Assembly: GCA_944322875.1 (NCBI GenBank) | Contig: CALUQI010000004.1 | Location: 1-41,112 of the forward strand | Origin: Candidatus Gastranaerophilales bacterium | Lineage (GTDB): Bacteria > Cyanobacteriota > Vampirovibrionia > Gastranaerophilales > Gastranaerophilaceae | Direction: 5' to 3' | Length of the DNA: 41,112 bases | Part shown: piece by piece, positions 1 through 41,112 of the stretch | How the letters are laid out: every line of letters starts with the position of its first letter | How positions within the stretch are numbered: the stretch's first letter is position 1 | The notes under the pieces: generated by a model | Told to the model about the DNA's origin: nothing | Database searches by the model: none | Seen by the model: only the letters and a program-made list of their open reading frames with translations | Program-made: the position numbers and the translations under genes

Positions 1-7
1 CTTCCAT
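1..7 (-). CDS. rplV: 50S ribosomal protein L22, first codons only (partial)
   Basis: Only ATG GAA G of this gene lies in the window; the rest is beyond the left edge. The start is preceded on the minus strand by AGAAGGAAAATAAAA, a good ribosome binding site, and follows the rpsS stop by 34 bases. The name rests on the invariant order rplB-rpsS-rplV in S10 operons and on L22 proteins often starting Met-Glu; the sequence itself is too short to identify. Confidence 0.6.
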
Positions 8-41
8 TTTTATTTTCCTTCTATCTTATGTGCACAAGCAC

Positions 42-323
42 TTACTTTCTTTTTGCGGTTTTGTCGGAACCTGCGTGACCCTTGAATAATCTTGTAGGTG
101 CAAATTCCCCCAATTTGTGTCCGATCATCTGCTCTGTTACGTATACCGGTACATGGGTTTTACCATTATGAACTGCAATCGTGTGGCCTAACATATCAGG
201 GATTATCATTGATGCGCGTGACCAAGTTTTTATAACTTTATGTTCCGAGTTTGCATTCATTTTTTCTATTTTCGTCTGTAGAGCCTGTTCTACATATGGA
301 CCCTTTTTTAATGAACGTGCCAT
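42..323 (-). CDS. rpsS: 30S ribosomal protein S19
   Basis: S19 sits in the head of the small subunit with S13, near the A site. The 93-residue product starts [13 protein letters not shown], the usual S19 beginning, and keeps the family core ([21 protein letters not shown], then [11 protein letters not shown]) and a basic C-terminus, at normal family length. An in-frame ATG 14 codons upstream (365) is possible, but AAAGGAG sits correctly before the ATG at 323 and the extension is not family-like, so 323 is chosen. It lies 79 bases after rplB in the S10 operon. Confidence 0.97.
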
Positions 324-402
324 TAATTTCTCCTTTAATTTGTTTGAGTATTTTATTTTGTGCATTAATGAATATTGCTACTCTAATGCCTATAGGTTGT
401 AC

Positions 403-1230
403 CTATTTTTTCCTTCTTCTAACTATTAGTTTATCTGAAGCTTTTCCGATTTTTCTTGTTTTGTGACCAAGTGCCGGTTTGCCCCAAGGTGTTTTCGGGT
501 GTCCTCCGGGACCTGTTTTACCTTCACCACCACCGTGAGGGTGATCACAAGGGTTCATTGTTACACCGCGAACGGTTGGTCTGATCCCTAGATAACGCTT
601 CCTGCCAGCTTTTCCTATTGATAAGTTTTTAAATTCTGAATTACCTAATGTGCCGATCGTTGCCATACATTCTTTTCTTACCATTCTCATTTCTGATGAC
701 GGTAATTTTATTGTAACGTAATTACCCTCTTTTGCCATGACTTGTGCTGCATTACCTGCTGATCTTACCATGACCCCGCCGCGACCAGGTGTTAGTTCGA
801 TGTTGTGAACAATTGTTCCTAATGGAATTAATTCTAAAGGAATTGCGTTCCCGGTTTGTACCGGAGCTTCCGGACCTGATACAATTACATCACCAACATT
901 TAATCCTTCTGGTGTTAATATGTATCTCTTCTCTCCGTCTGCATAACATACCAATGAAATTCTTACATTTCTGTTCGGATCGTATTCAATTGTTTTTACT
1001 GTTGCAGGTACGCCGAATTTCTCACGCTTGAAATCTATTACTCGGTATGCCCTCTTTACACCGCCACCTTTATGACGACAAGTTATTCTACCTGTGTTAT
1101 TTCTTCCTGCTGTCTTTTTTAATGATTTTAGCAGTGATTTTTCAGGAGTTGTTGATGTGATTTCTTGATAATCACTTTTTGTCATACCTCTTTGTCCCGG
1201 AGATGTCGGATTGATTTTTCTGATTGCCAT
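403..1230 (-). CDS. rplB: 50S ribosomal protein L2
   Basis: L2 is a universal large-subunit protein needed for subunit association and the peptidyl transferase centre. The 275-residue product starts [15 protein letters not shown] and carries the conserved C-terminal [17 protein letters not shown] segment, including the His in the HPHGGGEG loop associated with peptidyl transferase activity. Length is normal. The start follows AAAAAGGAG at good spacing. It is the fifth gene of the S10 operon, 84 bases after rplW. A 6-bp inverted repeat (ATAGGT/ACCTAT, 392-406) overlaps its stop codon. Confidence 0.98.
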
Positions 1231-1314
1231 TTCTTTCTCCTTTTTGGCTTTGTACTGCTTGTGGGACCTATGCCTTTCGCCCCTGTTCTCGGAATTGTGT
1301 CCGATTCCTGTTTA

Positions 1315-1623
1315 TTATGCTCCGACGAGTTCTTCTATCGGATCGCCTTCGATTGTTACGATGGCTTTTTTAGAACTGTCGGTTCTGCCAAACTTGTATC
1401 CCATTCTTTTTGAATGTGATGGCATATAAACAGTTCTTACTTTCTTAACTTTCCTGCCAGGAAATGCTAATTCTACTGCTTGTGCTATCTCAACTTTGGT
1501 TGCATCTTTGTTTACTTCAAAAGTGTATTGCCCAATTGTTGTTGCACCTACTGACTTCTCTGTAATCAATGGTTTCTTGATTATGTCATATAACTTTTCC
1601 GTATTTGTTCTTTCTTTACTCAT
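1315..1623 (-). CDS. rplW: 50S ribosomal protein L23
   Basis: L23 binds 23S rRNA at the exit of the peptide tunnel, where trigger factor and SRP dock. The 102-residue protein has the family signature near its N-terminus (IIKKPLITEKSV), the FEVNKDATKVEIAQAVE stretch and a basic C-terminal part that includes GRKVKKVRTV. Its ATG overlaps the rplD stop by one base (TAATG), so translation is probably coupled to L4; an AAAGG motif eight bases before the ATG can also serve. Length and position are normal. Confidence 0.96.
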   Translation of the reverse strand: MSKERTNTEKLYDIIKKPLITEKSVGATTIGQYTFEVNKDATKVEIAQAVELAFPGRKVKKVRTVYMPSHSKRMGYKFGRTDSSKKAIVTIEGDPIEELVGA

Positions 1624-2249
1624 TATTGTAACCTTTCAGTTATTTCATTTACGGCAGATTCTGTCATAACAACAAAATCAGCTTCCAATAAGTCTTTTAC
1701 ATTTAAGTTTGAAGGTAAGATTATCTTTATGCTTGGAATGTTTCTTGCTGAAAGTTCCAAATTCTTGTTTTCATCAGCTTTTATGTCTGCAACTATTAGT
1801 GTCTTACCTGTTACGTTTAATGACTTTAATGCACTAACCATTAATTTGGTCTTTGGTTCGGTTATTGCTGAAAAATCTTTAACAATGATAAGTTGAGATT
1901 CTTTTGCTGATAATGCTGATTTTAAAGCGAGTTTCCTTGCTTTTTGCGGCATTGAAAAACCGTAATCTCTCGGTTTTGGCCCGAAAATTACTCCGCCGCC
2001 TGCAAATAATGGTGATCTTAATGAACCTGCTCTTGCGCGGCCAGTACCTTTTTGCTTCCAAGGTTTTTTACCACCGCCTGATACTTCAGCTCTGGTTTTT
2101 GCACATGCTGAACCTTGACGACCATTGTTTAATTGTCTTCTAAGTGCCAGGTGCATTACGTGTATATTTGGCTCCACACCAAATACTTCCTTATTTAGTG
2201 TTATTTCACCAAGTTTTTCTCCGTTTGTACTTAAAATTTCTTTTGACAT
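1623..2249 (-). CDS. rplD: 50S ribosomal protein L4
   Basis: L4 is an early assembly protein lining the peptide tunnel; in enterobacteria it also represses the S10 operon by binding the mRNA leader. The 208-residue protein has the typical tunnel loop (KTRAEVSGGGKKPWKQKGTG, then RARAGSLRSPLFAGGGV), which identifies the family. The start follows AAGGAAAGTAAA. Whether L4 autoregulates here cannot be read from the protein; the leader of this operon does not obviously resemble the E. coli S10 leader. Confidence 0.97.
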   Translation of the reverse strand: MSKEILSTNGEKLGEITLNKEVFGVEPNIHVMHLALRRQLNNGRQGSACAKTRAEVSGGGKKPWKQKGTGRARAGSLRSPLFAGGGVIFGPKPRDYGFSMPQKARKLALKSALSAKESQLIIVKDFSAITEPKTKLMVSALKSLNVTGKTLIVADIKADENKNLELSARNIPSIKIILPSNLNVKDLLEADFVVMTESAVNEITERLQ

Positions 2250-2349
2250 TTTACTTTCCTTTTCTATCTCTGCCTGTTACCCCTTTCGGAAAATCCGCTT
2301 TATTTGGCAACTCGGGATTTTTTAAACTTTTCTGTTTATTTGTGATTTT

Positions 2350-2985
2350 CTAATTCCATTTCGTACGTGATGGAACGATTGTTACTAATCTGCCTTCACA
2401 ACCAGGAACTGAACCCTTTACTAATATTAAGCTGTTAGCTGAGTCAACTCTGACTAATTTTAATTTAGTTATGGTTACTCGTTCATTACCCATGTTACCT
2501 GCCATTCTCTTGCCTTTGATAACTCGGCTCGGTGTTGTACCTGCACCAATTGAACCAGGTTCTCTGTGGTTCTTTGAACCGTGTCCCATCGGACCACGTC
2601 CAAAATTCCATCTCTTTACTGTACCTTGGAATCCCTTACCTATTGATCGACCTGTTACATCCACTTTATCTACATTGTCAAGTACTGATAGTTCAATTTT
2701 ATCCCCAACTTTGTAGTCCTGAGGATTCTCAACTCTGAACTCTTGTAAGTGTCTGTAATTGTTTAAGCTGTTTTTCTTGAAATGTCCTAATTCAGCCTTG
2801 GTTAAATGTTTTTCCTTAGCTGATATTGTTCCGACTTGTATAGCATTGTAACCGTCGGTTTCTTCTGTTTTCACTTGAGTTACAACAGTTTCATCAACTT
2901 TGATTACAGTCACCGGAATAGCCAAACCCTGTTCATCAAAGATTTGTGTCATTCCTACTTTTTTTCCTATTACACCTAGTGTCAT
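2350..2985 (-). CDS. rplC: 50S ribosomal protein L3
   Basis: L3 starts assembly of the 3' domain of 23S rRNA and reaches toward the peptidyl transferase centre. The 211-residue protein starts MTLGVIGKKVGMTQIFDE, carries the family signature around GKGFQGTVKRWNFGRGPMGHG and the central loop containing GSIGAGTTPSRVIKGKRM. Length is normal. The start follows AGAAAGGTAAAAAC. The 194-base gap to rpsJ upstream is unusually long for this operon and contains RNA-like structure, annotated separately. Confidence 0.97.
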   Translation of the reverse strand: MTLGVIGKKVGMTQIFDEQGLAIPVTVIKVDETVVTQVKTEETDGYNAIQVGTISAKEKHLTKAELGHFKKNSLNNYRHLQEFRVENPQDYKVGDKIELSVLDNVDKVDVTGRSIGKGFQGTVKRWNFGRGPMGHGSKNHREPGSIGAGTTPSRVIKGKRMAGNMGNERVTITKLKLVRVDSANSLILVKGSVPGCEGRLVTIVPSRTKWN

Positions 2986-3000
2986 GTTTTTACCTTTCTA

Positions 3001-3116
3001 GCTCGCCTTACTTGGCATGAATTTTATTCATGTTTCAGGTTTGCATTTTCTCTTGCGAGCGCTACGTACCTTTTGCTTTACCTTGAGGGATTTCACCTCT
3101 CATCCTCAATCTGAGG
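3001..3116 (-). promoter_or_regulatory. structured rpsJ-rplC intergenic RNA segment
   Basis: The 194-base gap between rpsJ and rplC contains several inverted repeats that would fold in the mRNA: a perfect 7-bp hairpin CATGAAT-TTT-ATTCATG (3016-3032) nested in an outer stem GCTCGC/GCGAGC (3001-3006 with 3055-3060), and a 5-bp hairpin CCTCA-ATC-TGAGG (3104-3116) whose left arm could instead pair with TTGAGG at 3083-3088. Mutually exclusive pairings of this kind are typical of attenuators or protein-binding sites. No known Rfam family is recognised, so function is inference. Confidence 0.4.
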
Positions 3117-3179
3117 AAGTCGCAGTTCACATTATCTATGCATAATGCTATTAAATTTTCAATCTTTTAGGGGGGAATA

Positions 3180-3500
3180 TTATAATTTTACTTCAATATC
3201 CACTCCAGCAGGTAAATCTAATCTGCTTAACTCTTCAGTTGTCTGTTGAGTCGGTTCGTATATATCTATTATACGCTTGTGTGTTCTTAGTTCAAAATGC
3301 TCACGTGATTTCTTATCAACATGAGGTGATCTTAGAACACAATATATACGTCTCTTTGTAGGTAAAGGAATAGGGCCGGCTACTTTAGCATCTGTTCTTT
3401 TTGCTGTCTCTACGATTTTGTCCGAAGATACGTCAATAAGTTTGTGATCGTATGCTTTTAAACAAACTCTGATCCTTTGTCTTTTAGTACTACTTGCCAT
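3180..3500 (-). CDS. rpsJ: 30S ribosomal protein S10
   Basis: S10 is a small-subunit head protein and, in many bacteria, also the NusE antitermination factor that binds NusB. The 106-residue product has the complete family pattern: [37 protein letters not shown], then [19 protein letters not shown]. An in-frame ATG two codons upstream (3506) is rejected because AAAGGA abuts it directly while standing six bases before the ATG at 3500. It is the first gene of the S10 operon, about 105 bases downstream of a strong promoter. fusA and tuf are not adjacent; the min genes lie upstream instead. Confidence 0.97.
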
Positions 3501-3610
3501 GTGCATTCCTTTTTCTATATTGTGTTACACGTACAGAAAACCCGTTGGGGTCCTCCTTAACCTGAAGTATGCTATTAATATTTCGGTGTCACTATACTCC
3601 AAGCATATTG

Positions 3611-3639
3611 ATACTAAAACAAACATTCTTCACTGTCAA
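3611..3639 (-). promoter_or_regulatory. sigma-70-type promoter of the S10 operon
   Basis: On the minus strand a perfect -35 TTGACA (3634-3639) is followed after 17 bases by TAGTAT (3611-3616). Transcription should start near 3604, giving a leader of about 105 bases before rpsJ. The leader (3501-3604) contains an AAGGAGGA at 3551-3558 with no ATG behind it and a short ACCC/GGGT hairpin next to it, so it may have a regulatory role. Confidence 0.8.
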
Positions 3640-3931
3640 CATTGTTTTTTGTAAATTGTTTAAAATTCGTTACATGTGTTTTTAAATAATTGTAAAAAAT
3701 GTAAAGATAAATTTTAAAATCCCTGAAACTGCACTGTAATATCCGCATTGTTATAGTATACTCAAAGCCCTTCTGTAGTAATACCTACAACCATTTATTA
3801 AAACGGAAGTGCAAATTTTATTAAGATAGATTTTTGCCTCTGGAATTTAAAAACACTAAAGGGGAAGCTGTTATAACCTTTAATGATAATAAATTCTTAA
3901 ATTAAATGAGTAAAGAAATGTTGAATAAGAC
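3640..3931. other. AT-rich intergenic region upstream of the S10 promoter
   Basis: About 290 bases between the S10 promoter and the hairpin at the end of the min operon. No open frame with a ribosome binding site, no RNA gene and no convincing second promoter is seen. An ATG at 3906 on the plus strand opens a short frame, but it runs through the hairpin and antisense to minE without an SD and is not called. Confidence 0.5.
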
Positions 3932-3961
3932 TACGGCGGGCATTGCCCGCCGTAATTTTTT
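3932..3961. terminator. hairpin at the end of the min operon
   Basis: A perfect 10-bp GC-rich inverted repeat (TACGGCGGGC, loop ATT, GCCCGCCGTA; 3932-3954) lies directly against the minE stop codon and is followed on the plus strand by six Ts (3956-3961). On the minus strand the sequence after the hairpin (GTCTTATTC) is only weakly T-rich. It probably ends minCDE transcripts and blocks plus-strand transcription. The T tract also encodes the minE stop. Confidence 0.7.
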
Positions 3962-4559
3962 ATTCTTTCTTTTTCGGATTTTTCTTTTCGCATTCAATGT
4001 CGTCTGAAAGTTCACATTCTCTGCATTCGCCGCAGATTTCTTTATCAGGAAATTTTTTGACCTTTTTTATAGTTTTATCTTTTTCAAGATTGTCTTCTAT
4101 AATATTTTCTTTTATTGAATCTTCAATTATCTCTTCTGATTCCTCTTGTGATTCCTCTCCTGATTTCTCTTGTGATTCCTCTTGTGATTCCTCAGTTGTC
4201 TCTTGTTCTGTAGACTCAAGTTCGGTTTCTTTAGATTCTTCTTCTGCAAGAGCTTTTTCTATTTCTTCTTCGTCTTTTGCTCGAATTACCGGAATAGAAA
4301 GCATTAATGCCATTTGGTCACCCTCTTGTTCAAGATTAAGTTCCAATGCATCTTTATCCATTTCCAGATATTTTGATAAGAGTTCAACAAGTTCGCCACG
4401 CATTTTTTCCAAAAGTTGCGGGGTTAGATTTGTTCTATCTTGCATTAAAACCACTCGTAATCGATTACAAGCAACATCTTTAGCACTTTCCTCTTCCTCG
4501 GCCTGACGGAAAAAACCCAATAATTTGTTATATAATTCTGTGAATATGTTATCTCTCAT
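3960..4559 (-). CDS. minE: cell division topological specificity factor MinE with long acidic, cysteine-ended tail
   Basis: MinE stimulates the MinD ATPase and drives MinCD off the membrane so that Z-rings form at mid-cell. Residues 1-95 are a complete MinE: an amphipathic membrane-binding N-terminus (NIFTELYNKLLGFF), the MinD-contact helix (KDVACNRLRVVLMQDR) and the topological domain up to MLSIPVIRAK. MinE is normally 85-100 residues, but this product has 199. Residues 97-170 are a Glu/Ser-rich low-complexity stretch partly made by a 12-bp tandem repeat, and residues 176-190 form C-x2-C-x2-C-x7-C (C176, C179, C182, C190) before a Lys-rich end. The tail continues in one frame without disruption, so it is probably real. 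Last gene of minCDE, two bases after minD. Tail function unknown; metal binding is a guess. Confidence 0.92.
   Translation of the reverse strand: MRDNIFTELYNKLLGFFRQAEEEESAKDVACNRLRVVLMQDRTNLTPQLLEKMRGELVELLSKYLEMDKDALELNLEQEGDQMALMLSIPVIRAKDEEEIEKALAEEESKETELESTEQETTEESQEESQEKSGEESQEESEEIIEDSIKENIIEDNLEKDKTIKKVKKFPDKEICGECRECELSDDIECEKKNPKKKE
4138..4197 (-). repeat. 12-bp tandem repeat within minE
   Basis: Five consecutive imperfect copies of GATTCCTCTTGT (plus-strand reading) start at 4138, 4150, 4162, 4174 and 4186. On the minus strand they encode Glu-Ser-rich units such as ESQE in the MinE tail. The unit length is a multiple of three, so copy-number changes would keep frame. Confidence 0.85.
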
Positions 4560-4561
4560 TT

Positions 4562-5377
4562 TTATTTCTCCTTAACCATTAGACCTTTGAAAAATTTTTT
4601 TACTTTTGCGACTACACTGGTTTCCTCTTCTAGGTTTATAAACTCAACTTCTTCGCCTAGAATTCTTTTAGCAACGTTTGTATAGGCACGTCCTGCAAGA
4701 GATTTTTCATCGTTTACTATCGGTTCACCTTTGTTTGTTGATGTGATAATGCCCGTATCTTCAGGTATTATGCCAATTAAATCTGCTGAAAGTATTTCTA
4801 CAACATCTTCTACACTCATCATGTCTTTTGATTTTATAAGATTTGGGCGAACTCGGTTTAAAAGCAATCTATATGATTCAATTTCTTCTTTTGCTTCTAA
4901 AAGACCGATAATTCTGTCTGCATCACGTACGGCTGACATTTCCGGAGTCGTTACCACTATGGCTTCGGTTGCACCTGCAACTGCGTTTTGAAATCCTTGT
5001 TCTATTCCAGCAGGACAGTCCACAAGAATATAGTCATAGTCTTCTTTTAGTTTTTCACATATTTCTTTTAATTGTTCTTCCGTTACCGCACTTTTGTCTC
5101 GTGTTTGTGCTGCCGCCAGCAGACATAGATTCGGATTTTTCTTGTCTTTAACAAGTGCTTGCTTGAGTTTACACCTTTCTTCCACTACATCTACTATTGT
5201 GTATACTATTCTGTTTTCTAAGCCCAAAAGCAAGTCTAGGTTCCGAAGACCTAAATCTGTATCTATCATTACAACTTTATTTCCTAATTTTGCGAGGGCT
5301 GTTCCGATATTTGCGCTGGCTGTGGTCTTACCTACACCACCTTTACCGGATGTGATTACGATAACTCTACCGCTCAT
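4562..5377 (-). CDS. minD: septum site-determining ATPase MinD
   Basis: MinD is a membrane-cycling P-loop ATPase that carries MinC to the membrane and oscillates with MinE. The 271-residue protein has the deviant Walker A GKGGVGKTT (residues 11-19), the MIDTDLGLRNLD switch I region and the ILVDCPAGIE Walker B/switch II. Its C-terminus (AKVKKFFKGLM) matches the amphipathic membrane-targeting helix. Length is normal. The start follows TAAGGAG. It lies 10 bases after minC, and its stop codon is part of the SD sequence for minE, so the three genes are one unit. Confidence 0.98.
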   Translation of the reverse strand: MSGRVIVITSGKGGVGKTTASANIGTALAKLGNKVVMIDTDLGLRNLDLLLGLENRIVYTIVDVVEERCKLKQALVKDKKNPNLCLLAAAQTRDKSAVTEEQLKEICEKLKEDYDYILVDCPAGIEQGFQNAVAGATEAIVVTTPEMSAVRDADRIIGLLEAKEEIESYRLLLNRVRPNLIKSKDMMSVEDVVEILSADLIGIIPEDTGIITSTNKGEPIVNDEKSLAGRAYTNVAKRILGEEVEFINLEEETSVVAKVKKFFKGLMVKEK

Positions 5378-5387
5378 GTATTTCTCC

Positions 5388-6215
5388 TTAATTTTCTGTT
5401 AGTTTGTTTATAATTATATTTTTCCTAAATATTCTTGCTTCTTCAGGGGTGAATTCGTTTGTCTTTTGAACAAACGGTGTATTTGCTCCATCGGGTCTTC
5501 TGGCAAAAATATCTGCAATACGCAGTTGAATTGCATTCATTTTCAAGGCGCGGATTCTTGCTTGGGTATTCCCCTCATTGCCCGCGTGTGCTATGCCGCC
5601 TAATATCCCCCATACTGTTATATCGCCTTTTGCAATAATCTCAGATCCAGGGTTAACGTCCCCTACTATAACAAGGTTGCCGTCTGAAGTGATACTTTGT
5701 CCTGAACGGATTGTTTTCTTGAGATATAATGTCGGAAGCTTTTCGGATTCCTTTTTTAACTCCAATGTCGCTTCATCTTCCTCTGTTACCATTTCTTCGG
5801 CTATTTCTAATACTTCCTTTTCGGCTTCTTTTTCCTTTTCAAAATCATTATCGCCGAATATCTTATCTAAAGCATTTTCTACTTCAGGACTTATACTCGT
5901 TGTCATTTCAAAATCAGGGGCTTCTACTATGTTTTCTAATTCAGAAATTTCAATATTTAATGACTTTGCTGAATCAATTGTCTCAGGTGCATTTGTGCTT
6001 ATAAATTCTATTTCGGAATTCATAGACTCAACAAGTGCCTTGATGCTTGTTAATTCTGTTTGCGTAAGAGCTACATTGCCCAATTTTAAACATACCTGTT
6101 TGTTTTGTGCTTCCGGTATGTCAAGTATTCTGGATAATTCATATATTATCTCAGATGTTTTCCTTGCATTGCTCAAGTCAACGATGAATCCGTTTTCTAC
6201 ATATCCCTTGTCCAT
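5388..6215 (-). CDS. minC: septum site-determining protein MinC
   Basis: MinC, recruited by MinD, inhibits FtsZ polymerisation away from mid-cell. The 275-residue product has an N-terminal FtsZ-inhibiting domain (about 1-95), a long Glu-rich linker (about 100-160) and the C-terminal beta-helical domain that dimerises and binds MinD, with IRSGQ and WGILGGIAHAGNEG motifs. The longer frame to 6242 is rejected because GGAAGGA stands five bases before the ATG at 6215. It is the first min gene, 85 bases after the lytic transglycosylase gene; no separate promoter is evident in that gap. Confidence 0.95.
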   Translation of the reverse strand: MDKGYVENGFIVDLSNARKTSEIIYELSRILDIPEAQNKQVCLKLGNVALTQTELTSIKALVESMNSEIEFISTNAPETIDSAKSLNIEISELENIVEAPDFEMTTSISPEVENALDKIFGDNDFEKEKEAEKEVLEIAEEMVTEEDEATLELKKESEKLPTLYLKKTIRSGQSITSDGNLVIVGDVNPGSEIIAKGDITVWGILGGIAHAGNEGNTQARIRALKMNAIQLRIADIFARRPDGANTPFVQKTNEFTPEEARIFRKNIIINKLTEN

Positions 6216-6300
6216 CTTTTTCCTTCCAATCATGGTTAACATTCATGACATTACACGAAAAAGATTTTTACTGCAACGGTATATTTAGATTTGTAATAAA

Positions 6301-7179
6301 TTATTTACTGAAAATTGATTCATCTACTTTTTTATTTTCTATTCTTTTTGATAATTCAGTTTTTGTTATTTTACCGTCTTTATTTATATCCAAACCTTTG
6401 TTTTGTTTGTAGGATAGTCTGCCTTTTTCTGTTAAAACTTCATTCTTCGCATACTTGGGAAGTAATGTTAATGCGTATAAATCCCCGCTGCTTAGTTTTT
6501 GATTACTGCTAAAACCTGCATATTTTTTAACCATTTTGAAATATTTTTCTACGTAGTTAAGTTGTTCTACTGGACTCATTCTTAATAGTTTTTCTGTAGT
6601 TGTACCAAGTTCGTGTGCTGTTTTTGGCATAAATTGTAAAAGACCTGTAGCTCCAGTTTGTCTGTTAACAGCTGTACTTTCGAGTCCTGACTCTGAATTT
6701 AACAGTGCAAGTATGTCTTTATAATTACAATTTATGTTGTTTGCAATTTCTTTAACTCGGTTTAGGAATTCTGGTCCAAGTTTTTTAGAATTGTTCTTTA
6801 TATTGCTATCAGCTGAACTTTTTTGGTTTGAAGGTGTTTTTATTTTTGCGTTATCATCTCCTGCATTTGTTAAGGATGAAGATGAGGGCATTTTTTTATA
6901 ATCTAATGGTTCATTTTGCGGGGTTGATTCAAATCTTCTTGGTTGGGAAAAAATGTTCTTAGGTGTATTTTGAAATGCAAGCGGCATTAATGTAGACATA
7001 AACATTAAGGAAGAAAATAGACCTAATTGTAACCCAGGCATAAACCCTGTTGTAAACGGTACAAAAGGTATAGGAGCAGCTATAAATCCGGGTCTTACCG
7101 GTCTGCAAAAATTGTATGCTGGCACACAATATCTGTTTATTACAAATGGATTATTCATATATCTGAATGATAAATACAT
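6301..7179 (-). CDS. SLT-type lytic transglycosylase with EF-hand loop
   Basis: The product (292 residues) probably cleaves the MurNAc-GlcNAc bond of peptidoglycan. Residues about 138-245 are a transglycosylase SLT domain: catalytic Glu163 in LLNSESGLESTAVN, then GATGLLQFMPKTAHELG. Near the C-terminus residues 264-275 (DINKDGKITKTE) fit the 12-residue EF-hand loop at all calcium-ligand positions, so calcium may control it. The N-terminal 90 residues are Pro/Phe/Met-rich with one hydrophobic stretch (about 47-68) but no standard signal peptide, so export is uncertain. The start follows AAAAGGGG. Its position upstream of minCDE on the same strand suggests co-expression with division genes (inference). 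Confidence 0.85.
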   Translation of the reverse strand: MYLSFRYMNNPFVINRYCVPAYNFCRPVRPGFIAAPIPFVPFTTGFMPGLQLGLFSSLMFMSTLMPLAFQNTPKNIFSQPRRFESTPQNEPLDYKKMPSSSSLTNAGDDNAKIKTPSNQKSSADSNIKNNSKKLGPEFLNRVKEIANNINCNYKDILALLNSESGLESTAVNRQTGATGLLQFMPKTAHELGTTTEKLLRMSPVEQLNYVEKYFKMVKKYAGFSSNQKLSSGDLYALTLLPKYAKNEVLTEKGRLSYKQNKGLDINKDGKITKTELSKRIENKKVDESIFSK

Positions 7180-7279
7180 GTTTGCCCCTTTTAAATATTC
7201 CCCGTACTTATATTAAATATTTTTGTTTATAAAAATTGCCATGATTGTTAATATATGTTAAAAAATGTTTAGGGTAGCT

Positions 7280-7309
7280 TTGTGATATATCTCATGTTTA
7301 TTGTATTAT
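7280..7309 (+). promoter_or_regulatory. putative promoter and palindromic operator of the Nudix-regulator operon
   Basis: TTGTGA (7280-7285) and TATTAT (7304-7309) are spaced 18 bases and could be -35 and -10 elements. The -35 overlaps an imperfect palindrome, TGTGATATATCTCA (7281-7294), in which 12 of 14 positions are symmetric, as expected for a dimeric repressor site. The first gene downstream is a Nudix-like regulator, so autoregulation is plausible. The promoter match is moderate. Confidence 0.4.
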
Positions 7310-7333
7310 ATTCTGTGAGGGAATGAGATTAAT

Positions 7334-8020
7334 ATGTTTAACGAAACAAAAACCCACGAAATCACTGTCGATGTAGTTATATTAACTATGAAAAATAATG
7401 CGATCCAAGTGCTATTGGTTAAGCGTTTGAATGAGCCCTTTAAAGATAAATGGGCAATCCCGGGAGGATATGTTCGTTTGTCTGAAAACCTTGACCAAGC
7501 AGCTTTGAGAGTATTAAAAGAACGTACAAATGTTGATAATATTTATTTGGAACAACTCTATACATTTGGAGATCCTCTTAGACACCCGAATGCAAGGGTT
7601 ATTACCTGTGCATATTTCGCATTGGTCAGATCAGAAGATTTGAATATTGCTACTTCCCCAGAGATAGGTTGGCATAAGGTTTCGGATTTGCCGCCTTTGG
7701 CCTTTGACCACAAGGAAATTATAGAGTATTCTCTTAAACGTACGCGTGAACGGTTGGAACTTTGTCCGGTTGCTTATCAACTTTTGAATGAAAAATTTAC
7801 GCTTACTGAAATGCAAAAAGCTTATGAATTGATTATGAATAAAAAGCTTGATAAACGTAATTTCAGAAAGAAAGCTTTAAGTACTCAAGGGTTAATAGAG
7901 CTTGATGAGTATACAAAGTCTTCTTCAAAAAGACCGGCAAGACTTTATACGTTTGAAAATATAAAACTTAATTCCAAACGTGCTCATTTTATTTCAAATA
8001 AGAAAAAGGAGAAAAAATAA
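7334..8020 (+). CDS. NrtR-like Nudix-domain transcriptional regulator
   Basis: Residues about 8-140 are a Nudix fold and about 150-215 a winged helix (FTLTEMQKAYELIMNKKLD, then KRNFRKKALSTQGLIEL), the NrtR architecture. NrtR proteins sense ADP-ribose-type ligands and repress NAD-related or sugar genes. The Nudix box is degenerate: after G45-x5-E51-x7-R59 the expected E-U-x-E-E-x-G-U is V60-L-K-E63-R64-T-N-V67, losing two of the metal-binding glutamates, so hydrolysis is unlikely and a sensor role likely (inference). The ATG has only a distant GAGGG (12 bases). The gene overlaps secG by one base and heads a run with secG, tcdA and an SDR gene; none is a classic NAD gene. Confidence 0.8.
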   Translation: MFNETKTHEITVDVVILTMKNNAIQVLLVKRLNEPFKDKWAIPGGYVRLSENLDQAALRVLKERTNVDNIYLEQLYTFGDPLRHPNARVITCAYFALVRSEDLNIATSPEIGWHKVSDLPPLAFDHKEIIEYSLKRTRERLELCPVAYQLLNEKFTLTEMQKAYELIMNKKLDKRNFRKKALSTQGLIELDEYTKSSSKRPARLYTFENIKLNSKRAHFISNKKKEKK

Positions 8021-8244
8021 TGGTTACTTTCGTTTGGGCAATACAGATATTATTTGCACTATTTTTAATAATTTTGATACTTCTCCATTCTCCAAAAGGT
8101 GATGGTATAGCGGGAATTGGAGGTGCATCTCATATATTTTCTTCCCAAAAGAGTGCGGAAAAGGGATTGAATAAGTTTACCGCCATTGTAGCTGCTGTAT
8201 TTATCATTTGTACGTTTTTACTGGGATATGGCATAGTTAGATAA
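8020..8244 (+). CDS. secG: preprotein translocase subunit SecG
   Basis: SecG is the small accessory subunit of the SecYEG channel. The 74-residue protein has two transmembrane segments (FVWAIQILFALFLIILILLH and FTAIVAAVFIICTFLLGYG) with the family's central loop GDGIAGIGGASHIFSSQKSAE between them. The ATG overlaps the regulator's stop (TAATG) and is preceded by AAAAAGGAG. Length is normal. Confidence 0.93.
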   Translation: MVTFVWAIQILFALFLIILILLHSPKGDGIAGIGGASHIFSSQKSAEKGLNKFTAIVAAVFIICTFLLGYGIVR

Positions 8245-8250
8245 AAGTTT

Positions 8251-9012
8251 ATGGTGGATTCGCAAGATTATACATTTTCTCGCAATGAACTCTACTGGGG
8301 AAAAGAGTTTCAAGATTGGTTGAACAAAAAACATGTCTCGATTTTTGGTCTTGGCGGTGTTGGCGGCTTTTGTGCAGAGGCATTGGCAAGAGCGGGGATT
8401 GGAAGACTTTCTTTAATTGATTTTGACTGTGTATCGATATCCAACATAAATAGGCAGATTGTAGCTCTTAATTCTACTGTAGGGTTAAAGAAAACGTTAT
8501 TATTTGAAAAAAGATTGAAAGATATTAATCCCGCAATAGAATTGAATATCGTAGATGATTTTTATACAGGGAATATGCAGTTAGGTGATTATGATTTTGT
8601 TGCAGATGCTATTGATACAATGCGTTCAAAAGTTGCATTGTTGGAAAGTTGCATAAAATCTGATATTCCGGTCATAAGTTCATTCGGTGCCGGAAACAGA
8701 ATGGATCCCACTCAGTTGTATATCTCAGATATAAAAAATATTGAAAATAAAAAAGACCCATTCGTTTCAAATTTGCTTTTCCAACTAAAAAAACGTGGAA
8801 TAGAAAGTGGTTTGACAGTTGTTACGAGTCGCGAAAAATCATGTGTTAAAGAAAAAATTTCTGAAAAAGAAGAAATTTTAACGAAAAAAGGTGACAAGAT
8901 TGAGTACATTAAAATTGTTCCTTCATCTACACCTTTTGTAGCTGGTGTTGCAGGCATGTTTATGGCATCATATATAACAAAGGAATTAAAAAAGGAGTTT
9001 GAAAATGGTTAA
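8251..9012 (+). CDS. tcdA: tRNA threonylcarbamoyladenosine dehydratase
   Basis: A ThiF/E1-like enzyme that uses ATP to cyclise t6A37 of ANN-decoding tRNAs to ct6A. The 253-residue protein has the nucleotide-binding motif FGLGGVGGFCAEALARAG, the DFDCVSISNINRQIVAL stretch where the conserved Asp and Arg-Gln bind ATP, and DYDFVADAIDTMRSKVALL. The C-terminal ST-PF-AGVAGM part is typical of TcdA/CsdL. It starts six bases after secG without a clear SD, which suggests coupled translation. Other ThiF-like activators are possible but fit less well. Confidence 0.87.
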   Translation: MVDSQDYTFSRNELYWGKEFQDWLNKKHVSIFGLGGVGGFCAEALARAGIGRLSLIDFDCVSISNINRQIVALNSTVGLKKTLLFEKRLKDINPAIELNIVDDFYTGNMQLGDYDFVADAIDTMRSKVALLESCIKSDIPVISSFGAGNRMDPTQLYISDIKNIENKKDPFVSNLLFQLKKRGIESGLTVVTSREKSCVKEKISEKEEILTKKGDKIEYIKIVPSSTPFVAGVAGMFMASYITKELKKEFENG

Positions 9013-9703
9013 CATACTTGTTACAGGTGCAACTCAAGGTATAGGAAAAGCTATTGCCAATGAACTTAAGGATTTGGGCACTATTTACGCTACGGGACGA
9101 AATGTTGAACACTTGAGAATATATTCTAATTATTGTGTTTGTGATTTGGCAAAGGATGTTGAAACTCTTGAAAGTTATGTTAAAGATAAAAAAATTGATG
9201 TGCTGATAAATAATGCTGGGGAGTATATTTATGGTGCTATCGATAAGATGACAGATAGCCAAATACAAGAGATTTTCGAAGTAAATCTCTTGGCTCCGGT
9301 TAAATTAATTGCAAAAGCCAGTGAAAATATGAAAAAGAAAAAATGGGGGCGTATAATTAACATTGGCTCAATTTCAGGTATTATGGGAGAAGCAAATGCA
9401 AGTTTGTATTCTTCCACAAAATCAGGTTTGGTTGGTTTGACTCGTGCTTTGGCTTTGGAATTAGCATCATACAATATTACCGTAAATACCGTAAATCCCG
9501 GTTGGGTGGATACTGAAATGGGACAAACTTCTGCCGAGCTTTCAGAATTTTTCAAAGACGAAATTATAGAAACTATTCCTCAAAGACGTTTTGTTCAACC
9601 TGAAGAAATTGCTAAATTAGTCAGATATTTAATTTCTGACGATGCAAAGGGTATTACGGGTCAGTCTATAAACCTTTGTGCAGGTTTGAGTGTTGGAATT
9701 TAA
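9005..9703 (+). CDS. short-chain dehydrogenase/reductase (FabG-like)
   Basis: A classical SDR of 232 residues. The Rossmann motif TGATQGIGKAI is at residues 7-17, the structural NNAG follows, and the catalytic Ser and Y-x3-K lie in SISGIMGEANASLYSSTKSG; the C-terminal NPGWVDTEM is also typical. A TTG two codons upstream (8999) could start the frame, but AAAGGAG lies seven bases before the ATG at 9005. It overlaps tcdA by 8 bases, so it is co-transcribed. Substrate unknown; FabG and sugar or steroid dehydrogenases share this pattern. It ends two bases from the convergent glycosyltransferase gene, with no terminator between them. Confidence 0.85.
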   Translation: MVNILVTGATQGIGKAIANELKDLGTIYATGRNVEHLRIYSNYCVCDLAKDVETLESYVKDKKIDVLINNAGEYIYGAIDKMTDSQIQEIFEVNLLAPVKLIAKASENMKKKKWGRIINIGSISGIMGEANASLYSSTKSGLVGLTRALALELASYNITVNTVNPGWVDTEMGQTSAELSEFFKDEIIETIPQRRFVQPEEIAKLVRYLISDDAKGITGQSINLCAGLSVGI

Positions 9704-9705
9704 AA

Positions 9706-10701
9706 TTAAATTTCGGTGTTTAAAATAGTTTCAGTAATATCTTTTGCAGATATATTTAAACAACTTAAATCTTTGCAGGTAGTTTGTCTTTTTCCCCAAA
9801 GACAAGGTTTTAGTGCGCATCGATCGTTTGCTTTAATAGCCGTAATATTTGGTGGAATAAGTTTTTTGTCATCAGTAGGACCGAATATAGCGTACGTTTT
9901 TGTCCCCAAGGCAACTGCTATATGCAAAGGTGCTGAATCCGAACACAAAAATATTTCAGCTTTGCCAATTAATTCAGCTAGATCACGTAAGTTTTTTGTT
10001 GTACCATATAAGTTTTCAAAGTTGTCTGTTTTTACGGTTTTAATTATTGATTTAATGCATTCATCGTCGTCGGGTCCTCCAGCAAGCATGACCTTTTTAC
10101 CAGAATTTACAAGGGTATCAATAGTTTCTGCCCATGTTTTGGCCGGTATGGTTTTAATTATTCCCTTATCTATACTCATTTTACTTACTCCTGGGTGGAT
10201 GAGTATGGAATTTTTAATTTTTTGTTGTGAATTAATATTAATTTTAGGCAGTTTTGTCTTATGCTTTGTAAATGGAACAACAAGATCATGATACATGTCT
10301 GCGGCGTATTGTTTTTTATCTAATGGCACTGTATGTGTCAAGAGTTTTTGACTAATTATTCCACAATTATAACCACATCTGTTCTTTGCACCGATTAGGT
10401 ACAAAATTATGCTCATAAATTTGTTACCGCCTGCAGTTATCGCAATATCATAATTTTGTTTGCGGGCTTTATGTATAAATTTTAGAAGTTCTGTGTATTT
10501 GTTCTTATTTTTTATATCAACCGGAATTGTGTCGTCAATAACATCTGTAAGATCAATAATACTTTTACTTCTCGGCTCAAGTGCAAGAGTAATTTTAGAA
10601 TCAGGGAATTCCTTTTTTAAAGAAATCAGTGCCGGTAAAAATAATATTTCGTCACCAATTCCTCCAAAATTTATTGCAAGTATATTTTTAATATTTTTCA
10701 T
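9706..10701 (-). CDS. glycosyltransferase family 9 (ADP-heptose:LPS heptosyltransferase-like)
   Basis: GT9 enzymes transfer heptose or related sugars to lipid A core or other envelope glycans. The 331-residue protein has the N-terminal NFGGIGDEILFLPALISLKK motif and the C-terminal donor-binding segment around CSDSAPLHIAVALGTKTYAIFGPTD, both diagnostic. It has a degree of support from the genome type only: no other LPS gene is nearby, so the acceptor is unknown. No SD precedes the ATG; instead a TATAAT lies exactly six bases upstream, so the mRNA is probably leaderless. Divergent from comM. Confidence 0.85.
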   Translation of the reverse strand: MKNIKNILAINFGGIGDEILFLPALISLKKEFPDSKITLALEPRSKSIIDLTDVIDDTIPVDIKNKNKYTELLKFIHKARKQNYDIAITAGGNKFMSIILYLIGAKNRCGYNCGIISQKLLTHTVPLDKKQYAADMYHDLVVPFTKHKTKLPKININSQQKIKNSILIHPGVSKMSIDKGIIKTIPAKTWAETIDTLVNSGKKVMLAGGPDDDECIKSIIKTVKTDNFENLYGTTKNLRDLAELIGKAEIFLCSDSAPLHIAVALGTKTYAIFGPTDDKKLIPPNITAIKANDRCALKPCLWGKRQTTCKDLSCLNISAKDITETILNTEI

Positions 10702-10707
10702 AATTTA

Positions 10708-10713
10708 ATTATA
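10708..10713 (-). promoter_or_regulatory. -10 element of the GT9 gene, leaderless start
   Basis: A perfect TATAAT on the minus strand lies six bases (TAAATT) before the ATG at 10701. With standard spacing (+1 seven bases after the last -10 base) transcription starts at the A of the ATG. No -35 consensus or TGn extension is visible. Confidence 0.65.
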
Positions 10714-10729
10714 ACCCAAAAATTTGTAG

Positions 10730-10735
10730 TATAAT
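10730..10735 (+). promoter_or_regulatory. -10 element of comM, leaderless start
   Basis: A perfect TATAAT on the plus strand is followed by six bases (ATACAT) and the comM ATG at 10742, so +1 falls on the A of the start codon. No SD exists. The opposing GT9 -10 element lies only 16 bases away, so the two promoters face apart within 28 bases and probably compete. Confidence 0.65.
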
Positions 10736-10741
10736 ATACAT

Positions 10742-12265
10742 ATGGTAAATAAGGTTACTACCGCAACGATAATTGGTTTGGAGGCATATGAGGTATCTGT
10801 AGAAACGGATATACAAAATGGATTACCTTCTTTTTCAGTAGTAGGATTGCCTGACACTGCGGTAAATGAAGCAAGAGACAGAGTTCGTTCTGCTATTAAG
10901 AATTCGTGTTTCAGTTTTCCGAACCGTAAGATTGTTGTAAATTTAGCACCTGCTGATTTAAAAAAAGTTGGTACAAGTTTTGATTTGCCTATTGCTATAG
11001 GTATCTTATTAGAGGAAAATGTCTTAGATTCAGGACTGATTGAGAATTACGCATTCATTGGTGAGCTTTCTTTGAATGGGAGTTTGCGAGGGATTAAAGG
11101 TGTTTTGCCTCTGGTTTTAGGGCTTAAAAAAATTGGCATTACTGATGTTATTGTTCCTATAGAGAATGTTAAGGAAGCTGCATTGATTGAAGATATAAAT
11201 GTCTACGGCGCTGAATGTCTTGGAGATGTAGTTAATCATTTTATTGAGAGTAAGTTGCCTGTTTGTAAAACTGATCCTAAATTATATTTGAATAATTCAT
11301 CAAATTTGTTTGAGTATGATTTTAAGAATGTTAAGGGTCAACAAAAAGCAAAAAGAGCACTTGAAATTGCAGCAGCCGGCGGACATAACCTAATAATGAT
11401 GGGATCTCCCGGATCAGGAAAAACTTTAATGGCAAAGTGTTTTGCTTCAATATTACCGCCGCTTGAAATATCTGAAGCACTTGAATTGACCAAAATATAC
11501 AGTATTTCGGGACTTTTACCCAAAGAAACTCCTCTTATGGCAAATAGACCATTCAGGGCAGTTCACCATACCGCATCGGCCAATGGAATTATTGGAGGTG
11601 GTAGTAATCCGATGCCGGGAGAAATTACTCTTGCTCATAGAGGTGTTTTGTTTCTGGACGAAATGGTTGAGTTCCCGAGAAATGTTTTAGAAGTTTTGCG
11701 TCAGCCGCTTGAAGATGGCGAAATTGTTATTTCTCGTGCTAAACATTCAGTAAAATATCCGGCTAAATTTATGCTGTTGGGCGCTATGAATCCTTGCCCT
11801 TGCGGATATAAGGGTGATAAAGAAAAAATGTGTACCTGTTCTGAATTTATGATAAATCGGTACTTATCAAAACTTTCCGGTCCACTATTGGATCGAATTG
11901 ATTTGTTGGTTAATGTCCCCAGACTAACTGCTAAAGAATTGTTAAATATTCACGATAGCGCAGAATCCTCTGAAATTATAAGAAAGCGCGTTATAATGGC
12001 AAGACAAATACAAGCTTTACGTTATAAAGATTTGAGTATATTAACCAATGCTGAACTTAATTCTGAATTGATAAAGAAATATTGCGTTATAGATCAAAAA
12101 TCACAACTGCTGTTAAAAGATGCAATTTTAAAATTTGGTATTTCCGGAAGAAAGTATGATAGAATCTTAAAGCTTGCACGCACTATTGCTGATTTGGATG
12201 GGGTGCAAAATATAGAGCAATCGCATATTATGCAAGCTTTACAGTATAAAATGTTTGATCTATAA
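10742..12265 (+). CDS. comM: ComM/YifB-family Mg-chelatase-like AAA+ ATPase
   Basis: ComM is a hexameric helicase that helps branch migration during natural transformation; YifB homologues occur in most bacteria, transformable or not. The 507-residue protein has an N-terminal Lon-protease-like ChlI domain (about 1-170; NLAPADLKKVGTSFDLPIAI), Walker A GSPGSGKT (221-228), the family motif GEITLAHRGVLFLDEM with Walker B, a zinc-like CPCGYKGD-x5-CTC element and a C-terminal helical domain. Length is normal. Translation seems to start leaderless. The 3' end overlaps the convergent small gene by 6 bases. Confidence 0.95.
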   Translation: MVNKVTTATIIGLEAYEVSVETDIQNGLPSFSVVGLPDTAVNEARDRVRSAIKNSCFSFPNRKIVVNLAPADLKKVGTSFDLPIAIGILLEENVLDSGLIENYAFIGELSLNGSLRGIKGVLPLVLGLKKIGITDVIVPIENVKEAALIEDINVYGAECLGDVVNHFIESKLPVCKTDPKLYLNNSSNLFEYDFKNVKGQQKAKRALEIAAAGGHNLIMMGSPGSGKTLMAKCFASILPPLEISEALELTKIYSISGLLPKETPLMANRPFRAVHHTASANGIIGGGSNPMPGEITLAHRGVLFLDEMVEFPRNVLEVLRQPLEDGEIVISRAKHSVKYPAKFMLLGAMNPCPCGYKGDKEKMCTCSEFMINRYLSKLSGPLLDRIDLLVNVPRLTAKELLNIHDSAESSEIIRKRVIMARQIQALRYKDLSILTNAELNSELIKKYCVIDQKSQLLLKDAILKFGISGRKYDRILKLARTIADLDGVQNIEQSHIMQALQYKMFDL

Positions 12266-12601
12266 CACGATATCAATTTTTGGGGGATCAACATCAATAG
12301 GTTTTATGTCATCGGTAAATTTGACTGTTGGGTCGATTTTTTTCAGTATTTCCCAAATAAAAGAATCGGTTTGATTGTTTTTACCTATTGCTACCATTTC
12401 GTGAGGTCTCAAAACTAATGCGGCTTGACTGTGATATTTAAGTTTGTTTGAAATACTTTGTGGCTCTGCTGTACTACAAATCTTAACTAAATCAAAATAT
12501 TTTTCTAGTGGTTTTGTGTAATAACTTACTGGTTTATTGTTGTTTTTCAACGATATTATTGTAGAACCAAAATTGGGTGAGTAATTTACGTTGTTAATCA
12601 T
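12260..12601 (-). CDS. small hypothetical protein with N-terminal NFG motif
   Basis: The 113-residue product is not recognised. The start follows GAAAGGAG at good spacing, which supports a real gene. It has no signal peptide or membrane segment and starts MINNVNYSPNFGST; an Asn-rich lead into Asn/His-Phe-Gly also begins the small protein at 38101, and a related NFT segment is near the start of the M16 peptidase at 33826. The middle (YHSQAALVLRPHEMVAIG) looks globular. It converges on comM, overlapping it by six bases. Function unknown. Confidence 0.6.
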   Translation of the reverse strand: MINNVNYSPNFGSTIISLKNNNKPVSYYTKPLEKYFDLVKICSTAEPQSISNKLKYHSQAALVLRPHEMVAIGKNNQTDSFIWEILKKIDPTVKFTDDIKPIDVDPPKIDIVL

Positions 12602-12681
12602 TTTATTCTCCTTTCGTCTTAAATTGTTTAAAATCTCTAAATATAATATTTGCGGGAGATGGTAATAATTATTAAGCAGTA

Positions 12682-13212
12682 TTAAGTAGTTAAGTTTAAA
12701 AAACCTGCCAAGATTCCTACTAAAGCTGAAATACCCAGATAAAAAAGAGGATCATGTTTTTGTTTTAAACTTAGGAAAAATAAGAATAATAGAAGCAACA
12801 TTCCTGTAAGGTTTGCATTATTTAAAAACATGTTAATACCTACCGCAGCAAGAAGTCCGCATCCTGCAGGTTTTAATGCATAAATGGCAGCTTTTACATT
12901 CGGGTTAGTTTCAAATTTTTCAAGAGCTTTTGATATTAGGATTACAATTATGTAGGAAGGCAAGATTATAGAAGTTGTTGCTATAATTGCACCTATTATT
13001 CCTGAAGTTGTAAATCCCGCGAAAGTAGCAACATTTACGCCCACAGGTCCAGGTGTAATCGATGAAATTGCAATCATATCAGTTAGTTGTTGGATAGAAT
13101 ACCATTTTTGATTTTCTGCAATGTGGTACAAAAAAGGTAACGTTGCGTAGCCGCCGCCAAAAGAGAATAAACCGATATGAAAAAATTGCAAAAATAAATT
13201 AAAATAAATCAC
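12682..13212 (-). CDS. chromate-type transporter, second half-size subunit
   Basis: A 176-residue membrane protein of the ChrA/CHR family, which moves chromate or related oxyanions. It has the signature FFHIGLFSFGGGYATLPFLY near the N-terminus and ITPGPVGVNVATFAGF, followed by several hydrophobic segments. ChrA is often a two-domain protein of about 400 residues; here the halves are separate genes, as in the short-chain CHR class that works as a heterodimer. The GTG start overlaps the upstream stop (GTGA) and has AAAGGAG seven bases before it. Real substrate unknown. Confidence 0.85.
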   Translation of the reverse strand: MIYFNLFLQFFHIGLFSFGGGYATLPFLYHIAENQKWYSIQQLTDMIAISSITPGPVGVNVATFAGFTTSGIIGAIIATTSIILPSYIIVILISKALEKFETNPNVKAAIYALKPAGCGLLAAVGINMFLNNANLTGMLLLLFLFFLSLKQKHDPLFYLGISALVGILAGFLNLTT

Positions 13213-13772
13213 AATTTTGCTCCTTTATTTTCCATGTCAGAGTTTATTTTTCTGTAGGTAATTCCTGCTATAATAGCGAGCAAGATAATTATTGCGGGAG
13301 AAATGTTTAGACAAGTTGACATTATGAATGCCGAAAGAAATACGATGCATGTAAATTTATCAACAATGCTTTTACTCCACATTTCTTTTGTTGCAAGAAA
13401 CAGCAGTATTATCACACCGATACCCACACCCCAAAACAGATTTTTTATTATGGTAAAATGAACAATTTCTTCCATTAAACTTGCAATAAGTATAATCGCC
13501 AAGAACGCAGGTGTTACAATACCCAGTACAGCTGCAAGCGCACCTATTTGACCCCGAAGCTTATATCCTACAAAAATTGACATATTAGCTGCAATAATTC
13601 CCGGAACAGACTGCCCCAGTGCGTAATATTCACATAATCCATCTGAATCTATCCAACCTTTCTTATCTACAAGTTCAGCTTGAAGAAGTGGCAGAATAAC
13701 ATAACCTCCACCTAACAATAATGTGCCAACTTTAAAAAATGTTTTGAATATTGTGTAAAAAGATTTATCCAT
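13209..13772 (-). CDS. chromate-type transporter, first half-size subunit
   Basis: The partner half of the two-gene CHR transporter, 187 residues. It has the family motif FKVGTLLLGGGYVILPLLQAE, the YALGQSVPGIIAANMSIFVG segment and five or so hydrophobic helices. It overlaps the second gene by four bases, indicating coupled, probably equimolar synthesis. No SD precedes the ATG; a TAAAAT eight bases upstream would give a leader of about two bases. Chromate resistance need not be its role in a gut bacterium. Confidence 0.85.
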   Translation of the reverse strand: MDKSFYTIFKTFFKVGTLLLGGGYVILPLLQAELVDKKGWIDSDGLCEYYALGQSVPGIIAANMSIFVGYKLRGQIGALAAVLGIVTPAFLAIILIASLMEEIVHFTIIKNLFWGVGIGVIILLFLATKEMWSKSIVDKFTCIVFLSAFIMSTCLNISPAIIILLAIIAGITYRKINSDMENKGAKL

Positions 13773-13780
13773 CAGTTTTC

Positions 13781-13786
13781 ATTTTA
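13781..13786 (-). promoter_or_regulatory. possible -10 element of the chromate-transporter pair
   Basis: TAAAAT on the minus strand lies eight bases before the ATG at 13772. Standard spacing gives a leader of about two bases, similar to the leaderless pattern at comM, GT9 and radA. There is no SD. No clear -35 is seen, so confidence is limited. Confidence 0.35.
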
Positions 13787-13822
13787 TCATAAAAACTAAT
13801 ATAGAATAATAGTATCTTTAAT

Positions 13823-13984
13823 TCAATCTTCAGGTACGTAAAAATTCGCCTGAGAGAGAAGCTCACGAGTGTGATCATAACAACAGCTATTCTTGCATAC
13901 TTGTTGATATTGACGAACTATATTGATTATGTCATCGACGCTCATTTTGATTAATCTTCTTTGTCCTTCAATTATTCTTGCCAT
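13823..13984 (-). CDS. 53-residue hypothetical protein
   Basis: A short frame that fills most of the gap between rpoC2 and the transporter genes. It starts MARIIEGQRRLIKMSVDD and continues IINIVRQYQQVCKNSCCYDH, ending YVPED. AGGTGG stands before the ATG at 13984; an in-frame ATG five codons upstream is also possible. The first half reads as one basic amphipathic helix, the second has three Cys in a CKNSCC cluster. Codon pattern and SD suggest it is translated. Not recognised; its position after the rpoC2 terminator makes it a separate unit. Confidence 0.55.
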   Translation of the reverse strand: MARIIEGQRRLIKMSVDDIINIVRQYQQVCKNSCCYDHTRELLSQANFYVPED

Positions 13985-14075
13985 AAACCCACCTTTCATG
14001 TAATTTTACGGCATAAAACATTGAATCTTTACAAAATCCACTTTATTAATTAGAAATAAATATTCAAATAATAAC

Positions 14076-14104
14076 AAAAAAAGCTCCTTTTTTAAAGGAG
14101 CTTT
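14076..14104 (-). terminator. rho-independent terminator of rpoB-rpoC1-rpoC2
   Basis: A perfect 11-bp stem AAAGCTCCTTT/AAAGGAGCTTT with a 3-base loop (14080-14104) lies just after the rpoC2 stop and is followed on the minus strand by a T tract (complement of 14076-14080). Textbook intrinsic terminator. Confidence 0.93.
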
Positions 14105-14109
14105 AAAAG

Positions 14110-17100
14110 TTATTCATCTTCGTTATCGTCCAGTTGGAAATCAGGAGCTCCGAACATACCCTCAATTTCTTCCAAAATTGCGGACGGTTTTCTTGCTTGA
14201 TTTCTCTGAGCAACTGCACGTTTTCTAGCTTCACGTTCTTTTTCTTCATTGGCATTTGAAAGATGATGGAATCCTGTACCGGCAGGAATTAAGCGGCCGA
14301 TAATAACATTTTCTTTCAGCCCTCTTAACATATCCTTTTTACCATCAACAGCAGCTTCTGTAAGAATTCTTGTTGTTTCTTGGAATGAAGCAGCTGAAAT
14401 AAAGCTTTCAGTATTCAATGAAGCTTTTGTAATACCAAGCAGCATATATTCACATGTTGCAGGCACTTTACCTTCTTCTTCAGCTTTTTTATTAGTTTCT
14501 TCAAATGTTTGAAGTTCAATAAGTTCGCCCGGAAGAAGATTTGTGTCTCCAGCATCAAGCACCTTAACTTTTTTAGTCATTTGGCGGACTATTATTTCAA
14601 TATGTTTATCAGCAATTTCTACACCTTGCGAACGATAAACACGTTGTACTTCATCTACCAGATATTGTTGAGCAGCTTCTACTCCGCACAATCTTATAAC
14701 ATCATGCGGGTTTAAAGGACCGCTTGTCAATGGTTGACCTTTAGTTATTTTTTGTTTGTCGTGTACTATGATATTAGCATCGATAGCATATTTAATTTCA
14801 ACTCTTCCGTTTTCATTAACAAGATATAATCTTGGTAAGTCTTCGTCAGTTTCGATTTCAGCGATGCCGTCTTCTTCCGCAAGAATAGCACAATCTTTAG
14901 GCTTACGGCCTTCAAGAAGTTCTTCTACCCTAGGCAAACCTTGAACGATATCGCCTGTTTTTTGTCTTTCAAATACCAATGTCGCAATCATATCACCTCT
15001 AAGAACGAGTGCGTCGGATTCAACCTGTAACATCGTCCCCGGACTTATAAGATACGGACGACCTATTCTTATTGATATTTCACCTTTGTTAACAGCAACA
15101 ACTCGGCCTGATACCGGTGATTTTTCCCCACTTGATGAAATTATTGAATCTGTTTTAACAAATTCTCCTTTTTTCACACTTGCGGCTGATTTTATTTTTA
15201 CAGTTTCTTCATAAGTTTCACTTGTTAAAAGAAGTCTTCTGTTGTCTGGTTTATTTTCATTTATTGAAGCAGCACCGTCATTAATTGCAAGTACTTGTGT
15301 TTTTGCAATCGGCGTTTTCGGCTCAATAGTTTGACCGTCTTTAACCAATAATTCTGTTTGAAGAGCTGATAAAAGTTTTGCATTTCCTTCAAATTCACGG
15401 CGAACTATTAAATTTTCAAGAACGACTATTCGCAAGTGGCCTTTTTCGTCCAATTCTACCATACCTTTTAAGTGTGATAGATAACCTTGCATTTGAAGTA
15501 CAAGACTTGTTCTTGTTATTGTTGAACCGTCAAGATTTCTTACTCGTGCTCCATCCTTGTATTGAAGTTGTGTAACAGGAACAATGTCTATCAATTTATC
15601 GGTTGTATTAAATTTTATAGATACATCTTTCTGACTTACTTCAAGTACTTGGACCGGTCTTATTAATATTTGGACCGGCTGATTGGCTATGTTATCTTCA
15701 TCAAGGGTTAAACTTGCATCAAGTTCTTCTTCCAAATCATCAATTTCTATTTCATCAATGGATGAATCCATTATTGTAATGATAGAAGTTTCTTTTGCTT
15801 TTATACCTTCTGCGATAACAGTTCCTTTTTTTACAACTTCACCTTCGTCCACTTTTAGTTCGGAAACACTTGATAATGTGTGAATTTCTCCAGGTCTAAC
15901 CGTAATTTCATGGATAATTTCGTTGTATTCTTTAAACTCAACTATACCGTCAATGTGACAGTATACATCTTTTACGATTTCTGTTCCCGCTGTTACGAAT
16001 GTTCCATTTTCGACCATTTTTAGTGAACTATCTTTTGAAATTTGGTGAATTTCTTCCGGAATGAATACAACTTTACCGGGTTTTGTTATAATCTGATTTT
16101 CATCAACTTCAACATCTACATAGCGAATTTCACCAGAACTTGATACAGAGCAGTCCTCGTCTAAAAGTTCTGCTATGATCATCCCATTTTCGACTGTTGT
16201 ATCTACTGGTGCTTTTACGATATACTTTTCGCCTGTTTTATTTACGGTCCAAATTTGTTCTTTTTTCGTTTGTTCAAATGCTGCATTTTCAGGCATCAAC
16301 GAAGCAATTACAATCGTAATTTCTTTACCTTGAATAATCTTCTTGATTTTTTTACCTTCAAAATCAACATCTTCAATAACTAAATCGTCACCAAAACGAA
16401 CTTCACCACCGTGTTCTGAAATCGTTAGAGTTTCAGCAAGCTTTTCTCCGGCCTTAATTTTTTGTCCGTCTTTAACCATTACTTTTGAACCGCCCGGAAG
16501 GTTATATACATCTCCGCCAAGAACCCATATAACACCTTGTTTATTAGTTGTTCTTGAAATATTACCTTGCCTGTCTTTCTTTTCATCAGCTACAAAATCT
16601 TCATAGATAACTTCTCCGCTTAAATCGGCATTAATATCTTTGGTAGCTTTTTCGGTCAAACGTGACCCATCACCTTGTGAAGCAGGTTCATATGCTGCAA
16701 GTGTAAATCCTTTTTCAACCTGCATTCCGTTTGTAAAAAACACAGTTGAACCAGCAGGTATGTGGTACTTTTCAGTTCTCTTTGCGCCTTTAACTTCAAT
16801 GTCAGCTTCATAATTAGCGACATTAACAATATCTCCGTGACGAGTTCTAAGTTCTCTTGTCTTAACATTAGATATAACTTCACCAGCTGATTTCGCGTCA
16901 ATGTGTTTCATTGCACCTGAACCCTTAAATACACCACCGGTGTGGAATGTTCTCATTGTAAGCTGTGTTCCAGGTTCTCCTATTGATTGTGCTGCTATAA
17001 TACCTATTGCTTCGCCGACATCAACAAGTTTTTGAGTTGTCATTGCCCAGCCATAGCATTTTTGGCAGATACCGTATTCAAGTCCGCAGGTTACACCTGA

Positions 17101-17970
17101 TCTTACTTTTAATTCTTGTAAGTTTAAATGTGCAATTTTTTTGATGTCATCACGGTTTAATGTTGTACCGGATTCAACTATTACTGTTCCATCTGTATCT
17201 TTAATATCTTCAGCTATTGTTCTTCCAAGTAACCTGTCGATTAAAGGTACAATTACAGCATCCCCGTCAACAATCGGTTTCATATTAATAGATTTTGTCG
17301 TATGACAATCTTCGGCTCGAATAATTACATCTTGTGCTACGTCAACAAGACGTCTTGTTAAATATCCTGAGTCAGCTGTTTTTAATGCAGTATCTACAAG
17401 ACCTTTACGTGCACCATATGATGAAATGATGTATTCTGTAACGGATAGACCTTCTTTGAAGTTTGATTTAATCGGCAAGTCAATAATTTGACCTTGTGCA
17501 TCTGCCATCAAACCACGCATACCAACTAACTGTGATACCTGCGATAAGTTACCTCTCGCTCCAGAAAATGCCATCATATATACCGGATTTAGTCTATCAA
17601 AGTTCTCAACAACTTGTTCTGTCAGTTTTGCCGTAGTCTCTGACCAAGTATCAATAACTTTTGTATATCTTTCAACTTCTGTAATTTCACCTTTTAAGTA
17701 TCTGTTTGTAGATTGTTCAATTTCTTTTTCTGCTTCCTTTAAAAGTTCTTTCTTTGCGGGAGGAACTTGCAAGTCTGCTATAGAAATTGTTGTACCTGAT
17801 TTTGTCGCGTATTTATACCCTAAATTCTTAAGGGCATTAGCAAGTTCTGCGGTTTTTGCTCCGCCATACTCCAAATACATTTGAGCAAGCAAATTGTTTA
17901 GGGCTTTTTTGTCCATTTGTTTGTTAATATATTCCGGAGTTTTCTTTTCATGTATGTATGTTGTTTCCAT
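14110..17970 (-). CDS. rpoC2: RNA polymerase subunit beta' (C-terminal part), cyanobacterial type
   Basis: This is the C-terminal part of the beta' subunit, encoded separately as in Cyanobacteria; with RpoC1 it forms the active-site half of RNA polymerase. The 1286-residue protein has the second zinc site (C222, C295, C302, C305), the bridge-helix region (about 175-210) and the trigger-loop first arm around [21 protein letters not shown] (328-348). The second arm ([20 protein letters not shown]) resumes only at residue 1005, so about 655 residues are inserted: the SI3 domain, at the size known from Cyanobacteria. The C-terminus ([20 protein letters not shown], then [17 protein letters not shown]) is canonical. 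It starts 20 bases after rpoC1 behind AAGGAAA. Confidence 0.97.
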
Positions 17971-17990
17971 TCTATATTTCCTTTTTCTTT

Positions 17991-19700
17991 TTATGCAAGT
18001 GCGTTTTTAACCGTTTCATTGAAGATTATTCTACCAACGGTAGTTTCCATTCTTTCACCTTTTTCATTTCTTACAATAATCTTGTCATGAAGTTCAATTA
18101 CTCCGACTTCAAGTGCTGAAATAGCATCTTCAAAACTGTAGAAATATCCTTTAGGTTCTTGTTCAGGATTTTTCAAAATTGTTAGATAGTACATACCAAG
18201 TACCATATCCTGAGATGGTGTAATGATAGGTTTACCGTTTGCCGGAGCCAAAATGTTATTAGTAGCTAACATTAACATTCTAGCTTCAGTTTGTGCTTCA
18301 ATTGACAACGGTACGTGTACAGCCATTTGGTCGCCGTCAAAGTCAGCGTTAAAAGCTGTACATACCAACGGATGTAATTGAATTGCTCTACCTTCAACCA
18401 GTTTAGGTTCAAATGCTTGAATTCCAAGACGGTGAAGAGTAGGAGCTCGGTTTAATAGTACCGGATGTCCGTCAATTACCTCTTCTAATATGTCCCAAAC
18501 TACTGCTTCAGAACGTTCAATCTTCTTTTTAGCCGACTTGATATTTTGAACGTATCCTCTTTCAATAAGTTTATTAACAACAAATGGTTTAAATAATTCA
18601 ATAGCCATTTCTTTTGGTAAACCGCATTGATTTAAGCTTAATTGCGGGCCTACTACGATAACAGAACGACCTGAGTAGTCAACACGTTTACCCAATAAGT
18701 TTTGTCTGAAACGACCTTGTTTCCCTTCAATAATATTTGATAATGATTTGAGTGCTCGATTGTTAGGTCCGACAACAGTTCTTCCTCGTCTTCCGTTGTC
18801 AATCAAGGCATCTACAGCTTCTTGAAGCATGCGTTTTTCGTTTCTGACAATGATTTCAGGAGCCCCCATTTCTAACAGCCTTTGTAAACGATTGTTTCTG
18901 TTAATTACACGTCTGTATAGGTCGTTTAAGTCTGATGTTGCAAAACGTCCGCCATCAAGCTGTACCATAGGTCTCAAGTCAGGTGGGGTTACCGGAAGTA
19001 CATCCATTACCATCCAGGTCGGATCAGTTTCTGAAGAAATTAGTGCATCAAGTAATCTGAGTCGTTTTATCAGCTTACTTTTTCTCTGAACTGAGGTTAC
19101 GTTGCCCGCAAGTTCTGTTCTTATTTCTTCTGCAAGTTCCTTTGTATTTATTTCTGACAGAAGTTCTTTTATTGCTTCTGCTCCGATTCCTACTTTTAGT
19201 TCAGTTTCTTCGTTTTCGGTAATGTAGTCTTCGTATTCCTCTTCTCCCAGTAATTGGAATTTTTTAAAAGGACTTTCTCCTGGCTCAATTACAACATAGT
19301 TGTTGAAATATATAACTTGTTCAAGGTCTTTCAATGTCATATCCAGAAGTAATCCCAAATATGAAGGAATTCCCTTTAAAAACCATATATGAGAAACCGG
19401 TGCTGCAAGTTTAATGTGACCCATTCTGTGACGACGAACTTTTGAGTCTGTTACTTCAACTCCGCAACGTTCACATATAATACCTTTATGTCTTACTCTT
19501 TTGTATTTACCGCAATAGCATTCCCAGTCTTTTGTCGGTCCAAAAATTCTCTCACAGAATAAACCGTCTCTTTCGGGTTTTAATGTACGGTAATTTATTG
19601 TTTCCGGTTTCGTAACTTCGCCGTACGACCATTTTAAAATTCTTTCCGGCGAAGCTATGCTTATTCTTATATAGTCAAAGTAATCTATGCTTGTTGACAT
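17991..19700 (-). CDS. rpoC1: RNA polymerase subunit gamma (N-terminal part of beta')
   Basis: The separately encoded N-terminal part of beta', called gamma in Cyanobacteria. The 569-residue protein has the first zinc site (C61, C63, C76, C79), the clamp and lid segments ([20 protein letters not shown]) and the catalytic [16 protein letters not shown], whose D453, D455 and D457 hold the active-site magnesium. It ends at the point where cyanobacterial rpoC1 ends, soon after the active-site domain. It is slightly shorter than the usual 620-630 residues. The SD (AGGAG) is rather far, 11 bases, from the ATG. Middle gene of rpoB-rpoC1-rpoC2. Confidence 0.97.
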
Positions 19701-19723
19701 TTTTATGTTTTCTCCTTTTATTT

Positions 19724-19743
19724 GCGGGGATTTATATCCCCGC
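19724..19743 (-). promoter_or_regulatory. hairpin between rpoB and rpoC1
   Basis: A perfect 7-bp GC-rich inverted repeat GCGGGGA/TCCCCGC with a 6-base loop fills the rpoB-rpoC1 spacer. It is not followed by a T tract on the minus strand (AAATAAAAGG follows), so it is not a terminator. It may protect or set the processing point of the mRNA. Confidence 0.4.
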
Positions 19744-19753
19744 TTATTACTTA

Positions 19754-22700
19754 TTATAGGTCTCCGAAAGTTGTCGGCGTCTCAAAGAAGTTAATGTTTA
19801 ATAATTCTGAGTCAATGTCTGACAGCGTGCGTTTTGGTGCAGCTTTTCTTAAATCATCCATATCACTCATTAAATCAACTTCTTCACCGTCTTTCTTTGA
19901 TACAGTTATATCCAAACCGATACTTTGTAATTCTCTTACCAGTACCTTAAATGATTCTGGAATTCCTGGTCTTGGAATATTGTCGCCTTTTACGATTGAC
20001 TCGTAAGCTCTATTTCTGCCATTTACATCATCTGATTTGATTGTTAACATCTCTTGTAATGTATAAGCGGCACCATATGCTTCCAATGCCCAAACTTCCA
20101 TTTCTCCGAATCTTTGTCCGCCAAATTGTGCTTTACCACCCAATGGCTGTTGTGTTACTAATGAATACGGACCTGTTGAACGAGCGTGAATTTTATCGTC
20201 AACAAGGTGGACAAGTTTTAGGATGTATGAAAGACCTACTGCCACCGGTTCATCAAATTGTTCACCCGTCCTTCCGTCAATAAGTCTTACTTTACCATCT
20301 TCTGTGACCCAATCACAACCGCTTTCTTTGATGCCTTTAAGTAATTCGTGTTTTGTCGCGATTTCAGATTGTGCTTCACCATACATCTCATCAAATGATG
20401 GTGCTTCGTAATAGTTACCAGTTAGATATGCTGCCAAACCTAACAATAATTCGTAAGTTTGTCCTACATTCATACGTGATGGAACACCAAGTGGGTTCAA
20501 TACTATATCAACAGGGGTTCCGTCAGGCATAAATGGCATATCTTCTTTGGGTAATATTCTTGATACAATACCTTTGTTACCGTGACGTCCCGAAAGCTTG
20601 TCACCTACTGATACTTTACGTTTCTGTGCTATGTATACTCGGATTACTGTATTTGCTCCGGGCGGTAATTCATCACCCTTTTCTCTGTCAAATACCTTTA
20701 CGTCGATTACACGTCCACCCTCTCCGTGTGGAACTCTTAGTGAATTGTCTTTTACATCGCGTGCTTTCTCGGCAAAGATTGCTCGTAAAAGTTTCTCTTC
20801 CGGTGGATGTTCCGATTCGCCTTTTGGTGTTACTTTACCTACTAGTATGTCATCGGCATATACTCTCGCTCCGATACGAACTATACCACGTTCATCCAAA
20901 TGTCTTAGCGCATCTTCTGATACATTCGGTATTTCTCGGGTAATTTCTTCAGGACCTAGTTTTGTCTGCCTTGCATCTATTTCTAATTTCTCAATGTGTA
21001 TTGATGTAAAGATATCATCATGTACGCATCTTTCGGAAAGTAGAATAGCATCTTCAAAGTTGTATCCTTCCCAAGGCATATATGCGACTATTACGTTTTT
21101 ACCAAGTGAAAGTTCTCCGCCGCATGTTGACGCTCCGTCTGCAATTACGTCGCCTGCTTTCACTTTGTCTCCTTCATTTACTATAGGTCGTTGGTTAATA
21201 CAAGTATCCTGGTTGCTTCTTACGTATTTCATTAATTGGTATACGTGAGGATTGTTCTGTTTGTCGCGGATTATTATTTCTTCCCCTACAACTCTTTCTA
21301 CAACTCCGTCTACTTCCGATACAATTACCATACCGGAGTCTTTTGCGGCTCTTGCTTCTAAGCCTGTACCAACAACAGGTCTTTGTGTTATAAATAAAGG
21401 TACTGCTTGACGTTGCATGTTTGATCCCATTAATGCACGGTTAGCATCGTCGTGCTCTATGAATGGAATCATTGAGGTCGCAACTGAGATAATCTGTATT
21501 GGACAAACACCCACGTAGTCAACCTTTTTAGAATCACCCATTGTGAATTCAGAATGGTAACGTACAGGAACATATTCGTCTTTGAAACTCCTGTCTTTGT
21601 TTAATTGTACGTCTGCAGGAGCACAACGGAAGTTTTCGTCTTCATCTGCTGTAAGATAATGTACTTCATCTGTTACAACACCGTCTTTTACAACAAAGAA
21701 TGGTGATTCAATAAAACCATAATCATTTACTTTAGCGTGTGTAGCCAAAGATCCAATCAAACCTGCATTCGGTCCTTCAGGTGTCTCTACAGGACATATA
21801 CGCCCATAGTGTGACGGGTGAATGTCACGTACTGCAAATCCAGCACGTTCTCTCATTAAACCTCCCGGGCCTAATGCCGATATACGTCTTTTGTGTGTGA
21901 GTTCGGCTAATGGGTTTGTTTGGTCCATGAATTGTGATAACTGTGAACTTCCGAAAAATTCCTTTAATGATGCAACTAAAGGTTTTGTATTAAGTAAGTT
22001 CAATGGGGTCAATGTCTCTGAATCCTGTAAAGTCATTCTCTCTTTTACTATTCTTTCAATTCTGGAAAGCCCAACTCTAAATTGGTTCTGTAAAAGCTCA
22101 CCAACTGATCGGATTCTTCTGTTACCTAAGTGGTCGATATCGTCTAATGTACCTTCATCGTATGTTAGGTTGATAAGGTATTCAATTGACGCAACGATAT
22201 CTTGAACCGTCAATGTCCTTTGATTCTTAGGTATGTTTAAGTTTAATTTCTTGTTTAATTTGTATCGGCCTACACGACCAATATCGTATTTCTTCTCGTC
22301 AAAGAAACGTGCTTCTAAAATTGAACGCCCGCCTTGAGGAGATGCTGGATCTCCGGGTCTGAGTTTTTTGTATACCTCAATTAGCGCATCGTCAGTTGTT
22401 TCTGCCGTGTCTTTTTCCAGAGTCTTTTTCAAAAATTCAAAGTGCGTGAATAGTGTCTCCATTTCGGAAACTGTTATTCCCATTGCCTTTAGTAAAGTCG
22501 TTGCAAGTATCTTCCTGTTCTTGTCTATCTTTACGTATATTAAGTCATTACTGTCGGTTTCTATTTTTAACCAAGCTCCACGGTTAGGTATCATTGTGGC
22601 ATTGTATAATCTTTTTCCCGCAGGTGATACCTCGCGCTTGAAATAAACCCCGGGCGAACGTACAATCTGTGAAACGATAACACGTTCTGCTCCGTTTACG

Positions 22701-23071
22701 ATGAATGTGCCTTTGTCTGTCATTGTCGGAATGTCTCCGATATAGACTTCTTGTTCTTTGATTTCACCGCTGTCTCTGTTTACTAATCTTATCATAACGC
22801 GTAATTGCTTTGCGTAGGTCGCGTCATGAATTCTTGCTTCTTCAATTGTATACTTCGCATTGTCAAAAGTATAATTTGGTAAGAAATGCAATTCTAATCT
22901 GCCTGTATAGTCTTTTATCGGGCTGAAAGACAGTAATTCCTCCTTTAAACCCTCTTTTAAAAACCATTCAAAAGATTTTTTTTGCACTTCAATAAGGTCC
23001 GGTAAATCGTCCAATCGAGTATGCGGAATACCCATTGGAGTTACTCTTTCTGCGTATTTTGTCTTAGACAT
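19754..23071 (-). CDS. rpoB: RNA polymerase subunit beta
   Basis: The beta subunit of RNA polymerase, 1105 residues, the short form typical of the cyanobacterial lineage and without the large insertions of the E. coli protein (1342). The rifampicin pocket is intact around [20 protein letters not shown] (373-392), with D383, H393 and S398 at the positions of E. coli D516, H526 and S531, so no rifampicin-resistance change is visible. The [19 protein letters not shown] segment and the C-terminal clamp part that includes [19 protein letters not shown] are canonical. The start follows GAGGTAATTTA. rplJ/rplL are not upstream; the gene has its own promoter and a leader of about 150 bases. Confidence 0.98.
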
Positions 23072-23142
23072 TAAATTACCTCATTTTCATAAATGGTGTA
23101 CGTACTAAAAAAATTTTAATTCTAACTTGAGGCTGTTAACCT

Positions 23143-23160
23143 TTTGCCTTGTCAGGCAAA
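23143..23160 (-). promoter_or_regulatory. hairpin in the rpoB leader
   Basis: A perfect 7-bp stem TTTGCCT/AGGCAAA with a 4-base loop sits about 70 bases before the rpoB ATG. It is not followed by a T tract. It could be an mRNA stabiliser or protein site; no known family recognised. Confidence 0.35.
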
Positions 23161-23230
23161 TAATTATGTTTACTGGAGTAGTTTGGCTTTGGGCACAAAT
23201 CACCCCCACTTTACTTCTGCATGTTACTAC

Positions 23231-23258
23231 ATATTAGTACATCAATATTTTGAGTCAA
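23231..23258 (-). promoter_or_regulatory. promoter of rpoB-rpoC1-rpoC2
   Basis: TTGACT (23253-23258) and TAATAT (23231-23236), spaced 16 bases on the minus strand, fit a sigma-70-type promoter; the start would be near 23224, about 150 bases before rpoB. The -35 lies in one arm of a 7-bp inverted repeat GAGTCAA/TTGACTC (23252-23271), which could be an operator. Confidence 0.6.
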
Positions 23259-23271
23259 GAAAATTTGACTC

Positions 23272-23452
23272 CTTTTTTTGTTAAATGTTAAATTTTTGTT
23301 ACATTTTTTCACCCATTGTTTTTTTTAGCCTTGAAAGCTTGAATATATAAGGATTGTGGTGTCAAGGGTATTGTTGTTTCTATTGCTGTATTTGCATTTC
23401 GGGCTTGCGCCGCTAACTCCCTGTTTTTAAAGCTTTCAGGTCTTTGTTATGA
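23272..23452. other. intergenic region upstream of the rpoB promoter
   Basis: About 180 AT-rich bases between the rpoB promoter and the stop of the TPR-protein gene. It starts with a seven-T run (plus strand) directly after the inverted repeat at 23252-23271, which together resemble a weak plus-strand terminator. A TTGACA on the minus strand (in the complement of GGTGTCAAGGG) has no suitable -10. No open frame with an SD and no RNA gene is seen. Confidence 0.4.
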
Positions 23453-24292
23453 TTAAAGCTTATATCTGTGTACAGAATTTGAACCTTGTGATGAAATAAA
23501 AAGAATACCATTTGATATATGAAGTCCATATGGTTTTGTAATATTTTCAAGCAATATTGTTATTTGTCCTGATGCATCGGCTTTTAAAATATTATTTGAA
23601 TTGTAATTAGCTATATAAATGTTCCCGTTTTTATCACTAATCAAGCTTATTGGTCCTTTTATCTTTGGGTCTTTTAAATAAACTATTTTTTCTCCATTTG
23701 GTGTTATTTTGAATATAACATTGTCAGAAAAACCAGCCACATAAAGATTTCCGGATGTATCGGTTGTTATTCCGGTCGGACTCGGAATATTTTCATATAT
23801 GCCGTTTGTTTGGGGTTGTGACGGAGTTTCTGTTTTGTTATATTGCTGTTTTATGGTTTGAAAATCTGTGTTTAATTCATTTGCAAGTTGTTTTGCTTTA
23901 GGTGCTAAATATGATTCTGAGGGAATTATAGATAAAAATGATTTAGCCTTATCATATTGACCAAGTTTTTTACTTAATTCGGCAGCCTTGTATACGGCAT
24001 CATAATCATCAGGTTTTCTTACTACTATTTGTTTAAATACTGTTAGTGCGGCTTCATCTTGTCCCAAATATTCTAATATTGAACCCAGATTATAATATGC
24101 ATCTATATAATTGGGATCAAGCGAAATTGCGTTTCTGAAAGCATCCATAGACCTATCATATTGACCAATTTTGTAAAAGTCGATCCCTTTATTATACTGT
24201 AGCTTTGCTTCCGTTACACCCTCGCTATAAGTAGGTTGTAGCGGTAAAAATGCACACAACAATATCAGTATGATTATTTTTTTATATCTCAC
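23453..24292 (-). CDS. secreted TPR protein with NHL/beta-propeller-like C-terminus
   Basis: The 279-residue product begins with a cleavable signal peptide (KKIIILILLCAFLPLQPTYS), followed by tetratricopeptide repeats (about 28-150; DRSMDAFRNAISLDPNYIDA and YYNLGSILEYLGQDEAAL are typical). From about 165 it has blade-like repeats of the NHL/SMP-30 kind (GITTDTSGNLYVAGFSDNVI, SLISDKNGNIYIANYNSNNI), too few for a complete propeller. It probably acts outside the inner membrane as a scaffold. The GTG start lies within the end of malQ (11-base overlap) with GAGG six bases before it, so translation is coupled. No enzymatic motif; function unknown. Confidence 0.75.
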   Translation of the reverse strand: MRYKKIIILILLCAFLPLQPTYSEGVTEAKLQYNKGIDFYKIGQYDRSMDAFRNAISLDPNYIDAYYNLGSILEYLGQDEAALTVFKQIVVRKPDDYDAVYKAAELSKKLGQYDKAKSFLSIIPSESYLAPKAKQLANELNTDFQTIKQQYNKTETPSQPQTNGIYENIPSPTGITTDTSGNLYVAGFSDNVIFKITPNGEKIVYLKDPKIKGPISLISDKNGNIYIANYNSNNILKADASGQITILLENITKPYGLHISNGILFISSQGSNSVHRYKL

Positions 24293-26135
24293 TCAATTCC
24301 TCTATAAGTTTTGAATTTTTCAATGCAAAATCTTTTCCTCGTGAAATTATCGCCTGTTTCAATATTTCAGGAAGGTCTATTGTTGTCAATTCTTTGAAAT
24401 TATCGGGTAATCTTAAGCTCCAATTTTTGTCACCTGATGTTCCAGGTCTGTTGTATACATCTTCAATTTGGAAAAAGTCAGTGAAGAATATTTGTATATT
24501 TTCTGCTTTTGATGCAAAAATCTCAACCAATTTTGTCTGTTTCAGAAAATCAGCATCTTTGGTTAATCTCATAATTATGTCGTCTTTATTATCACTATAT
24601 CCATATAGATCTTCAACTAAGTTTTTGGCATGCAAATAGCCTTCATGAGTATTTATCATTGATTTTGCCCACATTGAAATCGGTTCATTATCGTGGGTGC
24701 CTACCATTGCCCAACATTTTTCATCTATGTTTTTGCATCTGTATGAGTGATTAGGTTCTTCCGGTACAACAAATTGTGTCAGCCGCATGCCCTGAAGATT
24801 GTATTTTTTCATTACTGCAGCTACAGGGTTTGTCAATGTTCCAAGATCTTCACATACAATTGCATCTTTTGTTAAGCCTTCTTCTTCTGCTGCTGATATA
24901 ACTATTTTTTCAATTAGTTGACCGTATAATGCAATTTGTTCATCGGTTAAATTTTTTATTCTTTTTTCTTTATCTGCTTCGACATCGGTGTTTAGGTTCT
25001 CAAGTTTTGCTAGTGCATATTTAGAAAGCACCGGATGCTCCGGCGATGAATAAAGTCGTCCTGCACCTTCTTCTATTTTGGGTTTGCAGCCGGACTTATA
25101 TACCCATGGATCGATTAAGCCGACAATGTGGTCTATTCTTACACCCCCAGGGTTTTCTCTAAACATTTTTTTGTATAGATTTTTTAGAAGTGCTCCTCCT
25201 TTGTCTAATGTACCATCATCGTGGTATAACCTTTCCGGATCTAAAACAGGGAATCCCCATGCTTGACCGTCTTTAGAAAAATAGTCCGGAGGACATCCCA
25301 GCAGCCATCCGTTTAAGAAGTATGCTTTATAAGCCCAGATGTCGCGATCCGAAAATGCAACCTGTCTGTCTGCTATCATTTTTAAATTTTTTGTTTTGGC
25401 GTATTCTTTTGTTTTAGCATTTTGTTTGTATAGTATGAACTGTATAAATTTGTATTTGTCTATGTCGTATGAATATTTTTTTGAAACTTCAACCAATCTT
25501 TTGCCGTGCTCTAGTCGTTGTTCTATAGTTTGCGGGGCAAAAAGATTCCTATCTACTTCTGACTTCCATAAAGGCCAGTAATCATTTTGGTGCTCTATAC
25601 TTAGGGCTTCATATATGCTATCTCTATCGAGCCAGCGATTGTTGGCTCTTTTGAAATCTTCAAATTCGTGTTTTAAATTTGTATTGTTTCCTGAAATAAA
25701 ATTCTTGTATGCTTCTTCAAGTGCATCGGCGTATCTTTTAAATGTGTATGAGTATGCAGTTTTGTTTTCGAGTTTTTTAGGATTGTTGTCTACAATTTCT
25801 TTAAAGGTTATTTCTGACAAGATATTGTCCCAAGAATCTGTTGTAAGTTCCTTTAAATCAATAAACAAAGGATTTGTTGAAAAAATTGTACCGGTATAAG
25901 GTGAGGCATCACATGCTTTTGTTTTTCCGGCAGGTCCAAGCTGTATTGCATTGAAAATTCCGGAAATATAGTCGATAAGCTCCTTTCCGCCATTTGTATT
26001 CATTGAACCAAATCCTGTATTTTCATTTGCCGCAGAAGGAAAACTGCCTCCGTGTATAATCAGTGCAAAATTCTTTTTGCCAAGAACTTTAAGCGCTTTT
26101 TGTATTACTTCAATACTGTTTTTTGCAAAAACCAT
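24282..26135 (-). CDS. malQ: 4-alpha-glucanotransferase (GH77, amylomaltase)
   Basis: The enzyme moves alpha-1,4-glucan chains between acceptors in maltodextrin or glycogen metabolism. The 617-residue protein has the GH77 pattern: CPPDYFSKDGQAWGFPVLDP (281-300), the nucleophile D335 in VRIDHIVGL, the acid/base E429 in CEDLGT, and D482 in GTHDNEP. The loop usually reading GDLPIYV is altered here (IADRQVAFSDRDIW), and the protein is longer than the common 500 residues, so substrate range may differ. SD-like AGGAGAGGGG precedes the ATG. It starts 24 bases after tRNA-Lys on the same strand, so the two seem to share a promoter. Confidence 0.85.
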   Translation of the reverse strand: MVFAKNSIEVIQKALKVLGKKNFALIIHGGSFPSAANENTGFGSMNTNGGKELIDYISGIFNAIQLGPAGKTKACDASPYTGTIFSTNPLFIDLKELTTDSWDNILSEITFKEIVDNNPKKLENKTAYSYTFKRYADALEEAYKNFISGNNTNLKHEFEDFKRANNRWLDRDSIYEALSIEHQNDYWPLWKSEVDRNLFAPQTIEQRLEHGKRLVEVSKKYSYDIDKYKFIQFILYKQNAKTKEYAKTKNLKMIADRQVAFSDRDIWAYKAYFLNGWLLGCPPDYFSKDGQAWGFPVLDPERLYHDDGTLDKGGALLKNLYKKMFRENPGGVRIDHIVGLIDPWVYKSGCKPKIEEGAGRLYSSPEHPVLSKYALAKLENLNTDVEADKEKRIKNLTDEQIALYGQLIEKIVISAAEEEGLTKDAIVCEDLGTLTNPVAAVMKKYNLQGMRLTQFVVPEEPNHSYRCKNIDEKCWAMVGTHDNEPISMWAKSMINTHEGYLHAKNLVEDLYGYSDNKDDIIMRLTKDADFLKQTKLVEIFASKAENIQIFFTDFFQIEDVYNRPGTSGDKNWSLRLPDNFKELTTIDLPEILKQAIISRGKDFALKNSKLIEELSEI

Positions 26136-26159
26136 ATAAATACCCCTCTCCTAAAAATT

Positions 26160-26232
<73 letters not shown>

Positions 26233-26277
26233 AAATACTTCGGCATGCTGATTGAATCATCAAACACATCCATGCTA

Positions 26278-26305
26278 ATTATATCAGATTATTTTTTTTT
26301 GACAA
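26278..26305 (-). promoter_or_regulatory. promoter of tRNA-Lys and malQ
   Basis: On the minus strand TTGTCA (26300-26305), 16 bases, then a perfect TATAAT (26278-26283) preceded by TGA, an extended -10. The start would be near 26271, about 38 bases before the tRNA. It is the only promoter seen for malQ and the TPR gene. Confidence 0.8.
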
Positions 26306-26402
26306 TAATAAATATTTCAAACATGCTGTGGCTTATTAATTTGCCATTTTCTTATTTAATGCTTTGTAAAGTAATTTTAATAGTGTTCACATAGATTTAC
26401 TT

Positions 26403-26430
26403 TTGATAATTGCATGTTACTTTTTATCAT
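26403..26430 (+). promoter_or_regulatory. promoter of the nucleotidyltransferase gene, near-leaderless
   Basis: TTGATA (26403-26408), 16 bases, TATCAT (26425-26430); +1 would be near 26437, one base before the ATG at 26438. No SD precedes the start, which fits a leaderless or nearly leaderless message. Confidence 0.5.
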
Positions 26431-26437
26431 GTAATAT

Positions 26438-27445
26438 ATGGTTATGCGTGAAAATATCTTTAAAGCGATGATTATGTCTGCGGGGATTGGTTCTCGATTG
26501 GAACCTTTAACTTTGGAGGTTCCGAAGCCTCTTGTTCCTGTCTGTAACAGGCCTGTTATGGATATTTTGCTGGAATATCTTTCCAGTATCGGAATAAAAG
26601 AGGTTGTGTGTAATACTTATTATTTGGCGGAGCAGATTATAAAAAGGTATCAGAATAATAATTTAGGCGTTGATTTTAATTATATTAAGGAGGATACTCT
26701 TTCAGGAACGGCTGGGGGACTGAAAAAGTGCCAATATTTTTTTAATGCGGACGAAGATTTTGTAGTTCTTTCTGCTGATGGGCTGTCAAATGCTGATATA
26801 AAAAAAGGAATAGATATTCATTTGAATTCAGGGGCCATTGCAACAATCGGTGTTAAAAAGATTGACAGAAATGAGGTATCACATTTCGGTGTGGTAGTCA
26901 CTGATAAAGATGGATTTATTAATGAATTTCAGGAAAAACCTGCTATTGATAAAGCTAAAAGTGATTTGATAAATACAGGTATTTATATTTTTAATTATAA
27001 AATTTTCAGCTATATTCCTGAAAATACCTTTTATGATTTTGCAAAAGATGTTTTTCCGAAACTTATAAAAGAACGGCAGATAAATACTTTTAAAATTGAG
27101 GAGTATTGGTCGGACATCGGAACAATAGAACAGTATAGGCTTTCTAACATAGATGTTTTCAAAGGTGAATGTGATTTCCATCACGGTGATATAAAAAAAA
27201 CTAAAACAGGTGAGTATATCACTGATTCGGTAATTCCTGATGATACTAAATTTCTGGGATATTCAGTTATCGGTTCAAAATGTCAAATCGGTAAAAATGT
27301 TACTATTGAAAATTGTATCTTATGGAATAATGTTAAAGTTTTGGATAATGTTTGCTTGAAAAATTGTATAGTTACATCTGACCAAATTATAAAAATGGAC
27401 ACGTCAGATAAAGTTTTAGGACGAAAAAAATTAATTTCTGTATAA
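26438..27445 (+). CDS. sugar-phosphate nucleotidyltransferase (mannose-1-P guanylyltransferase-like)
   Basis: Makes an NDP-sugar from a sugar-1-phosphate and NTP. The 335-residue protein has the nucleotide-binding signature SAGIGSRLEPLTLEVPKPLV near the N-terminus, the metal-binding Asp in VVLSADGLSN, EFQEKP, and YWSDIGTIEQY, all typical of the GDP-mannose pyrophosphorylase/RfbA-like family. Residues about 250-320 resemble a short left-handed beta-helix of hexapeptide repeats (SVIGSKCQIGKNVTIENCIL). The base and sugar cannot be told from the sequence. An ATG two codons later (26444) is an alternative start; neither has an SD. It stands alone on the plus strand, diverging from tRNA-Lys/malQ. 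Confidence 0.82.
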   Translation: MVMRENIFKAMIMSAGIGSRLEPLTLEVPKPLVPVCNRPVMDILLEYLSSIGIKEVVCNTYYLAEQIIKRYQNNNLGVDFNYIKEDTLSGTAGGLKKCQYFFNADEDFVVLSADGLSNADIKKGIDIHLNSGAIATIGVKKIDRNEVSHFGVVVTDKDGFINEFQEKPAIDKAKSDLINTGIYIFNYKIFSYIPENTFYDFAKDVFPKLIKERQINTFKIEEYWSDIGTIEQYRLSNIDVFKGECDFHHGDIKKTKTGEYITDSVIPDDTKFLGYSVIGSKCQIGKNVTIENCILWNNVKVLDNVCLKNCIVTSDQIIKMDTSDKVLGRKKLISV

Positions 27446-27623
27446 AGTTGCTATTGACTTTGAAAAATATTAATGTTAATTTAGTTATCGCGGATGTTTC
27501 GTTTGATATAAAAATCCATGAGGGAATCATTTGTTTTTTAGTTTACCAAGATTTTTATTTAATGAAAATTCGCAAGTTAACCGAAGCTTTCAGAGCTTTA
27601 TATTAAGCGAGACGGATTAGTAG

Positions 27624-27660
27624 GTTGACATGTAACTTAATAAGAGTTGACCAGCAACTT
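27624..27660 (+). repeat. pair of 15-bp direct repeats before a tRNA gene
   Basis: GTTGACATGTAACTT (27624-27638) and GTTGACCAGCAACTT (27646-27660) agree at 12 of 15 positions and lie 22 bases apart, two helical turns. Each has GTTG/(C)AAC dyad character. They end eight bases before the tRNA. They may be regulator sites or remnants; no -10 is well placed behind their TTGAC. Confidence 0.45.
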
Positions 27661-27668
27661 AAAAATCT

Positions 27669-27740
27669 GGGCCTGTGGCGCAGCGGTAGCGCAGAGGACT
27701 CATAATCCTTTGGTCGTGGGTTCGAATCCCTCCGGGCCCA
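27669..27740 (+). tRNA. tRNA with CAT anticodon (Ile2 with lysidine, or elongator Met)
   Basis: A 72-base cloverleaf: acceptor GGGCCTG/CGGGCCC, D arm GCGCAGCGGTAGCGC, anticodon loop CTCATAA, T arm GTGGGTTCGAATCCCTC, discriminator A, no encoded CCA. It lacks the initiator features (1-72 mismatch, three G-C pairs in the anticodon stem). C4-G69 and C5-G68 are TilS identity pairs of E. coli tRNA-Ile2, which favours Ile2; elongator Met cannot be excluded. A T6 run follows one base after the gene and may end the transcript. Confidence 0.9.
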
Positions 27741-27903
27741 GTTTTTTGTGTCTTTATATTGTTTAAAAAACACATTTAATTTGTTTGGATTGTCAATGTA
27801 TTTCAAAATCGGATTGATTTGTGGCAGGTAATTTAATTATTTTACTATCTACACAAAATACAATATTTATGCTCAAATTACTTTGAGGTAGTGTGCGTAC
27901 AAC

Positions 27904-27928
27904 TGAAATGCACCCACTAAAATGGACA
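27904..27928 (+). mobile_element. possible solitary IS3-family terminal repeat
   Basis: The 25 bases TGAAATGCACCCACTAAAAT followed by GGACA resemble the terminal inverted repeats of IS3/IS150-group insertion sequences (TGnxxTGCACCC...TGGACA). No transposase and no matching inverted copy were found nearby, so at most this is a remnant. Recognition is from memory of the family, not from a search. Confidence 0.3.
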
Positions 27929-27998
27929 ATAGTTGTAGGCAAAAAATGTTGGAAGTGTGATGTTTAAAGGGTTTATAGATACATTTATACACAAATAG

Positions 27999-28034
27999 GC
28001 GCATGCGGCATAATTTTGTTGCATGTGCTTTTTT
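27999..28034 (+). terminator. intrinsic terminator upstream of the adhesin gene
   Basis: GCGCATGC (27999-28006) pairs with GCATGTGC (28021-28028) with one G-U pair and a 14-base loop, followed directly by six Ts. No gene on the plus strand ends here; it could end a small RNA or tRNA readthrough. It precedes the promoter at 28048, so it does not attenuate from that promoter. Confidence 0.7.
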
Positions 28035-28047
28035 GTAATAAAAAACA

Positions 28048-28076
28048 TTGCTTCTATACAATCGCACAAATATAAG
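28048..28076 (+). promoter_or_regulatory. promoter of the adhesin-like gene
   Basis: TTGCTT (28048-28053), 17 bases, TATAAG (28071-28076). The start would be near 28083, which leaves a leader of about nine bases and would cut into the AAGGA upstream of the ATG at 28092. A plausible but not strong promoter. Confidence 0.45.
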
Positions 28077-28091
28077 CTAAAAGGATGGAAG

Positions 28092-29069
28092 ATGAAAAAG
28101 AGAAAGAGTTTATTATCTATAGCAATGATGCTATGTATGTTTGCGGGGGTACAAGGAGCAAATGCACAAGATGTAAGCAATTGGAGTGAATTAACCAATG
28201 CCATACAAAATGCAACAACACCAATAAATATAAATAACAATATAACTAATGACGGAACAACAGGCTTAGGCACTTTGGGGGGAAGTGATAATACCGTAAC
28301 AATCAACGGCAATATGTATGATATAAATGGCAGCTCTTTAGGTGGTATAACCGTAAATAGCGGTCAAACATTAAATATAAATAATGTAGGAACAAATGAT
28401 TCTTTAGGGTTTAACGGTTTTAATTCCGGCAGTAATGGCGGTGCGATTTACACTGGTGGCACGGTAAATATAACAGATTCAACATTTAGCAATAATACAG
28501 CTGGTGACTCTGGCGGTGCGATTTTTAATTATTCCGGCACAGCAAATATAATTGCAGATAAAGCTGATACGATATTTACAAGTAATACCGCTAATAATAT
28601 ATCAAATGCACTATATCAAAGCAGAGCAACAACCAATCTAAATGCAAGCGAGAGTGCAAATATTATATTTAATGACGGAATAGATGGAAATATAGACTAT
28701 ATTTCCTCTAATATCATTAATATCAATAACACAGGTGTAAAAATGGCAGATGGAACCGATGCCCCGACAACAGGTGTTATTGAATTTAATAATGAAGTTA
28801 AAAATAATACTGTTAATATGTATAATGGCGTATTAAAATTCGGCACAAATACACAAAATGATATTAATTATTCAGGAACATTTGCAGATAGTGTTAACTT
28901 TAACTATCGAGGCGGTATTTTGACCCTTCAAGACGGCGGAAGAAACGGTGTAGGCTTGCAAGCAGGTTTTAGATGGACATTAGGTAAAACACAGCCAACT
29001 GTTAAAAAAGCAAGTGGCAATATTCCTGAATTACCCAAAACGCAAGTTACATTAAATAATATCAGGTAA
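28092..29069 (+). CDS. secreted Asn-rich beta-helix adhesin-like protein
   Basis: The 325-residue product starts with a clear signal peptide (KKRKSLLSIAMMLCMFAGVQ, cut after GANA). The rest is rich in Asn, Thr, Gly and Ser with short beta-helix-like repeats (INNNITNDGTTG, ITVNSGQTLNINNV). Two Gly-Gly-Ala-Ile units (SNGGAIYTGGTVNITDSTFS and GDSGGAIFNYSGTANI) resemble the GGA[I/L/V]...FxxN repeats of chlamydial polymorphic outer-membrane proteins. No autotransporter barrel follows; the C-terminus ends in a Lys/Pro/Asn-rich tail, so it may be a shortened relative of a larger surface protein. A longer frame from 28023 is rejected: AAGGA precedes this ATG and the signal peptide starts here. Not part of an operon. 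Confidence 0.7.
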   Translation: MKKRKSLLSIAMMLCMFAGVQGANAQDVSNWSELTNAIQNATTPININNNITNDGTTGLGTLGGSDNTVTINGNMYDINGSSLGGITVNSGQTLNINNVGTNDSLGFNGFNSGSNGGAIYTGGTVNITDSTFSNNTAGDSGGAIFNYSGTANIIADKADTIFTSNTANNISNALYQSRATTNLNASESANIIFNDGIDGNIDYISSNIININNTGVKMADGTDAPTTGVIEFNNEVKNNTVNMYNGVLKFGTNTQNDINYSGTFADSVNFNYRGGILTLQDGGRNGVGLQAGFRWTLGKTQPTVKKASGNIPELPKTQVTLNNIR

Positions 29070-29436
29070 GAGAAAAGTTGCTTCTTTGCAAGAACAATAA
29101 GTAATTAAAAAAGATTATGAAACCCTATGCTGTTGATAAGAGTATGGGCACAATGCTAAAATTGTAATTTAGTACCTGCTAAATGAGTTGTTTTTATGCG
29201 TGAAATTCTCATGTTTTAAAATGGGAAATTTGTTTTCCTAATTGCCTTTTAGCAAAGTTTTCGGCATATTGTATGAAATCTTTAGCTAGTTCATTTTCTG
29301 GAATTTCAAAATGATATATTTTATTTTGTTTCTATTGAGGATTTTATTTCCGTTAATGTGATTTTCCAGAACTTAATATTATCTTCAAAAACAGATAGTT
29401 AAAATTTTAAGAATAATGAATTATAAAAACAGAAAA
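29070..29436. other. non-coding stretch after the adhesin gene
   Basis: About 370 AT-rich bases. Stops are frequent in all frames. The only stretch that reads like former coding sequence is the minus-strand segment annotated at 29209-29331. No terminator with a good stem was found directly after the adhesin gene. Confidence 0.4.
29209..29331 (-). pseudogene. possible decayed gene fragment
   Basis: A minus-strand frame of 40 codons, closed at its 5' end by a TAG (29332-29334) and with no ATG, reads as plausible protein: IPENELAKDFIQYAENFAKR, then QLGKQIS before TGA. The helical, charged composition differs from the surrounding non-coding DNA. It could be the C-terminal remnant of a lost gene, or chance. 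Confidence 0.2.
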
Positions 29437-29507
29437 AGGCGACACCCGGATTCGAACCGGGGGTAAAAGCTTTGCAGGCTTCTGCCTTACCACTTGGCCA
29501 TGTCGCC
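29437..29507 (-). tRNA. tRNA-Cys (anticodon GCA)
   Basis: A 71-base cloverleaf: acceptor GGCGACA/TGTCGCC, D arm GCCAAGTGGTAAGGC, anticodon loop CTGCAAA (GCA), T arm CCCGGTTCGAATCCGGG. The discriminator is U73, as required for tRNA-Cys. CCA is not encoded. Confidence 0.95.
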
Positions 29508-29517
29508 CCGTTTCTCC

Positions 29518-29546
29518 ATCATAAAAAAGACATAAATTAATGTCAA
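29518..29546 (-). promoter_or_regulatory. promoter of tRNA-Cys
   Basis: Minus strand: perfect TTGACA (29541-29546), 17 bases, TATGAT (29518-29523); start near 29511, four bases before the tRNA. Confidence 0.85.
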
Positions 29547-29651
29547 GGTCAAAATTTAAATTAACCTTGTTGGTTTAAAAGATTTTAAATAAACAATAAG
29601 ACTGCCGAATAGAATTATTTAGTTGACTTATTCACTAAAAAATAATATTTG

Positions 29652-29660
29652 TGATATACT
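29652..29660 (+). promoter_or_regulatory. extended -10 promoter of the flavoprotein/etf operon
   Basis: TGATATACT is an extended -10 (TGn plus TATACT, 29655-29660); TTCACT 18 bases upstream is a weak -35. The start would be near 29667, so the leader is about 12 bases and begins within the SD AGGGGA. Confidence 0.6.
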
Positions 29661-29678
29661 CTTATAGGGGATATAAAT

Positions 29679-30524
29679 ATGGGTTATAAAATATTATCAA
29701 AAGAAGAAATTTGTCCTAATCAGTATGAAATTAGGATAGATGCTCCATACATTGTAAGAAATGCAAAAGCCGGACAATTTATAATATTCAGAGCAGAAGC
29801 AAACGGAGAACGTGTACCATTGACAATAGCTGATGTAGATAAAGAAAAAGGTGTCTTGACGCTAGTTTTTATGGCTGTCGGGTATTCAACGAAAAAACTT
29901 GCTGCATTGAATGTTGGTGACGAACTTCCGGATATTGTGGGTCCTCTTGGTCGGCCTACTCATATAAAGAAATATGGTACAGTTGTTTGTCTTGCAGGAG
30001 GTTACGGTGCAGCTCCGTGTTATCTTATTGCAAAGGCATTTAAGGATGCTGGCAATAAAGTATATATGATAATGGGCGCAAGAAACAAAGATTTGATTTT
30101 TTGGGCTGATAAAATGAAAGAGGCTTGTACGGAACTTTTTATAACTACTGATGACGGCAGTATGGGAGAAAAAGGTTTTGTGACAGAGGTTTTAGAACGG
30201 TTAATTAGAGCTGAACAAATAGATTATGCTATTGCTGTGGGGCCTATGCCAATGATGCGCGCAGTTGCAGAAATGACCAGAGATAAAGGTATATATACCG
30301 AAGCAAGTATGAATCCGATTATGGTTGATGGTACAGGCATGTGTGGAGCATGCAGAGTTACTGTTGGTGGTGAAACTAAGTTCGCTTGCGTTGATGGTCC
30401 GGATTTTGATGCTCACAAAATTGATTTTGATGAGGTCATCAATAGGACACGAATATATAAAGACCAAGAGAAGAAACGTGATGAGAATTGTAATTTGTTA
30501 AAGAAAACAGTTGTTAAGGAGTAG
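29679..30524 (+). CDS. NfnA/SudB-type FAD and [2Fe-2S] NAD(P)H oxidoreductase subunit
   Basis: The 281-residue protein belongs to the PyrK/SudB/NfnA group of ferredoxin-NADP-reductase-like subunits. It has the FAD motif ERVPLTIADVD (R45-V-P-L-T), the NAD(P)-binding CLAGGYGAAPCYLIAKAF, AVGPMPMMRAV, and near the C-terminus the cluster ligands D217, C222, C225 and C237 in MVDGTGMCGACRVTV and FACVDGPDFDAH, the Asp/three-Cys set of NfnA. Such proteins normally pair with a large GltA/NfnB/SudA subunit or dihydroorotate dehydrogenase; none is here. Instead it is followed two bases later by a four-Cys protein and etfBA. That it exchanges electrons with Etf is inference. Confidence 0.85.
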   Translation: MGYKILSKEEICPNQYEIRIDAPYIVRNAKAGQFIIFRAEANGERVPLTIADVDKEKGVLTLVFMAVGYSTKKLAALNVGDELPDIVGPLGRPTHIKKYGTVVCLAGGYGAAPCYLIAKAFKDAGNKVYMIMGARNKDLIFWADKMKEACTELFITTDDGSMGEKGFVTEVLERLIRAEQIDYAIAVGPMPMMRAVAEMTRDKGIYTEASMNPIMVDGTGMCGACRVTVGGETKFACVDGPDFDAHKIDFDEVINRTRIYKDQEKKRDENCNLLKKTVVKE

Positions 30525-30526
30525 TT

Positions 30527-30709
30527 ATGTCAGATAATAAGATTCAGTATTGTCCTTTGTTAAGTATAGGTACAGGCGGTATAGACATGGTCTGTACTCA
30601 GGAGAATTGTGCGTGGTACATGTCAAGTGTAAAAAAGTGTTCCATTTATATGCTTGGATACAATGCTTTAATGGAAACAAATAGCAAAAGAAAGCCTAAT
30701 AATCAATGA
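30527..30709 (+). CDS. 60-residue four-cysteine protein
   Basis: A small soluble protein with C9-x13-C23-x4-C28-x9-C38 in IQYCPLLSIG, MVCTQENCAWYM and KKCSIYML. The four Cys could hold an Fe-S cluster or zinc. The gene follows the flavoprotein stop by two bases and overlaps etfB by four (ATGA), with AAGGAG upstream, so it is translated as part of the operon. I do not recognise a named family. Its place between a 2Fe-2S flavoprotein and Etf suggests an electron-transfer or assembly role (inference). Confidence 0.75.
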   Translation: MSDNKIQYCPLLSIGTGGIDMVCTQENCAWYMSSVKKCSIYMLGYNALMETNSKRKPNNQ

Positions 30710-31500
30710 AAATAGCTTTATGTATAAAACAGGTTCCTGATACTACTGATATTAAGTGGACAGAAAACAATACAATGCAGCGAGAAGGTGTAGAAAGCAT
30801 AATCAATCCTTGCGATTTGTACGCTATAGAGCAAGCATTAAATCTGAAAAAATATAACGGAGCGGAGATAGTGGTATTTACTATGGGACCTTTACAGGCG
30901 GAGAATATGCTCAGGGAGGTTTTAGCCCTTGGTGCAGACAGAGCTGTCCTGTTAACAGATAAGAAATTCGCGGGGGCCGATACATACGCAACAGCGAAAA
31001 CTTTATCAAGTGCAATAAAAAAAATATTACCTGACTTTGATATGATTTTATGCGGTCAATACGCAATTGATGGTGACACTGCACAAACAGGTCCTTGTAT
31101 AGCAGGTTTGCTTGGTATTGCTCAAGTTACCTATGTCAAGGAAATAGTTGATAATACTGATACAACAGCAACTATAATAAGAGAATTGGACGACGGTACA
31201 GAAAAAATAGAGGTTGAGTTACCGTCTGTTTTATGCGTTTTGAACTCTGATTTTGAACCTTCCAGAGCTTTAATAAATGGTATTATAAGTGCGCAAGATG
31301 CACAAGTCCAAAAGATAGGTTTGGAAGATTTGGATTTAACCGCTGAAGATGTGGGAATAAAAGGTTCTCCGACCTATGTTTCAAGAGCTTTTCGTCCCGA
31401 AGTAAAGCACGGGAATGAAAAACTTGAAAATATTGATGCCGATAAAGGTGCGGAGATTTTAATAAAAAAAATGAAAGAAATAGGGGTGCTAAATGAGTAG
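30706..31500 (+). CDS. etfB: electron transfer flavoprotein beta subunit, bifurcating type
   Basis: EtfB pairs with EtfA and binds AMP or, in bifurcating enzymes, a second FAD. The 264-residue protein has KIALCIKQVPDTTDIKW at the start, INPCDLYAIEQAL, and the two motifs used to recognise bifurcating Etf: DKKFAGADTYATAKTL and CGQYAIDGDTAQTGPCIA. The ATG overlaps the previous stop, and the end overlaps etfA by eight bases. No acyl-CoA or lactate dehydrogenase partner is in the window. Confidence 0.93.
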   Translation: MKIALCIKQVPDTTDIKWTENNTMQREGVESIINPCDLYAIEQALNLKKYNGAEIVVFTMGPLQAENMLREVLALGADRAVLLTDKKFAGADTYATAKTLSSAIKKILPDFDMILCGQYAIDGDTAQTGPCIAGLLGIAQVTYVKEIVDNTDTTATIIRELDDGTEKIEVELPSVLCVLNSDFEPSRALINGIISAQDAQVQKIGLEDLDLTAEDVGIKGSPTYVSRAFRPEVKHGNEKLENIDADKGAEILIKKMKEIGVLNE

Positions 31501-32491
31501 AGGTATCCTTTTGTATGCTGAGGTCACAAGAACAGGGTATATCCATACTGTGTTTTTCGAGTTGGCAAGAAAAGCATGCGAACTTTCCGAAAAATTGGAT
31601 AATGCTCCTATAATGGCAGTTTTGTTTTCAAAGCCCGGAGTAATCAATGATTATAAAGAGGGGTTTACTAACAGTGGTATAGATAAAGTCTTTGTTTTTG
31701 AAGATGAAGGATTGGAACAATATTCAACAGACCTATATTCAAATCTAATAACAGATTTGGTAAAAGAGATTGATCCTGAAATAATTCTTATAGGAGCTAC
31801 AAATCAAGGAAGAGATTTAGCACCGAGAATATCTGCCACATTGGGTACGGGGTTAACTGCAGATTGTGTTGAACTTGATATCAATGAAAAAGGCATGTTA
31901 GCAGCTACTCGTCCTACTTTCGGAGGCCAATTGATGGCAACGATACTTTGTAAGACAAGACCTCAAATGGCTACTGTAAGACCAAAGGTGTTTAAACCGG
32001 CAGATGAAATAAATTATAAAAACACGGATTTTATTTACAAGGCTTTAAATTTAGGAAATATAAAAAACCGAGTAAAATTAAAAGAATTTACAAAAGTTTT
32101 AAATGATACACTAAATGAATTGGATTCAGCAGAAATAATTGTTGCCGGAGGCAAAGGATTAAAAAGCTCAGAAGGTTTTAAAATGTTGGAAGAATTAGCA
32201 AAGCTTTTAGGAGGTGCTGTCGGTGCAACAAGAGGTGCTGTGGATTTAGGTTATGCTCCGCACTCAATTCAGATAGGTCAGACGGGCAAAACAGTTACTC
32301 CCAAAGTTTATATTGCTTGCGCAATATCAGGAGCAGTCCAGCATACTGTTGGAATTACAGGTTCAGAATATATTTTCAGCATAAATAATGATCCGAATGC
32401 TCCCATATTTAATGTTTCGGATATGGGTTTGGTAGGCGATGTTTTTGATATAATTCCTAAACTAATAGAAATTCTTAAGGAGGCAAAATGA
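31493..32491 (+). CDS. etfA: electron transfer flavoprotein alpha subunit
   Basis: EtfA carries the mobile electron-transferring FAD. The 332-residue protein has GATNQGRDLAPRISATLGTG, TRPTFGGQLMATI, and the C-terminal FAD-binding stretch VDLGYAPHSIQIGQTGKTV followed by YIACAISGAVQH. It lacks the N-terminal ferredoxin domain found in some bifurcating EtfA proteins. It overlaps etfB by 8 bases and purA by 4 (ATGA). Together with etfB it forms the flavoprotein; the physiological dehydrogenase partner is unknown. Confidence 0.94.
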   Translation: MSRGILLYAEVTRTGYIHTVFFELARKACELSEKLDNAPIMAVLFSKPGVINDYKEGFTNSGIDKVFVFEDEGLEQYSTDLYSNLITDLVKEIDPEIILIGATNQGRDLAPRISATLGTGLTADCVELDINEKGMLAATRPTFGGQLMATILCKTRPQMATVRPKVFKPADEINYKNTDFIYKALNLGNIKNRVKLKEFTKVLNDTLNELDSAEIIVAGGKGLKSSEGFKMLEELAKLLGGAVGATRGAVDLGYAPHSIQIGQTGKTVTPKVYIACAISGAVQHTVGITGSEYIFSINNDPNAPIFNVSDMGLVGDVFDIIPKLIEILKEAK

Positions 32492-33771
32492 ATAATGTGG
32501 TAGTTGGCGCCCAATGGGGAGATGAAGGAAAAGCAAAGATTACTGATATTTTAGCACGTGATGCTGATATGATAATAAGATATCAAGGCGGTTGTAATGC
32601 AGGACATACAGTTGTAGTGGATGATGTAACATATAAATTCCACTTAATTCCCTCAGGAATTTTATATAAGAATAAAATATGCTTAATAGGACCTGGAACA
32701 GTTATATTGCCGGAATATTTCGAGCAGGAATTGAATGAACTTATAAGTCAAGGAGTAGATGTATCAGGTTTAAAAGTAAGTCCATTGGCAACTATAACAA
32801 TGCCGTATCATACAGATGTCGATGGTTATAGTGAAGATAATGCAAGCAAAGGGAAAATTGGTACAACTAAAAAGGGTATAGGACCGACTTATACCGATAA
32901 AGCAGGCAGGATAGGCTTAAAAATACAAGATCTATACAATCTTGAAACATTGAATGAAAAGCTGGACATAATATTACCGTTAAAGAATAAACAGTTGACA
33001 GAAGTCTACGGTCTAAAAGCTTATTCAAAGACTGAATTAATTAAGTTATGTGCAAAATATGCAGATATATTTAAACCATATGTATGGATGGATTGGCAAA
33101 AACATATGGAATTGATAAAAAAAGAAAACAAATCAGTATTGTTTGAAGGTGCTCAAGGTGTAATGTTGGATGTAGACTATGGAACATACCCATTTGTTAC
33201 AAGTTCAAATCCAATAGGCGGCGGGGCTTGTACCGGTTCAGGATTTGGACCTAAAATGATTGATCGAGTTATAGGTGTTGCCAAAGCTTATGTGACAAGA
33301 GTTGGTGAAGGTCCTTTCGTAACAGAATTAGATAATGAAATAGGTAAAAAAATTCAGACTATAGGTCATGAATTTGGTGTTACAACAGGTCGTCCAAGGC
33401 GCTGCGGTTGGTTTGATGCTGTTACTATGCGTTATGCTGTTTTGGTTGGCGGACTAACGTCTGTTGCACTTACAAAAATTGATGTTTTTGATACATTTGA
33501 TGAAATTAAAATTTGCTACGCATATCGTGATAAGCGTAACGGCTTTATCTATGAAAATTATCCGACCGATGTATTTATGCATAAATATCTGGAGCCGGTT
33601 TATGAAGTCCATAAAGGCTGGAATACTGATGTTTCAGGTATAAGAAAATATGAAGATTTACCCGAAAATTGTAAAAAATACTTGTCAAGATTGGAGGAGC
33701 TTATCTCGGCGCCCATATCTATCGTAAGTGTAGGGCCGGAAAGAGAACAAACTATTTTTAAATTTTCTTAA
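32488..33771 (+). CDS. purA: adenylosuccinate synthetase
   Basis: Makes adenylosuccinate from IMP, aspartate and GTP, the first step from IMP to AMP. The 427-residue protein has the GTP-binding start GAQWGDEGKAKITD (catalytic D12), NAGHT with H40, GTTKKGIGPTYTDKAGRIG, LFEGAQGVMLDVDYGTYPFV and the C-terminal GPEREQTI. The second Gly of the usual GDEGKGK is Ala here, a variant I believe other bacterial PurA proteins also have. Overlap with etfA by four bases couples a purine gene to an electron-transfer operon, which is unusual. Confidence 0.96.
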   Translation: MNNVVVGAQWGDEGKAKITDILARDADMIIRYQGGCNAGHTVVVDDVTYKFHLIPSGILYKNKICLIGPGTVILPEYFEQELNELISQGVDVSGLKVSPLATITMPYHTDVDGYSEDNASKGKIGTTKKGIGPTYTDKAGRIGLKIQDLYNLETLNEKLDIILPLKNKQLTEVYGLKAYSKTELIKLCAKYADIFKPYVWMDWQKHMELIKKENKSVLFEGAQGVMLDVDYGTYPFVTSSNPIGGGACTGSGFGPKMIDRVIGVAKAYVTRVGEGPFVTELDNEIGKKIQTIGHEFGVTTGRPRRCGWFDAVTMRYAVLVGGLTSVALTKIDVFDTFDEIKICYAYRDKRNGFIYENYPTDVFMHKYLEPVYEVHKGWNTDVSGIRKYEDLPENCKKYLSRLEELISAPISIVSVGPEREQTIFKFS

Positions 33772-33825
33772 TAAATAAGCAATAAATTTCAGCAAATTGT
33801 TTTTATAAGCATATAGGTAGTATGT

Positions 33826-36633
33826 ATGCTCAAAGTAAATTCTATACATAGTTTAGCAAATAAAAATATAAAGTCTTGCGATAAAACTAATTTTACTTCA
33901 ACTTCTCAGGTGGAGAATAACTCAAATATCTCCCTGGTACCGTCGTATTATAATAATATCAAAGTCCCACAGAAATACATGAACTTGGGAATAATAAATT
34001 TGCCTTTTGATTTTAAAGCCTATTGTTATAAAATGGCAAATGGTCAAAGAGTCGTTATTATTCCAAAAGAGGGTGAAACTGTAGTTAAGACTTACGTAAA
34101 TACAGGATCTATGAATGAGCCTGATAGATTAAGGGGTATAAGTCATTACATAGAGCATAATCTGTTTAATGGTTCTGAAGGTCTTGAGGCCGGAGAATTT
34201 TTTGGCACTGTAAATAAAATGGGGGCTTACACAAATGCATCAACAGGTTTTGCTGAGACTAATTATTTTATAAGTTCAAATTTATTAAATCAAGGTGATT
34301 TAGAAAATAAAATAAAAATACATGCATCAATGTTAGAAAGGCCTCGTTTCGCAGAGGATATGTTGAATAAAGAAAAAGGTATAGTTAATTCAGAGATAAA
34401 TATGATACTGGGTGATCCTGTATTGATTGCCGAAAATGCAACTCTAAAAAAATTATACAATATTAATAGTACTTCAGGTGACTTAATAGCGGGAACAACC
34501 GAAAATATAAATAATATTACTAAACAAGATGTTTTAGATTATTATCAGAATAATTATTATCCTTCAAATATGGTTACTGTCATTTCAGGAGAAGTAAATC
34601 CTGATGAGACTATAAAGCTTGTATCAAAATATTTTTCTAGCCAAAATAAGAATACACATTTGCGGACTTTCGAAGAATTAAAGCCCATTGATAAGACAGC
34701 ACGTCAAGATATAATTTCTGATAAAACAACCGCAACAATTATATCTATGGGTTTTAGTGGACCTTCTAATAATGATGTTAAATCTCAAATATATTTAAGT
34801 GCATTAAGAAAGCTTTTGACAAGGAACAAGACAGGTCGTTTGGATAAAGGTTTAAAAGATTTAAATACATATTCGTATATGCATTTGGAAAAAATAGGTT
34901 CTAAAACAAGTGATCCGCAAGCGGTTTTTTTCAACATTGAAACAACTGAGCAAAATTCAGAAAAAGTTCTTAAAAGGATATTTGAAGGAATAAATTCTGT
35001 GATATCAAATCCACCGACGGATGAGGAAATCCAAATTATTAAAAAGGCATTGCTGAATGAATATTCAGAAGTTTTTGAAACGTCTCACGGTATTAACAAT
35101 TTTGTCGGGACAAATATTATGGAAGGTAATTTTGATTACCTGACAGATTATGAAAATATTATCAAGGCAATGAATAAAAATGATCTTGTTGATGCTGCTA
35201 AGAAGTTTTTAGATTTAAATAAGGCTGTTGTTACCGTAATGCACCCAAAAACTTCTGATGCAGAATCAATAAACCGACATTACAATGATGCGATTGCGTT
35301 CAAAGGAAATTGCGATAAATATGCCATAAATCCTCAAAATGTTAAAAGGTATAAAATGAATAACAATTTTGATATTTTGATAAATGATATTAAAACGGAT
35401 AAATCCGTTTTTGTCCTGAATTATGACACAGAACTGCCAATTGAAACGGAACCTGCGACTATGGCAGTATTGAATGAAATATTGAAAGAAGGTTCAATAT
35501 TCAGGGATGATATTGAATACAACAACGACTTAAATAAACACGGAATAGATATGAATATTACCGGTGATAATTATTCTCTACGGGCAGTATCAGAATTTTC
35601 TGCAGAGGATATGCAGAAAGCTTTAGCTTGTGCAAAAGAAGTTTTATTGAATCCGAGATTTGAACAAAAGACTTTAGATTTTACCAAAAAAAATATAAAA
35701 ACAATCTTATCTACATTAGATAAAAATGTTAATGAAAAATTATTTAAAGAACTTTTCCCAAATATGCCGATGGGTTACACAAAGGATGATATTTTAAACA
35801 GCATAGACGGAGTAACTTTAAATGATGTTAAAAAATTGTATTTAGACATATTAAGCAATTCACAAGGTCGTATAACTATTTCGGCTCCGTTTAGAAAGAA
35901 TCCATTGTTGCAGGATGTCTTATTTAAAGAAATTGGTGAATTGCCAAAAGTTGCCCCTTCAAAGGCGTATTTACGGGATTTTTTCAAAAGTCCTGTGCTT
36001 AAGACTAAGGTTCTAACCGATACCAACGATAAAAATCAGGCGGAGATTGTTGAAGCATTTAAGTTTAAAATAAATGGGAATTTAAAAGATACTGCAGCAA
36101 TATTGTTATTAAACATGATTTTAGGCGGTAATTCATCGTCAAGGTTATTTAGCGATTTGCGCGAAAAACAGCAGTTGGCATACCGTGTTAACAGTATTGT
36201 AAATTTTTGGGATAATGCCGGTATTATGAAATTAAGCATAGGAACAACTACTGATAATAATGTTAGCGGAGAAAAAAGTTTTGAAAATGTGCAAAAGGCT
36301 ATAAACGGATTTAATGAGAATATAAGAAGAATTATGACAGAAAAAGTTTCACAAACAGAATTGGAAACAGCTAAGCTAAACCTTAAAAATAGGATTTTAA
36401 GTTCTGTTGAAACGACATACGATAAAAATTCTTCAATATCATCTTCAGCAAGAAGTTTGAACGGACCATTAGCGGATAATGAAATGATTAAGTTGATAGA
36501 TGAAATTACTGCAGATGATATATACAACACGGCTAATTATATTTTCAGAGGTAAGCCGACTTATTCAATTCTTGCCACTGAAAATACCATAGATGCAAAT
36601 AAAGAATTTTTAAAGTCATTATCTGAGGATTAG
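33826..36633 (+). CDS. M16-family zinc metallopeptidase
   Basis: A 935-residue single-chain inverzincin with two M16 halves. The active half has the HxxEH motif (H107, E110, H111 in GISHYIEHNLF) and the third ligand E190 in GIVNSEINM. The second half (about 510-935) has NMILGGNSSSRLFSDLREKQ followed by QLAYRV, the non-catalytic partner motif. Residues 1-50 contain no signal peptide but an Asn/Ser-rich lead with KTNFTSTSQ. The protein probably degrades peptides and may be cytoplasmic or exported by another route. The start has only a weak AGG upstream; TATGTATG offers an out-of-frame ATG. Its 3' end overlaps the convergent DUF378 gene by four bases. Confidence 0.88.
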   Translation: MLKVNSIHSLANKNIKSCDKTNFTSTSQVENNSNISLVPSYYNNIKVPQKYMNLGIINLPFDFKAYCYKMANGQRVVIIPKEGETVVKTYVNTGSMNEPDRLRGISHYIEHNLFNGSEGLEAGEFFGTVNKMGAYTNASTGFAETNYFISSNLLNQGDLENKIKIHASMLERPRFAEDMLNKEKGIVNSEINMILGDPVLIAENATLKKLYNINSTSGDLIAGTTENINNITKQDVLDYYQNNYYPSNMVTVISGEVNPDETIKLVSKYFSSQNKNTHLRTFEELKPIDKTARQDIISDKTTATIISMGFSGPSNNDVKSQIYLSALRKLLTRNKTGRLDKGLKDLNTYSYMHLEKIGSKTSDPQAVFFNIETTEQNSEKVLKRIFEGINSVISNPPTDEEIQIIKKALLNEYSEVFETSHGINNFVGTNIMEGNFDYLTDYENIIKAMNKNDLVDAAKKFLDLNKAVVTVMHPKTSDAESINRHYNDAIAFKGNCDKYAINPQNVKRYKMNNNFDILINDIKTDKSVFVLNYDTELPIETEPATMAVLNEILKEGSIFRDDIEYNNDLNKHGIDMNITGDNYSLRAVSEFSAEDMQKALACAKEVLLNPRFEQKTLDFTKKNIKTILSTLDKNVNEKLFKELFPNMPMGYTKDDILNSIDGVTLNDVKKLYLDILSNSQGRITISAPFRKNPLLQDVLFKEIGELPKVAPSKAYLRDFFKSPVLKTKVLTDTNDKNQAEIVEAFKFKINGNLKDTAAILLLNMILGGNSSSRLFSDLREKQQLAYRVNSIVNFWDNAGIMKLSIGTTTDNNVSGEKSFENVQKAINGFNENIRRIMTEKVSQTELETAKLNLKNRILSSVETTYDKNSSISSSARSLNGPLADNEMIKLIDEITADDIYNTANYIFRGKPTYSILATENTIDANKEFLKSLSED

Positions 36634-36827
36634 TCATTGAGATTGTTATAAGACATAAAAAGATATATTATAGCTGAAATACCAACTAAAGAATATACAA
36701 TTCTAGCCATAATAGACATATCACCAAATATAGCTGCAACCAGATCAAAGTTGAAAAGTCCTACAAGTCCCCAGTTTAAAGCTCCTACTATTACCAAAAT
36801 GTAAGCAATTAATTTAATCATATACAT
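36630..36827 (-). CDS. DUF378 family small membrane protein
   Basis: A 65-residue protein with two transmembrane segments and the family signature VGALNWGLVGLFNFDLVAAI. DUF378 (YuzA-like) proteins are widespread and of unknown function. The start follows a perfect AAGGAGG six bases upstream. It converges on the M16 peptidase gene, overlapping its stop by four bases, and lies upstream of nothing else on this strand within 3 kb. Confidence 0.88.
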   Translation of the reverse strand: MYMIKLIAYILVIVGALNWGLVGLFNFDLVAAIFGDMSIMARIVYSLVGISAIIYLFMSYNNLND

Positions 36828-36894
36828 AAAAGACCTCCTTTTTCAGGAACAGTTTAACAAAAATAATTGCGAATTAAATTATCCAAAAGTATAC

Positions 36895-36927
36895 AAAAAA
36901 GAGTCACATAATTTATGTGACTCTTTT
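36895..36927 (-). terminator. intrinsic terminator of gap (bidirectional)
   Basis: A perfect 10-bp stem GAGTCACATA/TATGTGACTC with a 3-base loop (36901-36923), flanked by A6 and T4, stands 17 bases after the gap stop. It has a T6 tract on the minus strand and a shorter one on the plus strand. Confidence 0.93.
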
Positions 36928-36944
36928 GAAATTTTCTGTTAAAA

Positions 36945-37949
36945 TTACAATTTTTCAGCAACCATCAAAGTAGTTTCAGCCAATCTTGTAGAATAACCCA
37001 TTTCGTTATCGTACCAAGAAATAATTTTAACTTGATTTCCACCCATAACACGAGTTAACAAAGCGTCAACTGTAGATGATTGAGAAGTTCCGATGTAATC
37101 AGATGATACTAACGGTTCTTCTGTGTAGCAAAGAACATGTCCGTCAGCACCTTCTTTTAATGCTGCATTAACTTCTTCAACAGTAACGTCTTTTGCAAGT
37201 TCAAATACAACGTCAACTAAAGATACGTCAGGAGTTGGAACTCTCATTGCAAAACCATCTAATTTACCTTTCAATTGAGGTAAAACAAGAGCAACTGCTT
37301 TTGCAGCACCTGTTTTGGTAGGAACGATATTAAGTGCACCTGCTCTTGCACGACGAGGATCTTTATGACCTGCATCAAGAATTCTTTGGTCGCCTGTATA
37401 TGAGTGAACTGTTGTCATAAGACCTTTAACAATTCCGAATTTTTCATCTATAACTTTAGCAACAGGAGCCAAGCAGTTTGTTGTGCAAGAAGCCATAGAA
37501 ATTACGTTATGTTTTGCAGGGTCGTACATATTATCATTTACGCCTAAAACAATTGTAATATCTTCGTTTGTAGCAGGAGCAGAAATAATAACTTTTTTTG
37601 CACCTGCAGTGATATGAGCTTTTGCTTTTTCTGCATCAGTAAAGAAACCTGTTGATTCAACAACAACTTCAACGCCTAAATCTTTCCAAGGCAATTGAGC
37701 AGGGTCTTTTTCTGCAAAGAATTTAATTTTCTTTCCGTTTACAATAATACCTTCTTCGTAAGCTTCAACTGTTCCGTCAAATTTACCCATTACAGAGTCA
37801 TGTTTGAAAAGCAGTGCAGCTTCAGCAGGTTTTAAACCTGGATCATTAACAGCAACGTAATCAATTTTATTGTAAATACCTTCTCTGATCGCTGCTCTCA
37901 ATGTGTTACGTCCGATTCTTCCGAATCCGTTAATTGCTACTTTTACCAT
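36945..37949 (-). CDS. gap: glyceraldehyde-3-phosphate dehydrogenase, type I
   Basis: Oxidises and phosphorylates glyceraldehyde-3-phosphate in glycolysis. The 334-residue protein has the Rossmann motif NGFGRIGRN, the catalytic C155 in SMASCTTNCLAP and H182 in TTVHSYTGDQ, plus SWYDNEMGYS. Asp36 (in VAVNDPG) at the end of the second beta strand indicates NAD rather than NADP specificity. AAGGAG precedes the ATG. It is a single-gene unit with its own strong promoter and terminator, consistent with high expression. Confidence 0.98.
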   Translation of the reverse strand: MVKVAINGFGRIGRNTLRAAIREGIYNKIDYVAVNDPGLKPAEAALLFKHDSVMGKFDGTVEAYEEGIIVNGKKIKFFAEKDPAQLPWKDLGVEVVVESTGFFTDAEKAKAHITAGAKKVIISAPATNEDITIVLGVNDNMYDPAKHNVISMASCTTNCLAPVAKVIDEKFGIVKGLMTTVHSYTGDQRILDAGHKDPRRARAGALNIVPTKTGAAKAVALVLPQLKGKLDGFAMRVPTPDVSLVDVVFELAKDVTVEEVNAALKEGADGHVLCYTEEPLVSSDYIGTSQSSTVDALLTRVMGGNQVKIISWYDNEMGYSTRLAETTLMVAEKL

Positions 37950-37984
37950 AAGTTTTCACTCCTTCTTATTTTTTTAACATGTAA

Positions 37985-38013
37985 TTTATAGCACTAACAC
38001 AAAAACTAATCAA
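37985..38013 (-). promoter_or_regulatory. promoter of gap
   Basis: Minus strand: TTGATT (38008-38013), 17 bases, TATAAA (37985-37990) preceded by TGC, so also an extended -10. The start would be near 37978, giving a leader of about 29 bases. Confidence 0.82.
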
Positions 38014-38100
38014 TAGTTTTAATACTGCACATTATTAAAAAAATGTTAATTATGGCAAAAAAAATCTTGTTAGGATATTATACTTATTAAGGAGAATTTT

Positions 38101-38418
38101 ATGAAGGTTTACGGTATAAATACTAATACTCATTTCGGAGACAATAGCAGGCAAAAATTTACTGATAAATTTATATCATACACTAGGAATGCAGCGGATA
38201 TGAATGATACTGTTGTAGTTCCAAGAACGATTTTCAAAGGATATTTGGGTTTTATGCTCGGCACAACATTAACAGCGTTGGGCGGGATTGCGAAAGCTAA
38301 AAAAGCAATCAGTTACCCTTTAAATATTGCAGGTATTATTAGTTGCTTATACGGGACTTGGGCATTTGTAAGACCGTTTGTGCTAAAAGATGCTCCAGGG
38401 GTTGCAAATAAGAAATAA
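38101..38418 (+). CDS. small hypothetical membrane protein with N-terminal HFG motif
   Basis: A 105-residue protein, not recognised. It starts MKVYGINTNTHFGDNSRQKF, similar in style to the start of the protein at 12601, then has two hydrophobic segments (about 46-64, GYLGFMLGTTLTALGGIAKA, and 72-92, YPLNIAGIISCLYGTWAFV). AAGGAG precedes the ATG at good spacing. It converges on radA, whose stop is the next base. Divergent from gap. Function unknown. Confidence 0.65.
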   Translation: MKVYGINTNTHFGDNSRQKFTDKFISYTRNAADMNDTVVVPRTIFKGYLGFMLGTTLTALGGIAKAKKAISYPLNIAGIISCLYGTWAFVRPFVLKDAPGVANKK

Positions 38419-39795
38419 TTATTTTCCAACCGGATATATGCAGGCAGATATAGCATCAATAAGACGTTTCACTTTAATAATTTCAATTTTGTCATTAGTA
38501 ACCTTGTTTGAATAAGGTACTATAGCTTTTTTGAATCCGGAAAGAACAGCTTCGTTAATTCTTTTGTCAATATTTTGAACAGGATGAACTTCTCCAGATA
38601 ATCCAATTTCTCCGATAATAACAGTTTGGCTGTCAACAACAACATCTCTTGCACATGTTGCTACAGCAAGGGCTATTCCTAAATCAGCACCCGGATCATC
38701 AACTTCAATCCCTCCGGTTATATTAACGTACACATCTTGTTTTGAAAGATTAAGGCCTACACGTTTTTCAAGTACTGCAAGAATTTGCAGCAGTCTGCTT
38801 GTATCCACACCATTTGTTACCCTGCGAGGTGTCGGATAAGGTGTTGTACCTACAAGTGCTTGGATTTCCACAAGCAGTGGTCTTGTCCCTTCATTTGTAA
38901 CTACGATTGCACTTCCCGGTATTGACTCTTGGGAACGTTCATTTAAAAACAGTTCGTTAGGATTTGTGACACAAGTCAGTCCATCCGAATTCATTTCGAA
39001 GATGCCTACTTCAGAAGTATTTCCGAAACGATTTTTCATTGAACGTAAAATTCTGTAAGATTTATATTTGTCGCCTTCAAAATATATAACTGTGTCAACC
39101 ATATGCTCAAGAACTTTAGGTCCGGCAATTGATCCATCTTTGGTGACATGACCAATTATTATAACAGTAATATTTTTATTTTTAGCTATTTGCATAAGTA
39201 TATTGCAACATTCTCTAATTTGGGAAACACTTCCGGCAGAACTTGTTATTGTGCCTGAATATATTGCCTGAATACTATCTACTACAACAACATCCGGATT
39301 TATGTTGTCAATTTCAGTGCGAATATTTTCCATATTAATTTGTGGATATATATATAATTTATCCGAGTTTATGTTAAGTCTTTCGGCTCTCAACTTAATT
39401 TGACTGGCACTTTCTTCTGCAGAAATATACAGGACTTTTTTATTGTTTTTACAAAGTTCTCCGCCTGTTTGTAAAAGTATGGTGGATTTTCCTATTCCGG
39501 GATCACCTGCTATTAATACAAGCGAACCCTGAACAAGGCCTCCACCTAATATTCTGTCAAACTCCGAGATGTTTGTACTTATTCTGACTTCCTTACCTAT
39601 GGCTATATCATTTAAAAGAGATGGTTTTGATTCGTTAAGAATCCCTTGAAGAGTTAACAGCATCTGAGGTTTGGTTAGTGCTTGCATTTCTTCCGTAAAG
39701 CTTCCCCAAGTGCCGCATTCAGGACATTTGCCCAAGTATCCTGCTGTTTCATAACCACAATTTTGACATATCCATTTGGTTTTTATTTTTGCCAT
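38419..39795 (-). CDS. radA: DNA repair protein RadA
   Basis: RadA is a RecA-like hexameric helicase that helps branch migration in recombination and transformation. The 458-residue protein has the four-Cys zinc finger (C10, C13, C24, C27), Walker A GDPGIGKST (97-105), the KNRFG motif (254-258) diagnostic of RadA, and the C-terminal Lon-protease-like domain (TGGIEVDDPGADLGIALAVA). Length is normal. There is no SD; a TATAAT lies exactly six bases before the ATG, so the mRNA is probably leaderless. An intrinsic terminator separates it from the gene upstream. Confidence 0.97.
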   Translation of the reverse strand: MAKIKTKWICQNCGYETAGYLGKCPECGTWGSFTEEMQALTKPQMLLTLQGILNESKPSLLNDIAIGKEVRISTNISEFDRILGGGLVQGSLVLIAGDPGIGKSTILLQTGGELCKNNKKVLYISAEESASQIKLRAERLNINSDKLYIYPQINMENIRTEIDNINPDVVVVDSIQAIYSGTITSSAGSVSQIRECCNILMQIAKNKNITVIIIGHVTKDGSIAGPKVLEHMVDTVIYFEGDKYKSYRILRSMKNRFGNTSEVGIFEMNSDGLTCVTNPNELFLNERSQESIPGSAIVVTNEGTRPLLVEIQALVGTTPYPTPRRVTNGVDTSRLLQILAVLEKRVGLNLSKQDVYVNITGGIEVDDPGADLGIALAVATCARDVVVDSQTVIIGEIGLSGEVHPVQNIDKRINEAVLSGFKKAIVPYSNKVTNDKIEIIKVKRLIDAISACIYPVGK

Positions 39796-39801
39796 ATATG
39801 T

Positions 39802-39807
39802 ATTATA
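39802..39807 (-). promoter_or_regulatory. -10 element of radA, leaderless start
   Basis: A perfect TATAAT on the minus strand, then ACATAT, then the radA ATG at 39795; +1 falls on the A of the start codon. Same geometry as at comM and the GT9 gene. No -35 consensus is visible. Confidence 0.65.
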
Positions 39808-39821
39808 GTATAAATATTTTT

Positions 39822-39850
39822 AAAAAATGCCCTTATAGAAAATTAGGGCA
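39822..39850 (-). terminator. terminator after the serpin-like gene
   Basis: A 6-bp stem TGCCCT/AGGGCA (39828-39833 with 39845-39850) with an 11-base loop is followed on the minus strand by six Ts (39822-39827). It stands 16 bases after the stop at 39867. Confidence 0.75.
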
Positions 39851-39866
39851 CTTTTGTTAAAGTTTT

Positions 39867-40907
39867 TTAGTTGTTTTTTTTATTTAGTGCAGCAATGTCT
39901 GCAACTCGTAATGCAAAATATGGTTTATCTTTTTCTATCAAAAACATTACGAACGTGTCATCAAAATAGAATTCAGCTGGTTTTCTGGCAACCGGTACAG
40001 GCATTGACATTTTCATTATTAATGCTGCTTCACTTTTGAGTTTTATTCCTTTGTTATCCATTTTGAAATCAATACTTTGAATTGCTTGATCAATTGTTAA
40101 ATCTGCATTTTTGATAGTTTTTCCCTGAATTTCAGGGTATTGATTCAGACTTTTAAAACTTATAAACGGGATTTTAAGTTTATCTTTTTCACCGAATCTT
40201 CTGCTTTCGGTATGTTCTTGTGATTTTCTAATCATATCATTGTATAAAGTTTCTAATGATTTGTTATCATCAGTTCTGTACAAAAGTACTTTATCGTTTT
40301 GTTTAGTACTAAGTTCAACTGCAAAGTCTTTTGGATTGTTATAGAATAGTACGGTAACATTTTCTCGAAGCTCTTCTTGACTTTTTTCATTTATACCAAA
40401 ATATTGAACTTTTTTGTTGTTAAGTTTTCCGAACTTATCTTTTTTTAATTCGTCAAAACTATTCAAGAACTCAAAATCTTTTTTTAACATGGCGTATACA
40501 AGATAATTTCTTCCGCTCCAATCTATATTTTCAAGTAAATCACTTGTTTCATTAAATTTTTCGATTAAAGCTGTTTCAATTTGTTTTTTCAGATTTTTGT
40601 TAGCAAATCCGTGTGCTGCGTAATAAGCACTATCAGAAAGCATTTCTTTCACAAATTCTTGTTGATTGAGTTCTTCCGCGAGTTTAGACGGACCGTCGGT
40701 AAATTCTATAGGAGATTTAACAACATTATCCATCAAATCATTCCAAGCCAGTTGAAAAGTTCCTGCCCAAACTTTATTTTGATCCTGTGTTTCAGTAGAG
40801 AACATTGGCATTACGACAAGTTCCGTCTCAGGGGTCTTTTTGAAAAATGCAAAAGCGGAGCTTGATAGCAGTATCATTGACATTAGTGTTAGAACTATTT
40901 TTTTCAT
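39867..40907 (-). CDS. secreted protein with remote serpin resemblance
   Basis: A 346-residue protein with a signal peptide (KKIVLTLMSMILLSSSAFA). The mature part has no Cys and no enzyme motif. The C-terminus reads KLKSEAALIMKMSMPVPVAR, then EFYFDDTFVMFLIEKDKPYF and ALRVADI; the order of a Glu-Ala-Ala segment, a variable loop, a Phe-rich strand and a final strand recalls the reactive loop and last strands of serpins, and the length fits. This is pattern resemblance only. The start follows AAAGGATTTATTC. The partial gene upstream ends 16 bases before it, so they are probably one unit, ended by the terminator at 39822-39850. Confidence 0.6.
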   Translation of the reverse strand: MKKIVLTLMSMILLSSSAFAFFKKTPETELVVMPMFSTETQDQNKVWAGTFQLAWNDLMDNVVKSPIEFTDGPSKLAEELNQQEFVKEMLSDSAYYAAHGFANKNLKKQIETALIEKFNETSDLLENIDWSGRNYLVYAMLKKDFEFLNSFDELKKDKFGKLNNKKVQYFGINEKSQEELRENVTVLFYNNPKDFAVELSTKQNDKVLLYRTDDNKSLETLYNDMIRKSQEHTESRRFGEKDKLKIPFISFKSLNQYPEIQGKTIKNADLTIDQAIQSIDFKMDNKGIKLKSEAALIMKMSMPVPVARKPAEFYFDDTFVMFLIEKDKPYFALRVADIAALNKKNN

Positions 40908-40923
40908 GAATAAATCCTTTCTG

Positions 40924-41112
40924 TTATATATTCAAAAATCTAAAAAAACTTTCTAAAAAACCTTTAGTATCTTTTGAATGTGGAATATTTGCTGACTTAT
41001 AATATTTTTCATAGCTTTTAATTATGTTTTCCGGTAAATCTTCACCTTTATCCATAATATAAGATAAAAATTCAAGATAATCATCCTGCTCTTCTCGGTA
41101 TAAATTATCCCG
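40924..41112 (-). CDS. C-terminal end of an unidentified protein (partial)
   Basis: An open frame enters from the right edge and ends at 40926-40924 (TAA). The visible 62 residues are charged and probably helical (DNLYREEQDDYLEFLSYIM, then DLPENIIKSYEKYYKSANIP, ending GFLESFFRFLNI). The Asp/Glu/Tyr-rich helical pattern does not identify a family. It lies 16 bases upstream of the serpin-like gene on the same strand, so co-transcription is likely. Confidence 0.7.
   Translation of the reverse strand, partial: RDNLYREEQDDYLEFLSYIMDKGEDLPENIIKSYEKYYKSANIPHSKDTKGFLESFFRFLNI

Follow-up and report, generated by a model that had tools for sequence, protein, structure and literature searches.

The stretch of DNA analysed here, which we call the window, covers 41,112 nucleotides of a Candidatus Gastranaerophilales genome, and it raises a simple question: what does a MinE protein do with a long acidic tail that ends in four closely spaced cysteines? 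Few pattern-forming proteins have been studied as thoroughly as MinE, which is treated as a two-part unit of roughly 90 residues. A short MinE that ends after its topological specificity domain is typical, though not defining, and this is not what is found in the window, where the single-copy minE ORF (3960..4559, minus strand) encodes 199 aa with a tail of 106 aa. The original prediction had described this protein as twice the normal size, which is right, since the MinE of E. coli has 88 aa (PMC6803595).

The first point to settle is whether this is a genuine MinE, and here the earlier claim of a complete core is borne out. The core (aa 1-93; 4281..4559, minus strand) reaches 66.8 bits with the curated MinE profile TIGR01215 (cut-off 49.3) and 65.1 bits with PF03776 (cut-off 25), the Pfam stretch running over aa 27-91, and it shows the columns that are invariant in 43 relatives. 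The gene lies directly behind minD (4562..5377, minus strand; 271 aa; TIGR01968, 401.9 bits), itself preceded by minC (5388..6242, minus strand; 284 aa, with a C-terminal MinC domain recognised by PF03775), and the minC-minD-minE order of the window is the same in relatives. The genome has one MinE only; a second copy is ruled out, as each genome has one, and so is an assembly artefact, as independently assembled genomes show the same MinE architecture. Immediately before minC, 6301-7179 (also minus strand) encodes a protein that has a lytic transglycosylase (SLT) domain and, C-terminally, an EF-hand/dockerin-like calcium loop. Just downstream of minE, between it and rpsJ, a consensus scan points to a strong 10-bp GC-rich hairpin (3932..3954), the T-run of which is on the plus strand, yet both flanking genes are on the minus strand.

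The tail was expected to be acidic and about 100 residues long, and with its 106 aa, 39% of them D/E, it is. It can be divided into three parts. The first is an acidic linker of about 82 aa (aa 94-175; 4035..4280, minus strand) with a net charge of -21, the sequence of which is not conserved between species: among the 15 MinE of the genus, pairwise identity in the linker is 31%, for lengths of 33-64 aa with the ends trimmed. It contains the 12-bp tandem repeat noticed earlier, which is real (4131..4193, minus strand; 5.2 copies), its units being of the E-E-S-Q type rather than plain Glu/Ser. This repeat was not found in the MinE of 14 congeners, and we read it as incidental and private to this genome; the linker itself would be kept for its length and charge at most. 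The second part is the C-x2-C-x2-C-x7-C motif (aa 176-190; 3990..4034, minus strand; CGECRECELSDDIEC), present at the end of the tail as predicted, with cysteines at aa 176, 179, 182 and 190 and a net charge of -5. The third is a basic C-terminal end, EKKNPKKKE (3963..3989, minus strand), with a net charge of +3 by charge count; this end is net positive in 21/21 motif-bearing genomes.

The four cysteines, in turn, are strictly conserved. A MinE match was found in 15 of the 16 genomes of the window's genus (g1), and all 15 keep the four cysteines within a block, E[IV]CG[DE]C[RN]ECE[LF]SD[DE]I[ED]CEKK, in which the non-Cys residues E, SD, E and K are conserved too. A loss of the cysteines, which would have spoken against the original prediction, did not occur, and a search for normal-length MinE among congeners returned none, all of them being long. 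In a second genus (g18) the four cysteines are present in 6/6 genomes as C-A-E-C-N-E-C-x2-SDDVEC, with a fifth cysteine upstream. Within g1, synonymous sites of the motif are nearly saturated (pS 0.71) and its pN/pS is 0.058, against 0.073 for the core; with the low identity of the linker, this means that selection conserves the motif and not the linker. The exact spacing arose in only 2 of 100,000 shuffles of the window MinE tail. By these comparisons, chance does not account for the four-Cys motif, on which purifying selection acts as strongly as on the core. It is not a mobile module carried by other proteins either: a motif profile search of 59 related genomes gave, above noise, solely the MinE tails of the two genera. 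Neither the tail nor the block has a known domain or sequence match in Pfam, NCBIfam or PDB.

What such a motif could bind is suggested by its spacing, which is identical to that of the structural zinc ligands Cys97/100/103/111 of the medium-chain dehydrogenases (MDR) (PMC9895041). When four cysteines were engineered at this spacing into a xylitol dehydrogenase lacking them, zinc was bound in the crystal structure (PMC9895041). In the window's genome, the spacing scan, done as a DNA pattern, gave 16 matches, and only four ORFs of more than 100 aa have the motif in frame: that of MinE and those of three zinc dehydrogenases. A domain search found ADH_N / ADH_zinc_N in these three ORFs and not in MinE or its tail. 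For full-length MinE, and from an alignment of 43 sequences, AlphaFold predicts the core helices, a helix at aa 97-116 and disorder from about residue 120, the motif having a pLDDT of about 50. For the motif peptide alone, the model is of low confidence as well (mean pLDDT 66.5, at best 75, in the middle), and a PDB fold search with it gave no match. Because a strictly conserved four-Cys motif is spaced like a zinc-binding loop that is already known, the MinE tail is probably metal-bearing; for MinE, this would be a novelty. Metal binding by the cluster, for which the original prediction suggested a test, is backed indirectly, through conservation, through the zinc-dehydrogenase spacing and through the repeated clusters that we describe below in the tails of relatives.

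Our preferred reading, to which we would give about an even chance of being correct, is that the only MinE of this genome, a normal partner of MinD encoded in a minCDE operon, has been extended by a tethered metal-binding tip, a zinc knuckle with a docking or autoregulatory role. From the spacing and the selection on the motif, the four thiolates would bind one Zn(II) tetrahedrally, and the zinc would close the loop into a small rigid knuckle that recalls the structural zinc lobe of the zinc alcohol dehydrogenases. The next two steps are proposed more tentatively. The charged linker may keep the knuckle at a distance from the MinE dimer, which would carry two of them, and the knuckle may serve for docking or autoregulation, tuning how MinE meets MinD, the membrane or some other partner in division. 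This regulatory step is proposed by analogy with SecA, an ATPase whose C-terminal tail consists of a flexible linker and a metal-binding domain that modulates it (PMC6620043). Of the electrostatic tether that the original prediction imagined as changing the oscillation, the tethering suits an acidic, unconserved linker that is predicted to be disordered; an effect on the oscillation, like the sensing of metal or redox state and the binding of a partner that were also suggested there, is hypothetical.

The distribution of tails and cysteines among relatives separates the two features. In the sampled MinE of the family, tails measure roughly 45-180 aa and nearly all are acidic (one sequence, L246, which ends at a contig end, was left out of the length survey). 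The acidic tail requires one state change on a tree of 98 rows built from MinD and the MinE core, and the family (f1) shares this state with f13 and f15, which belong to the order. In the other families of the class, the tails that were read are short or non-acidic and have no cysteine, and the same holds for the sampled MinE of Cyanobacteria proper, with tails of at most 48 aa. Across the sampled genomes, then, the acidic tail characterises the family as a whole and the C-x2-C-x2-C-x7-C motif is specific to two genera. As most genera have an acidic tail without cysteines, the cluster is unnecessary for MinE function in general. Two neighbouring observations concern MinE itself rather than its cysteines. 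In the tails of L014 and L015 (g31), acidic stretches lie on both sides of a long Lys block (HHKKKKRKKKKK-type). MinE has apparently been lost in f6 of the class, with no match in 11/11 sampled genomes, several of them 94-98% complete, and in f14 of the order, with no match in 4/4 sampled genomes, one of them 99% complete; the sister families of both have MinE.

Cysteine clusters, defined as CxC or CxxC in the tail, have a more scattered history. Genera without clusters have tails almost free of cysteine (12 in 7,728 residues). Clusters are found in g1, g18, g36 (CDCGKCEKC), g17 (CxC-rich), g24 and g16/g12, and also in one genome of g21 and one of g28, which amounts to about eight state changes on the tree, at least six of them forced by well-supported branches. 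One origin for all clusters is thus unsupported. For the x7 motif of g1 and g18, a shared origin is not rejected (AU p 0.25), and it is plausible, as the residues between the cysteines are common to both genera. Clusters of other shapes occur in L002, L003 and L004 (g17), in L006, L007, L008 and L196 (g36), and in L257 (g16) and L222 (G083). The most extreme tail, known from a single sampled genome (G023) of g24, belongs to the MinE of L216 (L216:1061-1873, minus strand): it has 177 aa and 30 cysteines, with three tandem repeats of the metallothionein-like form C-x2-C-x-C-x8-C-x2-C-x5-C-x-C, seen in the DNA as a period of 93 bp at 1229-1508.

These data can be read in ways other than a tethered zinc knuckle. 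The four cysteines could form a zinc or thiol-redox sensor, in which metal loading and release, or oxidation, switches MinE so that division-site placement follows the metal or redox state. The repeated changes of state of the clusters in the family are in keeping with this, as would be four cysteines in the reduced state in bacteria that probably live anaerobically in the gut (a lifestyle inferred from relatives); the spacing, however, is that of a tight structural zinc site and not of a switching one, and we consider a sensor unlikely. The conserved block could also work without metal, as a linear interaction motif whose cysteines are in direct contact with a partner or joined in a disulfide. 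Its conserved non-Cys residues would fit such a role, and AlphaFold proposes no confident fold, but four cysteines at exactly the spacing of a zinc site are hard to explain without metal, and a disulfide is not expected in a reducing, anaerobic cytoplasm, which makes metal-free recognition rather improbable.

Metal storage is a further option: the disordered tail of an abundant cytoplasmic protein would be a cheap reservoir of metal or thiols, with MinE as a mere carrier. The 30-Cys tail of L216 and the CxC-rich tails of g17 would fit this, but the motif of the window is a single fixed four-Cys unit with conserved E, SD, E and K, closer to a folded site, and for this motif buffering is quite improbable. 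The same four cysteines, closely spaced in a probably anaerobic host, could be thought to hold an iron-sulfur cluster. The ferredoxin-type 4Fe-4S motif is C-x2-C-x2-C-x3-C, however, and the final x7 of the MinE motif is that of the MDR structural zinc; no Fe-S family appears among the tail matches in Pfam and NCBIfam, so that we give this option very little credit. Ordinary drift, by which acidic tail and cysteines would be low-complexity growth devoid of function, is barely credible in spite of the unconserved, repeat-bearing linker and the commonness of Cys-free tails in the family, as it is contradicted for the motif by its core-like selection at near-saturated synonymous sites, and it may hold for the sequence of the linker.

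The preferred zinc-knuckle reading would add to MinE something that we did not find described: our literature search returned no report on MinE with metal, cysteines or an acidic tail, and nothing relevant on Min in this bacterial class, and a large review of MinCDE mentions neither cysteine nor zinc. A disordered extension shared by a whole family, with convergent and selected Cys clusters, hints at an unexplored regulatory layer on Min. A broader idea, which we hold to be speculative and unlikely, is that the Min oscillator of Gastranaerophilales-type gut bacteria is metal- or redox-responsive, through a zinc tip here and through thiol clusters that evolved repeatedly elsewhere, up to 30 cysteines; if true, division-site selection would be coupled to the metal or redox state through the MinE tail. 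Since purified proteins on membranes suffice to reconstitute Min dynamics, the effects of tail and zinc are directly measurable.

Several known systems help to place this protein. Metallothioneins resemble the MinE of L216, with its 30 Cys over 177 tail residues, in their dense CxC/CxxC repeats, but in L216 the repeats are fused to MinE and have no family match, and the architecture of the window MinE differs. The tail of SecA shares its architecture with the window MinE, that of a regulated ATPase system in which a disordered linker ends in a small metal-binding tip (PMC6620043). SecA is nevertheless a different protein, the ribosome and SecB partners of which have no known counterpart here. 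Its tail also has a Cys pattern that differs from that of the MinE motif. The structural lobe of the zinc medium-chain dehydrogenases, such as alcohol and xylitol dehydrogenase, has the identical Cys spacing, as seen when CGECFFCKKGFINNC, from a dehydrogenase of the same genome, is set against CGECRECELSDDIEC of MinE. Beyond this spacing the resemblance is small: the dehydrogenase lobe lies within a fold, whereas the MinE motif stands at the end of a disordered tail, lacks a dehydrogenase domain and has acidic residues between its cysteines. Since the match is one of spacing, with no dehydrogenase domain and with other residues between the cysteines, the likeness is probably convergent rather than a captured piece of dehydrogenase. 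Finally, with the E. coli-type MinE (TIGR01215 / PF03776), the window MinE shares a complete core, a single copy and a minC-minD-minE operon, and it differs by its 106-aa C-terminal tail of acidic linker, four-Cys motif and basic end. On present comparisons, it is a variant of MinE and not a new system, a lineage-specific and selected extension of a well-known protein.
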